Part shown: piece by piece, positions 1-64,000 of the stretch
How the letters are laid out: every line of letters starts with the position of its first letter
How positions within the stretch are numbered: position 1 is the stretch's first letter
DNA from: a virus
Virus record (IMG/VR): IMGVR_UViG_3300046780_000148
Coordinates: 1 to 64,000 of that record
DNA length: 64,000 bases
Direction: 5' to 3' (one strand)
Translations under genes and position numbers: made by a program
The notes under the pieces: generated by a model
Databases searched by the model: none
What the model saw: the letters and a program-made list of their open reading frames with translations, nothing else
What the model was told of the DNA's origin: nothing

Positions 1-584
1 GGGGTTGACTCCGGCTTTGCCGGAAGAGGCGGCTCTGCCGTCCACCCCGGAACGGGCGGCGCCCTTCCGTCGCCTGCAGGGAACCACAGGGCGATGGTCG
101 GATGCCTAGGCGGCCCCGGTTGAGACGGGGGATCTTGCTTACTCATGGACCTAACTACGTCGCTGAGTCGTCACTCAGCTATCGCGGAGTTCCCACTTCG
201 ATAGAGACGAAGCTGAATGGCTGAGCTGTCGCGGAGCTCCCACTTCGCTTAACTTACGTAAGTTTTTCCCCGGCTAAAACTAGGCTAGTTATACCGCTGT
301 ATGAAGCATGATTTCAGCCGATTTGTGCTCGCTTATCTTAATTTAAGCGAACCGCCCTATAATACGGGGAGCAACGTAAAGAGATATAATATTATATACC
401 GATGGACACATGAGACAAACCTCTCTCTTTCAGTCTTAATACTATATATATAATAATCGGATATATATGTATAGAAGAAAAAAATAAGTTGCAGTAATTG
501 TGGAGAAATCCGAGAGGAAAACTTTGACCCCAGAGACAAACCTCTCCCGCGTACAACCGATATCAACGGATTCAGATTTGACCG
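1..584. other. Non-coding left end with hairpins and a 23-bp direct repeat
   Basis: I see no convincing gene here. Bases 1-130 are GC-rich with several short hairpins (TCCGGC-TTT-GCCGGA at 12-26; CCCCG/CGGGG at about 113-129). An imperfect 23-bp direct repeat, GCTATCGCGGAGTTCCCACT and its variant, lies at 178-200 and 225-247. A perfect 14-bp palindrome AACTTACGTAAGTT sits at 251-264, followed by a T run. From about 340 the sequence turns AT-rich, and GAGACAAACCTCTC occurs twice (412-425 and 533-546). This looks like a regulatory or terminal region; its function is unknown. Confidence 0.6.
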
Positions 585-613
585 TTGATTTCTCTTAAAA
601 TAGCTAATATAAT
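585..613 (+). promoter_or_regulatory. Sigma70-like promoter, family P1
   Basis: TTGATT at 585-590 and TATAAT at 608-613 are separated by exactly 17 bases, about 12 bases before the ribosome binding site of the first gene. The same arrangement recurs at 1413, 2983, 11533 and 17864. Confidence 0.65.
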
Positions 614-635
614 AGAAGTAGAAAAGGAGGTAGTC

Positions 636-1259
636 ATGGTCCAAATTTGGAACAATTTTAGCGTATGTCCTGCATGCGAAAGGCTGTGCGAACTCTCATC
701 GACTTCGAAGTGTCGACGATGCTCAAACATCTACCAGAACACACGTAATGCCCGGCGAAAGTCTGGCGGAGATCCTACAAAGTTCAATCAACTCATGAAA
801 GAGAGCGTAACTAGAATGTCTATGTACGGTAGCCTCGATATGTGTGGGTGGTGCGACGAGTATCTCCGAGGTACCAAGCGGGACTACGTTGGCCAGACAC
901 AAGTTTGTCCGTACTGCTTCGCTATGCACAAGCGGGGCCTGGAACTTACAGAAGACGCGCTGGATCTGCTTATCGATTCTATTCGTCACGAACGAGAGGT
1001 AGCTAAGCGGGGTCGCGAGAGCGCTGAGTTCCAGAAGCGTGAGCGAGAGCGTATGCTGGCGAAGACACCTGAACAGAGGGCTCGTGAGGACGAAGACGCG
1101 GACTCGTTCATGGCCGGATTCAACGGGTGGGACGACCCGAACTGGATTGCTCACAAAGCGGGCACGTTGTCTAAAGAGACCGAAGATCTTAAGGCAGCTC
1201 TCGGTATCACCGACGAGGAGTTTACGTTCGGCACACCTATGGGACCTCCTGTAAAGTAA
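636..1259 (+). CDS. Zinc-ribbon protein, early gene
   Basis: The 207-residue product starts at the ATG preceded by AAAGGAGGT; an upstream in-frame ATG at 585 would overlap the promoter. Two paired-cysteine sets are visible: CPAC with CRRC (residues about 10-28) and CGWC with CPYC (about 70-95), which suggests two zinc-binding knuckles. The middle is a highly charged, Arg/Glu-rich helical stretch. It is the first gene after the left-end control region, so it is probably transcribed early. I recognise no enzymatic motif; nucleic-acid binding is inference. Confidence 0.75.
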   Translation: MVQIWNNFSVCPACERLCELSSTSKCRRCSNIYQNTRNARRKSGGDPTKFNQLMKESVTRMSMYGSLDMCGWCDEYLRGTKRDYVGQTQVCPYCFAMHKRGLELTEDALDLLIDSIRHEREVAKRGRESAEFQKRERERMLAKTPEQRAREDEDADSFMAGFNGWDDPNWIAHKAGTLSKETEDLKAALGITDEEFTFGTPMGPPVK

Positions 1260-1412
1260 CTAAAATCTTTCAACGCGGGAGTACAGACCTCCACCTTAGA
1301 AACTAGCTACCTTTTCTGCATGGGAACCCGAGTGTAAGCGTCGCGTCCTGTGGTGTTCTGATAAGAGAGATAGTTCCGCAAAAAATTTCCCGATTTTCCT
1401 TTGTGGCCACAC
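1260..1412. other. Intergenic spacer ahead of promoter
   Basis: No gene seen. On the minus strand at 1345-1353 it carries one copy of the CCACAGGAC motif that recurs through the window. Confidence 0.5.
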
Positions 1413-1441
1413 TAGATTTTCCATTTTTGCCTCTGTATAAT
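1413..1441 (+). promoter_or_regulatory. Sigma70-like promoter, family P1
   Basis: TAGATT-N17-TATAAT. The spacer begins TTCCATTTTTGC, nearly the same as in the copies at 2983 and 11533, so sequence beyond the hexamers is conserved too. Confidence 0.7.
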
Positions 1442-1505
1442 AAAAATATCAATCAATCTATTTTCAAATCAAACTCAAAAACAGAAAAAACAGAGGGAGG
1501 CGAAA

Positions 1506-2054
1506 ATGAACGATTTAGAAGAACTAGTCAGAAACATTCTAAACAAGAATGTATCGGTAACAGTTCCGAAAATCGAGAAGCAGCAGAAACAGCCGAAAGA
1601 AGCAGAAACCGGCAGTGCTCCGTATCTGCACTCAAACAGCATTTCAAACGTAGCAACGTTCGTAAGCTACGAAGACGTTGAAATCGATCTAACGGAGAAG
1701 CTCAAGAAGTCTGACGTGGTCCTAGAAACCGATCTTGAGAGTCAAGTTCGTTTGATTCTGAGAAAAAAGACAGATCGGATTAATCTAACAGAAACGTCGG
1801 AGCCGAGCAAAAAAGCAGTAAGACAAGCTGTTTCGACACGTAAGATGACACCGACTAACCGCGTATTCAAGGGGATGCCGGGAGATAGTCGGAATGTAAT
1901 GGTTGATGCGATCAAAGCTATTGCAGCCGAGCACACCGGCTGTATTACGGCGGATCACGTTATTCACGACGTACCGATGAAATCCACAACAGCTCGCGGA
2001 GATGGGAACATTATCGCAGGTTACCAAGTAGTTACCGACGGACCGCATCGTTAG
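1506..2054 (+). CDS. Hypothetical early protein
   Basis: 182 residues; ATG preceded by GAGGGAGG. Transcribed from the promoter at 1413. The N-terminal half is Lys/Glu-rich and probably helical; the C-terminal third (from about residue 115) is more compact, with His and Asp residues. I recognise no family. The gene is AT-rich compared with the genes from 3066 onward. Confidence 0.75.
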   Translation: MNDLEELVRNILNKNVSVTVPKIEKQQKQPKEAETGSAPYLHSNSISNVATFVSYEDVEIDLTEKLKKSDVVLETDLESQVRLILRKKTDRINLTETSEPSKKAVRQAVSTRKMTPTNRVFKGMPGDSRNVMVDAIKAIAAEHTGCITADHVIHDVPMKSTTARGDGNIIAGYQVVTDGPHR

Positions 2055-2157
2055 AGTAGTCGTTTTTACAGATTTAGAAAAAACCGTATCAAAGCTTTAA
2101 CTCCTTATTGACATTCATAGTTACGAATGAATTGAAATGAAATGGAGTAAAACAGAG

Positions 2158-2388
2158 ATGGCGAAGCAATCAGTAGTAAACGCGATTAAAGGTAAGAGTA
2201 AGGCGATGTACAAAACTGGCGGAGTGAGTCCGCAGACCCTGCGGGACATTCAGAAATTGTACAAAACGATTTCGATTGCGCCGGATGACAACGCACTCGA
2301 GCGCAAATACTTTCACGGCGGATACAAAGGCAAAGCATGTAAGACCTGCTTCACGAAGTTCTCCGTAAACGGAACTTGTAACTGCTAG
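2158..2388 (+). CDS. Small basic protein with C-terminal cysteine knuckle
   Basis: 76 residues from the ATG at 2158, with GGAG 11 bases upstream; an alternative in-frame ATG at 2137 has no ribosome binding site. It is Lys-rich at the N-terminus and ends CKTCFTKFSVNGTCNC, a four-cysteine pattern that could hold zinc. Nucleic-acid binding is possible; no family recognised. Confidence 0.7.
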   Translation: MAKQSVVNAIKGKSKAMYKTGGVSPQTLRDIQKLYKTISIAPDDNALERKYFHGGYKGKACKTCFTKFSVNGTCNC

Positions 2389-2423
2389 AGAGCTTGTAAC
2401 TGCTAATAGAAAGAGATGCGGCA

Positions 2424-2633
2424 ATGATGAATGAAAACGACATTCCCGAAGAGTTTCTTCGCGAGGTTGAAGCAGAGATCAACCGACAGAACCCGAACGA
2501 GCCCGAGGAGCTGAATCCTCGGGCAGTAGTAAAGTTGGCGTACTACTTGTACTACAACGAAATGAGTGCGGTAGAAGACGGAGTCCAAGCGTACTTCTTG
2601 TACGATCTGCTTAAGTTCACGGCATTCGTGTAG
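2424..2633 (+). CDS. Small acidic hypothetical protein
   Basis: 69 residues, mostly Glu/Asp and Tyr, with no transmembrane segment. AAGAGATG lies upstream. The structured leader of the next gene begins within 10 bases of its stop. Confidence 0.65.
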   Translation: MMNENDIPEEFLREVEAEINRQNPNEPEELNPRAVVKLAYYLYYNEMSAVEDGVQAYFLYDLLKFTAFV

Positions 2634-2642
2634 AGCTTGATT

Positions 2643-2722
2643 TGTACATAATTATTCCGTCTTTGGAACGTTATGTACATTTCAATCGACTATACAGTCG
2701 AGGACGTAAGAGAAGGAGATGC
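2643..2722 (+). promoter_or_regulatory. Two-hairpin leader RNA, copy 1
   Basis: Stem 1 is TGTACATAA (2643-2651) with TTATGTACA (2671-2679). Stem 2 is CGAC (2687-2690) with GTCG (2697-2700), preceded by CAAT. An AGAAGGAGATG ribosome binding site follows. It shares its order of parts with copies at 3702, 4190, 5097, 6335 and 6647, but the paired bases differ and still pair. Confidence 0.6.
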
Positions 2723-2726
2723 GACG

Positions 2727-2930
2727 ATGAACTATGACAACTGGCAAATGTCGTACATCAAGCGAGCGCTGAAAGAGGCGGGGCACGCAGAAGATGCGAA
2801 GCTGACGGGTGAGCAGATTCTAGCGGCGCTTGAAGCGTACGACGAGATCGAAGAGGTAACTCAGGCAGAGGCCGACGAACTCAGCGCGATCGTCATTGCG
2901 GGACTTGATGTAATGAGTCGGCAGAACTGA
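2727..2930 (+). CDS. Small hypothetical protein
   Basis: 67 residues from the ATG directly after GAGAAGGAGATGCGACG. A longer reading from 2673 would run through the leader hairpins and was not chosen. Acidic and helical; no recognised domain. Confidence 0.7.
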   Translation: MNYDNWQMSYIKRALKEAGHAEDAKLTGEQILAALEAYDEIEEVTQAEADELSAIVIAGLDVMSRQN

Positions 2931-2982
2931 AGCAAATCGTCTTAGCGAAAACAGGAAATAAAATTTCCCGTTTTTCCCCCAC

Positions 2983-3011
2983 TAGATTTTCCAAGTTTTC
3001 CCATGTATAAT
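2983..3011 (+). promoter_or_regulatory. Sigma70-like promoter, family P1
   Basis: TAGATT-N17-TATAAT. The flank CCCACTAGATTTTCCA is shared with the 1413 copy. Confidence 0.7.
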
Positions 3012-3065
3012 AAAAATATCAAACAAACTACTTTCATTTCAGTAGAAATTAACGGAAGGAAAAGG

Positions 3066-3482
3066 ATGCGACAGTTTACAAACGAGGAACTCGGGTGGAT
3101 TGAAACCGCCCTCTGCATGACTTCGGACGCCTATTTCGAGATGGCGAACGATCCTATGATGCAGGGGTCCGACGAAGACAAGCAGTCGGCAGCCGAGAGT
3201 ATTCCGATCGGCGAGGGTATGGAGCGGCTGTATCGTGAGTTGGAGATCAACCGCCTCATCCGCGAAGAGAAGTACGACCTGGTCTCGATCGAAATGGTCG
3301 AGCGGGTCGTACGAGACATGGTGTACGATCGTACGGGACCGACGCCGAACGAAGATGAGCTTCGCGCGATTCACGTAGTTGCAACGTACTTCTTCAATGA
3401 GGCGATCGAGCTCGTGAAGCGAGAGGTTCTGCGTCTGTTCGACTTCTCCTACGTCCGCATCGGAACAGGAGACATGCGGTGA
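3066..3482 (+). CDS. Hypothetical protein
   Basis: 138 residues; the chosen ATG follows GGAAGGAAAAGG. A 63-base longer reading would begin inside the promoter. Acidic, predicted mostly helical, no motif recognised. It overlaps the next gene (GTGA). Confidence 0.7.
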   Translation: MRQFTNEELGWIETALCMTSDAYFEMANDPMMQGSDEDKQSAAESIPIGEGMERLYRELEINRLIREEKYDLVSIEMVERVVRDMVYDRTGPTPNEDELRAIHVVATYFFNEAIELVKREVLRLFDFSYVRIGTGDMR

Positions 3483-3697
3483 ACTTTAACGAACGAGCCC
3501 TCGCTGCAACGGAGGTAATCAGCAAGCGAATCATCCAGTACTGGAACGATACAAACCAGTACAACGATGGGGTTGCTGAGACAACCGCGATGACGTTGGC
3601 GCGCTTCATGTGTGCGAGTGACTGCGACATCAACAAGATCGACGATGTTTCGCTCTACCACATGTACCTGCTCGTCGAGTTTCTAGACGTACAGTAA
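3479..3697 (+). CDS. Small hypothetical protein
   Basis: 72 residues from a GTG that overlaps the stop of the previous gene by 4 bases, implying translational coupling. Helical, no family recognised. Confidence 0.65.
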   Translation: MNFNERALAATEVISKRIIQYWNDTNQYNDGVAETTAMTLARFMCASDCDINKIDDVSLYHMYLLVEFLDVQ

Positions 3698-3701
3698 CTG
3701 T

Positions 3702-3775
3702 TTGAGTCGTTCATCTGCAGAGATGTAGATGAGCGGCTCAAGCGGCTATTTGGCCGTGGGCGTAATAAACAGAAG
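3702..3775 (+). promoter_or_regulatory. Two-hairpin leader RNA, copy 2
   Basis: The 15-bp stem TTGAGTCGTTCATCT (3702-3716) / AGATGAGCGGCTCAA (3727-3741) has two G-U pairs, with U always on the 5' arm. A second short stem in GCGGCTATTTGGCCGT follows, and the spacing to the ATG is longer than in the other copies. Confidence 0.6.
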
Positions 3776-3784
3776 GGCACCAAA

Positions 3785-4183
3785 ATGTTCGATATCGCCA
3801 AGCTTGCCGCCGCGTCCCAGACCGTCGAGGTCAGCGAGCTGATCGAGGTCGATGGGCACAGCGCGTACTCGATCGCCGGGATCGTCAACCAGGTGTTGAC
3901 CGCGCGTGGCTACTTCAACGGCGACCCCAAGCGGGTTCCGTTCGCCGGCCAGACGTTCTACGGTCTCGCGAACAAGGGTAAGATCAACGGCAAGAAGCAC
4001 GTCAAGGGCGAGACGACGCGTTACACGGACGAGGAGATCAGGGCCTTCGTTCCGAAGTTCGTCGCGCGTGTTCTCGCCGACGTTGGCATGCAGACGACGA
4101 CCCCGAAGCCGGAGATCGAGGTCGCGGATCGTCAGGCCGAAGCGGTTGAGGCTCCGAAGCCGAGTGCGCCGAAGCGTAACTAG
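3785..4183 (+). CDS. GC-rich hypothetical protein, possibly abundant
   Basis: 132 residues: a compact domain (about 1-100) rich in Gly, Lys and aromatics, then an Ala/Pro/Glu tail ending KPSAPKRN. The sequence is visibly richer in G and C, with C- or G-ending codons, than neighbouring genes. The gene at 18361 shares this codon use and the charged Ala/Pro tail. High expression or a different origin would explain it. No family recognised. Confidence 0.7.
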   Translation: MFDIAKLAAASQTVEVSELIEVDGHSAYSIAGIVNQVLTARGYFNGDPKRVPFAGQTFYGLANKGKINGKKHVKGETTRYTDEEIRAFVPKFVARVLADVGMQTTTPKPEIEVADRQAEAVEAPKPSAPKRN

Positions 4184-4189
4184 TTGATC

Positions 4190-4258
4190 GAGTCGTTCAC
4201 CAGTAGAAATGCTGGTGGGCGGCTCAATCAGCTTGTTGCTGGTTAGATTGGAGATGCG
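4190..4258 (+). promoter_or_regulatory. Two-hairpin leader RNA, copy 3
   Basis: Stem 1 is GAGTCGTTCACCAG (4190-4203) / CTGGTGGGCGGCTC (4212-4225), 14 bp with three G-U pairs. It shares the GAGTCGTTCA base with copy 2 but has a different, still paired tip. Stem 2 is CAGC-TTGTT-GCTG, then GTTAGATTGGAGATG. Confidence 0.65.
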
Positions 4259-4260
4259 AC

Positions 4261-4650
4261 ATGCACGGACTACCTGACAGCTTCGAGTACGCAGGAGAAA
4301 CGTACCCGAAGAAAGCTAGCAGCTGGAACACGCCGCTCGATCGGTTTGTGATCGAAGACAGTCTTCTCGAGGAACACCAGAGGGACCTCGAGGCTGACAT
4401 CGACGGCCTGAACGAGCGGCCCCGATGCGAATTGGACGTGATCGGCGGAGGCGTGTGTCAACGCCTTCTGCTGAACGTCGTGTACGGCGAAGATGGTCTC
4501 TTCGAAGACGGAACGTGTAACAACCCGAATCACACGCCCGACTACGACGATCTGCGCGAGCGCTTGCAAGCGGCGCCAGAGCCTGATGCAAAAGAAGAGC
4601 ACACCTGCATCACGAAAAAAGCCGATGGCTTCTGTTACGACGAGGACTAA
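4261..4650 (+). CDS. Cysteine-containing hypothetical protein
   Basis: 129 residues; ATG after TTGGAGATGCGAC. The C-terminal half has scattered Cys residues in CELD, GVCQ, GTCN, HTCI and GFCY contexts, which could bind a metal. No known motif. Confidence 0.7.
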   Translation: MHGLPDSFEYAGETYPKKASSWNTPLDRFVIEDSLLEEHQRDLEADIDGLNERPRCELDVIGGGVCQRLLLNVVYGEDGLFEDGTCNNPNHTPDYDDLRERLQAAPEPDAKEEHTCITKKADGFCYDED

Positions 4651-4659
4651 GGAGAACTG

Positions 4660-5091
4660 ATGTACATTCCAGTTAACAAGTATCCTTGGAACGAACAGGA
4701 ACTCGAGCACAAGACGCTGACGTGCAAGAATCACCCGTCGGCGCGGTACCTCACGAAGCACGCGTACGCACGTAACTTGCACCTGATCGAGGTGCCAACG
4801 GACGAAGGCATCGAGCGCACGGATATTGGTGAGTGCACGTGTCCGTTCCTCGATATGGTCGTCGTTGTCAACTTCGCGTCGCTCGACAGCAATGCTAAGT
4901 GTGACTTGCTCGCGAAGATGTCGCTCGAGATGGCGTTCGAAGCCTTCTTCGAGGACCCTCAGGGTTGCCCCGTTGACGCGGATGGCTTGTCCGTTGCGGA
5001 TCTGTTCAACAACTTCCTGATGCACTACGAATGGCCCGGCGAGATCGAGTCATGGGATTGGTTGCGGGAGTTCGTCGAATCGCACGTGTAG
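4660..5091 (+). CDS. Hypothetical protein
   Basis: 143 residues, 9 bases after the previous gene, with TAAGGAGAACTG before the ATG. Contains TCKNH and ECTCPF, a possible Cys/His metal site. No family recognised. Confidence 0.7.
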   Translation: MYIPVNKYPWNEQELEHKTLTCKNHPSARYLTKHAYARNLHLIEVPTDEGIERTDIGECTCPFLDMVVVVNFASLDSNAKCDLLAKMSLEMAFEAFFEDPQGCPVDADGLSVADLFNNFLMHYEWPGEIESWDWLREFVESHV

Positions 5092-5096
5092 AGCTT

Positions 5097-5164
5097 GTAT
5101 CGCATATCTTCTGATTTTGGCAGATATGCGGTGCAATCGACATACGTCGGTTAGGATGGAGATG
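5097..5164 (+). promoter_or_regulatory. Two-hairpin leader RNA, copy 4
   Basis: Stem 1 is GTATCGCATATCT (5097-5109) / AGATATGCGGTGC (5122-5134), 13 bp with two G-U pairs. Stem 2 is CGAC-ATAC-GTCG, then GTTAGGATGGAGATG. Same plan as the other copies with different paired bases. Confidence 0.65.
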
Positions 5165-5166
5165 CG

Positions 5167-5673
5167 ATGAAACTGAAAAGGCGTACACCTCACTACGTCG
5201 CAATGCGAGTTGGTGAGATCGGCAAAGAGAAGTACGATGCGGTACTGAAGCGGGAAGAGATCGATACGATCTTCTTCTCACTGCTTGCGTATCGTGACCA
5301 GCTCGTCGACGATCTCGCAACGCACGGTAACGGTCGTGAGCACTTTGGTCTCGAAGACCAGGTGTTCCTCGGTCGTACGATTGCCGAGGTGACAAAGCTG
5401 GCACTCTACATCGCTAGCAAGCAAGAGCTTGATCACTCCGACTCTGTCGGCGACCGCTACAAGAAGCTCACGCGCGAAGAGCTGATTGCATCTCTCGACG
5501 AGAGGTCGCGCCCGCTTGAGGCATTCGGCGGCATGACTCCATCTGAGGTGATGGCGAACGTCGCCGTAGATCCGATCGGCACAGCGCAGATGCTTTCACA
5601 GGCACAAGTGAATGCGTTGCTCGTCGATGACGACTACGATGACGATGATAGTTGCTCGTGTGGGGAGAACTAA
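5167..5673 (+). CDS. Hypothetical protein with acidic tail
   Basis: 168 residues; ATG after ATGGAGATGCG. Helical, ending in an Asp run followed by CSCGEN. No family recognised. Confidence 0.7.
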   Translation: MKLKRRTPHYVAMRVGEIGKEKYDAVLKREEIDTIFFSLLAYRDQLVDDLATHGNGREHFGLEDQVFLGRTIAEVTKLALYIASKQELDHSDSVGDRYKKLTREELIASLDERSRPLEAFGGMTPSEVMANVAVDPIGTAQMLSQAQVNALLVDDDYDDDDSCSCGEN

Positions 5674-5756
5674 TGCAGTGGCCGTGTGTAGGATTCATCG
5701 TCTGCATCTTGATCATCGCATACGTCATCGGACGTGTGCGAGGTATTAAGAAGTGA
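5673..5756 (+). CDS. 27-residue membrane micro-protein
   Basis: Start overlaps the previous stop (TAATG) and the stop overlaps the next GTG. One hydrophobic helix, FIVCILIIAYVIG, then a basic tail RVRGIKK, as expected for a single-pass inner-membrane peptide. Tight coupling on both sides supports it as a gene. Confidence 0.6.
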   Translation: MQWPCVGFIVCILIIAYVIGRVRGIKK

Positions 5757-5995
5757 CCGCCCAAGTTGTGTGGCGTGACGATAGTACCGATACCGCCATG
5801 CTTCAGATGTCGATCTCGGACTTCATCCAGATCGGGTCAGCACTACTGACGACGAAGGGTCAGTACGAGAAAGGCGTCGCAGAAATTGATAATTGGCGTG
5901 CGGCCGAGGAACTCAAGGAAGCTGCCAAAGAGTACGCTGAAGCAGCACTTGCACATGTATGTAACCTACTTCAAGAGCTAGGAGTGCACCGATGA
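5753..5995 (+). CDS. Small helical protein
   Basis: 80 residues from GTG, overlapping its neighbours at both ends. The second half is Ala/Glu/Lys-rich helix. No family recognised. Confidence 0.65.
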   Translation: MTAQVVWRDDSTDTAMLQMSISDFIQIGSALLTTKGQYEKGVAEIDNWRAAEELKEAAKEYAEAALAHVCNLLQELGVHR

Positions 5996-6321
5996 TGCCA
6001 TCAGACATCGATGACGGCTTCGATAAGACGGCCGGCGCAATCGGATCGTTCGAGTTCACGATCGTGTGTAAGGTGCATAGCTGCGTAGTCGTATCCGCAG
6101 ATGCATCGCCCAGCTTCGACACGGATCAGGGAATGAACTATACGTTCCTCAAGAACGACGAAGGCGCATGGGAGCTCGACAACGCAAACTTGTACTGCAC
6201 CGGCACGCCTGTCCTAGGCCATGGTGATCCCTTTCACCCGATCACGCACGAGTTCCTCACGTGTATCACAACGCGTCACGCCAACGGTGAGGTTCTATCC
6301 CGCACGTTGATCGTTAAGTAG
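5992..6321 (+). CDS. Hypothetical protein
   Basis: 109 residues; ATGA overlap with the previous gene. Contains two Cys and an overall beta-rich composition. No family recognised. Confidence 0.65.
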   Translation: MMPSDIDDGFDKTAGAIGSFEFTIVCKVHSCVVVSADASPSFDTDQGMNYTFLKNDEGAWELDNANLYCTGTPVLGHGDPFHPITHEFLTCITTRHANGEVLSRTLIVK

Positions 6322-6334
6322 TAACTGTCCGATT

Positions 6335-6434
6335 CGTACACATTGCCATCGCAGATCTCCACAGGACGGTTTGCGGCACAGTTGGAAATGTGTACGTTTC
6401 AATCAGCTACTCTGCTGGTTAGGTTGGAGATGTG
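6335..6434 (+). promoter_or_regulatory. Two-hairpin leader RNA, copy 5, with insertion
   Basis: Stem 1 is CGTACACATT (6335-6344) / AATGTGTACG (6387-6396), enclosing a 42-base loop that holds AGATCTCCACAGGACG. Stem 2 is CAGC-TACTCT-GCTG, then GTTAGGTTGGAGATG. Confidence 0.65.
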
Positions 6435-6436
6435 AT

Positions 6437-6640
6437 ATGTTTAAGCTTCGTCCGGTGTGTATCGCCGATGGCGCAAAGCAGTTCGTGAACCTCACGGGAA
6501 CGCCGTTCCTCGACAATGGTGACAGTGACTCAAACGTTTGGTCGCCAGACCTCAGTGAGATGACGTGTCCGAAGCACATCGATCTCGAAGGTGGCTGCCA
6601 GGCAAGCTGGCGCATCTGGTTCGAGAACATCGGCGAGTAA
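6437..6640 (+). CDS. Small hypothetical protein
   Basis: 67 residues from the ATG after TTGGAGATGTGAT. An upstream in-frame ATG at 6371 lies inside the leader and was rejected. Contains three Cys; no family recognised. Confidence 0.65.
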   Translation: MFKLRPVCIADGAKQFVNLTGTPFLDNGDSDSNVWSPDLSEMTCPKHIDLEGGCQASWRIWFENIGE

Positions 6641-6646
6641 CCGTTC

Positions 6647-6710
6647 GGGTCATTCATATCCCCAGATATGATTGGCTCAATCAGCTACTCTGCTGGTTAG
6701 TTAGGAGATG
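6647..6710 (+). promoter_or_regulatory. Two-hairpin leader RNA, copy 6
   Basis: Stem 1 is GGGTCATTCATATC (6647-6660) / GATATGATTGGCTC (6665-6678) with one mismatch. Stem 2 and the following GTTAG match copy 5. Confidence 0.65.
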
Positions 6711-6712
6711 CA

Positions 6713-6907
6713 ATGCCTAGGATCGACGTAACGGATGAGGAGCTGCTTTGCATTCGTAGGGCACTTCGTACGCAGAAGCGTACTCTGAACGAGATTCTGG
6801 AGATTACAGCTCCGAGTCCTCTAGCCCTATCGACGGAATCCTTCAGGATCCTGACGGGCGAGATCGCTATGTGCCAGAAACTGCTAGACGAACTCCAAGG
6901 AGAGTAA
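6713..6907 (+). CDS. Small helical protein
   Basis: 64 residues, charged and helical, ending KLLDELQGE. ATG after TTAGGAGATGCA. No family recognised. Confidence 0.65.
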   Translation: MPRIDVTDEELLCIRRALRTQKRTLNEILEITAPSPLALSTESFRILTGEIAMCQKLLDELQGE

Positions 6908-6908
6908 G

Positions 6909-7328
6909 ATGCGACGCACAATCCTATCTGTTGCCGCCTCTGTGGTGCTCTGTGCCGCGTGGGCCGCGCCTGCGAACGCGACAGCAGTAACTAAGACGTC
7001 GGCGGGCTGGATGCAGTACTACCGCGTTCGGACGCCAACGGTGACGATCAACGAGATCTACTACTGCCGCAACACGGTGGCTGGCTCGATCAAGGAGCAG
7101 AACTGCGACGCGTGGGTGGAGAACTCAAACCTGCCCCGCTACAACATGAGCACGTGGCAGTTCGCCCTCTACACGAATTGCTACCAGGAGGGCTTCTCGA
7201 AGCACGACATGCGCGCCTGCACCAAGTGGACGTGGGACGACATGCACAGTACTGCGAAGCACACGCAGATCGACTGGGAGAACGGCAACTACAAGGTCGA
7301 TGGCACCTACTTCGCCTGGTGGAGCTAA
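6909..7328 (+). CDS. Predicted secreted cysteine protein (paralog of 8602 gene)
   Basis: 139 residues. The N-terminus MRRTILSVAASVVLCAAWAA has a basic start and hydrophobic core, and ends in ANA before TAVT, so it reads as a Sec signal peptide cut near residue 25. The mature part has four or more Cys in the pattern YCRN, NC, TNCY and RACT, plus many Trp and Tyr. The gene at 8602 repeats this pattern. Release outside the cell or into the cell wall is implied. The function is unknown; it might act on the host envelope or on competing phages. Confidence 0.75.
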   Translation: MRRTILSVAASVVLCAAWAAPANATAVTKTSAGWMQYYRVRTPTVTINEIYYCRNTVAGSIKEQNCDAWVENSNLPRYNMSTWQFALYTNCYQEGFSKHDMRACTKWTWDDMHSTAKHTQIDWENGNYKVDGTYFAWWS

Positions 7329-7612
7329 TGTTTGTATTAGCTACTGAGCCTCCGTCGATCGACGTGCCCTATATGCGTTGTACAGTATGTTGGGGTCTTG
7401 CCGAGACGATCGAAGATGTGCAGAACCACTACTTCGGCGAGAGTGTCATTAAAGGCGAACGCACCTGTAGTAGTGGTATGAACGATTGGCAGTTCGTTAC
7501 GTTCTCTGCCGAAGACATCGAAGACGGTGCCGCGTTCAACCACAAGCTCCGCGATCTTCGAGACGTTTGGACCGAAAGGGACCTTCAGAAAAGGGTTGAT
7601 GATGACGACTGA
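7328..7612 (+). CDS. Hypothetical protein with CxxC
   Basis: 94 residues; the ATG overlaps the previous stop (TAATG). The longer frame upstream is the shadow of the secreted gene. Contains MRCTVCWG and a later TCSS, a possible metal site. Acidic end. Confidence 0.65.
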   Translation: MFVLATEPPSIDVPYMRCTVCWGLAETIEDVQNHYFGESVIKGERTCSSGMNDWQFVTFSAEDIEDGAAFNHKLRDLRDVWTERDLQKRVDDDD

Positions 7613-7910
7613 GCCCGCAGAGCAAGACACCCACGAGGACGAGAGCTACAGTCGCGGCAGCATGGAACTGATTGCGGCTATCGTTCAAAGCAACGTTGAT
7701 CAAGCAAGTCGTACGACCAACTTCTTGTTGGAGAATTTGCGGCAACAGCGTGACGACGCCATGATGAACTTCATCGAGATGTACGACACGTTGGCTATGA
7801 TTCCGGACAACATTCGATCAGTCGCCATCGATCGGCTATTGGGACTCAACGCATTCTCGTACGATCACTACAAGAGCACCTTGTCCCGAGAGGACGAGAA
7901 TGCGTCGTGA
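7599..7910 (+). CDS. Small helical protein
   Basis: 103 residues from the ATGATG within AGGGTTGATGATG, overlapping the previous gene by 14 bases. Acidic N-terminus, then a long amphipathic helix. No family recognised. Confidence 0.6.
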   Translation: MMTTEPAEQDTHEDESYSRGSMELIAAIVQSNVDQASRTTNFLLENLRQQRDDAMMNFIEMYDTLAMIPDNIRSVAIDRLLGLNAFSYDHYKSTLSREDENAS

Positions 7911-8145
7911 CGTGTGGGACCGAGAAGTAGCTGCAGTAGAAAAGAGATTCACTCCTGCATTACAGTCGGTATGTGGTTCGGGGGGTGTCGACTCGTCTAT
8001 CGTACACGCACTCGCTACTTACACAGTAGCAATGTGGTGTTCACCGAACTATGCACAAGAGAATCCCAATTTCGATACTCTCTTGGTGCGGTACTATCAG
8101 GTTTATGTAACAAGGTTGGTATTCGATAGCTTTACGAGGAGATGA
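7900..8145 (+). CDS. Small hypothetical protein
   Basis: 81 residues, overlapping the previous gene by 11 bases. Mostly helical; no motif recognised. Confidence 0.6.
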   Translation: MRRDVWDREVAAVEKRFTPALQSVCGSGGVDSSIVHALATYTVAMWCSPNYAQENPNFDTLLVRYYQVYVTRLVFDSFTRR

Positions 8146-8146
8146 A

Positions 8147-8521
8147 GTGAATCACGGTAACGAGTTCCTGAAAGTCCTGTTCCACTACGCACCAACTGGA
8201 GATGCGCAAGAGAAGTGTGTGCAGCTCTTCCACGCCATCAGTGCTGCAGGCGAAGAAGATCGTAAGATCGACCTCGAGATGGCTGAGACCATCGCAACAG
8301 GTCTTCGTTACGGCAATTGGCCTTGGACGTCGTACAGCGACCTCCCGAAGACGAGCACGCAAAGCATCGAATGCCTCAATCCTCGGGGATACTTCGACGA
8401 AGTTGCAGGCGATAAAGTCGATCACGAAGGAGCGTTCTTGCCTCGAGAATGTGATCACATCAAAGAGGCGAACGGTGGATGCGAGTCCATCTCGTGCCCT
8501 AACTGGAGTGGTCAGCTCTAG
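8147..8521 (+). CDS. Hypothetical protein with C-terminal Cys/His
   Basis: 124 residues from GTG, with AGGAG eight bases upstream. C-terminal RECDHIKEANGGCESISCPN contains Cys/His positions that could hold zinc. No family recognised. Confidence 0.65.
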   Translation: MNHGNEFLKVLFHYAPTGDAQEKCVQLFHAISAAGEEDRKIDLEMAETIATGLRYGNWPWTSYSDLPKTSTQSIECLNPRGYFDEVAGDKVDHEGAFLPRECDHIKEANGGCESISCPNWSGQL

Positions 8522-8536
8522 GTTGTAGCGTTGGAG

Positions 8537-8579
8537 GGATTCATCAGTGTTTTACACAAACACTGGTGAGTCCTTCGAT
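8537..8579 (+). promoter_or_regulatory. Long intergenic hairpin
   Basis: The 16-bp stem GGATTCATCAGTGTTT (8537-8552) / AAACACTGGTGAGTCC (8558-8573) has two G-U pairs, again with U in the 5' arm. It resembles stem 1 of the two-hairpin leaders. No T run follows; AAGGAGG and the next ATG lie about 20 bases downstream. Confidence 0.6.
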
Positions 8580-8601
8580 CCCTATAACAAGGAGGTGTAA
8601 A

Positions 8602-9012
8602 ATGAGTCTAGGGACTATTGCAAACATTTTGGCTGCGTTTGTTATGTCGACGCAGCCACATCACACGTCTGCACAGTGGACACACGAGTTTCATGACGAG
8701 TTCGCTTCAGGCATCTTGAACTCTGAGTGGTACTGCCGTAACGAGATTCCCAACACGTATGCAATGAGCGATTGTTGGGACCGTGAGGGTGATCTGAGTA
8801 TCCCCCGCGTGAACATTACAGACACGCAGTTTGCCATTCTTACGAACTGCTACGGGTTCGACTACACGCTTTCGCAGGACGAGATGCATGCCTGTGTCTC
8901 GTGGACGGAAGCCGATATGGCTTCGCCTGTCGAGCTCACGAACGATCAGTGGATGGATGGTGTGAATAACGTCATCTACCTGTGGGACCCACGGAATCCG
9001 GAGGACAAGTAA
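8602..9012 (+). CDS. Predicted secreted cysteine protein (paralog of 6909 gene)
   Basis: 136 residues from the ATG after CAAGGAGGTGTAAA. Residues about 1-24 form a weakly hydrophobic leader ending TSA. The rest aligns by eye with the 6909 product: WYCRN, a middle Cys, PRVNIT, QFAILTNCY, MHACVSWTEADM. The leader is less typical than in the paralog, so secretion is less sure. Function unknown. Confidence 0.7.
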   Translation: MSLGTIANILAAFVMSTQPHHTSAQWTHEFHDEFASGILNSEWYCRNEIPNTYAMSDCWDREGDLSIPRVNITDTQFAILTNCYGFDYTLSQDEMHACVSWTEADMASPVELTNDQWMDGVNNVIYLWDPRNPEDK

Positions 9013-9230
9013 TGGAGATCAAACCGCTTATCGAGGTTATCAAGGACCTCGTAGCAGAAGGCGTGCTCAGCGACGAGCGCTGTCCGCAGCCTGAGTACTG
9101 GCACTGGGACGTGTTGAAGCCTGAGGCACTCGATAAGGACTTCGCACGTTGCTACGACGAGTGCGAAGAGATTCGCTGGAACGGCTTCGACTGGCGCGAG
9201 GAGCCCTACTACGGAGAAGGATCGAAATGA
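9012..9230 (+). CDS. Small acidic protein
   Basis: 72 residues; TAATG overlap with the previous gene. Rich in Glu, Asp, Trp and Tyr. No family recognised. Confidence 0.65.
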   Translation: MEIKPLIEVIKDLVAEGVLSDERCPQPEYWHWDVLKPEALDKDFARCYDECEEIRWNGFDWREEPYYGEGSK

Positions 9231-9421
9231 AACTGAAAGAGTTCGGCGGCATCGAAGCACTACAGCCTGGCGACCTGATCGCCGTTACACGTTACCTTGC
9301 CGTTCATAGCTACTATGAGGGGCGTAACATCATCGAAGTCGTGACCGAAGACGGTTCGATTGATGTCATTGGGGAGTCGGCAATCGTAGACGTCGTCGTC
9401 AAGTCCAACACAGAATACTAG
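9227..9421 (+). CDS. Small hypothetical protein
   Basis: 64 residues, ATGA overlap with the previous gene, GAAGG upstream. Beta-rich with an LQPGDLIAV segment, possibly a small barrel. No family claimed. Confidence 0.65.
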   Translation: MKLKEFGGIEALQPGDLIAVTRYLAVHSYYEGRNIIEVVTEDGSIDVIGESAIVDVVVKSNTEY

Positions 9422-9428
9422 GAGAGAC

Positions 9429-9833
9429 GTGGACTCCCAAGAGTTTGATCGTCACCGCGCACGAGTGGAAGCAACCGAACGCGCAGAAATCGCCGTACTC
9501 GTTGGTCGCGACGTGACTCGTTCCGAGCGTGAACGTATGCCTGTTTATGATCTGTCTGTGGCATATGCGCGTGTCGTCTCTCGCATCGAACGCGATGTGG
9601 TCTGGCGTATCCAAGATAACGATGCACCAGGTGCAGAGATCGACGACGAGTGCGCCTATCTCGTCGCGGTCTACTTCATGTCAATGGGCAAGCGAGGTCG
9701 CCTGAGTCGTTCGGAACCCTGGGACAGTCAAACGGGATTCAGTTCTTCGCAGGCGTGGACCATGTACAACCTGCTGAAGGTACTCAAGCAGGACGGCCGC
9801 ATCATCGTCACAGAGTTCGCGAGAGGACAGTAA
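9429..9833 (+). CDS. Hypothetical protein
   Basis: 134 residues from GTG after TAGGAGAGAC. Arg/Glu-rich helices, no recognised domain. Stop overlaps the next ATG. Confidence 0.65.
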   Translation: MDSQEFDRHRARVEATERAEIAVLVGRDVTRSERERMPVYDLSVAYARVVSRIERDVVWRIQDNDAPGAEIDDECAYLVAVYFMSMGKRGRLSRSEPWDSQTGFSSSQAWTMYNLLKVLKQDGRIIVTEFARGQ

Positions 9834-9961
9834 TGGTACAGCGTTGGTTGGGTCTTAGCGATAGGACCATGATGCTCCTGTGTAAGGCGTACTTCGTACT
9901 AGTGGTCGTAGCCATGTTCGCAGAAGCTTGCGGTGGCGGAGGAAACGGGAGTCGATACTAA
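9833..9961 (+). CDS. 42-residue membrane micro-protein
   Basis: Coupled at both ends (TAATG). One hydrophobic helix, about residues 12-32, followed by a Gly-rich CGGGGNGSRY tail. Confidence 0.55.
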   Translation: MVQRWLGLSDRTMMLLCKAYFVLVVVAMFAEACGGGGNGSRY

Positions 9962-10056
9962 TGCGTTGGTTAACGCATCAAGGCCTTTGTCCATGTATCG
10001 CTCTGATCCTGGCAGTCGTATTCATCTTCATCCTAGTGAAGACGGAGAATCACTGA
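9961..10056 (+). CDS. 31-residue membrane micro-protein
   Basis: TAATG start and TGATG stop overlaps with its neighbours. One hydrophobic helix, CIALILAVVFIFILV, then KTENH. Confidence 0.55.
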   Translation: MRWLTHQGLCPCIALILAVVFIFILVKTENH

Positions 10057-10388
10057 TGGACAATCACAATCCCACGTGGGAAACCAAAGAGCGGGCCGAC
10101 GAGCAAGTCTTGAGTGACTCCAGAAAACAGTTCTTGCGGGGTGAAATGGGTGATCTTGTAGCTTCGGGCGTTCTTCATGTAACACCTGAGGGTGCGTACG
10201 AGTTCACAAGTGGTCCTACTTGGGGTGATGTGGGTTGCGAACGTCGTCTGGATAAGTGTGATCACGCGCCTGACGACGGATGCATGTGGTGCTGTATGTG
10301 CTGTAATCTAGACACTCACAGGTGTCCGGGCTGCGGTACCGTTACAGATCATAAGAACACTGCATGCGACGAGTGCAAGAAGCTCTAG
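10056..10388 (+). CDS. Zinc-ribbon protein
   Basis: 110 residues. The C-terminal half packs cysteines as MWCCMCCN, HRCPGCG and ACDEC, a double zinc-ribbon layout. The N-terminal half is charged. Nucleic-acid or protein binding is inferred; no specific family recognised. Confidence 0.65.
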   Translation: MDNHNPTWETKERADEQVLSDSRKQFLRGEMGDLVASGVLHVTPEGAYEFTSGPTWGDVGCERRLDKCDHAPDDGCMWCCMCCNLDTHRCPGCGTVTDHKNTACDECKKL

Positions 10389-10389
10389 C

Positions 10390-10445
10390 TTGACGTGAGC
10401 TGTTCCTAGCCAATGATTTCATTGGCTGGGTTCATAGAACGTCAA
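10390..10445 (+). promoter_or_regulatory. Nested intergenic hairpin
   Basis: Outer stem TTGACGT (10390-10396) / ACGTCAA (10439-10445); inner stem CCTAGCCAAT (10405-10414) / ATTGGCTGGG (10421-10430). Followed by AAAGGAGATAAC and the next ATG. Confidence 0.55.
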
Positions 10446-10459
10446 ACAAAGGAGATAAC

Positions 10460-10714
10460 ATGAACAAAGCACTACCGTCGCCTGTTGCAGACCGAGTCGA
10501 CTTCAATTCTGAAGAGTCGAGTCTGGGCTGGGCCGTTCGTTCCGTAGTGACAACGGGTGACAAAGCGTTCATCGCTATTTATCGTGCGTCCTGCATTACA
10601 TGGGACCAAACGGTGCAGGGTGAACTGGTTACACTTCTCGAGGACGATCAGGCGGACCTTACTAGTCTCGCGATCGCAATCAACCGTCACGTTGCCATAA
10701 GGAGTTGGTTGTAA
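10460..10714 (+). CDS. Small hypothetical protein
   Basis: 84 residues with a good AAAGGAG site. Mixed alpha/beta composition; no family recognised. Confidence 0.65.
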   Translation: MNKALPSPVADRVDFNSEESSLGWAVRSVVTTGDKAFIAIYRASCITWDQTVQGELVTLLEDDQADLTSLAIAINRHVAIRSWL

Positions 10715-10789
10715 ATGGGGTTTGCATGTATTGTTTTAGGTCTAGTTGCGATCGCATCACTACTGGCAGCTTGGATTATGTCTAACTAA
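10715..10789 (+). CDS. 24-residue membrane micro-protein
   Basis: Starts immediately after the previous stop. Almost entirely one hydrophobic helix ending AAWIMSN. Very short, so this is tentative. Confidence 0.45.
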   Translation: MGFACIVLGLVAIASLLAAWIMSN

Positions 10790-10915
10790 AGTCTAACAGC
10801 TATGGTCATTAGACCCGTAGAGCTATGTAGCTTCATATAGTTCATCGGTTAGACCTATAAGAGACTCAGTTAGACGCTAGTAGAGACTTCAAGCTAAGCT
10901 TTAGAGAATCGAGGA
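10783..10915. repeat. TCTAAC/GTTAGA palindromic repeat, copy I
   Basis: TCTAAC occurs twice on the left and TTAGAC three times on the right, giving cruciform potential. It ends TAGTAGAGACTTCAAGCTA, also present in copy IV at 58710. Lies between two small genes. Confidence 0.6.
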
Positions 10916-10918
10916 AAG

Positions 10919-11116
10919 ATGGACAAGGGAGAAGGAACTCCCGAAAGGCTTGAATCACGTAATCGTGCTACGATCAACGCCTTAAGCTATCGTATTGGCA
11001 GTAAGGTGGGATTGGTACAACATCTCAAAGAGATGGGTAAGCCTATCCCGCAGAAGTTGATCGATGAGATTGAAGTTCTTAGGCATCAACTAGAATTCGC
11101 TAGGGAGAATCGATGA
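10919..11116 (+). CDS. Small charged helical protein
   Basis: 65 residues; GAGGAAAG before ATG. Lys/Arg/Glu-rich helix, no domain recognised. Confidence 0.6.
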   Translation: MDKGEGTPERLESRNRATINALSYRIGSKVGLVQHLKEMGKPIPQKLIDEIEVLRHQLEFARENR

Positions 11117-11304
11117 TCTTTGAAGCACTACTGCGCAAGTACTGGTATCGTAAGAGTGTCGAACTGGGTACTCCTACTTGGGACCAGCCGACGCTTCAAA
11201 TGCGAATCCCTATTCTGGATGAGCGATCGAACACTGAGCTGACAGAGCTATCGCGCAGTCTTCGTTGGAATGGTCACCTGCCTCCCAAGGGCTATCACGA
11301 GTGA
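11113..11304 (+). CDS. Small hypothetical protein
   Basis: 63 residues, ATGA overlap with the previous gene. No recognised motif. Confidence 0.6.
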   Translation: MIFEALLRKYWYRKSVELGTPTWDQPTLQMRIPILDERSNTELTELSRSLRWNGHLPPKGYHE

Positions 11305-11522
11305 AGCAGACCACTCCCGAGAAGTGGGGTACGGTCGTTCATCGTGGTCACGGACGTTGGGGCTTTGAATGTGCCTTCTGCATCACAGGTAGTATGAGAG
11401 CACCTGATTGGGCACGAGCAACGTCGGATAAGGCTTTGACCGCACATGTCGTTGAAAGGCATGCTAACGAGCAACCCGTCAGAGATATTTTGAATCCGCA
11501 AAAAGATTTCCAAAATATCTAA
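11301..11522 (+). CDS. Small zinc-finger-like protein
   Basis: 73 residues from a GTG overlapping the previous stop. Contains CAFC at about residue 24 and HVVERH near 51, so a C2H2-like spacing is possible. Nucleic-acid binding is inference. Confidence 0.6.
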   Translation: MKQTTPEKWGTVVHRGHGRWGFECAFCITGSMRAPDWARATSDKALTAHVVERHANEQPVRDILNPQKDFQNI

Positions 11523-11532
11523 TTTTCCCCAC

Positions 11533-11561
11533 TTGATTTTCCATTTTGTCCCATGTAAAAT
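11533..11561 (+). promoter_or_regulatory. Sigma70-like promoter, family P1
   Basis: TTGATT-N17-TAAAAT, with the conserved flank CCCCACTTGATTTTCCATTT. It would restart transcription in the middle of the small-gene array. Confidence 0.65.
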
Positions 11562-11599
11562 AAGATTAGCACACAAATTCAACTCCAAAAGGAGCCCGG

Positions 11600-11863
11600 A
11601 TGAACCTGAATAAAAAGGAACAGGAACGAAGGTTCGAAGAAATGTTAGAACAGTTGTATGATCTGGATCGTGGGCAGCTCCGCCAGCTTGCCTTTGAGGC
11701 CTTGCTGATCAGTGATGGTCCGATGCATATCGGAGATGAAGACCCCGAAGCCATCAAGCGTAGCACCTTCGATGTGGTTATGCATCGTAAGAGCCAGTTC
11801 GCATTCGAGGACACTCAAACGGAAATCAAAGTGAAGCACAGCTTCGTGATCGGACAGAAATGA
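11600..11863 (+). CDS. Hypothetical protein
   Basis: 87 residues; AAAAGGAGCCCGG before ATG. Charged, with DSGP-like turns; no family recognised. First gene after the 11533 promoter. Confidence 0.65.
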   Translation: MNLNKKEQERRFEEMLEQLYDLDRGQLRQLAFEALLISDGPMHIGDEDPEAIKRSTFDVVMHRKSQFAFEDTQTEIKVKHSFVIGQK

Positions 11864-12096
11864 GACAGTACGTCGTAACGGTTAAGCTCAAGAAGAATCC
11901 CAACCACGACCCACACAACAAGGTCGCTGGTCTGTGCCCTCTTGCAGAAATTCTGCACCAGGTAGGTGAGTGTTCCGATTCAACGGGAGAACATCACACC
12001 TTCTTGTACGAAGATGCAGATCACACAACAGCAGAAATGGTCCACCGATACCTGTCAGGACAATTTCACATCACACGTGTCGAAGAGGTAATATGA
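11860..12096 (+). CDS. Small hypothetical protein
   Basis: 78 residues, ATGA overlap. Contains several His residues; no family recognised. Confidence 0.6.
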   Translation: MRQYVVTVKLKKNPNHDPHNKVAGLCPLAEILHQVGECSDSTGEHHTFLYEDADHTTAEMVHRYLSGQFHITRVEEVI

Positions 12097-12260
12097 CAGA
12101 CGAGGAAGAGATCGACATGCTATTGAGCATGCCGATTACTAACCGAGAAGAGGCAGACGCCTTCATCGACGCCGTATGGGCTCGTACGGACAGGATCAAT
12201 AAGGAGCGACGTGACCGAACCAACATTCATGTTGAGCAGGGAGAACGTTCAGAGGTCTAG
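12093..12260 (+). CDS. Small acidic protein
   Basis: 55 residues from the ATG that overlaps the previous stop. It overlaps the next gene by about 50 bases in another frame, so one of the two could be mis-called. Confidence 0.5.
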   Translation: MTDEEEIDMLLSMPITNREEADAFIDAVWARTDRINKERRDRTNIHVEQGERSEV

Positions 12261-12504
12261 TCGGTGTACCAACTGGCAGGCTCTCAAGAAGGATCTTAGG
12301 AAAGATCCTACAGCCACCAAGCTCATTCGACTTCGGAACTATCTCGCGAAGCCCCAGGATGTCACAGTATGCGGATGCACACAACGAGACAAGTGGATTC
12401 AGGCGTACAGCTACCTGAACTCCTTGACTAAGCTCGGAATGATCATGGCAGTATTCACACGAGACCTAGAAGACGACAAGATCACCATTCTGAAGGAGAA
12501 GTAG
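12211..12504 (+). CDS. Hypothetical protein
   Basis: 97 residues from GTG, with AAGGAG five bases upstream; the next in-frame ATG is 18 bases later. Basic, with a VCGC pair. No family recognised. Confidence 0.55.
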   Translation: MTEPTFMLSRENVQRSSRCTNWQALKKDLRKDPTATKLIRLRNYLAKPQDVTVCGCTQRDKWIQAYSYLNSLTKLGMIMAVFTRDLEDDKITILKEK

Positions 12505-12505
12505 A

Positions 12506-12853
12506 TTGGGCGAGAACTTCGGACGAGGAGGCAATACGCAACGAGTTGCAGATCTTACCGTGGTTCAAACAACCCCTGAACAACGATCAATCATCGCAAG
12601 TTACATTCAGCTCCAGAAGGAGGAACAAAAACATCTTGATCTTGTAGAACAAGACCGAGATCTCATGGCACTGCAAGTAACGCGCCTAAGAGATTCAGGC
12701 CTAAGAAAGCAAAAGATTCAAGCGGTACTACAGATTAAGAGTGGTTGGCGGCTCGAGGACTTGCTTGAGCGTGGTCGAAACGTTGAAGCACAACAACAAC
12801 TATTGAAGGAGAAGTGGGATGGCAAACCGGCTCAGCGAAGTAGTTCTGACTAG
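12506..12853 (+). CDS. Coiled-coil-like protein
   Basis: 115 residues from TTG after AAGGAGAAGTAGA. Residues about 30-105 are Gln/Glu/Leu-rich heptad-like helix. No enzymatic motif. Confidence 0.6.
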   Translation: MGENFGRGGNTQRVADLTVVQTTPEQRSIIASYIQLQKEEQKHLDLVEQDRDLMALQVTRLRDSGLRKQKIQAVLQIKSGWRLEDLLERGRNVEAQQQLLKEKWDGKPAQRSSSD

Positions 12854-13034
12854 CGTCATGACCAAGGATGGTCCTCGTACCATGCCTCTGGCGGGCTGGG
12901 CGAGTGGTCGTAACAAGGGAGTTGCGGCTATCATCAAGGCCAACAAGCGTGACGAGGCGCTCGAGCGCAACAAGAAGACCAAGCCGGAGCGTCGTAAGGC
13001 ATCCTGGAGTGCCCCGGTTGGACGTGTGAAGTAA
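12819..13034 (+). CDS. Small basic protein
   Basis: 71 residues, strongly Lys/Arg-rich at the C-terminus, with AAGGAG before the ATG. The sequence is more GC-rich than its neighbours. Nucleic-acid binding is plausible but unproven. Confidence 0.65.
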   Translation: MANRLSEVVLTSVMTKDGPRTMPLAGWASGRNKGVAAIIKANKRDEALERNKKTKPERRKASWSAPVGRVK

Positions 13035-13141
13035 TGCACTACTGGGCATTTATGATTGGAATGGTTGTAGGAGGCATCCTCAGCTACCTGGGCGCACTCG
13101 TAGCAATCCGCGAATACAAACGACAATTGGAGAAGAAGTAA
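13034..13141 (+). CDS. 35-residue membrane micro-protein
   Basis: TAATG overlaps at both ends. Helix YWAFMIGMVVGGILSYLGAL, then a basic tail REYKRQLEKK. Confidence 0.6.
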   Translation: MHYWAFMIGMVVGGILSYLGALVAIREYKRQLEKK

Positions 13142-13374
13142 TGGCGCGCCTTACTGAAGATTCAACCTGGTTGATCCAGCAGATCGCAGGTCTGGTGATC
13201 CTCTATCAAGAGGGTTCGGAAGACGAGATCGTGCAATTCGACCCTCGTGATTCGAATGCGACCGCACAAGCACAGGGCGTTATCTGGCAGAGCGATCGGC
13301 TCACTGACGAAGAGAAGAGCTTCGCATCGTTTTGGAGCGGCTACTTCTACGCACACGTAGTACACGCAGCATGA
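13141..13374 (+). CDS. Small hypothetical protein
   Basis: 77 residues, preceded by GGAGAAGAAGTA. Acidic middle, no family recognised. Confidence 0.6.
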   Translation: MARLTEDSTWLIQQIAGLVILYQEGSEDEIVQFDPRDSNATAQAQGVIWQSDRLTDEEKSFASFWSGYFYAHVVHAA

Positions 13375-13499
13375 TCAAGAGAGTCGCATGCCTCGCATGT
13401 CACGTTCGCGGTTGGTTCCTCTTCGGAGGCTCTGTAGTATTCTGTAAGCATGCCAAGGATTGTGTCAAGAGCGATGTATACATCGAGGTGAACAAGTGA
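13371..13499 (+). CDS. Small cysteine-containing peptide
   Basis: 42 residues, ATGA overlap upstream and GTGA downstream. Four Cys (CLAC, FC, DC) and a hydrophobic middle; either a metal site or a membrane segment. Confidence 0.55.
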   Translation: MIKRVACLACHVRGWFLFGGSVVFCKHAKDCVKSDVYIEVNK

Positions 13500-13687
13500 A
13501 GGTCATCGTCATCCTCAAGGGTGAACCCGACAGTATGAATGAGCGCAGAACCTTCGCAGCCGTAGCCAGAGACGAAGAGTCGGCTATCGAATGGGTTACC
13601 AAGAGACACCCTGCTGCAAAGGCAAAAGACATTGAACATCTTCTCAAGTACGGCTGGTACCTCCTACAAGAGGAGTACGTAAACTGA
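13496..13687 (+). CDS. Small hypothetical protein
   Basis: 63 residues from GTG overlapping the previous stop. Alpha/beta pattern typical of small phage proteins; no family recognised. Confidence 0.6.
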   Translation: MKVIVILKGEPDSMNERRTFAAVARDEESAIEWVTKRHPAAKAKDIEHLLKYGWYLLQEEYVN

Positions 13688-13941
13688 TGCACACCACAGA
13701 AATAGGTGGAGTCGTCTTCCATCACAATGGTGACTACAGTGGTGACGTGACCATCGCAGGCACCTTTGGCGCACACGCTACCGTCGAAGTTCCGTTCGAA
13801 ACACTGGAGCGACTAGTCGCCATGAAGAAGCAGCAAGCTCTGATCGTCTTCATCGAAGGTCTCGACCTCCGTACTTCTGAAGGTCGATCATCTCTTGAGG
13901 TAATCCGAGGTGCGATCAACGCTATCTTCATGGAACGATAA
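13687..13941 (+). CDS. Small hypothetical protein
   Basis: 84 residues, TGATG overlap. Beta-rich first half, helical second half. No family recognised. Confidence 0.6.
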   Translation: MHTTEIGGVVFHHNGDYSGDVTIAGTFGAHATVEVPFETLERLVAMKKQQALIVFIEGLDLRTSEGRSSLEVIRGAINAIFMER

Positions 13942-13970
13942 GTAATCCAAGCCCGTGTGGTTGTTTGTTT

Positions 13971-14016
13971 CGTGCACGAAGCGATATTCATTGATCTGAA
14001 TAAGACTTCGTGCATG
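13971..14016 (+). promoter_or_regulatory. Intergenic hairpin
   Basis: Stem CGTGCACGAAG (13971-13981) / CTTCGTGCATG (14006-14016) with an inner ATTCA/TGAAT pair. A second small hairpin CCGC/GCGG follows before the next gene. No T run. Confidence 0.5.
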
Positions 14017-14090
14017 TTACAAGTCACCACAGAGCGTGACTCGCCGCGAATATGCGGTTTGGACCATAAACCTCAAGAGAGGAAGGTCAC

Positions 14091-14357
14091 ATGCGTTTCA
14101 TGTTCATTTGTACGTTGCACGACGGGCCACTAGCCCCGACCATTACCAGATATGGGCCTGGAGAGCTTGGTGATTCCATCGATGGTCCGATGTTCGTGGA
14201 GCAGCGCAAGGTTGGAATTTCGCACGCAGGCCGTGCTACCGATGCACCACTCGTGTGGGTTGTGGATCTGGAAAACATGATCTGCGTGAGGGACATCGAG
14301 AACGGTGGCGACAACGCCTGCGCAACGGGCTGGTGGGAAACCGTGGTGGTACCGTGA
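14091..14357 (+). CDS. Hypothetical protein
   Basis: 88 residues; AGAGAGGAAGGTCAC before ATG. Beta-rich. No family recognised. Confidence 0.6.
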   Translation: MRFMFICTLHDGPLAPTITRYGPGELGDSIDGPMFVEQRKVGISHAGRATDAPLVWVVDLENMICVRDIENGGDNACATGWWETVVVP

Positions 14358-14527
14358 AAGCATCACAGCTGATGAGACTTCTCCTCGAACGTATGGGTGA
14401 ACACGGAGATCTCGAGGTTACAATCTTTGACGACGAAACGTGTGCCTACTACCCCGTAGAGGCCGTCCTTGTGACTAAGGACTTCGGCAAGCCTACCGAC
14501 ATAATGGTTCTCGAGGAGGCAGCGTGA
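14354..14527 (+). CDS. KAS-type small protein (paralog of 24352 gene)
   Basis: 57 residues from a GTG overlapping the previous stop. It starts KASQLMRLLLERMGEHGDLE and resembles the 24352 product (KASDLIWRLQEDLEKYGDHD), so this is a duplicated small family. Role unknown. Confidence 0.65.
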   Translation: MKASQLMRLLLERMGEHGDLEVTIFDDETCAYYPVEAVLVTKDFGKPTDIMVLEEAA

Positions 14528-14727
14528 AGCAGTTCATTTTCACTGGTGGTCTGATGCGATGCTGCACAGGAACGTTTGATGTCTACGAAGTAGAACCGAC
14601 TCCGGGGCAGATCATTCCGTGTCGGCACTGCTCCGGCTCGATGATCGTTAACGTCGAGACAGTTCGAGGCGAAGAGGTTCTCGCATGGCGCTGGAACAAG
14701 CCTACACTCGATGAGGTGTTCAAGTGA
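14524..14727 (+). CDS. Small CxxC protein
   Basis: 67 residues from GTG, GTGA overlap. MRCC and CRHC pairs suggest a zinc ribbon. Confidence 0.6.
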   Translation: MKQFIFTGGLMRCCTGTFDVYEVEPTPGQIIPCRHCSGSMIVNVETVRGEEVLAWRWNKPTLDEVFK

Positions 14728-14939
14728 GGGCCTACTACAAGCTTGCGCCTGGAGAAACGCAGCCAAGCTCCTACATCCTTAAGGCAGACAAGACCGACTA
14801 CGCCTGCATCGGCGCCGCTTGTGAAAGTGCATTGCGTATTCTAGATGCGGCTGTAGCAGAAGGCGCGGCCGACGACGGACTAGTAGCCGTGTACAAGTTG
14901 ATCTTGCTCGCGATCGACAATCCGGAGCGTGTGAAGTGA
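14724..14939 (+). CDS. Small hypothetical protein
   Basis: 71 residues, GTGA overlap. Helical and Ala-rich; no family recognised. Confidence 0.6.
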   Translation: MRAYYKLAPGETQPSSYILKADKTDYACIGAACESALRILDAAVAEGAADDGLVAVYKLILLAIDNPERVK

Positions 14940-15247
14940 GGGACGTACAAGCGTACAAGATTGCTGTTGAGGCTTGGAATAAGCATGGGTACCTCAAGCT
15001 CTTCGTTCTACCAGAAGAGAGGCTTGAGGCCGCTGTCGATGCGATGCAGACCTACTACGAGAAAGAGGTCGAAACGCTTCGGGCATTTCTCTGGGAGATC
15101 TATGCGGCTACGGGCTGCGACACGATGGACTACCAGTCAGCTCCTCCTAAGGGTTGTATGTTCCCGGACATCGAAGAGATGGCCCTCGAGGCCGTGAAGG
15201 AACTTCGTATCGAACGCGACAAAGCTGTTGAGACAGGGGAGTACTGA
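14936..15247 (+). CDS. Hypothetical protein
   Basis: 103 residues, GTGA overlap. Mostly helix with two Cys. No family recognised. Confidence 0.6.
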   Translation: MRDVQAYKIAVEAWNKHGYLKLFVLPEERLEAAVDAMQTYYEKEVETLRAFLWEIYAATGCDTMDYQSAPPKGCMFPDIEEMALEAVKELRIERDKAVETGEY

Positions 15248-15516
15248 TGAGTAGAGTTCCTATGCCCATCTGGATCGGTCTTGCCGCAGTTGTTATGGTC
15301 GCGGGATGCGTGTTCGCGTACAAGTACGATCAGAAGTGGCAGGCACACTGTCGTAACGATCTTCATGGGCACGTGCTTAGTCACACGTCGTACACTACTA
15401 CGATCGTTACTACGTACGACAAGAAGGGTAATCCTCATACAGGCACAGGAACGTCGTCAACCACGACTACGTGGTGTGCCTCCAACAATGGCACAGTTCT
15501 CGAGTACGAAAACTAA
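15247..15516 (+). CDS. Predicted lipoprotein or membrane-anchored protein
   Basis: 89 residues. MSRVPMPIWIGLAAVVMVAG is followed by C, and the VAGC end fits a lipobox; failing that, it is a signal anchor. The rest is Thr/Ser-rich with two Cys (HCRN, TWCAS). An envelope location is inferred, possibly a surface protein on the infected cell. Confidence 0.6.
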   Translation: MSRVPMPIWIGLAAVVMVAGCVFAYKYDQKWQAHCRNDLHGHVLSHTSYTTTIVTTYDKKGNPHTGTGTSSTTTTWCASNNGTVLEYEN

Positions 15517-15525
15517 GGAGCAACC

Positions 15526-15840
15526 ATGTTGAAGCCAGGTAAGGGTGCATTCATTCCAGTGAATGAAGAAATGCTGGATTGGCTGCACGCCACGTTCGAG
15601 GAGATCTGGAGCGCTGCCGGCGATGAGGGTGAACTGAACAACCTCATCGACGAAGGCAAGGGTGCCCAGTTCCTTCGGCACGTCGCAGGGTCTGCTGCGG
15701 GATGGCGTGGAGAAGAGGACGAGTTTGGATCCAAGATCTACAAGCAGATGCCTTGGGGCGAAGGAGCTTATCGCGTCACGGTTATTCTAGACAAGAGCAA
15801 GAAGCTCAAGATCGATGTACGTCAGTGGTACGAAGGGTGA
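15526..15840 (+). CDS. Hypothetical protein
   Basis: 104 residues; AAGGAGCAACC before ATG. Mixed alpha/beta, charged. No family recognised. Confidence 0.65.
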   Translation: MLKPGKGAFIPVNEEMLDWLHATFEEIWSAAGDEGELNNLIDEGKGAQFLRHVAGSAAGWRGEEDEFGSKIYKQMPWGEGAYRVTVILDKSKKLKIDVRQWYEG

Positions 15841-16022
15841 AAAGGTACTTCTTTATTGCCTGTATCGCATGTTGGATTTGGGCCCTCATAGGACTCGTCT
15901 TAACATTCGAGGTCGATTGGCAATTTATTAACATGACCATCGGCGCAGGGTTCTGGGCAACCATGCTAACGATAGTGAACATCGTTATTTGGTTTGCAGA
16001 ACGTAAGGAAGAACGTAAATGA
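15837..16022 (+). CDS. Two-helix membrane protein
   Basis: 61 residues from a GTG overlapping the previous stop. Two hydrophobic helices (about 3-25 and 32-54), basic first residues and a basic RKEERK end. Function unknown. Confidence 0.6.
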   Translation: MKRYFFIACIACWIWALIGLVLTFEVDWQFINMTIGAGFWATMLTIVNIVIWFAERKEERK

Positions 16023-16198
16023 ATAAGCCTAGTAAGGTGCACGGCAAGGATCCTAAGACGCCCACTAAGGGTCGATGTGGCGAAGGAAAAGCTTGGAAGA
16101 CGTCTATCGCACTTGCCGAAGACATTGCAGAAGTCACTTGCAGGCGTTGTCTTGCACTGTTTGAGCTCGACAAAGAGAAAGTAGGGCGTAATGATTAA
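16019..16198 (+). CDS. Small basic CxxC protein
   Basis: 59 residues, ATGA overlap with the previous gene. Lys-rich start, then one Cys, TCRRC and a helical end: a possible single zinc knuckle. Confidence 0.55.
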   Translation: MNKPSKVHGKDPKTPTKGRCGEGKAWKTSIALAEDIAEVTCRRCLALFELDKEKVGRND

Positions 16199-16370
16199 GA
16201 TTGAAACCGAAGGTGATCTCCAGAACGCTATTGGAAATGCATGTCTCGACGACGGTCTGGACGACCCAGAAATTCGGGAACTGAAAGTTATCGTGCGACA
16301 CAAGGACAGGAACTGGCAAATTAGTTCTGTTGTTCTGGTTGGCGACGCACTCTTCCTGGTAATTGACTGA
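16191..16370 (+). CDS. Small hypothetical protein
   Basis: 59 residues, 8-base overlap upstream, TGATG overlap downstream. Alpha then beta pattern. Confidence 0.55.
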   Translation: MIKIETEGDLQNAIGNACLDDGLDDPEIRELKVIVRHKDRNWQISSVVLVGDALFLVID

Positions 16371-16474
16371 TGTATACGTGCAACGGTTGTTGTAGCGATG
16401 TTCGTTCAAGGCGAACATACTACATCTATCGAACGCGGCTCGGTATCTGGTGGCATGAACTCTGGAGGCACTAA
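16370..16474 (+). CDS. 34-residue Cys/Arg peptide
   Basis: MYTCNGCCSDVRSRRTYY start, coupled at both ends. Too short to classify. Confidence 0.5.
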   Translation: MYTCNGCCSDVRSRRTYYIYRTRLGIWWHELWRH

Positions 16475-16656
16475 TGGCTAAAGGCATGGGAAGTTCGTAC
16501 ACGCGCAACAGGCGTCAGAAGCACGTACGAGGCAATAGCTCTGCTCGGGGCACTTCCAAGGGTGGAGGCTGCCCCTTTACCTTGTTGATGATCCTGGCAT
16601 TGCCTACGATCGTCATTGTTGGATCGATTACAGCAGTTGTGCACCTGATCGGATAG
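16474..16656 (+). CDS. Single-pass membrane protein
   Basis: 60 residues: a basic Arg/Ser/Gly N-terminal half, then one hydrophobic helix PFTLLMILALPTIVIVGSIT to the end. Confidence 0.6.
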   Translation: MAKGMGSSYTRNRRQKHVRGNSSARGTSKGGGCPFTLLMILALPTIVIVGSITAVVHLIG

Positions 16657-16726
16657 TTACCTTTGTCGGCGAATCGAACCTGAGTCGTCGGCATTGGAAC
16701 CGCACCCGAGCGGGAAAGGAGATAAG

Positions 16727-17020
16727 ATGGAGAGCGTAAAGTTGGTGCAGGTTCTGTCCGATGAGGAATTGGAAGAGCTTGCTAAGCAACTGTACAAGTA
16801 TGCAGAGACCCACTACAACGCTGGTGGCTGGGATGTCATCGTCGAATGTATGGAAATCTCCGAGATCTTCGAGGACCTGAAAGAAGGCTACCCCGAGATC
16901 GACACTCGACTGTCTCAGCCGGTAAAGGACTTCGAAGATGCACTCAAGGTCTTCGAGTCACGTATTGACATCTGGTCCGATCGTCAGGCCGAAGCGAAGT
17001 TCTATGAGGACAACGTATGA
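16727..17020 (+). CDS. Acidic helical protein
   Basis: 97 residues from the ATG after AAAGGAGATAAG. Strongly acidic. No family recognised. Confidence 0.65.
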   Translation: MESVKLVQVLSDEELEELAKQLYKYAETHYNAGGWDVIVECMEISEIFEDLKEGYPEIDTRLSQPVKDFEDALKVFESRIDIWSDRQAEAKFYEDNV

Positions 17021-17181
17021 AAGCATGGTGTGAGTATTGTCGGTTACGAATTATTTGGAACAAGGCTACTCGGCGCTGGGACGTTGTAACGAAGCAATCT
17101 TGTCCCAAGTTCGTGTGTCCACTATCGGCTCACTCGCAGCATGATCCAGTAGAAGGGCGGCCTACGTATGAGCCTAGCTGA
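17017..17181 (+). CDS. Small zinc-ribbon-like protein
   Basis: 54 residues, ATGA overlap. WCEYC near the start and a later CP-FVC pair make a two-knuckle ribbon plausible. Confidence 0.55.
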   Translation: MKAWCEYCRLRIIWNKATRRWDVVTKQSCPKFVCPLSAHSQHDPVEGRPTYEPS

Positions 17182-17422
17182 TGAGGAACAAGAGAAAGAC
17201 GATCCCATTTTACATCCAGAGGATATTGCGCCTTACTTTAGGGTGAAGCCTAAGACGGTATCTCGCTGGATCGAACGAGGGTTAATCATTGGCTTCCAAA
17301 CTCCTGGAGGACGATACGTAGCAAGAGAGTCAGAAGTACACAAAGCACGGAAAGAGTTTGAGTTCCGAGACAGGGGACCATTTAGAGAAAGGCAGAGTCG
17401 TGACAGCGGAACGAACGCGTAA
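17168..17422 (+). CDS. BldC/MerR-type DNA-binding regulator
   Basis: 84 residues. Residues about 16-60 form a winged helix-turn-helix of the MerR/excisionase type: LHPEDIAPYFRVKPKTVSRW, then ERG, a beta turn TPGGRY and SEV. The segment FRVKPKTVSRW and the following wing closely follow BldC, the short DNA-binding regulator of Streptomyces development. There is no recombinase nearby, which argues against an excisionase. It may control phage genes or host developmental genes. The family fold is clear; the BldC comparison is from memory. Confidence 0.7.
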   Translation: MSLADEEQEKDDPILHPEDIAPYFRVKPKTVSRWIERGLIIGFQTPGGRYVARESEVHKARKEFEFRDRGPFRERQSRDSGTNA

Positions 17423-17822
17423 AGACACTACACCAAAGAACGATCGAGAAGCAATCCTATTCGCGCATGCTCGAATGATCCACTTCTACAATCTCGCACG
17501 CGAGAACGCTCTTCTTGCGGACAAGATTGTACAGAAGTATGTAGAAACGTATCAGCTTGGCGGTACGCGATACACAAGCAAGGAGTCCGCGGAAACTGCT
17601 GGTCGTGCAGATCCTCGATACAAGGACTTTGTCGCAGGTAACCAGATGTACGATCGTTGGCACGCTCGCGAGTCGCTACATGTGCAGGGCCTTATCGCAT
17701 TCGGCAAGTGGCGAGAAGAGCTCAAGGCAAGTAGCAATTGGGCAGCCGAACTCATAAACGATGCATCCTACGAAGCTAAGGTTGTTCTATCATTTCGTCA
17801 ACCCCAAGAGCGCCTACCATAG
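17400..17822 (+). CDS. Hypothetical helical protein
   Basis: 140 residues from the GTG after GAAAGGCAGAGTC, overlapping the regulator by 23 bases; a longer start at 17358 is possible. Basic and helical. No family recognised. Confidence 0.6.
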   Translation: MTAERTRKDTTPKNDREAILFAHARMIHFYNLARENALLADKIVQKYVETYQLGGTRYTSKESAETAGRADPRYKDFVAGNQMYDRWHARESLHVQGLIAFGKWREELKASSNWAAELINDASYEAKVVLSFRQPQERLP

Positions 17823-17863
17823 AAATAAGGAAACAAGGAAAAATTTTGCCCATAAAATCTTCC

Positions 17864-17893
17864 TTGATTTTCTATTGTCACCCAAGTTATAAT
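17864..17893 (+). promoter_or_regulatory. Sigma70-like promoter, family P1
   Basis: TTGATT-N18-TATAAT, with the shared TTTTC after the -35 box. Followed by a short leader and the gene at 17931. Confidence 0.6.
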
Positions 17894-17930
17894 TAGTTAT
17901 CAGCGCAAATTGATTACAGATGAGGTCGGA

Positions 17931-18335
17931 ATGAGTACGTATTTTAGCGCAATGTATCCTGTTCCGGGCCCCATCAAACGTCAGTTTGCGTTTGACCCGG
18001 CAATTGTACCTGTCGCGCCCCTGTGGAGCTCTGTAAAGAGTCACCGTGCTGCGCACGACGACTTTGAAACTTGGTGGGATCAAGGATTCCAAACACGACT
18101 CTTGATCCGCATCAAGTTCCACGAGGGCTTAACCCGAATCATCCCCAAATGGGACTTGACGGATACACGAATCGTCATGCGACCCATCGGGGAGTTCTGC
18201 AAGAAAGCGTACCAAGATGCGAAGAATCACCACGCGAAGAAGAGTCGGTGGTGGCGCACAGGCAATGCACAATTCAACGAGAAAATTGCATCGAAAAATT
18301 CTTCGATTGCCCCGTTGATTGTCTCTGAAGCATAG
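17931..18335 (+). CDS. Hypothetical protein
   Basis: 134 residues from the ATG after GAGGTCGGA. Basic, Trp-rich. No recognised motif. Carries a minus-strand copy of the CCACAGG motif near 18017-18026. Confidence 0.65.
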   Translation: MSTYFSAMYPVPGPIKRQFAFDPAIVPVAPLWSSVKSHRAAHDDFETWWDQGFQTRLLIRIKFHEGLTRIIPKWDLTDTRIVMRPIGEFCKKAYQDAKNHHAKKSRWWRTGNAQFNEKIASKNSSIAPLIVSEA

Positions 18336-18360
18336 ACTATTATTAAGGAGTAGCAAAACC

Positions 18361-19092
18361 ATGGGAAGTAAATCCCGAACCCGCGCAAACCAAGGAGCAG
18401 TAAACGTGTCTACCCCGTTCGATACCGCAGAAGAGACCGAGACCGTCGAAGAGAACACCACGGTCGACGAGACCGAAGAGCTTCCGACCGAAGAGGTTGC
18501 CGAGGTCGACGTGCCCGAAGCACTCGACGACGAAGAGACCGATGCGCCGGCCGAGCCTGTTACCCCCGCAACGGGTGAGAAGGCTCCGAAGGCCGAGAAG
18601 GCTCCGAAGGCTCCGAAGGCTCCGGCTCGCGATTCCGCGCCGGAAGGTTATGTCACCGCGGTCGAGTTCGCCAAGATCCTGACGGCGCACCTCGAGGCGC
18701 AGGGCGCGAGCAACAAGAACGGCAAGATCACGACCAAGTCGGCCGAGGAGCCGGGTAACCCGATTCCGCCGCAGCAGATCTACAGCACGATCAACCAGTA
18801 CAAGGGTAAGACGGACGCGAAGAACCCGTTCCCGACGTACACCTCCTTCAAGGATGGTACGGTTCAGCCCACTGCCACTGCATCGGCTCCGACGGCCGAG
18901 AACCCGATCAGCCGCGAGTGGCTCGTGAAGGCCGAAGAGGCGCTGGCGTGGTGGGACGCTAAGGCGACCCGCGTTGCCGCTTCGAAGACCTCCAAGGCGG
19001 AGAAGGAAGCTGCGAAGGCTGCGAAGGCTGCTGCGACTCCGGTCGTCGAGGCTGAGGCTACCACCGACGCCGAAGTTGTCGAAGCTGAATGA
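18361..19092 (+). CDS. Acidic/Ala-Pro-rich protein, GC-rich, probably abundant
   Basis: 243 residues. Residues about 20-75 are Glu/Thr-rich; about 75-95 carry KAPKAEKAPKAPKAPA repeats; about 95-200 form a globular part with Gln/Asn/Lys and aromatic residues; the end is Ala/Lys then Glu/Ala-rich. AAGGAG precedes the start. The GC-rich codon choice matches the gene at 3785 and differs from neighbours. A hairpin follows the stop. No family recognised; a structural or nucleic-acid-associated role is only a guess. Confidence 0.7.
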   Translation: MGSKSRTRANQGAVNVSTPFDTAEETETVEENTTVDETEELPTEEVAEVDVPEALDDEETDAPAEPVTPATGEKAPKAEKAPKAPKAPARDSAPEGYVTAVEFAKILTAHLEAQGASNKNGKITTKSAEEPGNPIPPQQIYSTINQYKGKTDAKNPFPTYTSFKDGTVQPTATASAPTAENPISREWLVKAEEALAWWDAKATRVAASKTSKAEKEAAKAAKAAATPVVEAEATTDAEVVEAE

Positions 19093-19102
19093 TCTCCAAG
19101 CT

Positions 19103-19144
19103 CCTTAACTAGCTGCGGTCCTATAGAGGGCGAGCTAGTTAAGG
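19103..19144 (+). terminator. Strong hairpin after 18361 gene
   Basis: Perfect 12-bp stem CCTTAACTAGCT (19103-19114) / AGCTAGTTAAGG (19133-19144) with an 18-base loop. No T run, so it may protect or process RNA rather than terminate. Confidence 0.5.
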
Positions 19145-19151
19145 TTAGACC

Positions 19152-19183
19152 GGTGCACGTCGTTGTCGCATCCGACGTGCACC
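19152..19183 (+). other. Perfect 11-bp hairpin
   Basis: GGTGCACGTCG (19152-19162) / CGACGTGCACC (19173-19183). It stands directly before the first tRNA-like element. Confidence 0.55.
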
Positions 19184-19187
19184 ACTT

Positions 19188-19256
19188 GGGCACGTGGTGT
19201 AATTACTGCACCTCCGAGCTTATCGGAAGGTAGAGGTGTAAATCCTCTCGTGCCCT
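19188..19256 (+). ncRNA. tRNA-like element 1 (degenerate)
   Basis: Acceptor-like stem GGGCACG/CGTGCCC (19188-19194/19249-19255), D-like arm GGTG/CACC, a short hairpin TCCGA-GCTTA-TCGGA where the anticodon arm should be, and a T-like arm AGAGG-TGTAAAT-CCTCT. The 5-base anticodon loop, absence of T33 and non-standard T loop argue against a working tRNA. Confidence 0.45.
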
Positions 19257-19314
19257 CGGGAATGACAGCGCCACTGTTTGGGGTTCCATCCTTCAAACCA
19301 GGAAGACTGTCAAG

Positions 19315-19421
19315 GTGGATGATGGACTCAGTTGGCAGAGTCTCCTCAGCTGTGCGCGCCCTTCTCGGGTTGGGAAGGCGATAGCTTAGGACGTTCGTAG
19401 GTTCGAATCCTACCATCCATC
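19315..19421 (+). ncRNA. tRNA-like element 2
   Basis: Acceptor GTGGATG/CATCCAT (19315-19321/19414-19420), a textbook D arm GACTC-AGTTGGCA-GAGTC and T arm GTAGG-TTCGAAT-CCTAC. Between them 53 bases replace the 17-base anticodon arm plus variable loop. They can fold as CCTCAGCT/AGCTTAGG enclosing a second hairpin (CGCC..TTC/GAAGGCG). The elbow is conserved while the decoding arm is not normal. Confidence 0.55.
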
Positions 19422-19423
19422 CT

Positions 19424-19467
19424 GGTGTAGAGATCGTATCCAGTTCACACCTGACGATCTCTATACC
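19424..19467 (+). promoter_or_regulatory. Long hairpin before 19492 gene
   Basis: 14-bp stem GGTGTAGAGATCGT (19424-19437) / ACGATCTCTATACC (19454-19467) with one G-U pair, then AAGGAGATGCG and the ATG. It resembles stem 1 of the two-hairpin leaders. Confidence 0.55.
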
Positions 19468-19491
19468 TTTACTACAACACAAGGAGATGCG

Positions 19492-19776
19492 ATGGCACGA
19501 AGTGGTAAGCCCCAGGTTGGAAAAGAGAAGTACATCGCCCAGCGTACGACGAAGGATCGGTACGAGCCTCGTCAGCGGACGGTTGGTGGGGTAGTATCTG
19601 AAGGTCAGATTAAGATCGATCAGAGTACTTCGTACAGCGATATCACGAGGAACTACTTGGATCGTTTCCAAGGCGTCCCTACCATTACCGAGTTCGATCT
19701 TCTTCAGATCGACAAGAAGTGGCGTACGATCGGTAAGAAGGCCGAGGCAGGTATCCTGCTCGGGGCTAAGTACTAA
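19492..19776 (+). CDS. Small basic protein
   Basis: 94 residues; AAGGAGATGCG before ATG. Basic first half (Lys/Arg), no domain recognised. It is the only convincing gene between 19093 and 20561. Confidence 0.65.
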   Translation: MARSGKPQVGKEKYIAQRTTKDRYEPRQRTVGGVVSEGQIKIDQSTSYSDITRNYLDRFQGVPTITEFDLLQIDKKWRTIGKKAEAGILLGAKY

Positions 19777-19780
19777 AGCT

Positions 19781-19892
19781 TGCTGGGTAGTTGTATGGGT
19801 AAAATACCTCAATCGCAAATGCTGACGGGCATGATGTATGCCTTCCCCCAAGGTGTACGGAGGAGAAGGTGGTTCGAGTCCACCCCCGGTAA
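19781..19892 (+). ncRNA. tRNA-like element 3
   Basis: Acceptor TGCTGGG/CCCGGTA (19781-19787/19885-19891, two wobbles), D-like arm GTAT-GGGTAAA-ATAC and T arm GGTGG-TTCGAGT-CCACC. About 58 bases replace the anticodon arm, including GGCAT/ATGCC and a CCTC/GAGG closing pair. Begins just after a stop codon, in an AGCTTG context. Confidence 0.5.
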
Positions 19893-20406
19893 CGATCTGT
19901 CTGGTGCGTTGATGTCGGTTACTTCTTGCGGATGATTATACCGGCAAAGTTGTATTGATCTCAGACAGTGTACGTGGGTACGAGATATAAGCAGATGCCC
20001 TGTCATGGCTATTAACTGCGGGGATTGATCACCCTAGGGACTTCAGCTGTCAATGAAACTCGTACTCATGATCAAAGCATGGGGATATGCGCCCGGAGCC
20101 GTAAGCAAACTACGGCCAATGAACAGAGCGGCTGTTGGATCAGTGCAACTAGCGAAAAGTCTCATGGTCTCTTATCTGCCTGTACAACGAAAGCTAAAGT
20201 CACAGGAGCATGCCAGATAAACGGATCGGTGAGTAAGTACCGAAAGCCCCAGCAGTGGTCGGAGGTTTGATTCCTTCTTTCCTCACAATCGTGCGGCATA
20301 TGCTTGGATGCAAGGCGAATATGCAATCGAGAGATTGTGCAGCCGAGGCCCACGAGTAAGTTCCCCATTGACCGGAGGTAACCCCCGAGGCGATGGCTCG
20401 GAAGAT
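19893..20406 (+). other. Gene-free, hairpin-dense region
   Basis: No gene with a ribosome binding site is seen. Stems include CCGTA/TACGG near 20100, CGGT/ACCG near 20226, and CACAATC/GATTGTG (20285-20340) enclosing GCATAT/ATATGC. I looked for tmRNA ends, a group I intron core and further T arms and found none that fit. A structured non-coding RNA of unknown type is the best description. Confidence 0.5.
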
Positions 20407-20471
20407 AAAAGGGCTGTACTAGCGTCACGCGTTCCACGGAAGATACGCGATCTCACTAGTACAGCCCTTTT
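20407..20471 (+). terminator. Strong intrinsic terminator
   Basis: Perfect 16-bp stem AAAAGGGCTGTACTAG (20407-20422) / CTAGTACAGCCCTTTT (20456-20471), an inner CGCGT/ACGCG stem, and a 3' TTTTATT. The stem is complementary through its A and U tracts, so it can act in both directions. Confidence 0.8.
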
Positions 20472-20508
20472 ATTATCATCATAGATAGTGTAACAAAGAT
20501 CGTCTAAA

Positions 20509-20545
20509 TTGACCTCTTGTAGATCATTGTGATCTACTGTATAAT
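20509..20545 (+). promoter_or_regulatory. Promoter family P2 with operator-like palindrome
   Basis: TTGTAG (20517-20522), 17 bases, TATAAT (20540-20545); a TTGACC also lies at 20509. The perfect 8-bp inverted repeat GTAGATCA-TTG-TGATCTAC (20519-20537) fills the space between the -35 and -10 boxes, where a bound repressor would block polymerase. A related promoter is at 29445. Confidence 0.65.
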
Positions 20546-20561
20546 AATAGTTAGGAGGACA

Positions 20562-20786
20562 ATGCGATCAAGCAAAGTCGACGAGGCATTTGACGGTGAA
20601 GAGCAGGAACTACTTCTAGAAATCGTCACAGAGCTCATTGAAATCACCGAGGGCATTATCGAGCAACAACGTAATATGACTACCGTGTCCGATGAGGACT
20701 TAGAGTCGGATATGTCAATGATCGTAGATCAATCGCGTCGATTGCTTTTCTTGAAGCAACTTCGACTAGCATTGGGAGGAGATTAA
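20562..20786 (+). CDS. Small acidic helical protein
   Basis: 74 residues from the ATG after TTAGGAGGACA. Glu/Leu-rich helices. First gene of the operon behind the P2 promoter. No family recognised. Confidence 0.65.
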   Translation: MRSSKVDEAFDGEEQELLLEIVTELIEITEGIIEQQRNMTTVSDEDLESDMSMIVDQSRRLLFLKQLRLALGGD

Positions 20787-21232
20787 TGTCTGAACCGAAT
20801 TCGCCTCCATCGGCGCCCTTCGTGCATTGTCAATCTGTCTTTGAGAAGATGCAGGCTAATGCCGAAGAGGAAATCATTACCAAGTATGGCCAGGATGGTG
20901 CGCGTGTATCTACGCCTACTGGCTTTCGTGTCTGGGTGGGATACACTACTCAGCTGTTCCAGGAATTGGAACTCGCAGCGCCTTACTATACGTCGACTAT
21001 GCGATTGCTCAAGGCAATGGGTTGCGTTGAGCAGCTCCAGCGCGGCGGTGGTAACGCTAAGAGCAAGTGGCGCATCATTACCGAACCTACTGAGGATGCC
21101 TTTGCAGTCGCCGCTAAGCTCAAGCGTGCGGGAAATGGTATGACTGCAAGTCTTCAGCAGCAGTTGAACGACATGCAGCGACGACTAGTAGTAGTCGAGA
21201 AGATGCTTCAGGTGAGCAATGCAGCCGACTGA
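20786..21232 (+). CDS. Possible winged-helix DNA-binding protein
   Basis: 148 residues, TAATG overlap. Residues about 45-100 have the helix-helix-wing pattern of small regulators (STMRLLKAMGCVEQL, then a Gly/Lys-rich turn and KWRII). The C-terminus is a coiled-coil-like Gln/Leu helix suited to dimerisation. A regulatory role is inference. Confidence 0.55.
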   Translation: MSEPNSPPSAPFVHCQSVFEKMQANAEEEIITKYGQDGARVSTPTGFRVWVGYTTQLFQELELAAPYYTSTMRLLKAMGCVEQLQRGGGNAKSKWRIITEPTEDAFAVAAKLKRAGNGMTASLQQQLNDMQRRLVVVEKMLQVSNAAD

Positions 21233-21395
21233 GTTGCCCAAGGTCAATCGAGAGCGTGAGCAAGCAGGTCACGCAGGCTTCGACGCCTCTAAGCACTGCT
21301 ACGAAACAGGTCATGACGTCGCTATTTATAAGGACAATCTCGGCGATGTTGATTGGTACTGTCTACATTCCGGCTGTGAAAGTAGTGCTGACTGA
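21219..21395 (+). CDS. Small Cys/His protein
   Basis: 58 residues, overlapping the previous gene by 14 bases and the next by 1. Contains HCYETGHD and YCLHSGC, a possible zinc-binding set. Confidence 0.55.
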   Translation: MQPTELPKVNREREQAGHAGFDASKHCYETGHDVAIYKDNLGDVDWYCLHSGCESSAD

Positions 21396-21727
21396 TGGCT
21401 AATGGAACCTGGGCAGAAGCATCGGCGTGCCCCAAGTGTGGCCTGACGGGCGAGCAGAGTAAGGCTGCAACGCAGCTTAAGCCGGGAGAAGGCGTTACTC
21501 GTGGCGCACGACTAGTACAGTTCATTTGTAAGAACAGTCGTTGTCGTTGGTATAACACTCCCTGGGAAGTTCAGATCAATCCTGACGGAACGATCCCAGA
21601 TCCCAATGCACGACGGGACCGTAAGAGATTCACGCCACTCGATGCCGCGATGGCAGCACAACTCAAAACGCGATTCGAAAACATTCAAGAGTCTACACTA
21701 CAACCAGGAGCGGAAATCCGACGATGA
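21395..21727 (+). CDS. Zinc-ribbon protein
   Basis: 110 residues, TGATG overlap. CPKCG (about 12-16) and a later CKNSRC form a classical zinc ribbon; Lys/Arg-rich elsewhere. Confidence 0.65.
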   Translation: MANGTWAEASACPKCGLTGEQSKAATQLKPGEGVTRGARLVQFICKNSRCRWYNTPWEVQINPDGTIPDPNARRDRKRFTPLDAAMAAQLKTRFENIQESTLQPGAEIRR

Positions 21728-22104
21728 CAGAACAAGACGAAATCCGAGCAATCATCGACGAGTGGCGAACTACTCGGGACCAGGCAGGGTTCGACGACAT
21801 TGTAGCTAGTGTTCCCGAGTACAACCGCATGATCGTCGGTGCAGAGTTCTATCTGACCGAAGGACCCTATCTCCACCCGCACGTAGTAGCCGGCATTAAC
21901 AATCTGTGTGTGCAAATGAACAATGCAGCACCAGGTTCTGGTTGGTCTATCGAACCACATTCGTCGCACATCAAGATCGTTCGCCGACGCACCTATGACG
22001 AGCTGATTTGGATGGCTGCTAAGAACGAACGTACGGAACGGGCTCACGTAGACTTCGCACGCATAGAAGAAACGCGTCTGATGCCTCTCGTTCCTACTAG
22101 CTAG
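21724..22104 (+). CDS. Hypothetical protein
   Basis: 126 residues, ATGA overlap. Alpha/beta composition, no family recognised. Followed by the palindromic repeat copy II. Confidence 0.65.
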   Translation: MTEQDEIRAIIDEWRTTRDQAGFDDIVASVPEYNRMIVGAEFYLTEGPYLHPHVVAGINNLCVQMNNAAPGSGWSIEPHSSHIKIVRRRTYDELIWMAAKNERTERAHVDFARIEETRLMPLVPTS

Positions 22105-22245
22105 AGCTCTACAGCTACTGTCTCTACTAAGTCTAATCGCGTCTAACCTAGGTCTAACTGATGAATCTTTCTCCCACGTGTATCTCTACGGGCTCAAGAT
22201 CTTTCTTGTTAGACTCGCAGTTAGACACCTCGCAATTGTCATCTA
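22105..22245. repeat. TCTAAC/GTTAGA palindromic repeat, copy II
   Basis: GTCTAAT, two GTCTAAC and two GTTAGAC motifs, with a GTCTAACTG/CAGTTAGAC stem. Its reverse complement shares GTCTAACAAGAAAGATCTTG and GATTAGACTTAGTAGAGAC with copy IV at 58710. The CCACAGGGC motif follows at 22253. Confidence 0.65.
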
Positions 22246-22268
22246 CAGATCTCCACAGGGCGGCACAG

Positions 22269-22469
22269 ATGCGATTGGTACGAGTTCTACTTCCAGACGA
22301 TTCCTACTACGTGTTGATGACGAAAGCAGACTTAGAACGAACGCGTGACGGCCTCGATTCCCTGGCGGACTATTACTTTGAGGTTGGTGCAATCGAAAAG
22401 CGCAAGGCTACACTCTTACAAGGCAATGAGGCCCTTGAGATCCTCGAGAAGATCGAAAAGAACGCATAA
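22269..22469 (+). CDS. Small hypothetical protein
   Basis: 66 residues from the ATG just after CCACAGGGCGGCACAG. An upstream in-frame start at 22161 would lie in the repeat. Acidic; no family recognised. Confidence 0.6.
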   Translation: MRLVRVLLPDDSYYVLMTKADLERTRDGLDSLADYYFEVGAIEKRKATLLQGNEALEILEKIEKNA

Positions 22470-22678
22470 TGGAGTATCGCTATCGCCTCATGAATACTGA
22501 TGGTGTGCTGCACATTATGACAGATGCTCCGATCGATGAGCTGAAGTTGATTCGCAAGTTGCTATTCATTACAACTACGGGTCAAGGTCTTCTTACCATC
22601 GAAGATATCGACGCAGCAGATAAGCTCGGCGAGAACCTGACAGCTATTATCAAACGAGCAGAGAGTGGTGCACATTGA
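22469..22678 (+). CDS. Small hypothetical protein
   Basis: 69 residues, TAATG overlap. Beta then helix; no family recognised. Confidence 0.6.
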   Translation: MEYRYRLMNTDGVLHIMTDAPIDELKLIRKLLFITTTGQGLLTIEDIDAADKLGENLTAIIKRAESGAH

Positions 22679-23214
22679 CACGAAAAGTATTCCTGGATTG
22701 TGAATTCATTCCAGAGGAGCTAGAGCTCGAAGGCCTCCTGTCTATCGGAATGGTAGATAACATGGGCAACGAGTACTACGCGATCAACTCAGAAGCGAAC
22801 ACGTGGAAAGCGAGCCCGTTCGTTAAGGCTAACGTGTTGCCTTTCTTCGACACGCCTGAGAGCTACAATCACATCCGCAATACGTTCGACATCCGCGAAG
22901 GCGTCCAGAACTTCTTCGAGGGCTTCGATCGCAACGACACCATCGTGTACGCCTGGTGCGGAAGCCAGGACATGGTTCGCCTCCACTCCCTGTGGAATCA
23001 CGACTGGTATGCGATGCCCGGTTGTATCCCACACTGGTTCCAGGACATCAAAGGCCTGTTGCAGATCTACCAGATGACGGAAGACGTTCTTCCAGTACAG
23101 GATGCAAAGACGCAGCACCACGCACTGTACGACGCCAAGTATGACAAAGCCTGCTACGACGTAATCATGCACAACATCTACGACACACTGGAGGCTCTTC
23201 GTGGACACGCCTAA
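22675..23214 (+). CDS. 3'-5' exonuclease, DEDD/Rv2179c-like
   Basis: 179 residues from a TTG overlapping the previous stop. Exo motif I is FLDCEF (about 5-10), motif II sits in NDTIVYAWCGSQD (about 85-97), and motif III is HHALYDAKYDKACYD (about 147-161); together these give the acidic residues of a DEDD nuclease. The stretch YYAINSEANTWKASPF resembles Rv2179c-like exoribonucleases. It would trim RNA or single-stranded DNA in infected cells. Substrate unproven. Confidence 0.7.
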   Translation: MTRKVFLDCEFIPEELELEGLLSIGMVDNMGNEYYAINSEANTWKASPFVKANVLPFFDTPESYNHIRNTFDIREGVQNFFEGFDRNDTIVYAWCGSQDMVRLHSLWNHDWYAMPGCIPHWFQDIKGLLQIYQMTEDVLPVQDAKTQHHALYDAKYDKACYDVIMHNIYDTLEALRGHA

Positions 23215-23500
23215 GAAGATCAAGGACAACGCTAGCCGTACGTGCTCTCGCAATCGTACTCGTGGACAGAACTGTCTGAAGGGTACTAAGACCAACCGCA
23301 AGAGTATCAAGGCAGCCAACAAGAGCTGGCACTCGACACTGCAGTTCGGTGGTGCATTTAGCTGGTCTGACGGACTTCCGCCGTTGGACAAGGGACGTAT
23401 CACTTTCGCCATCCGACAGGGCCAACCGATGCACGCGGCACGTGTTACCAACATCGAAGCCGTTGTTGCCACAGTGACTTCGATTGGACACAAGCACTAA
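23201..23500 (+). CDS. Basic hypothetical protein
   Basis: 99 residues from GTG, 14-base overlap upstream. Basic N-terminus with RTRG and NRKS. No family recognised. Confidence 0.6.
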   Translation: MDTPKKIKDNASRTCSRNRTRGQNCLKGTKTNRKSIKAANKSWHSTLQFGGAFSWSDGLPPLDKGRITFAIRQGQPMHAARVTNIEAVVATVTSIGHKH

Positions 23501-23847
23501 TGGAACTTTCAGGCTTTGAGAAGGTCATTGACATCGTCTGGGGTCCCTCGATGGACACCCCAGAACATATTGTACCGCCCGAATATGACTTCGTGTACAC
23601 GATCGGAGTCCGCGGTGGATACTATCTCGAGTTCACACTCGAACAGTTCGAAGCCCTTCGAGCGGAGCTTCGATCGGTCATGCTTAGTCCGATTAATCTT
23701 CGGCGAGAGTACTATCAACGTGAAGGCTTCTGGTCACCTGAGGAAGAGCAAGAACGTCGTGCACCTCAGTCGATAGAGGAACCGTACACCACGTACGCTC
23801 ATGGGTCGGAACCAGGCAAACAAATTCCGATGGTAGACCTAGACTGA
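23500..23847 (+). CDS. Hypothetical protein
   Basis: 115 residues, TAATG overlap. Acidic C-terminus. No family recognised. Confidence 0.6.
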   Translation: MELSGFEKVIDIVWGPSMDTPEHIVPPEYDFVYTIGVRGGYYLEFTLEQFEALRAELRSVMLSPINLRREYYQREGFWSPEEEQERRAPQSIEEPYTTYAHGSEPGKQIPMVDLD

Positions 23848-23910
23848 CAGGTACCGGAATCTGCATCCAAGCCCTGTGGAGCTCTGGATGTAGGTTCTGG
23901 AGCGTGTCAG
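23844..23910 (+). promoter_or_regulatory. Long nested intergenic hairpin
   Basis: Outer CTGACA/TGTCAG, then a 16-bp inner stem CCGGAATCTGCATCCA / TGGATGTAGGTTCTGG with several G-U pairs. The loop carries GCCCTGTGGAGCTC, one copy of the CCACAGGGC motif. GAAAGGAAGTC and the next ATG follow. Confidence 0.6.
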
Positions 23911-23938
23911 TACTGGACTGAACGCTAGAAAGGAAGTC

Positions 23939-24133
23939 ATGGGTTACTCTGAAGAGCAGGATCCTACTGCAGAGTTCGATGCGATCCCGGCAGACAGTCC
24001 GATGGCCCCTTACGACGATGTACCCGAGTTCGGTACGGAAGAGACAGAGGACGGCGAAGGTACTGACGGTGATCTAGTTGAGGAGGACAACGATGCGACT
24101 TCACTTGTTCCCGAGCCGGACACGCAAGGCTAG
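23939..24133 (+). CDS. Very acidic small protein
   Basis: 64 residues with about one third Asp/Glu, so it may mimic DNA or simply be disordered. Good GAAAGGAAG site. No family recognised. Confidence 0.6.
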   Translation: MGYSEEQDPTAEFDAIPADSPMAPYDDVPEFGTEETEDGEGTDGDLVEEDNDATSLVPEPDTQG

Positions 24134-24362
24134 GACCGTGGAACAGTTTGAAGGAACTAAGGTTCCTAACGAGTCCTCTCCTCTAGGAGGTATTAAGCCG
24201 GAGGTCGAGATGTACAACGGATACTGCCTGAAGTGTCGTCAGAAGCAGGACTTCGCAGGCACTGTCGTAGTCACTAACTTTTCTCGCATGGCTAAGGGCC
24301 CGTGCAGTGTCTGCGGTACTACCATCAATCGCATGCTGAAAAAGGTGTCCAATGAAAGCTAG
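24093..24362 (+). CDS. Zinc-ribbon protein, DUF5679-like
   Basis: 89 residues; the ATG follows GAGGAGGACAACG, although this overlaps the previous gene by 41 bases. Residues about 45-85 read YNGYCLKCRQKQDF, then KGPCSVCGTTINRML, the layout of small DUF5679 zinc ribbons common in phages. Function unknown. Confidence 0.65.
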   Translation: MRLHLFPSRTRKARTVEQFEGTKVPNESSPLGGIKPEVEMYNGYCLKCRQKQDFAGTVVVTNFSRMAKGPCSVCGTTINRMLKKVSNES

Positions 24363-24528
24363 CGATCTGATCTGGCGACTTCAAGAAGACCTGGAAAAGT
24401 ATGGCGATCACGATGTTCTTGCTATGGACGAAGACGTAATCGTATATGATGTAGACAATCTTGTCTATGCAACAGACGATGACGAGCCACGCAGTATTCT
24501 GTATCTAGTTTTGCACGAAGAACAGTAA
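24352..24528 (+). CDS. KAS-type small protein (paralog of 14354 gene)
   Basis: 58 residues, 11-base overlap upstream. KASDLIWRLQEDLEKYGDHD matches the start of the 14354 product. Acidic second half. Confidence 0.65.
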   Translation: MKASDLIWRLQEDLEKYGDHDVLAMDEDVIVYDVDNLVYATDDDEPRSILYLVLHEEQ

Positions 24529-24534
24529 TAAGCT

Positions 24535-24648
24535 TGGGTGGAAGCACTGGCGGCATAGTGCACCGTGGTACCAGCTGCGAATGAAGTCATAGTATGGTCG
24601 ATATGACTCGCAGTGCGGAGGTAGTCGGTTCGACTCCGACCCACCCAA
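24535..24648 (+). ncRNA. tRNA-like element 4
   Basis: Perfect 7-bp acceptor TGGGTGG/CCACCCA (24535-24541/24641-24647), D arm GCACT-GGCGGCAT-AGTGC with the GG pair, T arm GTCGG-TTCGACT-CCGAC. Between D and T arms lie 62 bases that fold as a long hairpin: TACC/GGTA, CTGCGA/TCGCAG and AGTCATA/TATGACT with a 10-base loop. I can find no 5-bp stem with a 7-base loop and T33, so no anticodon can be assigned. Confidence 0.6.
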
Positions 24649-24659
24649 CGAAAGGGGGT

Positions 24660-24983
24660 ATGATGGCAAAGTTTGTCGTCTTTACCAAGAAGAAGCTGTT
24701 CAAGATGAAACAGAAGCAGGCAGAACGAATTAAGGCTGCTCGCGAAGAAGCCTACGATGCTGGGATGGGTGAGGGCAAGCTTAAGCAGGCATGGGCTAAC
24801 GATAACCTTACGGCTGCTGTGATCTTCACGCTAGGGTCGAAGCTCCTCCAGGATGGGGACGATCGAGCTAACATCTCGGTCACGTTTGAGAAGAGCCTGA
24901 TCGGATCAGTGGTCCTGATTAGTAAGGAGAGTCACGGAACCCAGATCACGTACACGGCAGTGCCTAAGGACTTGATGCCATGA
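24660..24983 (+). CDS. Basic hypothetical protein
   Basis: 107 residues from ATGATG after AAAGGGGGT; the in-frame extension to 24594 runs into the tRNA-like element and was rejected. Lys-rich helix first, beta-rich second half. Confidence 0.65.
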   Translation: MMAKFVVFTKKKLFKMKQKQAERIKAAREEAYDAGMGEGKLKQAWANDNLTAAVIFTLGSKLLQDGDDRANISVTFEKSLIGSVVLISKESHGTQITYTAVPKDLMP

Positions 24984-25615
24984 CGATCGAGTACGGGGAC
25001 GGGGGCTTCGATCAACTTTACAAGTTCAACCTTCCCGTTGTTAAGAAGCTTTCCCTGGCGAATCTAGAAGCCGAAGAACGCCTCAATCGTATGCAAAACC
25101 CTACCTATGAAGGGTACATCGGAGAGATCCAGAACTACAATGCCGAAGACGTTGCGTTCACTCGGGATTGGTTCTCCGCAGGATTGTTTGGTCTACGAAA
25201 GGAGCGTGACGAATCTGAGCCTTGGGACTATCGACAAGCAACGGGTACGATAATCAATGTAGAAGGAGCAAACATGAATTTCGAATCGGGCGTTAACGAG
25301 TACGGAGATGAAGATCTTCGTAATGAACTGGATCGGCGTGAGAAGCAGGCCCTCGCGGACAAGAAGATGGGGATGCTCGACGCATACGGTGAAGACGTAT
25401 ACACGAACGGTCAGGTCTTCACGTTCAACAAGCGCTTTGGTACCAGCGACGTCTTCTACCAGTATGTTGTACTTCGTACGAACGATGTTTGGTACATAAC
25501 GGGTAAAGACGCGGGCAAGCAATTCACGTGGAAGAACCTGGTTCTGTTCTGTCTTTCGGGACCTCATCCCGTTGACGTAGAAGACTTCGTTGAACTGGTT
25601 CCTAAGGTTGGCTAA
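24980..25615 (+). CDS. Hypothetical protein with internal start
   Basis: 211 residues, ATGA overlap. A second ribosome binding site, AAGGAGCAAAC, precedes an in-frame ATG at 25274, so a shorter 113-residue form may also be made or two genes may have fused. No family recognised. Confidence 0.6.
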   Translation: MTIEYGDGGFDQLYKFNLPVVKKLSLANLEAEERLNRMQNPTYEGYIGEIQNYNAEDVAFTRDWFSAGLFGLRKERDESEPWDYRQATGTIINVEGANMNFESGVNEYGDEDLRNELDRREKQALADKKMGMLDAYGEDVYTNGQVFTFNKRFGTSDVFYQYVVLRTNDVWYITGKDAGKQFTWKNLVLFCLSGPHPVDVEDFVELVPKVG

Positions 25616-25914
25616 TGCCTAACAACGACGAGCTCTTCAAGCAGATGGAACTCGACGACCTTGCCGATCAAGTTAAGGCAACGCCGATCGACTACGCACG
25701 CATGAGGGGCAGAGCACCACAGAGCGTATATGCAGCGCTAAGAAAACAGCGCGACGAATTCAAATCTGAACAGTGTCAATGTGGCCGTAGAGTAATTGAC
25801 ATCGAACAAGCAGACAAATATTTCGGATACACAAAGGAGACAGAAGATGGCGAGCAGAACAGCGAAGATGTTGGTGACACCGAAGGACGCGACGGAGATG
25901 AAGACGACAGCTAA
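25615..25914 (+). CDS. Possible helix-turn-helix protein with acidic tail
   Basis: 99 residues, TAATG overlap. Residues about 22-60 (TPIDYARMRGRAPQSVYAAL) look like a small helix-turn-helix, followed by CQCG and a Glu/Asp-rich end. Confidence 0.55.
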   Translation: MPNNDELFKQMELDDLADQVKATPIDYARMRGRAPQSVYAALRKQRDEFKSEQCQCGRRVIDIEQADKYFGYTKETEDGEQNSEDVGDTEGRDGDEDDS

Positions 25915-26611
25915 CCTTTCCTTCGTTTGTACTGAGGATGGTTGCAAGCGAGCTTTCACTTTGCAGCGAGGGCTTTCGAAGCACGTGAACGCTATGCACA
26001 CCAAGAAGGACGTAGAAGCCGCGTCAGAGAGCGACTCGGTCGAAGGTACCAACGACGTCGGTGCTGCTTGGGCAGTTCACCACCAGACAGGCAAGAGTCG
26101 CTACGCACACAAGAAACCGTTCGACGTCTGCACAGCCGTCCCCTGTGTTCACATCAATAAGATGAAGCGGTCGCAGTACACTCTTGCACGACTTAACGTA
26201 GCAGGAAATGTGCACCCAGCAAAGCGCGAGCAGAGTACTACTACTCTGACGTGCGACGGTACTTGTGGCAAGAAGCGTACGTTCGCAGCCTCGTCTGCAT
26301 TCATGGCACACGAAGCCAACGAGCACAACTCAGGTCGTAAGCCTGTTATGGCGGGAACTGATTGGTCTGCTGAGGACCTCGAGGACTTCGAGAAGATGGC
26401 CGAAGAGGATGAGCGACTCGAAAGTCCCCTGGACGAAATCCGAAACGTCTTGGGACGTGAACCCAATCTGACCCCGCGCCCTGTGGTTGTTCCGGCAGCG
26501 AAAGGGGTCCGCGTTCACGTTGAACATGGCACGCTCTTCGTAGACAACGCGAAGGCAGATGTCGACAGTTTTGTTAGCGGACTGCGAATTGCAATCAAAG
26601 TCACAAAGTAA
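25847..26611 (+). CDS. C2H2 zinc-finger protein
   Basis: 254 residues from the ATG after AAGGAGACAGAAG, overlapping the previous gene by 68 bases. Finger 1 reads FVCTEDGCKRAFTLQRGLSK followed by HVNAMH: C-x4-C-x12-H-x4-H with the usual F and L core positions. Finger 2 reads LTCDGTCGKKRTFAASSAFM then AHEANEH. A long acidic linker and a beta-rich C-terminus follow. Classical C2H2 fingers are unusual in phages. It sits 12 bases before the SNF2 helicase, so the two may act together on DNA; that is inference. Confidence 0.7.
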   Translation: MASRTAKMLVTPKDATEMKTTANLSFVCTEDGCKRAFTLQRGLSKHVNAMHTKKDVEAASESDSVEGTNDVGAAWAVHHQTGKSRYAHKKPFDVCTAVPCVHINKMKRSQYTLARLNVAGNVHPAKREQSTTTLTCDGTCGKKRTFAASSAFMAHEANEHNSGRKPVMAGTDWSAEDLEDFEKMAEEDERLESPLDEIRNVLGREPNLTPRPVVVPAAKGVRVHVEHGTLFVDNAKADVDSFVSGLRIAIKVTK

Positions 26612-26623
26612 TAGGAGGTTGTA

Positions 26624-28186
26624 GTGCTAAAGCTCAGGCCGTTCCAGATCGAGTGCGTGGATAAACTGTTGAACGAACCTTCATCCATCATCGGTGACGA
26701 TATGGGTTTGGGAAAGACAGTTGAAGGTATTGCACTCGACATGGCTAGGAGAGATGCGGCTCCTAGGGGAAAGAAGCGTACACTGGTCATTGCACCTATG
26801 AGCATGCTTTCCTCTTGGGAAGAACACTTCACTGACTGGCAGCCTGGGCTTACTACTATAGTTATCAACCCCAAGAACCGAGATGCGTTCCTACTTGCGG
26901 TAGAGAAGGGGTCGTACGACGTCTACATCATGCACTGGGATGTCGTACGACTCCTTCCCGACCTCGCTAAGTACAAGTGGTTCCACATCATTGCAGATGA
27001 GGCTCACAGGGTTGCTAATCGTGAAGCACAGGTAACTGTGCGTAGTAAGAAGATCCCCCGTCAGTTCTTGACAGAGCTCTCTGGCACACCTATGACGACT
27101 AGACCCGATCAGTTCTGGTCGTTGTTGAATTGGCTTAAGCCTAAAGTGTTCACGTCGTACCACCGCTTCTATGAACGCCACGTTGTGTCAATCAAGCACG
27201 ACAACTCTGGAGACTGTAAGGGGGTGTTTAAGAATGGGCAGACGTGTGGTAAGGGTCATAAGGTATCATTCAAGCAAATCATTGGTGTGCAAAACATCGA
27301 TGAACTGCTACGTACTATCCAACCGTACTACGTACGTCGCCTCAAGGAGGACGTACTCAAGGACTTGCCTCCCAAGCAGTTCACCAGGATCACCGTTAAG
27401 TTGGGCCCGCAGCAACGTAAGGTATACGATCAGATGCGTGATGAGATGCTCGCATGGATCGGTGAAAACGAAGACCAGCCACTGGCCGCTCCGATGGCAA
27501 TTGCTAAGCTAGTTCGGTTGCAACAATTAGCTTGTGCATATGCCAACGTGCGGTGGGAAAAAGTTCGTGCAATTAATCCTGACTGGCCATCTGGAGGCAT
27601 TCCAGAGGAAAAGTACGATGAGAGTTTAGGCATACCAAAAAGTTCAGAACCTGAAAAGTATCATCTAGTCGATAAGCAAATCGTAACTCTGATGGATCCG
27701 TCGTCCAAGCTAGATGCGTGCATGGAGATCCTGAATGACAACCCCGACAAGCAGTTCGTCGTCTTCAGTCAAAGCAAGCAAGTTATCAATCTTCTTGCCA
27801 AACGATTGGAAGCTGCGAAGATATCCCACGGGGTATTTACTGGTGACACTTCGCCGGATAATCGCACTGACATTCGAACCGCGTTCCAAGCAGGGCATCT
27901 ACGCGTCTTCGCAGGGACTATCCAAGCAGGAGGAGAGGGCATTACTCTTACTGCAGCTTCAACGGTCATCTTCCTCGATAGAGCCTGGTCGCCGGCGAAG
28001 AATAGGCAGGCTGAGGATCGTTGTCATCGTATTGGACAAAAGGATTCGGTACAGATCATAGACATTGTTGCAGTCAATACTATTGATGCTGGACGACTTC
28101 AACGTATCGAAACGAACTGGCAATTCATTAAGCAGCTGTTGGGAGATAAGGATGCTAAAACTAAACCAGAAGGAGCGTACGTATGA
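26624..28186 (+). CDS. SNF2-family helicase/ATPase
   Basis: 520 residues from GTG after GGAGGTTGTA. RecA-like domain 1 has Q-motif-type LRPFQIECVDKLL, Walker A DDMGLGKT (about 24-31), VIAPMSMLSSW, DEAH (about 127-130) and SGTPMTT. A Cys/His-rich insertion (CKGVFKNGQTCGKGH, about 200-214) is unusual. Domain 2 ends in AGGEGITLTAASTVIFLDRA and the arginine-finger motif RCHRIGQKDSVQ. Such proteins translocate on duplex DNA without unwinding; in phages they are linked to replication, recombination or remodelling. Confidence 0.9.
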   Translation: MLKLRPFQIECVDKLLNEPSSIIGDDMGLGKTVEGIALDMARRDAAPRGKKRTLVIAPMSMLSSWEEHFTDWQPGLTTIVINPKNRDAFLLAVEKGSYDVYIMHWDVVRLLPDLAKYKWFHIIADEAHRVANREAQVTVRSKKIPRQFLTELSGTPMTTRPDQFWSLLNWLKPKVFTSYHRFYERHVVSIKHDNSGDCKGVFKNGQTCGKGHKVSFKQIIGVQNIDELLRTIQPYYVRRLKEDVLKDLPPKQFTRITVKLGPQQRKVYDQMRDEMLAWIGENEDQPLAAPMAIAKLVRLQQLACAYANVRWEKVRAINPDWPSGGIPEEKYDESLGIPKSSEPEKYHLVDKQIVTLMDPSSKLDACMEILNDNPDKQFVVFSQSKQVINLLAKRLEAAKISHGVFTGDTSPDNRTDIRTAFQAGHLRVFAGTIQAGGEGITLTAASTVIFLDRAWSPAKNRQAEDRCHRIGQKDSVQIIDIVAVNTIDAGRLQRIETNWQFIKQLLGDKDAKTKPEGAYV

Positions 28187-28278
28187 CTCTTAGGTGGCAA
28201 GTAATTGTTGGTACAGTCGCACTAGTCGTATATCTGGGTGCGGGACTATTCCTTCTCGCGATGGGATGGATTGTATGA
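28183..28278 (+). CDS. 31-residue membrane micro-protein
   Basis: ATGA overlaps at both ends. Hydrophobic helix VIVGTVALVVYLGAGLFLLA, ending MGWIV. Confidence 0.55.
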   Translation: MTLRWQVIVGTVALVVYLGAGLFLLAMGWIV

Positions 28279-28448
28279 ACAAGTGCAAGGCTAAGAAGCT
28301 CATAGCACTAATAGATGTGTCCGAACCTATTCTTCTGACTTGTGATGGTGCACAAGACCACACGACCAATTGGCACCGTAGCACCTTGACGGACGAGTTC
28401 GATGACAGCAAGGTCGAGATTAAGTGGAAGGAACTTCCTAATGGATGA
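28275..28448 (+). CDS. Small hypothetical protein
   Basis: 57 residues, ATGA overlap. Mixed composition with two Cys; no family recognised. Confidence 0.6.
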   Translation: MNKCKAKKLIALIDVSEPILLTCDGAQDHTTNWHRSTLTDEFDDSKVEIKWKELPNG

Positions 28449-28617
28449 GCCTGTCCAGGTCTTTGTGTCGACCGACTACTATGATTGTTTGTTTTGTCCA
28501 AAGATGATTGAGCTCGGTGATCGTATCGGGAACGTAAAGTTGGGTAAGACAAGCGAGATGGCACACGAAGAGTGTCTTATCGATAACGACTACGACATCG
28601 CGGAGGCTGCAGAGTGA
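28441..28617 (+). CDS. Small CxxC protein
   Basis: 58 residues from the ATG after AAGGAACTTCCTA. YYDCLFCPKMIELGD plus a later HEEC gives a plausible zinc site. Confidence 0.6.
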   Translation: MDEPVQVFVSTDYYDCLFCPKMIELGDRIGNVKLGKTSEMAHEECLIDNDYDIAEAAE

Positions 28618-28850
28618 ACCATTTCTATCTGTCCGATCCAGCTAAGATCGACCTTGGCAAGCTTAGGGAGGAAGCACAGAATCGTCTCGACCCTAGGGGG
28701 ACCTATCGAGGACAGAAGCCCAGTGAGAGCATCATTCACTTTCACCCCAAGTACAATCCAGTACTGCAGGGATATGCAAAGACCAAAGCAGAGTATTCCT
28801 GCGAAGGATTCGAACACGAGGAGTACAAGTTCGAGGAGGTGCAGCTCTAG
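28614..28850 (+). CDS. Small hypothetical protein
   Basis: 78 residues from GTG, GTGA overlap. No family recognised. Confidence 0.6.
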   Translation: MNHFYLSDPAKIDLGKLREEAQNRLDPRGTYRGQKPSESIIHFHPKYNPVLQGYAKTKAEYSCEGFEHEEYKFEEVQL

Positions 28851-29248
28851 TGGCTAGACTCGTTCTCATTCAGTTTGCCAACAACGCTGAAGCAGAAGCG
28901 TATGTCGCGAGCCTCCGCACGGGCAAGTCTTTCGTCAGTGCTCCACAGGACGATGGGGACTACAAGGTAGTCGAGGTGGCGCCCCAGGTGCTTGGCATGT
29001 ACGGAAGACCAACGACCTTCTGTGTCTGCGAGGATACTAAGTACAATCAGGTTCGTGGGGCAAAGCTTGGCTGGTGGGTCTGTGCTAAGTGTAATAAGGC
29101 TCGACCAGAACGTGATCAGATCCCCGCAAATCTTCTAGCAGGAGAAGATGATACTAGGTCACTGGACGACAAGCGACCGTTCGTATCCATTGGAACAGTT
29201 CAGCGAGTCGAGTGGTGTGAGAAGCACAAGAACATCCCCAATCCTTAG
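28850..29248 (+). CDS. Cysteine-containing hypothetical protein
   Basis: 132 residues from a GTG inside TAGTGG. Contains FCVC, WVCAKCNKARPE and a later WCEKH, consistent with a zinc ribbon. Confidence 0.6.
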   Translation: MARLVLIQFANNAEAEAYVASLRTGKSFVSAPQDDGDYKVVEVAPQVLGMYGRPTTFCVCEDTKYNQVRGAKLGWWVCAKCNKARPERDQIPANLLAGEDDTRSLDDKRPFVSIGTVQRVEWCEKHKNIPNP

Positions 29249-29257
29249 GAGACGTAC

Positions 29258-29383
29258 GTGAAACGCTTTTGGCTTTACGTCGTTGCAGGTATTCTGGGTT
29301 TGACTATCGGAGCAGCTATCGCATCGCAAGCATATGCAGGTCAGCCCAACTTGCGAGGCGCTACGTTTAGTTGCACTAAATAA
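29258..29383 (+). CDS. 41-residue secreted or membrane peptide
   Basis: GTG after TAGGAGACGTAC. MKRFWLYVVAGILGLTIGAA then IASQAYA reads as a signal peptide with a SQAYA cut, leaving only about 15 residues with one Cys. Otherwise a membrane anchor. Confidence 0.55.
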   Translation: MKRFWLYVVAGILGLTIGAAIASQAYAGQPNLRGATFSCTK

Positions 29384-29391
29384 TTGTTAGC

Positions 29392-29437
29392 TCAAAGGGA
29401 TCGATCGCATTGGTCGGTCCTCTTGAACCCACAATTA
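29392..29437 (+). terminator. Terminator-like hairpin
   Basis: Stem TCAAAGGGATCGA (29392-29404) / TCGGTCCTCTTGA (29414-29426), extended by TAATTGT/ACAATTA outside. It separates the SNF2 operon from the P2 promoter at 29445. No long T run. Confidence 0.55.
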
Positions 29438-29444
29438 ATTACGA

Positions 29445-29481
29445 TTGACATCTTGTAGAACCTTGTGACCCCGAGTATAAT
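29445..29481 (+). promoter_or_regulatory. Promoter family P2
   Basis: TTGTAG-N17-TATAAT with an upstream TTGACA. It shares TTGACNTCTTGTAGA and TTGTGA with the 20509 promoter, but its palindrome is degenerate. It drives the replication block. Confidence 0.65.
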
Positions 29482-29504
29482 TAGTTTAAGGAGGAAATAA
29501 AAAA

Positions 29505-30845
29505 TTGCTAACGATTAAATCCCTCAAAGACGTAAACGATTACATCACAGAAAATCTCGTACACAGTATTCACGTATCAGAACGCAAGAGCTTCCGAGGA
29601 TGTCGCCGACGTCACAACTGGGTGTATAGGGATCTGTACTACCCCACGATGACTGCCAAGCCCCTCGAGTTCGGTATTGCGTATCACGCTGCGGCCGAAC
29701 ACTGGTACAATCCAGAGACGTGGAACATCGACAACGAGTCCCGTGAACTGGAAACTATCCTGGTCTTCAAGAAGCACTGCATGGACCAGATGGATGACTA
29801 CAAGAAGAAACACTTGCCGGAGTGGGAAGTCCTCGACGATGAAATCGTAAAGGACTACGACGAGCGCGTTGAGCTTGGGTTCGCTATGCTCAAGCAGATG
29901 TTCACTACATCCTACGAGATCGACGAAGAGTATCGTCCGGTCGGGGTAGAGGTTCCGTTCGAAGTCCCTATCAAGGATTCTGACGGCAACGACATCTGGT
30001 GCAAGTGCCAACGCTGCTGGAAGAAGTACGTAGCGTTCGTAGCCAAGCAGTGGTCCGACTGGGAAGCCATTTGCAATGATGGCGAATCTAAGGTGCTTCC
30101 CCCGAAGCCTTCTCTGGTCATTAGCGAACTCGAGTACAGAGGGGGCTCGTGGAAGATTTGGATGGGACTCCCAGTCACTCTGGGCGGCAGAATTGATGCA
30201 CTCTTCCAGGACAAGTATGGTCGATACTGGATCGTAGACTGGAAGACAGCTGCGCGGCTTTCCGTCGGTGAACCTGGATCGCCCGACGACTTCCTCTGGC
30301 TTGACGATCAGATCACCTCATACTGTTGGGCCCTGTGGTTGTTGGGGATCGACGTTGCCGGGTTCATTTATCATGAGCAGAAGAAGGCAATGCTCGAAGA
30401 GCCTGAGCCTATGTCTCGTAGGTACAAGGGTTGTCTGTACAGCCAGAACAAGCAGAAGAACTTTGACGCCACCGCGTACGAAGCAACGGTCAAGATCTTT
30501 GATCCCGAAGCCTATCATGCAGGCCTGTATACGGATTTCATTTTCCACCTGCAAACGGACGTGGGTGCGTTCTATAAGCGACACACCATCCACCGCAACG
30601 AGAATGAGCTGATCGAAGCAGGCATTAATATTGCCCTCGAGGCTCTCGACATGACAGATCCTAACCTTCGGATCTATCCCAGTCCTGGACGATTTGCTTG
30701 TGGCTATTGTGCCTTCAAAGAACCTTGCCTAGGCAAGAATCGTGGTGAAGACTACGTCTACACCTTAGACACGATGTTCGAAAAGCGTACGAAGTTGTAC
30801 TATGAGACCGCAGCACCTAATACTGACAAGCCGAGTCGATCATGA
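29505..30845 (+). CDS. Cas4/RecB-type PD-(D/E)XK nuclease
   Basis: 446 residues from TTG with AAGGAGG 13 bases upstream. N-terminal Cys in FRGCRRRHNW; nuclease core LGGRIDALFQDKYGRYWIVD followed by WKTA (about 228-252), giving the D and (D/E)xK acidic-lysine set; C-terminal FACGYCAFKEPCLG supplies three Cys. With the first Cys these could hold an Fe-S cluster as in Cas4/AddB. It sits directly upstream of a Sak4-like ATPase and SSB, so it probably resects DNA ends for recombination. Confidence 0.8.
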   Translation: MLTIKSLKDVNDYITENLVHSIHVSERKSFRGCRRRHNWVYRDLYYPTMTAKPLEFGIAYHAAAEHWYNPETWNIDNESRELETILVFKKHCMDQMDDYKKKHLPEWEVLDDEIVKDYDERVELGFAMLKQMFTTSYEIDEEYRPVGVEVPFEVPIKDSDGNDIWCKCQRCWKKYVAFVAKQWSDWEAICNDGESKVLPPKPSLVISELEYRGGSWKIWMGLPVTLGGRIDALFQDKYGRYWIVDWKTAARLSVGEPGSPDDFLWLDDQITSYCWALWLLGIDVAGFIYHEQKKAMLEEPEPMSRRYKGCLYSQNKQKNFDATAYEATVKIFDPEAYHAGLYTDFIFHLQTDVGAFYKRHTIHRNENELIEAGINIALEALDMTDPNLRIYPSPGRFACGYCAFKEPCLGKNRGEDYVYTLDTMFEKRTKLYYETAAPNTDKPSRS

Positions 30846-31063
30846 CACCGGAACAGCATAGAGTTCTGATGAAAGAGATGCTGAAGCTTCGATGGCCCGA
30901 AGCCATACCGTTGGCTATCTTTTTGGTCATCACGGCCTTTCCGTTGAATGGCGTTGGGATATTCATTGCTGGAACCTCATTCGGTATTAGCATAACTATC
31001 CATGTATATAAGTGCCTTCGTATAGCAAAAGAATGGACGGAGAAGAACAATGCAGCGCCTTAA
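30842..31063 (+). CDS. Two-helix membrane protein
   Basis: 73 residues, ATGA overlap. Hydrophobic about 22-55, probably two short helices separated by Gly, with charged ends. Confidence 0.6.
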   Translation: MTPEQHRVLMKEMLKLRWPEAIPLAIFLVITAFPLNGVGIFIAGTSFGISITIHVYKCLRIAKEWTEKNNAAP

Positions 31064-31262
31064 GATCACAGCTGTTACGTACACCGAAGTGGATGAAACT
31101 GATACGCAGGCTTGGAATCTTCAAGATGGATCGCCTGCAGACATTATGCTCCGACAACTTCAAGAGGGCGAAGTCTACATCGAAGAGATTGCAGAGGCCC
31201 ACTACAACGATGAAGATATGTTGAATGTCATGACCTTCACAGTCGAGGTAGTCGATGCCTGA
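31050..31262 (+). CDS. Small acidic protein
   Basis: 70 residues, 14-base overlap upstream. Acidic, beta at both ends. No family recognised. Confidence 0.6.
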   Translation: MQRLKITAVTYTEVDETDTQAWNLQDGSPADIMLRQLQEGEVYIEEIAEAHYNDEDMLNVMTFTVEVVDA

Positions 31263-31455
31263 GATCAATATGGTGGGACTTACTAAGTACACCTTTGACG
31301 AACTTTCAGAATCTTGTCAAGCAGAACTTCGCCTCGTTGTAGAAGGTCTAGCGTTAGCCAATCCTGATTGGCTCGGTATGCAAATCACTATCGAGTACAT
31401 GGACGCCGAGAAGGCTTACTTGACGTGCAAGGTGGCGATGCCCAGTGTCGAGTGA
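31255..31455 (+). CDS. Small hypothetical protein
   Basis: 66 residues, 8-base overlap upstream. No family recognised. Confidence 0.6.
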   Translation: MPEINMVGLTKYTFDELSESCQAELRLVVEGLALANPDWLGMQITIEYMDAEKAYLTCKVAMPSVE

Positions 31456-31660
31456 CGAAGAAGACCGCGCAGCCTTCGAGAAACTGGTTGCCTCCATTCC
31501 TCTAAGCATCCTTGGTGAGTATGCTGCAATCCTTCGTGAGCTGTACGAAGCCTTTGTGGGTGTAGACTTTACTGAAGATCAAGCTATGCAATTCGTGCTA
31601 GTTCAATGGACTGAAACCATCCGTGGCGGGATCGTTCAAGGTGGAGGTACGGTAGCATGA
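31445..31660 (+). CDS. Small helical protein
   Basis: 71 residues from GTG, 11-base overlap upstream and ATGA overlap downstream with the Sak4-like gene. Helical, acidic. Confidence 0.6.
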   Translation: MSSDEEDRAAFEKLVASIPLSILGEYAAILRELYEAFVGVDFTEDQAMQFVLVQWTETIRGGIVQGGGTVA

Positions 31661-32478
31661 CGGCTCCAGCTAGAATCACGCCAACGTCTCTCGGCGGACT
31701 TAAGCTTGCACGTGTTGCTGATATGGCTCCCCGCATCAACGGTCTCATCTATGGCGAGCCAGGTGTTGGTAAGACTGTCTTGCTAGGCTCCTGCGATGCG
31801 GTTCCTGAGATGCGCAAGATGCTCATCCTAGACGTTGATGGTGGTACCTTGTCGATCAAGGATAGCTACCCGAACGTTGAGCGTTTGCAGATTACTAAGT
31901 TTGCTCAGCTGCAAAGGGTGTACGACGACCTATTCAACGATGCAGGTCACGGCTTCCAAACCGTTGCTATTGATACGGGTACGGAAGCGCAGAAGATCAA
32001 TATGAACGTTATCATGGCAAAGGCTGTTGCAGCCGCCGCTGATAAGGGTGAGGTTCGCGACCCTGAAGTTCCATCCTTCCGCGAGTGGGGAATCTCGGGA
32101 GAACAGATGCGTGGACTCATTCGAGCCTATCGCGATCTGCCTATGAACTTCTTCATGACTTGTCACGTTAAGGATGACAAGAATGAGCAGACAGGTGCAG
32201 TTAAGAAGTCGCCAGATCTGCCTGGTAAGCTTGCACGTCAGATTCCAGGCTTCTTCGACCTGTGCTTGTACATGTATTCAAAAGAAATCGAAAAGGATGG
32301 TGAGAAGAAAGACCTACGACTCCTATGCTCAGCAGCGACCGAGAAAATCGTAGCAAAGGATCGAAGCGCTAAGTTGCCTAAGATCATTCAGCAGGCGAAC
32401 ATGAAGTACATCTACACCACTGTAACGAGTCCTAAGAAAGAAATCGCACCAGTTAAGAAAGAGGCTGTAACAGTATGA
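31657..32478 (+). CDS. Sak4-like RecA-fold ATPase (recombinase)
   Basis: 273 residues. Walker A GEPGVGKTV (about 33-41), Walker B LILDVDGG (about 56-63), a second acidic strand VAIDTG and sensor-like FFMTCHV. Size and motif order fit the phage Sak4 / AAA_24 single-strand annealing and strand-exchange family, which works with a phage SSB. The SSB-like gene follows with an ATGA overlap, as expected for the pair. Confidence 0.8.
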   Translation: MTAPARITPTSLGGLKLARVADMAPRINGLIYGEPGVGKTVLLGSCDAVPEMRKMLILDVDGGTLSIKDSYPNVERLQITKFAQLQRVYDDLFNDAGHGFQTVAIDTGTEAQKINMNVIMAKAVAAAADKGEVRDPEVPSFREWGISGEQMRGLIRAYRDLPMNFFMTCHVKDDKNEQTGAVKKSPDLPGKLARQIPGFFDLCLYMYSKEIEKDGEKKDLRLLCSAATEKIVAKDRSAKLPKIIQQANMKYIYTTVTSPKKEIAPVKKEAVTV

Positions 32479-33143
32479 CTACCGACACCGTAGAAGACAT
32501 GAACGACCCGCGGGATGCTCGTGACGAGATCAACGCGGACGCTTACAACGACGAGCTGAGTGCTTCGGCCGTTGCCGATACTCCTGCCTGGGCTGTTGAC
32601 GGCGATGCTATGGACGATCTCGTTAGCGAGCAGGACCTTTCTCCAGGAGGCTCGTGGCTGAGCGACGGCTCGGATGGCGAAGAGGAATTCGACCTCACTA
32701 CCCTTCGTGTCAACTTCTCGCAGGCAGAAGCCGAGGCAGAATCGCTTCCGGATCTTCCGGCGGGACGCTACCTCGTTGCCATTACCGAAGTCAAGATCAA
32801 GCGTTCGACTTCGGTGAAGAACCCGGGCAAGCCGTACTACAACCTGACGTACACTATTCAGGAAGGTAAGTACAAGAACCGTAAGCTGTACGATAACGTG
32901 ATGCTGTTCGATGGCGCTCTGTACTCGTACACGCAGCTCGCTAAGGCACTGGGTAACTCTGTTACGGCTGGTAACTCCAACGTTCTCCAGCCGCAGGACC
33001 TTATGGGTTCGATCTTCGTTGCCAAGGTTGTTATGAGCCCCGCCAAGGGTGAGTACGCAGCGCGCAACGAGGTCAAGGGTTACTTCCCCGCCAAGATCGG
33101 CGTTGGCAGTACCTCTGCGGGTAGCAACAGCCTCGAGCCGTAA
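32475..33143 (+). CDS. SSB-like ssDNA-binding protein (DUF669 type)
   Basis: 222 residues. An acidic, disordered N-terminus (about 1-75) precedes a beta-rich domain with LPAGRYLVAITEVKIKRS and KPYYNLTYTIQEGKYKNR, the layout of DUF669-type OB proteins that accompany Sak4. The C-terminus is Gly/Ser-rich rather than acidic as in bacterial SSB. It probably coats single-stranded phage DNA. The gene ends in a strong hairpin. Confidence 0.65.
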   Translation: MTTDTVEDMNDPRDARDEINADAYNDELSASAVADTPAWAVDGDAMDDLVSEQDLSPGGSWLSDGSDGEEEFDLTTLRVNFSQAEAEAESLPDLPAGRYLVAITEVKIKRSTSVKNPGKPYYNLTYTIQEGKYKNRKLYDNVMLFDGALYSYTQLAKALGNSVTAGNSNVLQPQDLMGSIFVAKVVMSPAKGEYAARNEVKGYFPAKIGVGSTSAGSNSLEP

Positions 33144-33165
33144 GATCTGATAGTTTGGTAGTCTT

Positions 33166-33205
33166 GGTCGGATCCCTAATTGTTGGTAGCTTTAGGGGTC
33201 CGACC
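33166..33205 (+). terminator. Hairpin after SSB-like gene
   Basis: GGTCGGATCCCTAA (33166-33179) / TTAGGGGTCCGACC (about 33192-33205) with minor bulges. No T run; it may be an RNA-stability or attenuating element. Confidence 0.55.
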
Positions 33206-33244
33206 ATTCCATATTCCTTCTACGCCGTATGATAGGAGGTGAAA

Positions 33245-35422
33245 GTGACATCTGAGGTAACACGACAAGCGTTCTTCCGATTGGCATACGGTCGCCATGA
33301 AGGTTGGGCCTGCATTGGTTTGCTGCAACGCGGTGCAGGTAAAATGAATGAGCGCTGGTTCCACCTGCCAACCCAATTCAATGATATGCTAGAACTCATC
33401 GATAGGCTTGCAATAAATGATCGCATCGATGTGTACTACTGTCCCCAACTCTTCGAAAGCAAGTCACGTAGAAAAGACAACGTTAAGATCGCACCAACCC
33501 TTTGGGCAGACCTTGACGAATGCAATCCAACGGAGATGGAAGAAAGACCTTCCCTCGTTGTAGAAACAAGTCCAGAAAGATTCCAGGGCCTGTGGATTTT
33601 GGAGAACGGCCTACCCGGTGACAAAGCTGCGGAACTTAGTAAGAGGATCGCATACAAGTACGCCGACCAAGGCTGCGATCGTTCCGGCTGGGACTTAACT
33701 CAACTTCTACGCGTACCTGGTACCAGGAATAATAAGTACATCAATACAGATACAGGTGCAGCAATAACTCGCATCGTCGGTGATGGAAGCCATTCTATCT
33801 ATCGCGAGAACGAGTTTGATGATCTACCCCCCGTTACGCTGTCGGACTATGAGAAGATTCCTTTCCCCGAGAAGTTCCCCCCGGGCACTGGTCGCGACAT
33901 CATGGAGATCTTCCGATTCAAACTTACACAAAAAACCTTTCAAAGATTCGAGACCATCCCAGAAGGTGATTGGTCTCGTGAGCTGTTTGCACTAGAGATG
34001 TCTTGCTACGAAGCAGGTATGAGTCGCGAACAAGTTTATAAAGTCGTAACCGATGCAGCATGTAATAAATTTGCACGTGCAGGTCTTGGTGAGAATCACG
34101 TATGGGGTGAGGTATGTAGAGCTTATGGAAGACACACAGAGAACCTCGAAAAAGTTCAAATCATCACTAAGAAGGATGAGCCACTACTTACGGACGAAGA
34201 GCGTTCTAGCGTTGAAAACGTCCGTACGTTTGTTGAAGACTATATTGACTGGGCAAGTAAGCTCGGAGACGCTGCCGTTCAGTATCACCAGGGCGGAGCT
34301 TTTATTATACTTAGCGCTCTTCTTGCTGGAAGCGTTTCTCTTCCTACATCCTTCGGTAGGGTAGTGCCTAATCTTTGGTTTATGATCCTTGCAGACACTA
34401 CCTTGACACGTAAGTCGACAGCAATGGATATCGCAGTTGACTTGTTAGTGGAGGTTGATCCAGATGCGATCATGGCAACGGATGGTTCCATCGAAGGTCT
34501 GATGCAGGGACTATCAACTCGTCCTGGTAGGCCATCGGTATTCTTGCGAGACGAGTTCAGTGGACTAATCGAACAGATCACCAAGAAGGACTACTATGCT
34601 GGAATGGCAGAGACTCTCACCAAACTGTATGATGGTAAGATGCAGAAGAGACTGCTCCGCAAGGAGATTATCGAGGTGCGAGATCCTGTACTTGTATTGT
34701 TTGCTGGAGGTATTAAATCGCGCGTACAACAACTACTCAAACTCGATCACATCAGTTCCGGATTCATCCCACGTTTCCTTTTCCTTACAGCAGAGTCCGA
34801 TATCTCAAAGGTCCAGCCTCTTGGACCACCAACACTTCTTGACACTTCAGGCAAGGCAGAACTACTTCAACAGATGATCGACATGCGTCAGTTCTATCAT
34901 GGCTTCTTTGAACTGACTATTGAAGGTGGTAAGAAGATTGAAATGCCCAAGCGGTGGGAAGCAGAACTAACTCCTGCTGCTTGGACTAGATATAACAAGT
35001 TCGAGAAGCAACTAACAGGTGCAGGTATGAAGACAGAACGACCTGACCTAATGACACCATTGTTCGACCGACTTGCTAAGTCAACACTTAAGGCAATTGT
35101 ACTCCTAGCAGCATCACGTAGAAAGGGTGATGATGTCATCATTGATGTGGATGATGTCCTTCTAGGAATCAAGTATGCAGAGGGTTGGCAGAACTACGCC
35201 ATCGAAGTTGTTAACGGCATTGGTATGTCGATCGTTGAAACACAGATGGATAACATCCTAGGTAACATTAGAAAGCATCCGGGGATTAGTCGTTCCGTTC
35301 TAATGAGAACGTATCGTCTTTCAGCACGAGAAGCGGATGCTATCTTCATTACACTAGAGCAGCGTGGCCTAGTTACGAAATCACTGGCAGGTAAAGGCGT
35401 GGCTTACAACGCCCTCATGTAG
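33245..35422 (+). CDS. Primase-helicase-like protein
   Basis: 725 residues; the GTG at 33245 lies six bases after AGGAGG, while the in-frame GTG at 33239 is inside that site. The N-terminal about 1-200 resemble RepB/AEP-type primases: TLWADLDECNPTEME gives an acidic pair, and RVPGTRNNKY matches primase-associated loops. The middle has a DUF3987-like ATPase with an atypical P-loop ADTTLTRKSTAMDIA. The C-terminus (about 660-725) is a winged helix, SRSVLMRTYRLSAREADAIF. It probably starts and drives phage DNA synthesis. Confidence 0.7.
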   Translation: MTSEVTRQAFFRLAYGRHEGWACIGLLQRGAGKMNERWFHLPTQFNDMLELIDRLAINDRIDVYYCPQLFESKSRRKDNVKIAPTLWADLDECNPTEMEERPSLVVETSPERFQGLWILENGLPGDKAAELSKRIAYKYADQGCDRSGWDLTQLLRVPGTRNNKYINTDTGAAITRIVGDGSHSIYRENEFDDLPPVTLSDYEKIPFPEKFPPGTGRDIMEIFRFKLTQKTFQRFETIPEGDWSRELFALEMSCYEAGMSREQVYKVVTDAACNKFARAGLGENHVWGEVCRAYGRHTENLEKVQIITKKDEPLLTDEERSSVENVRTFVEDYIDWASKLGDAAVQYHQGGAFIILSALLAGSVSLPTSFGRVVPNLWFMILADTTLTRKSTAMDIAVDLLVEVDPDAIMATDGSIEGLMQGLSTRPGRPSVFLRDEFSGLIEQITKKDYYAGMAETLTKLYDGKMQKRLLRKEIIEVRDPVLVLFAGGIKSRVQQLLKLDHISSGFIPRFLFLTAESDISKVQPLGPPTLLDTSGKAELLQQMIDMRQFYHGFFELTIEGGKKIEMPKRWEAELTPAAWTRYNKFEKQLTGAGMKTERPDLMTPLFDRLAKSTLKAIVLLAASRRKGDDVIIDVDDVLLGIKYAEGWQNYAIEVVNGIGMSIVETQMDNILGNIRKHPGISRSVLMRTYRLSAREADAIFITLEQRGLVTKSLAGKGVAYNALM

Positions 35423-35430
35423 GAGAGAAC

Positions 35431-36336
35431 ATGCGAGACCGATCTGAAATCCTTGATACCGTCACTGACTCCGTCGCCATCGTTTCGGGCGGCATGGATT
35501 CCATCACCATGCTGTACGATATGATTACTAACGGACTTACTCCTCGGGTACTGTCCTTCAACTATGGTCAGCGGCACAAGAAGGAATTGGACTACGCACG
35601 TATCCACGCAGACCGAATGGGACTCCCGCACAACATCGTTGATCTAAGTTCGATCACACACCTGATCAGCAATAGTGCTTTGACTTCTCCTTATGACATT
35701 ATGGAAGGTCGAGCAATTGACGTTCCCGAAGGTCACTATGCAGCAGACAACATGGCACTTACGGTTGTTCCGAATCGTAATATGATCATGGCCGCGATCG
35801 CTGCAGGCGTTGCAGTCAACGATAAGGCATGTACGATCGGTATTGGTATCCACGCCGGAGATCACTACCAGTATCCGGACTGCCGTCCGGAGTTCATCAA
35901 GGCGCTCGAGCACTGCATCCTCGTTGCTACGAACGGCTTCAACAACTTCAAGGCCGGCTATAGCACAAGCAAGTCACTTGCCTCCGATCCGATTAAGTAC
36001 CAGCAGGCAGAACTCGACATCTTTGGCGGTGTGGAAGGTCAATTCGGCATGGCTGAAGTAGGTACTATCTATGCACCCTTCCTAATGAAGACCAAGGCAG
36101 ACATCGCATTCATGGCGCTCGAGATGCAGATCCCTCTTGACCTGACCTGGTCTTGCTACAAGGGCGGCGACGTCCACTGTGGTCGTTGCGGTACTTGTGT
36201 TGAGCGCCTTGAGGCTATTGCTGAAGCAGGTGCCAAGATGAACGAATCAATGATGACTTGGGAAGACAACACAATCTATGCAGACACCGAGTTCTGGAAG
36301 GCTACGGTCAAACCGGCTACCCCCGAAGACGTGTAG
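35431..36336 (+). CDS. queC: QueC, 7-cyano-7-deazaguanine synthase
   Basis: 301 residues, longer than bacterial QueC (about 230). PP-loop SGGMDS (about 19-24), VPNRN (about 111-115), GIHAGDHYQYPDCRPEF (about 136-152) and a C-terminal Cys set SCYKGGDVHCGRCGTCVERL for zinc. QueC converts CDG to preQ0 with ATP and ammonia. Extra sequence lies between the last two motifs. It heads the deazaguanine cassette with queD, queE and folE. Confidence 0.92.
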   Translation: MRDRSEILDTVTDSVAIVSGGMDSITMLYDMITNGLTPRVLSFNYGQRHKKELDYARIHADRMGLPHNIVDLSSITHLISNSALTSPYDIMEGRAIDVPEGHYAADNMALTVVPNRNMIMAAIAAGVAVNDKACTIGIGIHAGDHYQYPDCRPEFIKALEHCILVATNGFNNFKAGYSTSKSLASDPIKYQQAELDIFGGVEGQFGMAEVGTIYAPFLMKTKADIAFMALEMQIPLDLTWSCYKGGDVHCGRCGTCVERLEAIAEAGAKMNESMMTWEDNTIYADTEFWKATVKPATPEDV

Positions 36337-36340
36337 ATCT

Positions 36341-36369
36341 CCACAGGACGCGACAGATGGGAATGTGTA
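36341..36369 (+). promoter_or_regulatory. CCACAGGAC motif before 36370 gene
   Basis: AGATCTCCACAGGACG directly follows the queC stop. It matches AGATCTCCACAGG at 6353 and 22249, each time shortly before a gene start. Meaning unknown. Confidence 0.4.
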
Positions 36370-36849
36370 ATGAGAGAACCTACTGAAGGACTGGCACACG
36401 TAGAAGGTGTTGCACCTCCTAAGGTTGCAATGTCTCCATACGAAAAAACAGCGCCATGTAAGGGCTGTAGCACAGTCAAGCCGGTTAGTTGTTACTGTAC
36501 AACAAAGGGTTGCCCAGAAGCTCAGCCGACTGATGAAGACGAATCGACGTTCGAGGCACATCTCGAAGGTATGGATTGTGGTCGTCGTCCGTGTAAGACT
36601 TGTGAAGCACCACCTAGGCTTGCTGCAGCATCAGAACAACCTATGCCGGATAACAATCATAGCTACATGACACCTATCGGCGATATGGTCATCGAAGATA
36701 TCAAAGCACGAATGGCAGTAGGGATACAGACCTATGGCACCTATCTTCGACCCCACAACGGTCGCAACGCTCTTCTCGACGCTTATCAAGAAGCTCTTGA
36801 CCTCGCGTGCTACCTGAAGCAACGCCTCGTAGAGGAAGGCATTCTGTAA
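36370..36849 (+). CDS. dNTP pyrophosphohydrolase-like protein with Cys-rich N-terminus
   Basis: 159 residues. Residues about 28-80 are Cys-rich (CKGC, CYCTTKGC, CGRRPCKTC). Residues about 110-155 read VGIQTYGTYLRPHNGRNALL, DAYQEALDLACYLKQ, the signature of phage MazG-like / dATP-dGTP diphosphohydrolase proteins with Glu/Asp metal ligands. It may lower normal purine nucleotide pools beside the deazaguanine cassette. Substrate unproven. Confidence 0.65.
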   Translation: MREPTEGLAHVEGVAPPKVAMSPYEKTAPCKGCSTVKPVSCYCTTKGCPEAQPTDEDESTFEAHLEGMDCGRRPCKTCEAPPRLAAASEQPMPDNNHSYMTPIGDMVIEDIKARMAVGIQTYGTYLRPHNGRNALLDAYQEALDLACYLKQRLVEEGIL

Positions 36850-37067
36850 TGCAGGTAGGTAAAGAACCCACATTTACCATCCGCGCTCGTGACGACCTTA
36901 TCGTTGCTACGCTAACCAAGTACGCCTTCCTGTGTGAGAACGAAGGACTGGTGGATCAGGCAGCCGAAGTAGATAAGGCACTAGAGGAAATTATTCACTG
37001 GCGCGCAACTAATCCTGAACTGTGTAAGCTCCCTAATCACAAGCACATTCCTGTCAAGGAGAGGTAA
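36849..37067 (+). CDS. Small hypothetical protein
   Basis: 72 residues, TAATG overlap on both sides. Helical; sits between queC and queD but shows no catalytic motif. Confidence 0.6.
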   Translation: MQVGKEPTFTIRARDDLIVATLTKYAFLCENEGLVDQAAEVDKALEEIIHWRATNPELCKLPNHKHIPVKER

Positions 37068-37570
37068 TGGAAATCTTTGTAACGCACAATATGGAAGTAG
37101 CACACCGACTCTTCTTGCAGCCTGGTAAGTGTCAGCAGATCCATGGGCACAGTATGGAAGTAACTCTTAACCTCCGTGGTGATGTCAATAAGGATGGCAT
37201 CTTCGAAGGACTTGACTTCGGATACATCAAGAAGCACTTCCGTGCCTACCTCGATCACATGTACGATCACCACTTGCTTCTGAACAAGGACGACCCGTGG
37301 GCAACACGCCTTTGGCATCGACCTAGTCGTGATGACAGCCCGCCCAGTCCTGAAGCTGCATGGCTAGCAGAGCCATCACATCTACCAGGTCTCGTTCCTT
37401 GCGATGGAGATCCGACTACGGAGAACCTCGCCAAGTGGATCTGCTCTTGGGCGTACGACATGTTCCGACTCGAATGCAGTGTAACCATCCAAGAGACAAT
37501 GACGAACGGTGCATCGTTCTCTAGTAATGATTTGCCTCCGCTGAATGATGGTAACGACTATGACGTCTGA
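37067..37570 (+). CDS. queD: QueD, 6-carboxytetrahydropterin synthase
   Basis: 167 residues. AHRLFLQPGKCQQIHGHSME holds the catalytic Cys and zinc His residues; then GLDFGYIK, LDHMYDHHLLLN and PTTENLAKWI, all standard QueD motifs. An insertion at about 75-115 makes it longer than typical (about 120). It converts dihydroneopterin triphosphate to CPH4 for QueE. Confidence 0.92.
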   Translation: MEIFVTHNMEVAHRLFLQPGKCQQIHGHSMEVTLNLRGDVNKDGIFEGLDFGYIKKHFRAYLDHMYDHHLLLNKDDPWATRLWHRPSRDDSPPSPEAAWLAEPSHLPGLVPCDGDPTTENLAKWICSWAYDMFRLECSVTIQETMTNGASFSSNDLPPLNDGNDYDV

Positions 37571-37814
37571 GTACGAAGACAAAGCGAACGAGTTCTTCGG
37601 TCTTGAACTCGCTACAGCTGTACGAGAAGGACTTGTCGTACGAGGATTCAATCCGGCAGATAGCTATGCGTTGGAGATTACTCCAGAACTTGCGGCACAG
37701 GAACATGAACAGAATCTTACTCCAGGCTTCCACATCTTCGCAGAAGGCCTTCCCGTAGGAATTATCGATCTCGAAAAGACAAAGGTGTCATGGCAAAATG
37801 ACAATCAAAATTAG
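37560..37814 (+). CDS. Small hypothetical protein
   Basis: 84 residues from an ATG overlapping the queD stop; an alternative ATG is 15 bases upstream. It overlaps queE by 17 bases. No family recognised. Confidence 0.55.
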   Translation: MTSEYEDKANEFFGLELATAVREGLVVRGFNPADSYALEITPELAAQEHEQNLTPGFHIFAEGLPVGIIDLEKTKVSWQNDNQN

Positions 37815-38553
37815 TCACATCTTTGGGCCGACTATTCAGGGTGAAGGTTCAGCTGCTGGAAGGCACTGCCTCTTCGTTCGTGTGTACAACTGCAACCTAG
37901 AATGCACCTGGTGTGATACTGCTTACACGTGGGCAGACACTCCCACTAAGGCCGAGAAGACTATCTCTGGCGAGCTCTTCGATCGGAACGAACCCAAGTA
38001 CGGCCTTAAGAAAATGTCTGTACGAGAAGTTCTGGAAGCGCTACGCTGCCTGTGGGACATCGAGAACATGCCAACCATTATTGTCGTATCAGGTGGCGAG
38101 CCTATGATGCAGCAGGCAGAACTACTTCCCTTGCTACGAATTCTTACCTCCTACGGTCACGAAGTACACATTGAGACCGCAGGCACTATCGCACCCACCA
38201 AAGAGTTCAATAGTGTTGTTACACAGTACAACTGTTCACCAAAGCTCTTGCACAGTGGCAACGTCCTCTCGAAGAGATTCAAGCCAATTGTGATTAAGGC
38301 TATCAACGACACGAATAAGGCCTGGTTCAAGTTTGTCGTTAGTGATGATATCGATGTGTGCTTCGAAGAGATTGCACATATCGCGACGACATGCGATCTT
38401 CCTTACGACCGTATTATGGTTATGCCAGAAGGTTCTACTCCCTCTGAAAATATTGCACTAGCGCAGAAGATTGTCGACCGTGCCCTAGTTCGTGGTTGGG
38501 GCCTTTCATTCCGTACGCACGTCCTTTTGTGGGGAGACGATAAAGACAAATGA
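37798..38553 (+). CDS. queE: QueE, 7-carboxy-7-deazaguanine synthase
   Basis: 251 residues. PTIQGEGSAAGRHCLFVRVY then CNLECTWCD: a radical-SAM cluster motif with C-x3-C-x2-C. VVSGGEPMM, ETAGT and NCSPKL follow, as in QueE. It makes CDG from CPH4 using S-adenosylmethionine and Mg. Overlaps the next gene by ATGA. Confidence 0.93.
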   Translation: MTIKISHIFGPTIQGEGSAAGRHCLFVRVYNCNLECTWCDTAYTWADTPTKAEKTISGELFDRNEPKYGLKKMSVREVLEALRCLWDIENMPTIIVVSGGEPMMQQAELLPLLRILTSYGHEVHIETAGTIAPTKEFNSVVTQYNCSPKLLHSGNVLSKRFKPIVIKAINDTNKAWFKFVVSDDIDVCFEEIAHIATTCDLPYDRIMVMPEGSTPSENIALAQKIVDRALVRGWGLSFRTHVLLWGDDKDK

Positions 38554-38888
38554 CTACTAAGCCTAATACCCAATATGAAGTCCGCAAGGGCTTCCGCAGC
38601 TCTAAGAAGTTCCTTACCAAATCCCAAGTAGCGGCCCTAGTCTCCGATGGATATATTGTCACTCCTGTGGAGCTCTTGGCTGGCGCAGGACGGGTGATTG
38701 ATAACTACGAATCTGTTCTTGCGAGTGGTCTTTCTAAGGGACACATTCGAGGCTTCGAGAACATCAAGGCCGTACGTAAGTGGCACGGACGTACTAAGTG
38801 TGTTCCGCACCAGATCAAGACACACGTACGTTTCGTCAAGGATGACAACGTGTACTACTACCCGCGCTACACGGAGGTCGCAGTCTAA
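38550..38888 (+). CDS. Unknown protein inside deazaguanine cassette
   Basis: 112 residues, ATGA overlap with queE and TAATG overlap with folE. Basic, with a Tyr-rich end (DDNVYYYPRY). No enzyme motif. Its strict coupling suggests co-expression with preQ0 synthesis. Confidence 0.65.
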   Translation: MTTKPNTQYEVRKGFRSSKKFLTKSQVAALVSDGYIVTPVELLAGAGRVIDNYESVLASGLSKGHIRGFENIKAVRKWHGRTKCVPHQIKTHVRFVKDDNVYYYPRYTEVAV

Positions 38889-39481
38889 TGGAATTCGTTT
38901 GCGAAGCAGGATTGATCCTTAAGAAGTATGCGCATCTCAATCTCGAAGATGAGCACGGAGCAGACACACCTGATCGTTTCCTTCGTATGCTTGCAGAGAT
39001 CACTCGATGCGCACCTAGCAGCGATACGGATGACCTTGATATGCACATCGAGTACTGTATCAAGTGGAAGGACTTCCCCGCTGAAAGCAATGACTTGGTT
39101 CTCGTTGCACGAATTCCCTTTGTTAGCGTCTGCAACCACCACGTTCTTCCCTTTACAGGTACCGCAGATATTGCTTACATCCCTCGTGAAGATGGAAGAA
39201 TGGCCGGACTATCCAAGTTCGGTCGAGTTGTTCAGCACTTCGCACGGCAGCTCCAGACACAAGAGCGACTGACTAGGCAGATTAGTGAGTTCTTGGATAG
39301 TCGCCTTGAGCCTGAAGGCCTTGCAGTGGTACTTCGTGCAGAGCACACGTGCATGACGATTCGGGGACTGCAGGCTCCTGGCACGCTAACGACAACCTCA
39401 TCCATGATGGGTGCGTTCGCTGATCACGCGCGTACTGCAAAGGCGGAGTTCCTTTCAATCATTAATGGTAGCGCTCGATGA
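38888..39481 (+). CDS. folE: FolE, GTP cyclohydrolase I
   Basis: 197 residues. VCNHHVLPFTGTADIAYIPR, GRMAGLSKFGRVVQHFARQLQTQE and AEHTCMTIRG carry the zinc Cys/His ligands and substrate loop of FolE. It converts GTP to dihydroneopterin triphosphate, the entry step to preQ0. Confidence 0.93.
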   Translation: MEFVCEAGLILKKYAHLNLEDEHGADTPDRFLRMLAEITRCAPSSDTDDLDMHIEYCIKWKDFPAESNDLVLVARIPFVSVCNHHVLPFTGTADIAYIPREDGRMAGLSKFGRVVQHFARQLQTQERLTRQISEFLDSRLEPEGLAVVLRAEHTCMTIRGLQAPGTLTTTSSMMGAFADHARTAKAEFLSIINGSAR

Positions 39482-39888
39482 ACAACGACTACGATGCACA
39501 GTATAGGCCCGGACGAAATAGTCGAGGAGATACAATTCCAATGGTTGCCGATACTGGAAAGGCTTTGAACAATCGTGCGCTCGAGGCCTTTGCTGACAAC
39601 GTCGATTGGTTTCCTGACCTTGCACACGACGTTGTTCATCACGCTCTAGGTCTGTGTGGCGAGGCTGGCGAGGTTGCCAACGAAGTCAAGAAGTTCGATC
39701 GACGTTCCTTCTCTCAGCAAGAACTGATCGAGAAGCTCAAGGGTGAATTGCCTGACGTTCTCGTGTACGTGTTTAGTATTGCCGGCATGTTCAACATCGA
39801 TTTGGAAGAGGCATACGATGCAAAGCGACGATTCAATGCAAAGCGATTCCAGTCAAGCGACGATGGACTTTCAAGCACTGGCGAATGA
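39478..39888 (+). CDS. MazG-like nucleotide pyrophosphohydrolase
   Basis: 136 residues, ATGA overlap with folE. HALGLCGEAGEVANEVKK and ELPDVLVYVFSIAGMFNIDL, then EEAYDAKRRFNAKRF, give the E-x2-E and E-x2-D metal sites of MazG. It would hydrolyse NTPs or dNTPs to monophosphates, possibly shaping nucleotide pools or (p)ppGpp. Confidence 0.85.
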   Translation: MNNDYDAQYRPGRNSRGDTIPMVADTGKALNNRALEAFADNVDWFPDLAHDVVHHALGLCGEAGEVANEVKKFDRRSFSQQELIEKLKGELPDVLVYVFSIAGMFNIDLEEAYDAKRRFNAKRFQSSDDGLSSTGE

Positions 39889-40126
39889 GGCTAACGCACT
39901 CTTCGACAAGCAGTGCATTGCTCGGCACATTATGGGCGAAGAGAAGTACGGACCTGTAAAGTTCCTGGAAGTGAACACGCTAGTTGAAGCTAGTGAAGAA
40001 CTTGTCGACATAGCAAACTATGCACGCTACACATTCATCAAACTGTTTATCCTCAATGCACAAATTGATAGGGTTCAGGGTCAGCTACCCGACATGCTCG
40101 GTGCACAAAGTTTCATGAAAGGTTAG
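39818..40126 (+). CDS. MazG-like/diphosphohydrolase family protein
   Basis: 102 residues from the ATG after GAAGAGGCATACG, overlapping mazG by 71 bases; a start at 39863 would give 87 residues. GEEKYGPVKFLEVNTLVEAS, then EELVDIANYARY, resembles the dATP/dGTP diphosphohydrolase-like family. Possible second pyrophosphohydrolase. Confidence 0.5.
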   Translation: MQSDDSMQSDSSQATMDFQALANEANALFDKQCIARHIMGEEKYGPVKFLEVNTLVEASEELVDIANYARYTFIKLFILNAQIDRVQGQLPDMLGAQSFMKG

Positions 40127-40128
40127 AC

Positions 40129-40884
40129 ATGCATTTGGCACTAATCCCCCCTAAGGGATTGTTCTCAATGAACAATCATGGTACAGCTAATATGGCCCTT
40201 GCGCATCTTACAAGTACAGCTCGCTACGCTGAACCGTATCAGGTTTCGAAAAACCTTACCATGATCGATAACGGTGCCGCAGAAGGTGCACAAGTTGATA
40301 ACGTAGAGCTTGTCAATGCAGCATCGTTTGTTAAGGCACAAGAAATCATTTTGCCCGACTATCTTGGTGATGCTATGGAGACCAAGATATTGACGAACAA
40401 GTTCTTTTGCTTTTACCAGGAAGACAAAACGCTACCCCAGTTTAACTTCATGGGCGTAGTTCAAGGCCGCAACCTTCTCGAACTGCAACACATGGTAGAC
40501 TTCTACTTGGATTATAGTCTCGTTACTACCATTGGTATTCCTCGATGGACTATAACTAAGTTCGAGCAGGGTGCATTTAGAATTGACTTTGCTCAGTGGT
40601 TGAATAAGAACTATCCACAATTGCAGATTCATCTCCTAGGTGCTTCGCCTGCTTGGCCTCAGGAGATCCTTCGCGCCGCAAAGTATGCACCCTTCATTCG
40701 ATCGTGTGACACGTCGCTGCCATACAACTATGCAATACACCAAATCTATCTGAATGAGGCTACCAGGGCAGTAGTAAAGAGACCGAAAAACTATTTCGAA
40801 ACTACTTACTACCACCTGCTTAGGGATTCCTACGTTAAGCGTAACGTAGGTACCATGAAGTCATGGGCTCTGGGGTTGGCGTAA
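40129..40884 (+). CDS. TGT-family transglycosylase, DpdA-like
   Basis: 251 residues, shorter than tRNA-guanine transglycosylase (about 370). FNFMGVVQGRNLLEL (about 104-118) matches the TGT GxVQG motif; LTMIDNGAAEG and EIILPDYLGD supply Asp residues, and IHLLGASP fits the later strand. In phages, DpdA-type paralogs exchange guanine in DNA for preQ0. Its place after queC/D/E/folE supports DNA modification rather than tRNA modification. Function inferred from motif and context. Confidence 0.7.
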   Translation: MHLALIPPKGLFSMNNHGTANMALAHLTSTARYAEPYQVSKNLTMIDNGAAEGAQVDNVELVNAASFVKAQEIILPDYLGDAMETKILTNKFFCFYQEDKTLPQFNFMGVVQGRNLLELQHMVDFYLDYSLVTTIGIPRWTITKFEQGAFRIDFAQWLNKNYPQLQIHLLGASPAWPQEILRAAKYAPFIRSCDTSLPYNYAIHQIYLNEATRAVVKRPKNYFETTYYHLLRDSYVKRNVGTMKSWALGLA

Positions 40885-43235
40885 TGCGAAAGCATCCTGA
40901 AGCTAACTGCGAGAGCTGCCCATTACAAGGGCCCGAGAACACATACGTTCCATCTAGCATTCCGACTTCGCCTAAGATTATTTTGGTTGGCGAAGCACCT
41001 GGACAGGGTGAGGCCCAACGAGGTATTCCCTTCGTTGGGCCTTCGGGCCGTTTGATTAATATGGTCCTGAAGAACTACAAATTCAAACCAAATGAAGTGG
41101 CGTACACTAATGCATGTCTATGTCGTCCTCCTGGTAATGCGACTCCGCCTAAGGCTGCGGTTAATGCATGTCGTCAACGTCTCCTGTATGATATTACCCG
41201 GTCCGGAGCAACAGGTGTCTTGGCGCTTGGAGGCACAGCAGCATCAGCTCTGGTTGATGGTGGAGGGGCAATTACCTCACTCCGCGTCGGTCCTGCAAAG
41301 CTTCCACCCGCAGCGCTCAGGGACACAAGTGTTGAAAAAGTTGTCCCGACGTGGCACCCGGCGTACTGTCTCCGTAACGCTGACGCTTTCCCCTCGCTGG
41401 TAACAGACGTCGGGAAGCTACTTGAGAGCACGAGGAAGCCGTGGACCCCACCGACGTACAATGTCATCGACGATCCCGAACAGGCACTGGAATGGTTGGG
41501 ATCGTTAACGGCTGAAGTATGTGTTGTCGATATCGAATGTGGCATCGAGAAGGACGACAGCTACGGACACCCCAACACATTTGAGATGCTCTGCATCGGA
41601 CTTCAAATGGAAAAGGGTCACGCATTCGTTCTGGGATACAATGCTATTCGACGAGTCGTAGATGGTGTTGCCGAACTTGCACAAGACGTACTCACAGCTC
41701 TCAGCAACTTCCTCAAGCGTACGAAGATCATTGCACACAACGGTAAGTTCGACCTAGCTGGATTGTACCCTCTCGTAGGGGCACAGGAACTCTGGTTCGA
41801 TACTATGCTAGCACACTATGCTCTAGACGAGAGAGTGGGTGCACCGATCCATGGACTTAAAGGTCTTGCCGTCGAATTCTTGGGAGCACCAAAGTACGAC
41901 GACGAAATTAAAACATATGTGCCTCGTGGAGGAAATTACTCCAACATACCTAGGCCGCTTCTCTACAAGTACAACGCGTATGACGTTGATTGCACTTGGA
42001 ATCTGTACGAGCTGTTTGCTGAGAAAATGGATCGAGACGGAGTTCGACGGGTCCACGACTTCATGGTCCGAGCTGCAAATGCCCTTATGTACTTGGAGCT
42101 TAACGGAATTGCTTTTGATCGTGCATACTCCAATATGCTACAAAGTGACTACCAAGCGAGGCTCACTGAGATCGAATCTACTTTCTGTGCCATCACAGAT
42201 AATGGATCCTTTAATCCTCGTTCACCCAAGCAGGTAAAGGAGTTCTTACATGGCCAAGGAATTAAGGTTCTATCTACCGACGCCGATACTCTTGACGGAC
42301 TACGAGACAGAATTGATCCCAGAAGCACAGCTGGAAGATTTGTTGAACAGCTTCTTCACTATCGACGGGAACAGAAACTGTATAGTACATACGTGGTCGG
42401 ACTCCGAAAGAGACTATACCGTGGAAGAATATATACAACTTACCTCCTACACGGTACGACATCTGGACGCCTGGCAAGTCGGAACCCAAATCTCCAAAAC
42501 ATTGTTCGTGATAAGGGAATTAGACGGCAATTTTCTGTTAGCAAACCTGATAATGTATTTATCCAAGCAGACTACAAGCAAGCAGAAGGCCGTGTCATTG
42601 CCACACTCGCTCAAGACGAGTATCTCAGGGAGATCTTTCTAGACCCCACCGTCGACATCTTCACCAACTTGGGTGTGAGTCTATACAAGTGTTCCCCTGA
42701 GGACCTACTCAAGGAACAGCGTATTCGTGTTAAGGCATTCTTCTACGGTCTAGGTTATGGTCGACAGTCGTACAGCATTGCCATGGAGTATGGGTTGACA
42801 CCTGCTGAAGGTGAATCACTCATGCAAGACTTCATGAAGCTCATTCCAGCAACAGTTAAGTGGCAACAGGAAACACGAAGGAAAGTTCTTGCAGGTGAAG
42901 ATCTTGTCACTCACATCGGCCGTCGTCGCCGCTTCCACCTCATTACCGAACAAAATCAAAAGGATGTCCTCAACGAGGCATTGTCCTTTAAGCCGCAATC
43001 CATTTCAAGCGATATTTGCTTGTCAGCGCTTATACGTTTGCGGCCAATGCTCAAGGGACTCGGGTGGATCAGACTTACCATCCATGACGCCCTTGTTGTA
43101 GAATGTCCTGAACGTAATCGTGAAGTAGTAACGGACATGCTTAGAGACGTCATGATTGAAGAGGGTCGTAAGTTCACCACGTACGTACCCTTCGCCGTCG
43201 ATGTCAGCTACGGAAAGACATGGGGTGACCTTTAA
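40884..43235 (+). CDS. DNA polymerase I with N-terminal uracil-DNA glycosylase domain
   Basis: 783 residues, TAATG overlap with the DpdA-like gene. Residues about 1-190 are UDG-like (family 4/5 type): NCESCPLQ, ILVGEAPGQGEAQRGIPFVG, YTNACLCRPPG and PTWHPAYCL. About 210-400 is a 3'-5' exonuclease (VVDIECG, IAHNGKFDLAGL, YNAYDVDCTWNLYE). About 400-783 is PolA: motif A ADYKQAEGRV, motif B RIRVKAFFYGLGYGRQ and motif C TIHDALVVECP. It is the replicative polymerase; the UDG part may check or remove uracil. A similar fusion is known in phage SPO1. Confidence 0.92.
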   Translation: MRKHPEANCESCPLQGPENTYVPSSIPTSPKIILVGEAPGQGEAQRGIPFVGPSGRLINMVLKNYKFKPNEVAYTNACLCRPPGNATPPKAAVNACRQRLLYDITRSGATGVLALGGTAASALVDGGGAITSLRVGPAKLPPAALRDTSVEKVVPTWHPAYCLRNADAFPSLVTDVGKLLESTRKPWTPPTYNVIDDPEQALEWLGSLTAEVCVVDIECGIEKDDSYGHPNTFEMLCIGLQMEKGHAFVLGYNAIRRVVDGVAELAQDVLTALSNFLKRTKIIAHNGKFDLAGLYPLVGAQELWFDTMLAHYALDERVGAPIHGLKGLAVEFLGAPKYDDEIKTYVPRGGNYSNIPRPLLYKYNAYDVDCTWNLYELFAEKMDRDGVRRVHDFMVRAANALMYLELNGIAFDRAYSNMLQSDYQARLTEIESTFCAITDNGSFNPRSPKQVKEFLHGQGIKVLSTDADTLDGLRDRIDPRSTAGRFVEQLLHYRREQKLYSTYVVGLRKRLYRGRIYTTYLLHGTTSGRLASRNPNLQNIVRDKGIRRQFSVSKPDNVFIQADYKQAEGRVIATLAQDEYLREIFLDPTVDIFTNLGVSLYKCSPEDLLKEQRIRVKAFFYGLGYGRQSYSIAMEYGLTPAEGESLMQDFMKLIPATVKWQQETRRKVLAGEDLVTHIGRRRRFHLITEQNQKDVLNEALSFKPQSISSDICLSALIRLRPMLKGLGWIRLTIHDALVVECPERNREVVTDMLRDVMIEEGRKFTTYVPFAVDVSYGKTWGDL

Positions 43236-43454
43236 ATGAAGCGAGTAGGAGACATACCAGAACTTGGAGACATTCTCGGTTACGGCCAGGATGCTGATAA
43301 GCGATACGCACGACTGGTCGGAATTCGTAAGGACAATTGTAGAGCTATGGAGAGATTTATCTTTCGCCTCTTTCAAAGAGGTGACAAAGAATTCCCAACA
43401 GGTGAATATAAAACATCGTGGCTAATCGTGCCGTGGAGCGGACGTGAACTATAG
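43236..43454 (+). CDS. Small basic protein
   Basis: 72 residues starting directly after the polymerase stop. Arg/Lys-rich. No family recognised. Confidence 0.6.
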   Translation: MKRVGDIPELGDILGYGQDADKRYARLVGIRKDNCRAMERFIFRLFQRGDKEFPTGEYKTSWLIVPWSGREL

Positions 43455-43648
43455 TGGAAGTTCCTCCAGAGGATATGGATTGTCTAATCGCGGTAGCACA
43501 ACTATACGTTAACGCATTTCGTGAAGACGAGATGATGTCGCTGACAGAGAAATTGGCACTACAAGAAGTCGAAGCAGTTGTCGAGAGGTGGACACGATCT
43601 GATGATGGGACAACCACTACAGGAAGTTACGTTCTCGACGATTTATAA
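43454..43648 (+). CDS. Small acidic helical protein
   Basis: 64 residues from GTG, overlapping the previous stop by one base. Glu/Leu-rich. Confidence 0.6.
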   Translation: MEVPPEDMDCLIAVAQLYVNAFREDEMMSLTEKLALQEVEAVVERWTRSDDGTTTTGSYVLDDL

Positions 43649-43916
43649 CTGGGCACAAAGTCGCACAATCTTTAGATTGGAGAGCAATACGCATTACATG
43701 CAGACTTATGTCAATGACGAAATACTTGTGCGCTTAGCCTTCCCACCATTCAGACTAATTAAAGATCATCTTGCAGATATGGCAAAGAGGTGGAACGAAA
43801 TGGTTCCATCGTGGGATAAGGTTAGATTTGTTTACAGGTCGGAAATAGGTTGGTACATAGTTCATATTCTTGCACCTAAGGAGGAAGAGTGCCCCGAGGA
43901 CAAGCAGCAGAAATAG
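43602..43916 (+). CDS. Hypothetical protein
   Basis: 104 residues; ATGATG with GAGGTGG upstream, overlapping the previous gene by 47 bases. Aromatic-rich. No family recognised. Confidence 0.55.
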   Translation: MMGQPLQEVTFSTIYNWAQSRTIFRLESNTHYMQTYVNDEILVRLAFPPFRLIKDHLADMAKRWNEMVPSWDKVRFVYRSEIGWYIVHILAPKEEECPEDKQQK

Positions 43917-44212
43917 GTAACACAAATGTATCACAGAACGGATACAATCACACACGTACTGAGGACGGCTGGAGACTTACACATCACCTAATTGCAGAAG
44001 CCGCAATGGGACGGCCGCTCAATACGGCTACAGAGACGGCGCGGTTTAAGGATGGCGACAAGACGAATCTCGACCCCGATAACATCGAAGTTGTCCCGAA
44101 GAAGACTGCGACAGCGAATAAGGTTCTTGCTAAGCTCATTGCGCAGCGAGCAGAAATCGATGCACAGATAAAACTGATCCAAAACGATATAGCTCTTAGA
44201 GCTAAAGAATAA
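43889..44212 (+). CDS. HNH-like protein with altered active site
   Basis: 107 residues from GTG after AAGGAGGAAGA. THHLIAEAAMGRPL and KDGDKTNLDPDNIEVV match the HNH endonuclease layout, but the position before KDGD is Phe instead of the usual His. The C-terminus is a basic helix. It may be an inactive homing-type nuclease or a DNA-binding remnant. Confidence 0.6.
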   Translation: MPRGQAAEIGNTNVSQNGYNHTRTEDGWRLTHHLIAEAAMGRPLNTATETARFKDGDKTNLDPDNIEVVPKKTATANKVLAKLIAQRAEIDAQIKLIQNDIALRAKE

Positions 44213-44214
44213 TT

Positions 44215-44325
44215 TGTCAAGCTATTTAACAAGCTTAGACTTTAGTTAGACAGAAGATTCATAGTAACGCCGTAGCTCTATATACGTTAAGGATCTTGAT
44301 TGTTAGACTTTAGTTAAACTTGAGG
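44215..44325. repeat. TCTAAC/GTTAGA palindromic repeat, copy III
   Basis: CTTAGAC, GTTAGAC and GTTAGACTTTAGTTAAAC motifs around ATTCATAGTAACGCCGTAGC. Its reverse complement begins GTTTAACTAAAGTCTAAC, shared with copy I. It lies upstream of the 44333 gene. Confidence 0.55.
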
Positions 44326-44332
44326 AGATGAT

Positions 44333-44494
44333 ATGAAAGAGAAGCTTTGTAAATGTGGTCGCGGAACACAAAAGCCAGCTAACCAAGGAGGTACAGGCAC
44401 AGGTAAGTACTGTTGTATGTACTGCGCTAGGCAAGAGGGATACCACACGTTCCATTGCGACAAGAGGAATCGCCCCGGGCCCCCTGAAGGGTAG
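44333..44494 (+). CDS. Small zinc-ribbon-like protein
   Basis: 53 residues; GAGGAGATGAT before ATG. CKCG, YCCMYC and FHC give a likely zinc site. The last codons (RPGPPEG) lie inside the 57-bp repeat. Confidence 0.6.
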   Translation: MKEKLCKCGRGTQKPANQGGTGTGKYCCMYCARQEGYHTFHCDKRNRPGPPEG

Positions 44495-44530
44495 AACACC
44501 ACAGGGCGCGAAAGATTGAAATTGGACCTC
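44474..44530. repeat. 57-bp perfect repeat, copy 1
   Basis: Runs from CCCGGGCCCCCTGAAGGGTA to GATTGAAATTGGACCTC and is identical to 58653-58709 in the same orientation. It contains GAACACCACAGGGCGCG. Copy 1 covers a gene end; copy 2 is intergenic. Confidence 0.85.
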
Positions 44531-44553
44531 GGATAAAATGAGAGATAAGTGCT

Positions 44554-44754
44554 ATGTATATTGACACGGTAAAGCTTTCGGGTAATGGTCCATACCATCT
44601 TGCGGTAAAGATTAGGATCAAAACGTGGAAAGCGTTCTGCAGGCCCAATGGACGTTCCGAGACCTATACGTATCGTATTAGTGTTCCAGGGCCTGATCGA
44701 CTCTGTGCCGATTGTCGGGCAGAGATCAAGCGCAAGAGGAATGGAGTCAAGTGA
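44554..44754 (+). CDS. Small basic protein with CxxC
   Basis: 66 residues; GAGAGATAAGTGCT before ATG. Ends LCADCRAEIKRKRNGVK, plus an earlier FCRP: possible zinc site and basic tail. Confidence 0.6.
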   Translation: MYIDTVKLSGNGPYHLAVKIRIKTWKAFCRPNGRSETYTYRISVPGPDRLCADCRAEIKRKRNGVK

Positions 44755-45182
44755 AGATCGTTAGTGGAGATAGAGGCTGGGGCCGAACTACATGGGCAGT
44801 AGATTGGCTACTGCAGGGAGAACCGATCAATAGCAACCCGTGGTGGAATCGTCTTATCGTTTGTATTCACGAGAGTGAAACGGAACGAGTTCTGGGTCAA
44901 GTCCATACAGCATCGATGGAATGGGAGCGGCGCCTACGCAGGCTTCCGGTCGGATCTCTTCAGATGCAGCAGGCCGAGATCCTAGCTAATGCCCGCGCCT
45001 CTGTGGTGAGCTTAAATACGTACACAGAGCGGTCGCGAGGTATTCGAATGGACATGGTCGAAGTGTGTATCGATAACTTCGATATGCTTCTGCACAAGCT
45101 GGGTGTCATGTTTCCACCGAAGGTACTGACCGTAACTAATTGGGAGCTAGAACAACTTCCCGACCCGAGAACTAATCGATGA
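44751..45182 (+). CDS. Possible P-loop protein
   Basis: 143 residues from GTG, GTGA overlap. MKIVSGDRGWGRTTWAVDWL resembles a Walker A with Arg in place of the usual Lys. The strand VEVCIDNF could serve as Walker B. A nucleotide-binding role is possible but not secure. Confidence 0.5.
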   Translation: MKIVSGDRGWGRTTWAVDWLLQGEPINSNPWWNRLIVCIHESETERVLGQVHTASMEWERRLRRLPVGSLQMQQAEILANARASVVSLNTYTERSRGIRMDMVEVCIDNFDMLLHKLGVMFPPKVLTVTNWELEQLPDPRTNR

Positions 45183-45376
45183 AAACTACTGTCGAGTTGA
45201 ATCGTGGAACACGTGCTAGGACCTGGGAGGTCGATGATATGCCCTACATCCCTGAGGGTGCATTGATTCACGACATAACCTATGGTGGCGCCTATAGGGT
45301 TGTAGTTAACAGCATCCTCCTGATCGACCGGGATGGGGTAGCTGAAGTAATCCAAAGGTTGGTGTGCGGACAATGA
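45179..45376 (+). CDS. Small hypothetical protein (paralog of next gene)
   Basis: 65 residues, ATGA overlap. TWEVDDMPYIPEGALIHDIT aligns with WEGDLPIIPKGCIVDIDY of the next gene, suggesting tandem duplication. Confidence 0.6.
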   Translation: MKTTVELNRGTRARTWEVDDMPYIPEGALIHDITYGGAYRVVVNSILLIDRDGVAEVIQRLVCGQ

Positions 45377-45552
45377 GAACGCGTGTTGAAGTTATTGGTC
45401 AGGAACTCGATAAGCATTGGGAAGGCGACTTACCAATTATTCCCAAAGGCTGTATAGTAGATATAGACTACAGTGGCTATGAAGTAGCCAAGTGCATAAT
45501 CATGCTTGATGCTGATGGAGGTCCGGTACAGCTCTTGAGGTGCAACCCATGA
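45373..45552 (+). CDS. Small hypothetical protein (paralog of previous gene)
   Basis: 59 residues, ATGA overlap. Same beta-rich pattern as the 45179 product. Confidence 0.6.
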   Translation: MRTRVEVIGQELDKHWEGDLPIIPKGCIVDIDYSGYEVAKCIIMLDADGGPVQLLRCNP

Positions 45553-45749
45553 GCGAAGAACCACGTGTAACAGTTACTGTCGACCTAGAACAGTTCTGGA
45601 GAGTAAAGCTATCTGTTACTCGTGAGCAGTCACGTGACAGGGTTGCGATGAACAAACTCATCGCAGTAGCAATAGCTGCGGGCGACTGTGAAACTGAGGG
45701 GCCAAGAGTGACTAACGCCATGTACGTAGATTTGAATATTCAACGATGA
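45549..45749 (+). CDS. Small hypothetical protein
   Basis: 66 residues, ATGA overlap on both sides. Alpha/beta. No family recognised. Confidence 0.6.
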   Translation: MSEEPRVTVTVDLEQFWRVKLSVTREQSRDRVAMNKLIAVAIAAGDCETEGPRVTNAMYVDLNIQR

Positions 45750-46258
45750 GAATTATTGCGATCGATCCGGGACCGACTACGGGCATCTGTATCTACGACC
45801 ACTTCGAAATGTCCGATCGCAGTAACGCATTTCTCGTCAAGCCTGGTTACGACAAGCGTGAGTTCATGTTCGATCAAGTGAATGTTAACTCTGCTGCGCA
45901 ATACCTATGGTTCTGGGAACAGCTCAACTTTTGGTGTAACAATCCAGACACACATGTTGTTCTCGAACGATTCAACTTCCGCAAGGACGAACGTGATCGT
46001 ACGAAGATCATTTATACGCCTGCAGAGATCGTAGGCATCGTACGACTTTGGTGTCAGAAGAACAACGTCCACTGTGAGCTGCAAATGGCATCCGAAGCCA
46101 AAGCAGGGTTCTGGGATGACGATAAGCTCCGCCGCCTAGGACTCTACAAGTCAGGATCGAAGCATGCGATGGATGCGCTCAAGCATTGCATGCAGTACCT
46201 GACCTTCACTCTTAACGACCAGTACTACATCTACAAACTCAAGCCGGAGAAGCTATGA
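45746..46258 (+). CDS. RuvC-like Holliday junction resolvase
   Basis: 170 residues. IAIDPGPTTGICIYD (first Asp, about 4-18), VVLERFNFR (catalytic Glu, about 71-79) and KHAMDALKH (about 147-155, last Asp) match RuvC-fold resolvases of phages. It would cut branched replication and recombination intermediates before packaging. Confidence 0.8.
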   Translation: MRIIAIDPGPTTGICIYDHFEMSDRSNAFLVKPGYDKREFMFDQVNVNSAAQYLWFWEQLNFWCNNPDTHVVLERFNFRKDERDRTKIIYTPAEIVGIVRLWCQKNNVHCELQMASEAKAGFWDDDKLRRLGLYKSGSKHAMDALKHCMQYLTFTLNDQYYIYKLKPEKL

Positions 46259-46488
46259 CCAGTCCCCAAGTACAATTGGACGAAGCAGTTCATAGCAGTT
46301 TCGGTGCAGATGATTCATACGATGGATGGCTTCTCACAGGGTACGTGCTAGTCACTGCACATACTCGATATGACGGAGACAAGAGGACAACTAGGCTAAG
46401 TCGTACGTATCTCGGCGGCTCAATGCCACACCACGAGATTGTAGGATTGTTGGAGTATGCAAAAGCATTAACGTTACACGAAGAGTAG
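46255..46488 (+). CDS. Small hypothetical protein
   Basis: 77 residues, ATGA overlap with the resolvase; last gene of the plus-strand block. No family recognised. Confidence 0.6.
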   Translation: MTSPQVQLDEAVHSSFGADDSYDGWLLTGYVLVTAHTRYDGDKRTTRLSRTYLGGSMPHHEIVGLLEYAKALTLHEE

Positions 46489-46495
46489 GCATAGT

Positions 46496-46533
46496 GCTGG
46501 CCCGTGACCTTTGAGGGAGGATCACGGGCCAGC
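46496..46533. terminator. Bidirectional terminator between convergent operons
   Basis: Perfect 12-bp stem GCTGGCCCGTGA (46496-46507) / TCACGGGCCAGC (46522-46533), exactly between the last plus-strand gene and the last minus-strand gene. No long T tract on either side. Confidence 0.7.
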
Positions 46534-46536
46534 GGT

Positions 46537-47772
46537 CTACTTGACGCTAACGTCTACCGTCTTAGGTCCTATGCTAGTGCGAACTACGGGAACCTGCAAT
46601 GACAAATTAGCCTTAAGGGCCGCTACAGATACAGACACATCAGGAGTTCTAGGTGACAATCCCCTGCTCACTGATGGCGCACCAAAGGCTTGCTGGCTAG
46701 GAATTCCTGTAGGCGAGATCGTTAGCGTTATGGTAGGCGTGCCAAACTTTTCGCAGCTCGCGATTCCTGTGGGTGAGATAATCGCAGGGGCAGTAATCGT
46801 TGGAGACCCAAAAGCTTGTGCGCTAGCTATTCCTGTAGGCGCAATCGTAGCCGTGGTACTGATCGTTGGGTTACCGAACTGTTCCCGGCTAGGTATTCCT
46901 TGGGCGGAAATAGTAGCCGAAGTCGTAATCGTAGGAGAGCCAAAAGCTTCTTGACTTGCGATCCCTGTGGGCGATACAACCTGAGTAATGGCTGGATTGC
47001 CAAATTGCTCCTGGCTAAGTATTCCATTGGGCGACAGAGTATACGATGTACTAATTGTAGGAGATCCAAAGACCTCTTGCGATGCAATTCCACTAGGTGC
47101 AATTGTCTGCACTGCAGGACCAATCGGCCCAGTATCCGTAATGGTAGGAATTGCGAACCACTCTGCAGGCAAGTTAGATAGCGAACCAACCTGCCCCAGA
47201 GTAACTTCATCAATGCCGGCAGCGCCAAGGGATGCAGCCGAAATGTTAATAGGTGTTTCGACGGGAGTTGTACTATTGCCCAGGTAGTAGGCAAAGGTAA
47301 TTAGCCCGCCTGTAACTGTTACTGTGAACTCAAAGCGGTACAGCGTAGTGATAGATAGGTTATTGACTGTGATACCAATCTGGGTAGTACCTGAGTCAAC
47401 AATCTGGATCTTACCGGTAGAGGTACGTACAAGGCGCATAACCTGAACTGCGCCAGAAGTTCGCAGTCTATAGATGGGTGGGTTGATAGCCGCACCCAAA
47501 CCACTCATGTAAAAGTAGAAGCTGATGGTTACAGGTGTGCCCGCAGCGTACCCTAGACCCGTCCACATCTCCTGCGGCGTAGCTGCAGTTGCAGATGTCG
47601 ACATCTCAGTGGCGAGACTGCCAGGAAGTACTACAACGGTATTATCGTAGATGACTACACAGCTAGTACTGTTGATGACGTTAAATGCATCGCCCGAGGT
47701 GCCACCAGAGTTGGCTGGAGTAACGGTAACCCCGTTGGTTCCCCCAGCGCCCGTATTTCGCCGCGTAGTCAT
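46537..47772 (-). CDS. Tail appendage protein with lectin-like domain and tandem repeats
   Basis: 411 residues. Residues about 20-215 are beta-rich and suggest a concanavalin/LamG-type fold (TPVTISFYFYMSGLG, LYRFEFTVTV). Residues about 225-370 hold seven repeats of about 21 residues with core SPTGIASQEAFGSPTIT. The last gene of the late operon, downstream of the lysis genes. Host-surface or sugar binding is likely but inferred. Confidence 0.65.
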   Translation of the reverse strand: MTTRRNTGAGGTNGVTVTPANSGGTSGDAFNVINSTSCVVIYDNTVVVLPGSLATEMSTSATAATPQEMWTGLGYAAGTPVTISFYFYMSGLGAAINPPIYRLRTSGAVQVMRLVRTSTGKIQIVDSGTTQIGITVNNLSITTLYRFEFTVTVTGGLITFAYYLGNSTTPVETPINISAASLGAAGIDEVTLGQVGSLSNLPAEWFAIPTITDTGPIGPAVQTIAPSGIASQEVFGSPTISTSYTLSPNGILSQEQFGNPAITQVVSPTGIASQEAFGSPTITTSATISAQGIPSREQFGNPTISTTATIAPTGIASAQAFGSPTITAPAIISPTGIASCEKFGTPTITLTISPTGIPSQQAFGAPSVSRGLSPRTPDVSVSVAALKANLSLQVPVVRTSIGPKTVDVSVK

Positions 47773-47780
47773 CTATGCCC

Positions 47781-48638
47781 CTAGAGCTTGAAGATACGGT
47801 TCGAACCATTATCCCAAGTAACGAGAATGTTACCACCATTGGGAGTTACAGGAAGTCCCGAAGCTGTTACAGGAGCTAGAGCCCGTGCAGCAGCAGTCAC
47901 CGTTGTAGAGGACACGGTCAAAGACCTATCTCCGGCATTGCCTGCAACTGTAAGTGTCGCGCTCTGCCCTGTGGAGAACGTAAGGACCGTACCATTCGGA
48001 ATGCCCGCAACTAGAGGTTCAACAACAAGGGTAGTGCCTGCGGTAAGAGTTGCGTCAGCAGTCACTGTGTGATAGCCAGTAATAATTGCTACCACGTTTG
48101 AGGTGCTATCTGTTCCAGTATCCTTGAAGATGATTAGTGCCTTGATCGGGTTGCCAGAGATGCTTGTGAAGGTCGTATCGGCAGCATCAAAGACACCTGA
48201 TGTGAAGGTCTTAGATCCTAGTGTCTGCTTGGCGCCAACTAGTGCCGCATTGAAATCGTCGAAGAAGTCCGCAGACGTTGATGGTCCAAGGCACATAGCA
48301 ATACCGCCGGACGTATACGCAGCCGATCCTACGACGTTCACACCTGATACAGGATTGGTAAGCTCGAAGGTGTTTGCAGCTACGTTAGCAATCTTCCAAA
48401 CACCATTGGCCGAAAGGTTGCCACCAACGCCGTTGACGAATACCAAGTCACCATTCGTGAAGCCGTGAGCAGTAGCCGTAATGACAATCGGCGTAGCGTT
48501 CGTAGCACCCGTGATGGTCTTGATGCCTACGTCGTTAGTTGCTAGATCGAGTGCTGCAACGGAAATAGTATCCGATGTCATGTTAATGGTACCCGCCAGA
48601 ATATACTGACGGCCCAGTTCAAATAGCCCGTTAGACAC
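47781..48638 (-). CDS. Virion surface/tail protein
   Basis: 285 residues. Contains a module TATAHGFTNGDLVFVNGVGG, NGVWKIANVAANTFELTNP, widely seen in phage tail and decoration proteins. Beta-rich throughout. Located between the lysin and the appendage protein. Confidence 0.6.
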   Translation of the reverse strand: MSNGLFELGRQYILAGTINMTSDTISVAALDLATNDVGIKTITGATNATPIVITATAHGFTNGDLVFVNGVGGNLSANGVWKIANVAANTFELTNPVSGVNVVGSAAYTSGGIAMCLGPSTSADFFDDFNAALVGAKQTLGSKTFTSGVFDAADTTFTSISGNPIKALIIFKDTGTDSTSNVVAIITGYHTVTADATLTAGTTLVVEPLVAGIPNGTVLTFSTGQSATLTVAGNAGDRSLTVSSTTVTAAARALAPVTASGLPVTPNGGNILVTWDNGSNRIFKL

Positions 48639-48646
48639 AAGTCCTC

Positions 48647-49000
48647 CTAGGTCGTCACTTGCTGGCGAACAGTTACATCCCCGAAGAGGGGTCTCTTAGT
48701 AGGCACCCCCGCAATGCCATAAAGGAACAGGTCGTACACACCCACTAGCCAAGTATAGGCGGTCGTCTTAGCTGCTGAGATGTGTACGTATACCTGTCCA
48801 GCGCTTCCATTGATAGTGATACCCGAACCGACCGTTAGTGTTTCTAAAACGGTTCCGCCAATACTGTTGCGAATCTCCATCTTCGCCGTCCAACTAGTTA
48901 TGTCTTGGACAGCCGAATGTATATCATCAACCCACACCTGCAGTGCGAGATCGAGATCCGCGCCTTGATCGACTGCTAAGTCATACCTAGTGGCAGACAT
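48647..49000 (-). CDS. Small virion-associated protein
   Basis: 117 residues, beta-rich; VDQGADLDLALQVW at the N-terminus resembles small tail-tip or baseplate wedge proteins. Specific role unknown. Confidence 0.5.
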   Translation of the reverse strand: MSATRYDLAVDQGADLDLALQVWVDDIHSAVQDITSWTAKMEIRNSIGGTVLETLTVGSGITINGSAGQVYVHISAAKTTAYTWLVGVYDLFLYGIAGVPTKRPLFGDVTVRQQVTT

Positions 49001-49001
49001 A

Positions 49002-50003
49002 TTAAACCTTCTGTACCAGGTTTAGCTTACTCAGGACAGCTACAGCAATACGGTCTACGTCAGCATCCGACAGAGGTGCCGCAGGAACAGTCTCAGTCGG
49101 GATTGCTTCCACCATAGTAGTGAGCGTGGAGATGGCCCCTGCAAGCTTACCCAGACCCACGTTAACAGTATTGATCAGTTCGTAGGTCTCAGTGATGCCG
49201 GATTCCCACGTGATGAACTTGTTAGTAGTAGCATCGAAGCGTGACGGAAAATTCTTAAGCTGCCCATCAGTGTGCAAGAGTACATCTAGATCTGTAGCGG
49301 TAGTCATGGGTTCACCCTTTCCAATTAGTGTGTAGAACGTCGATTCCGTTCCTTCGTAAGCTGACGCGTCGCACTTTGGCTGTGTACCAATAGTGACAGC
49401 ACCTCCGCAGTATTGCCACAGCGAAGGCATTCTTGGGGGCGTCCCATATGCCTTCCATCCTGGACCACTTGAACCTCCGCACTGTGCATAACGAATCTTC
49501 ATGTCAATACTAGTTGCGTTCGGATAGTTAGCATTCCAAAGAGGTTCGGTCGTAGGAACGCTGGCACCGTACTCGCCCTTAGACGCGTACTCAATAACTG
49601 TTAGGCCTGACTTCTGCTTTAGCAGAACAGCTGCCTCATGTCCTACTTCACCTGAAACGTGATCGTAGGGCCAAGTCTCCGTATCCATCTGAAAGAACCC
49701 ACCCGGATGTGTAAGCAGCCAAGGTGCATCAGACTTCACGTACGCCAAGAAGTAGTCGACCTGTTGCGATACAGTTCCGTTACCCCCATCACCGGGAGTG
49801 CGAGGAACCATATAGGCACCTACGAAAGGCAGACCAGCATCTCGAGCACGCTTGACGCCTTCACCAAAGTGCTTATGCCGAATGCTAGTACCTTCGGTCG
49901 CCTTGTGTGTGAAGCCGGTCAAACCGGCCCCCTTGGCTGCGACGAGATCCACAGGGCCTTTAGGCCAATCGAAATCAGAGCAGTCCCAAAAATATAGAGT
50001 CAT
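49002..50003 (-). CDS. Endolysin, GH25 lysozyme
   Basis: 333 residues. GH25 landmarks: WDCSDFDW (about 6-13), FTHKATEG (about 31-38), PFVGAYMVP, QMDTETWPY (Asp and Glu pair, about 105-113) and LWQYCGG. The enzyme cleaves the MurNAc-GlcNAc bond of peptidoglycan. After residue about 235 a helical region (TETYELINTVNVGLGKLAGA) probably binds the cell wall or multimerises. Confidence 0.9.
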   Translation of the reverse strand: MTLYFWDCSDFDWPKGPVDLVAAKGAGLTGFTHKATEGTSIRHKHFGEGVKRARDAGLPFVGAYMVPRTPGDGGNGTVSQQVDYFLAYVKSDAPWLLTHPGGFFQMDTETWPYDHVSGEVGHEAAVLLKQKSGLTVIEYASKGEYGASVPTTEPLWNANYPNATSIDMKIRYAQCGGSSGPGWKAYGTPPRMPSLWQYCGGAVTIGTQPKCDASAYEGTESTFYTLIGKGEPMTTATDLDVLLHTDGQLKNFPSRFDATTNKFITWESGITETYELINTVNVGLGKLAGAISTLTTMVEAIPTETVPAAPLSDADVDRIAVAVLSKLNLVQKV

Positions 50004-50004
50004 G

Positions 50005-50337
50005 TCACTTACATCCTAAGCTGACGACCAGCTCGTGCATCTTCTTTGCGACTGTAATACCTGTAGGAGTCGTGGGCGGTTGTGCGGTATAAGCCCCGTC
50101 GAGAGTGGTAAGAACCGCACAGAACTTTTGCTCATCTGCGAGGGCTTTCGTTGCAGCCACAGCAGCATCAGCAGCAGCCTTTGCAGCCTTTTCGGATGCG
50201 ATGTTACTTCGTCTTACGGCTTCATTGCCTACATGGTTTGTATATATAATGTTGACGAGTACGAGTAGTGCAAACGATACTATTACAGTGATGAGCAGAC
50301 GAGCAGTTGTCATTCCCATACGACGTGGTTGACTCAT
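50005..50337 (-). CDS. Membrane protein with coiled-coil region, lysis cassette
   Basis: 110 residues from ATG with GGGGTGATCAA upstream. One helix at about 12-32, then an Ala/Lys/Glu coiled-coil-like stretch and a Pro-rich linker with a terminal Cys. Next to holin and lysin, so a holin partner or spanin-like role is possible. Confidence 0.6.
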   Translation of the reverse strand: MSQPRRMGMTTARLLITVIVSFALLVLVNIIYTNHVGNEAVRRSNIASEKAAKAAADAAVAATKALADEQKFCAVLTTLDGAYTAQPPTTPTGITVAKKMHELVVSLGCK

Positions 50338-50618
50338 TTGATCACCCCAGCAATATGTAGCCAGATTACGAAGACTGTTCCACCGACGAGGAAGGCGCTG
50401 ATGGCGATGATGACGTGGTTGTACGTGCGGGCGTCTCGCTGCCACGTAGCAACTGAACTGCTCCTACTGCCCCCGGCGTTCCGATTAGTGCTCCGTATAG
50501 GACTAGGAGGTCTAGGTTTACGTGACCCGTGATCTCTTGGTGGATTATACCGAAGACTCCCACCGCTAGAAGCACTAAGTCTCGGATCACCGCCACCAGT
50601 GCTTGAATTTTCACGCAC
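50334..50618 (-). CDS. Overlapping-frame membrane protein, lysis cassette
   Basis: 94 residues from GTG at 50618, in a different frame from the holin that it encloses. The C-terminal helix HVIIAISAFLVGGTVFVIWL is clearly membrane-spanning, and its stop overlaps the next gene by ATGA, which supports a real reading frame. The N-terminal 65 residues (Ser/Arg/Pro/Gly) look like a shadow. No other start exists in this frame, so a -1 shift from the holin frame is an alternative. Confidence 0.5.
   Translation of the reverse strand: MRENSSTGGGDPRLSASSGGSLRYNPPRDHGSRKPRPPSPIRSTNRNAGGSRSSSVATWQRDARTYNHVIIAISAFLVGGTVFVIWLHIAGVIK
50366..50614 (-). CDS. Putative holin
   Basis: 82 residues from GTG after GGGAGAGGCAGTGC. 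Two hydrophobic helices (about 3-25 and 33-55) and a Ser/Thr/Pro tail, the usual shape of actinophage holins, directly before the lysin in transcription order. It would form membrane holes that time lysis. Confidence 0.65.
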   Translation of the reverse strand: MKIQALVAVIRDLVLLAVGVFGIIHQEITGHVNLDLLVLYGALIGTPGAVGAVQLLRGSETPARTTTSSSPSAPSSSVEQSS

Positions 50619-50647
50619 TGCCTCTCCCTCTCCAGGTCTGCAAAGAC

Positions 50648-51130
50648 TTAACGACGATTGTCGCCCGAGCGGTCTGCTTCGCTCGATTGATTGAACCTAA
50701 GATGTTGACGTACTTCTTTGGGATCAATCCTAGTACCGGACCTAATAGCATCGATGTGTTCTTGAAACTTTGATATACGTTCAGGAGTAATTCCGTGGTG
50801 AACGTGAAATGGTTTGAAGTGATCACTTTTGTGATCTATGCTAACCATATTCTTCTTGACGTGGAGGATATTGTTGAGATGAATCTTCTTAGCTTCTACT
50901 GCCGTCATATTGTGAATGTCGGGCGGTTGAATAAACTGCTCGTGAAGAATGATATCCAAGATCGTTTCCGTGTCTGTGGGATCCAAGTCATACTCCACGA
51001 TACGCCAATGGGGCGCAGTAATCCCAATAGCGTGAGTATGTCCTGAACCGTCCGGCTTGATGAAGTGTGCGCGCCAAAGAGGTCTGGCGCTATCAAGTCC
51101 AAAAGCATCAGGTACATATATCTCTGGCAT
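50648..51130 (-). CDS. Hypothetical protein near lysis genes
   Basis: 160 residues, His-rich (HTHAIGIT, HVHHGIT). Soluble, charged C-terminus. No family recognised. Confidence 0.6.
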   Translation of the reverse strand: MPEIYVPDAFGLDSARPLWRAHFIKPDGSGHTHAIGITAPHWRIVEYDLDPTDTETILDIILHEQFIQPPDIHNMTAVEAKKIHLNNILHVKKNMVSIDHKSDHFKPFHVHHGITPERISKFQEHIDAIRSGTRIDPKEVRQHLRFNQSSEADRSGDNRR

Positions 51131-51138
51131 GGCACCTC

Positions 51139-52008
51139 CTAAAGTCTAAATGCCCAAAAGTTAACATGCTCAGCTGCTGACGATCCCGTTGTCCAAGCTA
51201 AGGTAAATCCACTAGTGGAAACTGAACGCAGTGACTGTGAATGGTTAGCAGTATCTTCCAGAACAGCGACTACGGCTACGGTTGTGCTCTTGGTGGATCC
51301 ATATGTTACTGCATACGATGTGTCACCAATAGTTCCTGCAGAAGGCCGACCCATGATCAAGCCTTGCGTAGCACCATCATCGAATGCATTCTCCCAGCGG
51401 CCGAAGTAACTTACAGTATTGGCTGCATCGTTGAAGTACCACCAAGTTGTATTGGTATTCCAAAGACCCATCCAAGCCTGGTCACTGAACAGATCTATGT
51501 AACCACCACCAGGTTGGAGTTGGTTAGGTGTTGCTATATCATCGCCCACCATAACATAGGCACGAGCACCATCAATACCATGGATTCCTCCATCGTATGT
51601 AACAGCGCCTCCGGCTGCAGGACCTGCGTATAGAATGCCTCGATCAGCCGATACACCAATGCGTGTACCCAAACCTGTTCCAGCATCGATACCCGAGTAT
51701 ATGACAATCTTCGCTTCGCCAGCTGTGTAGGTTCCTGGCGCTGAAATCATTGATGAATAGTTAGTTGGGTTGTCGTTCGGTACAAATCTTATCTCAGGCT
51801 CTGTGGTGCTATTAGGATTGATGACGATCGAATTGCCATTAGCCTTAACAACAGTAATGGATCCGTCATCGTTAATGGTAATGCCATTACGTGACACTGC
51901 TGTGAATGATGCCTGAGGACTTGTCTCTAGAGCCCTTAGGCGCTTCTCTAGTCCGAGGATGTGATCGATTAAGTCTTTCTTCTTGCCATTATATCTATCA
52001 AGAGTCAC
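51139..52008 (-). CDS. Minor tail / fibre protein
   Basis: 289 residues from the GTG at 52008 that overlaps the previous gene end; an in-frame start at 52047 would add 13 residues. A coiled-coil start (LIDHILGLEKRLRALE) leads into a Gly/Thr/Asn-rich beta body, as in trimeric fibres. Possible receptor-binding protein. Confidence 0.6.
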   Translation of the reverse strand: MTLDRYNGKKKDLIDHILGLEKRLRALETSPQASFTAVSRNGITINDDGSITVVKANGNSIVINPNSTTEPEIRFVPNDNPTNYSSMISAPGTYTAGEAKIVIYSGIDAGTGLGTRIGVSADRGILYAGPAAGGAVTYDGGIHGIDGARAYVMVGDDIATPNQLQPGGGYIDLFSDQAWMGLWNTNTTWWYFNDAANTVSYFGRWENAFDDGATQGLIMGRPSAGTIGDTSYAVTYGSTKSTTVAVVAVLEDTANHSQSLRSVSTSGFTLAWTTGSSAAEHVNFWAFRL

Positions 52009-53101
52009 TGACTTGGATCCCTTCAAAAGTGAATTGCACTTCTTCATCGGATCCTTGTTCAGGCGGATTATAATCCCACCGAATAATTCTCTTTACAGTA
52101 TTCAGGGTTACGGTATGCCAAGCATCTAAGAAGGACAAGTTGCAGTAGTCACCAATTCCCCAACTACCAAATATAGGATCCCTATCAGCCTTCTGCACTA
52201 CTACTAGGTTGTTAATGGGTGTAGCCGATAGAGCTGCTTGCTGCTTTGCTAACTGATTTAGAGTCTTCTGATCTGTAGTGTTCTTACTCTGTGCTATAAG
52301 GTCAATACGCAAGTATCCAGAGTCGATTAGATCCTGCCTATGAGTAATAGAAATCAGAGCCGAGTCACCCTGCCCAGCGCCTAGGGTGTAAACATCTGTA
52401 CCCGAATCACTAACAGAATCCGTTTCCCAGTAGTTAATGATGTTGCCGGGATAGTCGAACGTTAGCGAATCATCAGATAGCGCAGCACCTAGGTTGGGCT
52501 GTTCGGCACGCAACGTTACTAGGTAGGAATTGCCTAAGCGAGCCCAATCGATAATCCAGTCGAAGCCAATGTCGCCATTAGCTAGCTGATCCATAAGAGT
52601 GCCATAGTCCTGATAATCCGTTTCCAAAACGTGAACCGTCTGTGTAACAGTTTGCTGCTTGGGAAAGGATGCCGGCACAACCATGTTCAGGTTACTTCCA
52701 GCTTCTCCCTGCAGAGTATTCCAAAGTGCGATAAAGATATCTAGCTGATCACCCGTCATACTGAAGTCAGACATCAATCGGTAACTAGGATACTTCTCAT
52801 AGGACTTGCAATAGAGTTCTAGATTCTTTCCATCGCTCTGATATGTTCTCGCCCAAATGATTCCGCCCCAAATGACGGAACCAGCTTTCTCCGCAACCAA
52901 GTAGCAGAAGCCAGGTTCGGTAGCAAGCTTGACGGTGGCGTTGTCGTACCCCGTAGAGTCTAAGTAGAAGGTGGCACGAAGCTCTCCACCGGCATTAATC
53001 TCAGAGGACATGGTTACGCTAGAGAGCGGCAACTCCATCACTACTTCTCCGGTACGTATGTTACCGAGAACGTAGTTAATAGAATTGGTTAGTTGGGTCA
53101 T
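51998..53101 (-). CDS. Minor tail protein, Gp37-like
   Basis: 367 residues from the ATG just after the previous stop. TGEVVMELPLSSVTMSSEIN and the beta-rich hub-like body match the Gp37-like minor tail proteins of actinophages (from memory). Likely part of the tail tip. Confidence 0.65.
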   Translation of the reverse strand: MTQLTNSINYVLGNIRTGEVVMELPLSSVTMSSEINAGGELRATFYLDSTGYDNATVKLATEPGFCYLVAEKAGSVIWGGIIWARTYQSDGKNLELYCKSYEKYPSYRLMSDFSMTGDQLDIFIALWNTLQGEAGSNLNMVVPASFPKQQTVTQTVHVLETDYQDYGTLMDQLANGDIGFDWIIDWARLGNSYLVTLRAEQPNLGAALSDDSLTFDYPGNIINYWETDSVSDSGTDVYTLGAGQGDSALISITHRQDLIDSGYLRIDLIAQSKNTTDQKTLNQLAKQQAALSATPINNLVVVQKADRDPIFGSWGIGDYCNLSFLDAWHTVTLNTVKRIIRWDYNPPEQGSDEEVQFTFEGIQVSDS

Positions 53102-53102
53102 G

Positions 53103-54167
53103 CTAGTTCTGCTCGTATGTAAAGGCAAAGCTAATAGTATCAGTATTAGCCATAACTACGGGGGTAGAACCGCTCCATCTATCACCGTTGCTGCCTCCCG
53201 CTGCTAGCGTGTTGCTAGTAAGAGTGAAAGCTACATAGCCGTAGGTGTTAGCCGCAGAAGCGTCACGGATGGTACAAGTACCAGCCGATTCAAATACCGC
53301 TCCTGATTGAGTGTTGCTCGGAATGCTAATGGTATAGTTACCACTACCTGGCGCAGTGGTAGAACCAATAGTAATACGTGCTCGACCATGAACGATCTTA
53401 CCTATTTGTGTCCAGGAGCCCGTGATACTACCATTACCAATAGTCGGGAGAGTTCCACTGGAACTCCATGTGGGAGAGTACGAAGGCCACTGCGGCTGAT
53501 AAGCACTAATCGTGAGCCAACTACCCGAACCCACATCCCAGATTTGTAGTGTCTTCGTATCCGTGAGCCAAATTGCGTATCCTGCATACAAGTTGTTTGT
53601 GGGCTTAGTCGAACTAGTACAAGGATAGATGCCACCCATACTCGTGATAGGCAGTCGTGTATCGGTCACATTGGAATTCAGAACTGAGGTAACTCCTGCA
53701 TTGACACGAACTTGTGCAATGACTAGGGAGTTAGCTGGTGCTGTAGCAGGTGCCGGCGACGATGCAGGAGTACCTGCAATAACATTAAGTGCTGCGTCGT
53801 TAAACGCTGTACTATATTGTGCGTCGCGAATCTGCATAACAACAACGTCGATGCGTGGCAGTGTCGGATGCGACGCAGTTACTGTAACCGTAAGAGAGGC
53901 ATCGTTCAAGCAGGTGTACTGTCCCTGCTTACCGCCCTCAGTACCTGGTACAACACAAACGCCTGCTGCAATATCTACGGACATTGCAGGGCTTACTGAC
54001 TGCGTAACCTTGAGAGCCCCACCCAGCGTCATGTTGACACCACCGAAGGACTTAAGACTGTTAGAACTCAAAGGTCCAAGAGTAAGTGCATTGGCAATAC
54101 TTCTATCAGTCTCGGCCGTATGTGTGGCCAGATTCTGAAAATACGCTACGGGCTGTATAACGGTCAC
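53103..54167 (-). CDS. Minor tail protein
   Basis: 354 residues. The N-terminal segment TDRSIANALTLGPLSSNSLK and RIDVVVMQIRD is typical of actinophage minor tail proteins; the C-terminal half is a Ser/Thr/Gly beta fold that may bind the host surface. Confidence 0.65.
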   Translation of the reverse strand: MTVIQPVAYFQNLATHTAETDRSIANALTLGPLSSNSLKSFGGVNMTLGGALKVTQSVSPAMSVDIAAGVCVVPGTEGGKQGQYTCLNDASLTVTVTASHPTLPRIDVVVMQIRDAQYSTAFNDAALNVIAGTPASSPAPATAPANSLVIAQVRVNAGVTSVLNSNVTDTRLPITSMGGIYPCTSSTKPTNNLYAGYAIWLTDTKTLQIWDVGSGSWLTISAYQPQWPSYSPTWSSSGTLPTIGNGSITGSWTQIGKIVHGRARITIGSTTAPGSGNYTISIPSNTQSGAVFESAGTCTIRDASAANTYGYVAFTLTSNTLAAGGSNGDRWSGSTPVVMANTDTISFAFTYEQN

Positions 54168-54169
54168 AA

Positions 54170-55036
54170 CTACCTCCAGGCATCTCTGTAAGCGACAGTA
54201 GCAGTTGAAGTACTACCGGATGCATTTCGGTAGTGGAAGATGTTATTGCCGACGGGCAACAGGTACCAGTTGGGCAATTGTAAAGTACCTCGTCGACTCA
54301 CAGTGCCGTTCAACATGACTGTGTGGTTAAGCAAGTCGACTACTAGTACATCGGATACGCCCAGAGTAATGATAAACTGCAATGCAATACCCACAGTGTC
54401 GTTAGTAATCTGTGGATTGGTACAAGGACCTGTAATGGTAATAGTAGCTGGCGCAGGCCTATTTCCACCAACAACAAATGAGTACGAATCTGGAACCGTA
54501 ACGATGGTTCCGTACCCATAGTTGTAACTCTTATTGTAGCCACGACCACTTGTGATAGTAGACCCTGCAGCCATGACAATACTATTGAGAACGTTTGTGT
54601 ATAGTCTCGGATCTTCTGCATGTACTAAAAACTGAACTGGTGCTGTTCCAGTACGACGATCCTGTGTCCAGTTGTATCGACAACCCATAGGCTTAACGAA
54701 CAGCACACGCTCAGCAACACCTGGAGCCTTAACATAGAATGGTACCAGAGTCCGGCTGGGTGCATAGTTAGCTTTCAAGGAATCCAAATACGATTCCATC
54801 GTATCGCCGTCAGCGTAGATAGAACCCACTAGGACAATGTCGCGTCCTGATTCGAATTCAGCATCTACGAAGTCGCCATCGGCACCCTCGTGGTCGCGAG
54901 ATGCTTGTCTGAAGGGTGCGGAATCTAAACCATCAACTTCGATGATGTCTACAAACGGCACATCCATGCTATCGTCATTGAGCAGGACGCCAGTGTCAAG
55001 TAATTGAAACGTAAGGTCGTCTGTTAGGATCGGCAC
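54170..55036 (-). CDS. Distal tail protein (Dit-like)
   Basis: 288 residues, just after the tape measure gene in transcription order. DFVDAEFESGRDIVLVGSIY and the ring-forming N-terminal pattern fit siphoviral Dit / tail component proteins; the C-terminus is a galectin-like beta domain by position. Confidence 0.75.
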   Translation of the reverse strand: MPILTDDLTFQLLDTGVLLNDDSMDVPFVDIIEVDGLDSAPFRQASRDHEGADGDFVDAEFESGRDIVLVGSIYADGDTMESYLDSLKANYAPSRTLVPFYVKAPGVAERVLFVKPMGCRYNWTQDRRTGTAPVQFLVHAEDPRLYTNVLNSIVMAAGSTITSGRGYNKSYNYGYGTIVTVPDSYSFVVGGNRPAPATITITGPCTNPQITNDTVGIALQFIITLGVSDVLVVDLLNHTVMLNGTVSRRGTLQLPNWYLLPVGNNIFHYRNASGSTSTATVAYRDAWR

Positions 55037-55047
55037 CTAGTCCTCCT

Positions 55048-57975
55048 CTACTGCCGCATGGAAAGTTCCCAGCCAAGATCGGCTGCGTGCTTACGAGGAT
55101 TAACCTCTTGCGTATTGACCGTAATGTGGTTGTTAATAACCTTCTGTGGTTGCCCTGGAGCGGTACTTGTTGCGCTAGAGCCTTGCATCCCATACTGCGA
55201 GTTAGTATGTGGCATAATAGTTTTGTTAACTTCAGTTACTGTACTAGACAAGTTGTTCATCTGGTCGTGAATGCCGTTGATAAGTCCTGTCATAATATAA
55301 TTACCCGCAGGACGAAGCATCTTCAAGTCCTTAGACTTCGGACCCTTGTGAGTAATAATGAATACGCCAACATCCTTTAGGGTACTGCCTAGCTTACCCA
55401 TGGAGCTCGTAATGCCGTCGATCAACCCTTGGATAATATCCTTACCTGCATTCACCAGGAAGCTTCGTGCATTAGCGAATGCGGCCTTAATAACAAGTAC
55501 CATATTGGCAAACACGTTGGAACCATAGGTAGCAAACTTCCAAAGCCAAGAGATAAGATCGCCAATCCAACCAATAACCTTCTTAATGCCAGCTATAATC
55601 TTATCAATAGCTTCAACCATTCCAATAATGGAATGTACGACAGCGAAGATAACACCCGCTAGTACAATCAGTGCACCAACTAGTAGGACACCAATTACAA
55701 CAACGAAAGCGCCTACAACAATAATCAGGTATTTGAAATTGCTAGCCATGAAGGAAGTAAATTCCTTTACTTCCTTCTTGTGCTTACCTAGGTAGTCAAT
55801 AATCTCCTTGATCATCGGCATCAATATACTCTTGATCGCCCACGCAGCAACCTTGATACCGTTTTCTGCCCACTCCATCAACGCGTGCATCGCTTCGCGA
55901 ACCTTTGTATTAAAGGTTTTCAAAGTCCAATTCGAGAACCTTGCCAAAGCGGGACCAATGTCACGCTTAAAAATATCTCGAATCTTAGCAAGTACTGGCC
56001 AAAGGTAGTGGTCCCAAGCACGTCTAACACCCTTAGCAAAATCAACCAAGTAGCCCCAAAGGTCCTTAGCGATTTTGATTAAATCTTTCCAAGCAGTTTG
56101 TAGTACCGTAGTGTGCTTCCAAAGTATATAAACAAATCCGGCTATTGCTAGAAGTGCAATACCTACGCCACTGATAATCAAAGCGGCACCCGACAAACTA
56201 ATTCCTAGTGTGGCCATAGCACCGAGCAAAGTTATAATTGCTCCGCCAACAATTAGGAGAGCTCCTCCAAGTATTGCTAAAGCAGTTGCAGCTAGGAAGA
56301 GCCAAATAATTACCTTTTGTGTTGTCGGTGAAAGCTTTTCGAACTTGGTAAGAATTTTGTTGAGCCAATCAACAATAACAATCAGAACGGGCAATAGCGT
56401 ATTGCCAAGGAATACCTTAAGCGTCTGCCACTTGTTCTGCAGAAGTTGCGTCTGTGCTGATACTGTCTTAGACATTTTGCTATACGCCGACTGGAACTGC
56501 CCAGACGAGTGGTTCATATCATTAATGAATTTGTTGAGTGCCTTCAACTGTTCAGGATGTAGAATAACCTGATCCAAGAAGCGCCGAGCCTGAATGGTTC
56601 CACCGCCACCAAGGAACAGTGCTTGCAGCGCAGGCAGTTGAGACTTCTTAGGCATTGCCAGGATCTTCTTCTGGATCTCTCCTAAGAGTTCCGTGAAGGG
56701 CTTCAACTTACCTGCGGCCGTATAGGCCTCGATGCCGATGTCCTTCATGTTCATAACGGTTTTGGAGTTACCCAAGGCATCGAAAGCACGTGCAGCGGAA
56801 GCTGCAGCCATTGCAGGACTCAGACCATTACGAGTCAGGTACGCAAGAGCACCCGCAAGATCCTGAATTGAAGCACCATATCTCCGTGCAGAGGGAACAG
56901 CACGACCAATAACACTGGAGAACTGTGCATACGTTCCAACGCCCTTACGGACTAGCTGGAACTGGATATCCATAATTCTATTGACTTCTGAAAGGGGAAT
57001 CTTGAACGCATTCATGATACCCATTGTTGCAGTCGATGCATCTTGAACATCGACCTGACCAGCAACAGCACCCTTAGCAAACGCAGTAAGTAGAACCTTA
57101 GACTCTGCTAGGTTAGCATCCGTGGAAGAGAAGATGTCGTATAGGGTTGCTTGCATCTGATCGAACGGTGCTGCGATCTGATTAGCAACATCAATACCTT
57201 CTTGGCCCAAGTCCTGCAGAGAAGCCTTGAATCCATCTACCTGTGTTTGTGTTAGAGCAACTTGACGTTGGTATTCTACAGCAGATTTCGTTGTGGATAG
57301 TAGAGCAACGGCACCAACCGCACCTACGCCAATCAGTGCGATACCTGCTAGAGTAGCTGCCTTACCCACCGAGGACAAAGCATTATTCAAACGTGTCTGT
57401 GCTGCGTGAGCCGCATCAGCCTTGCGTGCACTCTTCTCAAGCGCACTCGCCTGTGCCTCAAGTGCTAGCGATTCCTTTTCCGTTTCGTCTGCAGCAATAC
57501 GGGCTGCAGCACCCTGCTTCATTTCAGCCGCTTCAAGGCGCAGCGCAGAAGTCTCTGCGGCCGTATTCGCCTTGAGTAGTCGAGCTTCCTGTTCTAGCAA
57601 ACGTGCATTGTTCTTAATGTTCTCGACTTCTACATCCGAGCCACCATTAAGCTTTCGTTCCTCTGCAAGTGCACGAAGGCCGGCAGCACGAGCTCGCAAG
57701 TCCTTTGCCTGCGCATCAGCGTTAGCATTGAGCTGAGACGCTCGGGCTTCAAGCGCTCGGGCATTTGCTTTGACCTCGTCCGTTTCCTTAAGAACAGTAT
57801 TCGCCGCACGCTTGTTCGCAGCTTCTTGCCGAAGGCCTGCAGCTTGTGCCCTAAGGCTCTGTGCCTGTGCTGCGTTACCCACCTTGAGCAAGTCACGAGT
57901 AACTCCGTTCAGTGCTCCCGATGCTTCATCGCGAACACGAAGAACGAAGAACAAGTCGCGTGCGGTAATGCTCAC
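55048..57975 (-). CDS. Tape measure protein
   Basis: 975 residues from GTG overlapping the chaperone stop. Residues about 20-200 are an Ala/Glu/Arg coiled coil with repeated LEAQASAL-type segments. About 200-500 contains the TP901-type minor-tail domain (VRKGVGTYAQFSSVIGRAV). Long hydrophobic segments follow at about 530-610 and 755-800. It sets tail length and may help DNA cross the membrane. Confidence 0.92.
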   Translation of the reverse strand: MSITARDLFFVLRVRDEASGALNGVTRDLLKVGNAAQAQSLRAQAAGLRQEAANKRAANTVLKETDEVKANARALEARASQLNANADAQAKDLRARAAGLRALAEERKLNGGSDVEVENIKNNARLLEQEARLLKANTAAETSALRLEAAEMKQGAAARIAADETEKESLALEAQASALEKSARKADAAHAAQTRLNNALSSVGKAATLAGIALIGVGAVGAVALLSTTKSAVEYQRQVALTQTQVDGFKASLQDLGQEGIDVANQIAAPFDQMQATLYDIFSSTDANLAESKVLLTAFAKGAVAGQVDVQDASTATMGIMNAFKIPLSEVNRIMDIQFQLVRKGVGTYAQFSSVIGRAVPSARRYGASIQDLAGALAYLTRNGLSPAMAAASAARAFDALGNSKTVMNMKDIGIEAYTAAGKLKPFTELLGEIQKKILAMPKKSQLPALQALFLGGGGTIQARRFLDQVILHPEQLKALNKFINDMNHSSGQFQSAYSKMSKTVSAQTQLLQNKWQTLKVFLGNTLLPVLIVIVDWLNKILTKFEKLSPTTQKVIIWLFLAATALAILGGALLIVGGAIITLLGAMATLGISLSGAALIISGVGIALLAIAGFVYILWKHTTVLQTAWKDLIKIAKDLWGYLVDFAKGVRRAWDHYLWPVLAKIRDIFKRDIGPALARFSNWTLKTFNTKVREAMHALMEWAENGIKVAAWAIKSILMPMIKEIIDYLGKHKKEVKEFTSFMASNFKYLIIVVGAFVVVIGVLLVGALIVLAGVIFAVVHSIIGMVEAIDKIIAGIKKVIGWIGDLISWLWKFATYGSNVFANMVLVIKAAFANARSFLVNAGKDIIQGLIDGITSSMGKLGSTLKDVGVFIITHKGPKSKDLKMLRPAGNYIMTGLINGIHDQMNNLSSTVTEVNKTIMPHTNSQYGMQGSSATSTAPGQPQKVINNHITVNTQEVNPRKHAADLGWELSMRQ

Positions 57976-58633
57976 TTAGACCCCTTCGGGTTATCGAGCT
58001 CTTGCTTAACGTTCTCCCAGTGCATTACTCGGGTCATCCAATAGACGAAGTAATTATCCTGATCTAACAAACCTCCTGACTCCGGCAAGACGTGGTACTT
58101 AGCACATAACCTCACCGTAGTCAAAATGTCCATTGTGGCTTCTCTATGGTCCTCATGCTTACCCTGACCTGTTGTACAAATCAGTGCATAGAGAACCTCA
58201 TCTATTTTCCCTCGTCCTCGCCACTTTCCCAATCATTGTGATTGGTGATGAGGTCGTCGATCTCTTCACCAACATTGCCGTCGAGCATCTTAACGTGCTC
58301 AGGATTTTTAAAGTTGAGCATCGCTTCGCTCTCCGGGTTAGCGGGATCAATCAGGTAAGTAAGATTGTGATCCAAAATGGAGACTGCGAACTCAAACTGC
58401 GTAACCTCTTCGTTCATCATGTCCAGCTCGGCACTGAATGCCTGAGCCTGCTTAGAACGACGTTCTGCACGATTGCCTGCAGAAGAGTCAGTGTTGAGCT
58501 TCATCTTGGACATGAACGACTTACGCTTCATCTTCTCACCGTAGGTGAGGCGACGGATCTTTACAAACCCGCCGGGACACGATACCAGCTCGTGGGTGAC
58601 TGTACCATCACCAACACCGGTCGCAATTGGCAT
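57972..58633 (-). CDS. Tail assembly chaperone GT, -1 frameshift product
   Basis: A slippery G GGA AAA heptamer (58205-58211, minus strand) stands right before the TAG of the shorter chaperone. A -1 shift continues into IDEVLYALICTTGQGKHEDH and ends GSK, giving about 220 residues. The downstream frame has no good start of its own. Fusion chaperones of this kind guide tail tube assembly on the tape measure. Confidence 0.8.
58202..58633 (-). CDS. Tail assembly chaperone G
   Basis: 143 residues, upstream of the tape measure gene. KIRRLTYGEKMKRKSFMSKM and an acidic end WESGEDEGK are typical. Most ribosomes stop here; a fraction shift at GGGAAAA to make GT. Confidence 0.85.
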   Translation of the reverse strand: MPIATGVGDGTVTHELVSCPGGFVKIRRLTYGEKMKRKSFMSKMKLNTDSSAGNRAERRSKQAQAFSAELDMMNEEVTQFEFAVSILDHNLTYLIDPANPESEAMLNFKNPEHVKMLDGNVGEEIDDLITNHNDWESGEDEGK

Positions 58634-58652
58634 TACAGGCTCCCCTCAAAAG

Positions 58653-58709
58653 CCCGGGCCCCCTGAAGGGTAGAACACCACAGGGCGCGAAAGATTGAAA
58701 TTGGACCTC
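58653..58709. repeat. 57-bp perfect repeat, copy 2
   Basis: Identical to 44474-44530. Here it is intergenic, in the leader of the chaperone gene but on the opposite sense to transcription, directly beside palindromic repeat copy IV. Confidence 0.85.
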
Positions 58710-58830
58710 TAGTGTCTAAGCTCGTCTAACAAGAAAGATCTTGAGCCGGTGTATCTCTGTAGCTTCGAGTATTCCTCTTGTTAGACGTAGCTTAGACTTG
58801 ATTAGACTTAGTAGAGACTTCAAGCTAGAG
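58710..58830. repeat. TCTAAC/GTTAGA palindromic repeat, copy IV
   Basis: GTCTAACAAGA / TCTTGTTAGAC form an 11-bp stem, extended outside by GTCTAAGCT / AGCTTAGAC, about 20 bp in all. It continues GATTAGACTTAGTAGAGAC. It separates the inserted three-gene cassette from the chaperone genes. Confidence 0.7.
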
Positions 58831-58833
58831 CTC

Positions 58834-59643
58834 TTAAGCAGCTAGCGTCATGGCCGTATGAATTGCTGCAATCTCTGCAGGCATGTTGAACGCCGAGTTA
58901 GGCATACCACTCCATGCCCAGACCATAACATCTGTAGCACCGGCTGCGCGACACTGATTGATCAACTTAGTTAGCCACTGGGCACGATTGGTGCCTACGA
59001 GATCGAGCGTAGAACGGTTGGCACCCATTTCTGCTACGCCCCAGGTGAAACCATGCTTCTTGCACCAAGCCACAATTGCAGCGATGGTCGCCGTGTAGTC
59101 GTGGTAGCCAGACTCTCCTGCCTTAGGAGAGATACCATCGAGGTCGAAGTAGTAGCGCGTGACGCCTTCGATGATGTACTTGTCGAGATTCTTATCAGGG
59201 TTGGTAGCACAGTCACCCGTAAGGATAACGCAAACGTTGCCAGTGCCCATAGCGACGAGATCGCGCATATCGTTCTGCCAGCCAGGGAAGTCGAATGGCA
59301 CTCCACCAGGCTGCTGGCTCTTAATGTCCTTAGCATCGACCTCGTGGACCTTGGTAGCCCACTTGTAGGTCTTGAGAACATCCGCCGTGGGCATTCCAGT
59401 CTTGAACGAGCCGACGCACTCGCGGTCGGAGTAAGGTGCGACTGCAAGAGCTCCAGAGAAGAAGATACGCATGATCTTACTCTTCACACCGAACTGCTTG
59501 TCGACTTCGGCAGCACCACCCGCAGCGGACCAAGGTGTGTCGCCCACTACGAAGGGCTCTGGCACAGGTACTGGAGGTACTACTGGTGCAGGCGTATACA
59601 CAACATCGATCGTGGAACCATCTTCGTTGGTAATTGTTGTCAT
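58834..59643 (-). CDS. Glycoside hydrolase-like protein
   Basis: 269 residues. After a Pro/Val linker (about 10-35), the pattern RIFFSG, CVILTGD, YYFDLDGI, FTWGVAEMGANR and VMVWAWSGMP suggests a TIM barrel with a candidate catalytic Glu in VAEMG, as in GH26-type mannanases. It sits between tail genes, so it may be a virion enzyme that attacks cell-surface glycans. Activity unproven. Confidence 0.5.
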   Translation of the reverse strand: MTTITNEDGSTIDVVYTPAPVVPPVPVPEPFVVGDTPWSAAGGAAEVDKQFGVKSKIMRIFFSGALAVAPYSDRECVGSFKTGMPTADVLKTYKWATKVHEVDAKDIKSQQPGGVPFDFPGWQNDMRDLVAMGTGNVCVILTGDCATNPDKNLDKYIIEGVTRYYFDLDGISPKAGESGYHDYTATIAAIVAWCKKHGFTWGVAEMGANRSTLDLVGTNRAQWLTKLINQCRAAGATDVMVWAWSGMPNSAFNMPAEIAAIHTAMTLAA

Positions 59644-59671
59644 AGCCCCTCCCTCTAAGGCTAGTGCAGAC

Positions 59672-59911
59672 TTACTCTGCCGCGATGTCTTCCTCGAACG
59701 TGGCGGTGTATTCCTTACCGGTAGCGATGCCGATCTTCTCTACGACCTCATTGCGAATGGTGATCGCGAAGTTGAGGCCAGGAGAAGCGGAAGCCCACTC
59801 CTGGTTGATCTCCTTACCATTCGAACCGTAGTTCGGATACATCTGAACGTACTGAGCATCAGCACCATTCGGTGCAACGTAGCCGACCTTGACCTTAGCT
59901 GTGAAAGCCAT
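59672..59911 (-). CDS. Small protein in tail region
   Basis: 79 residues, beta-rich, good AGGAGAGAAA site. Part of the three-gene insertion. No family recognised. Confidence 0.6.
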   Translation of the reverse strand: MAFTAKVKVGYVAPNGADAQYVQMYPNYGSNGKEINQEWASASPGLNFAITIRNEVVEKIGIATGKEYTATFEEDIAAE

Positions 59912-59919
59912 TTTCTCTC

Positions 59920-60129
59920 CTACTTAAGTGCTGATCGGACGAAGCAATCTTTTGCTTCGATCAAACGTTGGAGTCCTAGCGTAAGCTGTTCTCCATCAAG
60001 AGCCTCATTCAAAAACATATCATAGGCTAAGTCGTGACATCTCTTACTGGTCTCCCTTAGTACACCCTCAGGAAGATGAATGTATTCGAAGTATTTCAGC
60101 TTAGCCATAGCACTGGGATGACGATCCAT
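59920..60129 (-). CDS. Acb2-like cyclic-nucleotide sponge
   Basis: 69 residues from ATG overlapping the tail protein stop; a start at 60108 is possible. The C-terminal half, RETSKRCHDLAYDMFLNEAL, then DGEQLTLGLQRLIEAKDCFV and RSALK, follows the small helical Acb2/DUF7681 pattern (GRE..AL.KLEEA..WA..A). Acb2 proteins bind cyclic di- and trinucleotides and blunt CBASS defence. The match is by eye; key positions differ from consensus. Confidence 0.5.
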   Translation of the reverse strand: MDRHPSAMAKLKYFEYIHLPEGVLRETSKRCHDLAYDMFLNEALDGEQLTLGLQRLIEAKDCFVRSALK

Positions 60130-61394
60130 TAGTTAACAAGCTCCTGCGTCTTAACTACGATCTGGTATGCGGCAGGCGAAGCACTCAACATGATCTGGTA
60201 GTTAACGGTAGCACGAACGAGATCACCCTGACCACTCAAAGCGACTTCGAACGTATCACGCATCGCAACCGGAGCTAGGATGCTAATACTGTTGTTAGTA
60301 CCCTTAGTGGCCGTAAGCGTAACCGTCTGAGATGTGTATGCGAGGAATGCTGCATAGTCGGTCTTGTCGACGAAGTCGCGCTGAACCTGAAGTGTCGTAG
60401 TACGCTCACCATATGCGATGAACTGTGCACCGCGGTTAGTGTTCTTCAGACGGAACTGACTCGTGCCCGAATCGTCAATACCGAACTCGAACGTGTCCGT
60501 ATCAAAAACAGGCGTCCCTGTGGGGAGCTCAATGCTATACTGGCCAGCACCAAACGGAGCCGTGTTCAAGAACGACACCGAAGGAGCGGCCTGCGTAGCT
60601 TCGTTCGTGCCCAGGATACTTACAGTGCAAATTAGTTCACCGTTCTCGATCGTGAACTTAATAGCACTAATAACGCAACCCACGTATCCGAAGATCGCAC
60701 CAGAAGTTCTCTGGATAGTCAGAGAGCAGGTACGCGGAGGAATAGCATCAGGAATTGGTGTAAACGTGTAAACGTAGTTCGGGTTGGATCCCGACTTCAC
60801 ACACGTCATACGAGCGCAGAAGAAGAAGTACGGCAGTACGTCTTCGAACGCCTCCATGGCGATGTCACCCTCGATGTGAAGGTTACCGGGCGAGGAGCCA
60901 ACAACGTCCGCAGACTGCCGAATCGGTCGACGCCAAACGGTATCCTGTACCGCCTTCAGTGACTCATTGTTGAATGCAAAGAACTTCTGCGGAGCGGTAT
61001 ACGTACCATTCGAGAACGCTGAATTGAACGCTGGGAGCGCACCTGCAGGAACTCCAACGGCTGCGTCGTTGTACGTTGTGACAAGGCCCACCGTAGCTAG
61101 CAGAAGCTCGGTGCCTGTAGCACCTGCTGCAGCGGTACGATAGATCTTATAACCCGTAGCACCAGTAACAGCTGTCCACGTAATGACGTTGGTAAGGTTA
61201 CCTGCAGAAGTCGTACCTGTAAGCTCGTTGGAAATCGAGGTCTCACCAGACGCGTTGAGTGCGGTAATGTAGTACTTGTACACACCTGCAGTAAGAGCAC
61301 CACCGGCCGTGGGTGTCGCAGCAAGTGCAACAACAGGTGTTAAAGTCTCAAAGGCGATACCCGCATAACCGCCTGCGCCAATACCATATGGCAT
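60129..61394 (-). CDS. Major tail protein with Ig/FN3-like domain
   Basis: 421 residues. Residues about 20-115 are a fibronectin-III/Ig-like domain (GVYKYYITALNASGETSISN, TGYKIYRT); the remainder is the tail-tube fold (RRPIRQSADVVGS, NLHIEGDIAMEAFEDVLPYF). Position between tail terminator and chaperones agrees. It polymerises into the tail tube; the extra domain probably decorates the surface. Confidence 0.8.
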   Translation of the reverse strand: MPYGIGAGGYAGIAFETLTPVVALAATPTAGGALTAGVYKYYITALNASGETSISNELTGTTSAGNLTNVITWTAVTGATGYKIYRTAAAGATGTELLLATVGLVTTYNDAAVGVPAGALPAFNSAFSNGTYTAPQKFFAFNNESLKAVQDTVWRRPIRQSADVVGSSPGNLHIEGDIAMEAFEDVLPYFFFCARMTCVKSGSNPNYVYTFTPIPDAIPPRTCSLTIQRTSGAIFGYVGCVISAIKFTIENGELICTVSILGTNEATQAAPSVSFLNTAPFGAGQYSIELPTGTPVFDTDTFEFGIDDSGTSQFRLKNTNRGAQFIAYGERTTTLQVQRDFVDKTDYAAFLAYTSQTVTLTATKGTNNSISILAPVAMRDTFEVALSGQGDLVRATVNYQIMLSASPAAYQIVVKTQELVN

Positions 61395-61395
61395 G

Positions 61396-61590
61396 TTACT
61401 CTCCTGCCTTGGTGTGGATCGTCAGCTCAGCACCTTCGGGCATAACACTCTGGTTGAGCAGCAAGCCCGTAGTCTCCCTAAACGAGGCTGCATTGTCCTC
61501 ATCAAAGTGATGTGTTTCACCCGCTTCTAGCAATCCCAAGCCGACGACGATAATCGAATGGTCAGTTTTGTTAGCAACGTAATACTGCAT
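61396..61590 (-). CDS. Small hypothetical protein
   Basis: 64 residues, beta-rich, between completion and tail genes. No family recognised. Confidence 0.55.
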   Translation of the reverse strand: MQYYVANKTDHSIIVVGLGLLEAGETHHFDEDNAASFRETTGLLLNQSVMPEGAELTIHTKAGE

Positions 61591-61598
61591 CTTTCCTC

Positions 61599-62096
61599 CT
61601 ACCGAAGAGCCGTCTTGGAATAGCCGCTGAAAGTGACCCTGTTAGTTCTGTACAAGGTGTTCGATCGATATGTGTATCCGGACTCATTGAGTTGGCAGAA
61701 GCAGTGAATAAGTAGTCCACCAGGTCCACCGCCCGTGTCAAGATTGCACTGTGGATCTTTATGAATCAAGGCCTCGCCCGCTTCAGACAGTTGCTGAACC
61801 TGCTGTCGCGTGTTTTGATTACTTTGAGTTACATCTGCGTGGTACCACATGAAGTAGACCTGGAAGTCGTTATTCGTACGATATGATACGCCCTCCAAGG
61901 TTCTAGGACGTGAGCTGGGCTCAATGCACAAAGCCGGCACCGCAGGAAGTTTATTCTGATCCCCGTACCAAACGTTGTCAGGGGTTAGAACAACCAGACC
62001 GCTCTTGTCTGTAATCAAACCAGCTGAAGCAGCAGTCTTAAACTTATCCACTTGATACTGGACAAGAGTATCTAGGGAGTCCGTTAAGCTACTCAC
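61599..62096 (-). CDS. Tail terminator-like protein
   Basis: 165 residues from the GTG overlapping the previous stop; a longer reading from 62219 would overlap by 130 bases. Position just before the major tail protein and a compact alpha/beta composition fit a tail terminator. Motifs alone are not decisive. Confidence 0.55.
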   Translation of the reverse strand: MSSLTDSLDTLVQYQVDKFKTAASAGLITDKSGLVVLTPDNVWYGDQNKLPAVPALCIEPSSRPRTLEGVSYRTNNDFQVYFMWYHADVTQSNQNTRQQVQQLSEAGEALIHKDPQCNLDTGGGPGGLLIHCFCQLNESGYTYRSNTLYRTNRVTFSGYSKTALR

Positions 62097-62868
62097 GATG
62101 GAACCTGCCTGACTTAATAGCACGCTCTTCCATCCAGGCACTGAAGATCGCTTCCATCTTCGGAACGTCGTCAGATTGCCACATGATGAATGGTCGAGCT
62201 GGAAGGTTCCAACCGGCATCCGCTTCTAGCAAGAGCCCCACAGCGCGGTTCTTAATAAAGGACTTGTCCGCTAGAGACAAAGCTTTTCCGGGGCTTAGAA
62301 TTCCACGACCCTCTAGCTCCTTAACAGCACTCGGGATGAACTTCTGAATCAGTGCATTGGCTTCCTTGCTACCTGGAGCATGTGATAGCAACTTGTCCGC
62401 GATACCAGATTCACCTCGAGATGCACCCGCCTGATGAAATGCACCATAGAACACGTCATCAGGCAGAGCTCGAACGGTTGCGAAGGTCGTACCAATTTCC
62501 CAAATGTTAAGTTGTGTGGCTTTGCGCCGAAGCTTTCCAGTCACTTCGAGAATGGGCCATGCACTAAAGCCGCGAGCCTTGATAGTGTTCTCGGCCAAAG
62601 GTTCCCAAGCAGGACGTCCACCAGTATCAAAGTTCTTGCGGATGGATGGAATCATTACCTGCTTGATGACCTGTGTCAGAGGAACTTTCCAAGAGCGAAT
62701 GTCTAGGCTAAGACGTTCGATGTCTTTGGCTACGATGCCCATAGAGGGCTTAAGGCTCCAGGACGCAGAAACGATTTTGTCCTGGCGCAAGCTCATAACG
62801 GCCGAAGCAATGTCGGCAGGAAAGATAGCTCCAGAACCAGAAGGCATACGAGGCAGTGTAGTAGCCAT
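62089..62868 (-). CDS. Phage virion morphogenesis / tail completion protein
   Basis: 259 residues from ATG (TAATG). PLTQVIKQVMIPSIRKNFDT, GGRPAWEPLAENTIKARG and VTGKLRR are the hallmark of the gpG/gpS-like morphogenesis family. Joins head to tail. Confidence 0.75.
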   Translation of the reverse strand: MATTLPRMPSGSGAIFPADIASAVMSLRQDKIVSASWSLKPSMGIVAKDIERLSLDIRSWKVPLTQVIKQVMIPSIRKNFDTGGRPAWEPLAENTIKARGFSAWPILEVTGKLRRKATQLNIWEIGTTFATVRALPDDVFYGAFHQAGASRGESGIADKLLSHAPGSKEANALIQKFIPSAVKELEGRGILSPGKALSLADKSFIKNRAVGLLLEADAGWNLPARPFIMWQSDDVPKMEAIFSAWMEERAIKSGRFHRE

Positions 62869-63314
62869 TAGAATGTCTGCCACATCGAGAAGTGTGCCGG
62901 ACCTAGTGACGGATCATCACAAGTAGCCTTCTGGATGCTAGAATTGTCTGTCGGATAGAAGCTAGGCTCTTCGCCCTGATTAGGTGTTCCCGGGATGGTA
63001 ATGGTTCCATCAATGATGCCTGCAATGAGCATAGCCGCATTAGCAGCAAGCGCAGAGGCGTACGGATTACCCTTATCAGTATCTTCGCTGTACGTGCGAT
63101 TGTAAAACCAGCTGACGTACATCTTAGAAATGATAACGCGAATAAGTTTAGGAGTAGAGGTTGGATCTAGCCACGTCGAGGTATCATAGGTACCTGCGAG
63201 CTGACCAATAACTTCCTCTTCGATATTAGCCAGGAGGTATGTATCAAGGGTCGCCAGCTTGAGCTTAGTAGCTTCACCCCAAGCCTGCGCCTCTTCGATT
63301 ATGATACGAGCCAT
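62868..63314 (-). CDS. Head-tail connector protein
   Basis: 148 residues from ATG after GAGGGAGGTAGTA. All-helical first part (TYLLANIEEEVIGQLAGTYD) and gene order fit a Gp6-like connector. Confidence 0.65.
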   Translation of the reverse strand: MARIIIEEAQAWGEATKLKLATLDTYLLANIEEEVIGQLAGTYDTSTWLDPTSTPKLIRVIISKMYVSWFYNRTYSEDTDKGNPYASALAANAAMLIAGIIDGTITIPGTPNQGEEPSFYPTDNSSIQKATCDDPSLGPAHFSMWQTF

Positions 63315-63347
63315 TACTACCTCCCTCAATGGTAGCGTAATTCGTCA

Positions 63348-63389
63348 GGAGGGACGTCCTCGCCTGTCTACGGCACTGGACGTCCCTCC
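63348..63389 (-). terminator. Hairpin between capsid-side and connector genes
   Basis: Perfect 12-bp stem GGAGGGACGTCC (63348-63359) / GGACGTCCCTCC (63378-63389) in the gap 63315-63405. It could partly terminate after the very abundant capsid message. Confidence 0.65.
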
Positions 63390-63405
63390 CATCTACTCCG
63401 CGCTA

Positions 63406-63696
63406 CTAGACCGAAGTGTCGCCCGAAGCCGAACCTTCAGGCGTCTCATCCGTCTGTGCTGCTGGAGTAGAAGTAGTAGTCTTCGTCACCTTAGGTTCAG
63501 GCTCCGGAACTACTGCCTCTTCCTGCAAAACGCCCGCTTCCCACAGCTTCTTCATGTCTTCGGCCTTAAGACCCTTGACAATGCTACCGTAAGGAAACTC
63601 TGTTACCGTGTTGACGATCTCACCAGTGCCTTCGATGACCTCTTCAACACCGTGTCGAATGTTCGATAGTGCCCGATAAACGAAGTTGTCAGCCAT
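63406..63696 (-). CDS. Small capsid-adjacent protein
   Basis: 96 residues, TAATG overlap with the capsid gene. Helical N-terminus and a Pro/Thr/Glu-rich disordered tail. Possible head accessory protein. Confidence 0.55.
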   Translation of the reverse strand: MADNFVYRALSNIRHGVEEVIEGTGEIVNTVTEFPYGSIVKGLKAEDMKKLWEAGVLQEEAVVPEPEPKVTKTTTSTPAAQTDETPEGSASGDTSV

Positions 63697-64000
63697 TACG
63701 CCACAGCCGCCTTAATCAGGTAGCCTGCGATGGACAGACCCGCGTCGGAAGTACCCGCGTCACCCTGAGCCGGAAGCTTAAGGTCATAACGACGACGAAT
63801 ACGAAGAACGTCCGACGCACGCTTCTCTTCGCGCCAGCGGTCAACGAACTGGTTGCCCCACTGGAACTCGTAACCGAATGCAGGAATCTTGAGACCTGCA
63901 CGCGAGGGCACGTAAGCTAGGACGACGTCCTTGCCCCAGAGATAGCCAAGCGTAGACGGCTGACCTTCGTGGGCACTGTTGATACCAACACCAGGAACGA
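63696..64000 (-). CDS. Major capsid protein, C-terminal part (cut by window edge)
   Basis: About 100 codons are visible and the frame stays open to the edge; an internal GTG at 63911 is not the start. SAHEGQPSTLGYLWGKDVVL, AYVPSRAGLKIPAFGYEFQW and RRYDLKLPAQGDAG, then GYLIKAAVA, are typical of the end of an HK97-fold capsid protein of actinophages. Confidence 0.75.
   Translation of the reverse strand, partial: VPGVGINSAHEGQPSTLGYLWGKDVVLAYVPSRAGLKIPAFGYEFQWGNQFVDRWREEKRASDVLRIRRRYDLKLPAQGDAGTSDAGLSIAGYLIKAAVA

Follow-up and report, generated by a model that had tools for sequence, protein, structure and literature searches.

A small family of covarying two-hairpin RNA leaders in the intercistronic gaps of a phage genome

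Repeated stem-loop cassettes between small early genes are found in T4-type phages, where they are called promoter early stem-loops (PeSL). PeSL bear promoters; in contrast, the leaders described here have no promoter match and carry the SD inside the element. The early mRNA of phage T7 likewise has repeated segmented hairpins, its RNase III sites (R0.3, R0.5, R1, R1.1 and R1.3), which lie between the small early genes of an operon, with a stop codon at or near the base and an SD soon after. The T7 sites R0.5, R1, R1.1 and R1.3 lie between early genes and fold like the leaders of this phage, with the stop codon of R0.5 in its stem base. The T7-type segmented stem, about two helical turns long and placed in an intercistronic gap, is matched here by long hairpins of about 24-30 rungs. 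Unlike the leaders here, the T7 sites have no conserved second stem, and homology between the two is not established.

The nearest layout is that of the SAS/ESAS elements of Cluster K mycobacteriophages, which recur in front of some of the non-structural genes, in gaps of >50 bp, and consist of a conserved ribosome-site stretch after an imperfect inverted repeat whose spacer varies (PMC3203893, PMC7302621). Elements of this type also occur in Cluster EF Microbacterium phages (PMC7302621). Their inverted repeat of ~17 bp, with its variable spacer and position just upstream, is matched here by a first stem; however, the 13-bp sequence GGGATAGGAGCCC (or GGGAAAGGACCCC) at their RBS is absent, the RBS stretch here being GTTAG-N3/4-GGAGATG, and the leaders here have a second stem. 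Further, the ESAS arms were reported to be conserved in sequence with uncompensated departures, which according to the authors do not support RNA pairing, and DNA binding was preferred (PMC3203893), whereas the arms here vary and compensate. Lacking the 13-bp SAS and having covarying arms, the leaders here are not members of SAS/ESAS, but they occupy a similar place. Short inverted repeats are also present as 18-bp repeats in intergenic gaps upstream of starts in Cluster EG (PMC7302621) and as 17-bp repeats in Cluster O phages (PMC4351075); both have a fixed sequence and are best read as DNA sites, while the leaders here vary and keep their pairing. Overall, these leaders are a real, small, covarying family of phage intercistronic RNA leaders, a variant of an element type already known, set apart from SAS/ESAS by covariation and a second stem. 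Start-associated repeats in actinobacteriophages were first described in 2011; no role has been assigned to them, and pairing as RNA was discounted because covariation was lacking. The same layout with covarying arms makes a post-transcriptional role directly testable here.

The window, the whole stretch of DNA analysed, comprises bases 1-64000 of a 72,847-base IMG/VR phage record. Searches with megablast and blastn found no near relative among GenBank phages. Among near-complete IMG/VR contigs, its closest relatives, as judged by a primase-like protein, are G002 (L005, 62.7 kb, 65%) and G009 (L083, 62.3 kb, 61%). The primase-based protein search gave ~80 relatives and reached no bacterial genome, and protein searches from the early genes reached no relatives beyond G002 and G009. 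Distant DNA-polymerase matches, among others, lead us to guess at, rather than identify, an actinobacterial host. Homologues of several genes of the element region are present in G002, where the gene order around the elements is different. The genes of the six-leader set have no recognised function and are called early here from their position alone.

Among the small + strand genes at 2633-6907, the element is present in six gaps, which measure 72-115 nt, each time after the upstream stop codon and before the next start codon. All six copies proposed in an earlier sequence-only reading of this DNA (2643, 3702, 4190, 5097, 6335 and 6647) were located, and they are listed as elements 1 to 6.

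2634..2726, + strand: element 1; stem 1 at 2637-2685 (arms 2637-2651/2671-2685, UU/UU internal loop), stem 2 at 2686-2701 (UCGACU/AGUCGA), SD GGAG at 2715, start at 2727; found by a covariance model built without it, and supported by its fold and the pair test.
3698..3784, + strand: element 2; stem 1 at 3702-3741 (18 pairs, GAGA loop), stem 2 at 3742-3757 (GCGGC/GCCGU), no GTTAG, SD GAAGG at 3772, start at 3785; z -6.45; supported by fold, covariance model and pair test.
4184..4260, + strand: element 3; stem 1 at 4188-4227 (GAAA loop), stem 2 core at 4228-4242 (UCAGC/GCUGG), GTTAG at 4242, SD GGAG at 4250, start at 4261; z -5.9; supported by fold, covariance model and pair test; alternative 28-pair hairpin across the stop codon.
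5092..5166, + strand: element 4; stem 1 at 5095-5136, stem 2 at 5137-5150 (UCGAC/GUCGG), GTTAG at 5150, SD GGAG at 5158, start at 5167; supported by fold, covariance model and pair test.
6322..6436, + strand: element 5; stem 1 at 6329-6402, stem 2 at 6403-6418, SD GGAG at 6426, start at 6437; found by covariance model, supported by the pair test; syntenic with a G002 leader.
6641..6712, + strand: element 6; stem 1 at 6645-6680, stem 2 at 6681-6696 (identical to that of element 5), SD GGAG at 6704, start at 6713; found by covariance model, supported by the pair test.

Stem 1 starts 3-9 nt past the stop codon of the preceding gene; its first bases are UUG, or what is left of a UUG, and its 3′ end is CAA. 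The long stem 1 of the earlier reading is present, but its extent had been understated: measured from UUG to CAA, it has 15-18 pairs closed by a loop of 4-42 nt, and in elements 2 and 3 its flanks can lengthen it to as many as 26-28 pairs. In element 6, stem 1 is broken 7 pairs out from the loop; in element 5, it contains an inner hairpin, inserted at 6345-6386, in which the CCTGTGGAG repeat is present in antisense orientation. Stem 2 (AAUCNNC..GNNGGUU) follows immediately 3′ of stem 1, sharing the CAA, and is in turn followed by GTTAG-N3/4-GGAGATG and the start codon. The full string of CAAT, stem 2, GTTAG and GGAGATG, earlier described as a common order, is found in four of the six copies, and the copies at 3702 and 2643 depart from it 3′ of stem 2. 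Both lack GTTAG, in agreement with the four-of-six count first given for that motif, but CAAT and GGAGATG are not in every copy as had been claimed, since 3702 has CAAG and, instead of GGAGATG, GAAGG. For the greater part, CAAT and GTTAG are conserved because of pairing: stem 2 is lengthened by AAU-GUU pairs, and stem 1 is closed by CAA. The ribosome site was placed just after stem 2, which holds for four copies, where the SD lies 8 nt from the CNNC/GNNG core; in the other two, the distance is 13-15 nt. The loops are not conserved among copies. All gaps longer than 40 nt within 2633-6907 have the element, except for one with a promoter-like TATAAT box, and at the element-free junctions, that gap aside, genes abut or overlap.

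The copies recover one another in covariance searches. Model R1, built from the copies at 4190 and 5097 together with stem 1 of 3702 and searched against 72.8 kb, recovers the copies at 6647 (E 3.1e-9) and 6335 (E 3.8e-7); model R2, a five-copy model built without the 2643 copy, recovers that copy (E 2.6e-7). When the six copies are paired by hand, 115 of 124 pair cells (92.7%) are standard pairs. Double-change comparisons number 86 versus 21.7 in column shuffles, an approximately fourfold excess that none of 5000 shuffles attains; the copies are paralogues in one genome with a common ancestry and their cells are not independent events, and therefore the shuffles overstate independence. Each 5′ arm pairs at 90% with its own 3′ arm, compared to 69% with the arms of other copies. 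Stem 2 is 100% paired across five positions; its core is CAGC/GCUG in three copies and CGAC/GUCG in two, as earlier stated, and a third variant, CGGC/GCCG, occurs in 3702. In the model-fitted alignment of five copies, which is biased towards its own structure, double changes occur at 11 of 23 pairs (0 of 500 shuffles), and pairing falls from 92% to 26-45% when the partner column is displaced by 1-3 positions. Antisense covariance-model matches are the same hairpins read in reverse and were excluded from the pair counts.

Further, G-U cells outnumber A-C cells by 15 to 4 across the six copies; as an A-C is the other strand's G-U, it is the sense RNA that is selected. Of the 15 G-U pairs, 12 have their U in the 5′ arm, and not all of them as the earlier reading implied. 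The variable stems share a G-C at pair 3 and mostly U-G, C-G and G-C at pairs 6-8, and the single leaders fold with z from -2.2 to -6.5. Because paired letters change together, the folded RNA itself is kept. The six leaders are thus one sense-strand RNA element family in stop-to-ribosome-site spacers, and selection on the RNA fold is supported by a covariation that comes from six paralogues in one genome and a few leaders in one relative.

The best R2 match in 20 kb of the matching region of G002 is a leader at L086 10446-10375(-), with an E of 2.2e-4. It comes after the stop of a homologue of gene 5992, as element 5 comes after gene 5992 itself, and, compared by eye, the arms of the two have 17 of 21 bases in common, the differences being two compensatory changes (A-U to G-C and U-A to A-U). 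Together with the strong covariation and the sense-biased wobbles, this syntenic stem upholds the original claim of compensatory change and a selected fold. Two more G002 leaders rank 4th and 6th among the R2 matches in the 20 kb. Each of the four G002 hairpin leaders examined folds into a single segmented hairpin that reaches from its stop region as far as the SD (z -3.9 to -5.5), with the stop codon paired within the base. The scan of related phages that had been suggested thus gave leaders in G002, but across 1.27 Mb from more distant relatives no R2 match was significant, and the one match with an E of 0.07 sits in tandemly repetitive sequence. Model R1, run with speed filters on, found nothing significant in G002 or G009. 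In 12 kb of T7, the top R2 match is R1.3, a weak one (E 0.44). A pairing-neutral pattern had no matches in IMG/VR; its 12 matches in GTDB genomes include two repeat arrays and nothing that could be recognised as a phage leader. The Rfam scan that was also suggested gave no match in the window, and the one model returned by a permissive search of the region, for a miRNA, lay on the opposite strand and scored far below its threshold; membership of an Rfam family was rejected.

We tentatively propose, at somewhat short of an even chance, that the leaders are predicted RNase III-type processing sites that punctuate a polycistronic message. Stem 1 would be a double-stranded RNA site cut by a host RNase III-type enzyme, as in T7 early mRNA, and the cut would separate the genes on the message; stem 2 would be left near the new 5′ end and would shield the downstream mRNA from 5′-end-dependent decay, while the GTTAG-GGAGATG stretch would remain open to ribosomes. 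RNase III sites have no strong consensus, and a 12-bp stem with a tetraloop can suffice (PMC8708148); further, mRNA is cleaved by the RNase III of the actinobacterium Streptomyces (PMC2936110). Because the T7 sites have the same position and fold, RNase III depends on structure more than on sequence, and the Streptomyces enzyme cleaves mRNA, this punctuation is ranked first, followed by translational coupling and then by a protein operator. However, any hairpin of such length can resemble an RNase III substrate, and a bare double-strand requirement does not explain the wobble at pair 6 or stem 2; some single-copy folds favour structures that replace stem 2. Accessibility of the SD is modestly, but not significantly, above that of leaders with a shuffled upstream part, and did not separate the hypotheses.

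A possible but less probable explanation is a translational coupling anchored at the stop codon, whose surroundings would pair, as a stem 0, with either the 5′ arm or the loop of stem 2 to form one long hairpin; a terminating ribosome would open stem 0, stem 2 would form, the RBS would be freed, and the two genes would be translated in step. In five of the six leaders, the stop-codon region is paired to the stem-2 region in the fold of lowest energy, which lies 3-7 kcal/mol below the two-hairpin fold, and the single hairpins of the four G002 leaders have the stop codon paired in their base. The flank pairing summed over the six leaders is 45, compared to 29.3 in shuffles (4 of 20000 as high), but the excess is weak when flanks are swapped between copies (22 of 720 as high). 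Moreover, stem 0 is mismatched in most copies with slight covariation, neither state clearly sequesters the SD, and plain gene overlap also couples genes in this phage. Pairing of the stop codon in an alternative fold is best treated as a lead from predicted folds. Its broader form, which we consider rather unlikely, is that these are intercistronic RNA switches kept throughout the lineage, in which the upstream stop codon would be one strand of a closing helix, stem 2 would be the competing fold, and the terminating ribosome would reset the next ribosome site, with sequence diverging freely and fold being kept.

Equally doubtful is an operator at which a phage or host RNA-binding protein would jointly repress or activate translation of the gene set as a leader regulon. 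One element is common to several genes, GTTAG-GGAGATG is conserved in four copies, and the positions shared by the variable stems would suit such a protein; but the loops vary between copies, the genes give no functional cue, and there is no candidate protein. More unlikely still are attenuators, terminators without a U-tract, or protectors of the upstream gene's 3′ end. Strong hairpins directly 3′ of stop codons, and the structured state of many phage gaps, are consistent with these roles, but a 3′ element would have no need of the conservation seen in stem 2 and in the SD-proximal stretch or of their link to the next start, and none of the six elements has a U-tract. An intrinsic terminator with a G+C-rich stem and a U run was rejected on that last ground. 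A promoter or early promoter cassette was likewise rejected, there being no sense-strand match of sigma-70 type, the only type searched, at the cut-off in 1300-7000. Finally, sites acting as DNA, either bound by a dimeric protein, the role proposed for ESAS, or used in recombination that shuffles gene cassettes, are very improbable: the layout is ESAS-like, and the elements span stop to start codon amid a gene order that differs from G002, but the arms have no fixed sequence, and a DNA palindrome, rejected here, predicts neither compensatory change nor a preference for G-U over A-C.

More divergent leaders with a hairpin between stop codon and SD are also present in G002, in G009 and in other parts of this phage. 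Hairpin leaders outside the six-element region of this phage are listed here.

8522..8601, + strand: same architecture, different sequence; hairpin spanning stop codon to SD, with a 19-pair upper stem and a GUUGUAG/CUAUAAC base; -46.2 kcal/mol, z -10.3; sub-threshold R2 match at 8532-8597, E 0.26.
10389..10459, + strand: stop-to-SD hairpin before gene 10460; UUGACGU..ACGUCAA base, no stem 2; z -4.7.
16657..16726, + strand: possible divergent two-hairpin leader before gene 16727; stem 1 with UU/UU internal loop, stem 2 CCGC/GCGG; R2 E 2.4, z only -1.7.
33144..33244, + strand: leader with a hairpin, ahead of the primase-like gene that starts at 33245 (or 33239); R2 match at 33168-33241, E 0.066; z -2.3.

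By eye, sub-threshold sense R2 matches fall in gaps more often than coding density predicts; a list of RNAfold hairpins obtained with loose criteria was too noisy to use. Co-directional gaps of 50-130 nt were also folded, using automated gene calls and a promoter filter that are both crude. Gaps with a -10-like box are unstructured (median z near 0); without such a box, 10 of 21 gaps in this phage and 9 of 17 in G002 have z <= -2.5, compared to 3 of 25 and 2 of 25 coding controls. Several relatives, T7 and Anaya behave alike, while some relatives do not, and part of the surveyed gap hairpins may be terminators. The survey suggests that co-directional gaps in these phages tend to have either a promoter or a stop-to-SD hairpin, a simple rule that could guide annotation. 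The sequence-only reading had missed this wider habit, of which the six elements are the sequence-related core.

Stem 1 of element 5 (one of the six two-hairpin RNA leaders) holds, in antisense, one copy of a repeat centred on CCTGTGGWG, often TCGCGYCCTGTGGWGNTCTG, which is present in the window, in L003 (a further piece of the same phage record) and in L088-L091, the pieces of the near-complete relative G009. Simple base odds predict 1 or 2 copies of the form CCTGTGGDG; the window has 12 and the G009 pieces have about 20, on both strands. Several copies are flanked by complementary-looking arms.

CCTGTGGWG repeats in the window
1347, 18020, 23873, 38664: + strand
6365, 22259, 28949, 36347, 44505, 58684: - strand

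A second intergenic repeat family has GTTAGAC..TTAGTTAGAC blocks close to gene starts, and G009 has related blocks (L088, 4340-4440; L089, 15748). Further, the early operons probably start at promoter-like repeats of the form CTAGATTTTCCA...TGTATAATAAAAAT; similar boxes lie in G009 gaps.

GTTAGAC..TTAGTTAGAC family and promoter-like repeats
10786-10890, 22147-22220, 44245-44320, 58730-58790: GTTAGAC..TTAGTTAGAC, window
~7093, - strand: GTTAGAC..TTAGTTAGAC, L003
1393-1471, 2963-3041, 11513-11591, 17863-17887: CTAGATTTTCCA...TGTATAATAAAAAT, window

The region at 19140-20430 has the appearance of a tRNA gene region, with TTCGAATCC stretches and a typical antisense ORF; neither ARAGORN nor Rfam reported a tRNA there. 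QueC-like and QueE-like genes of the 7-deazaguanine pathway (35431-36336 and 37798-38553) were named by sequence inspection only and are putative; they suggest that the phage DNA is modified.

The small proteins encoded at 3785-4183 and at L003 7934-8332, towards opposite ends of the record, are paralogues with 34% identity, and homologues are also encoded by G009 and a second near-complete relative, G002. Related small proteins with 30% identity are likewise encoded at 6909-7328 and 8590-9012; one of this pair carries an apparent signal peptide, and secretion is possible.
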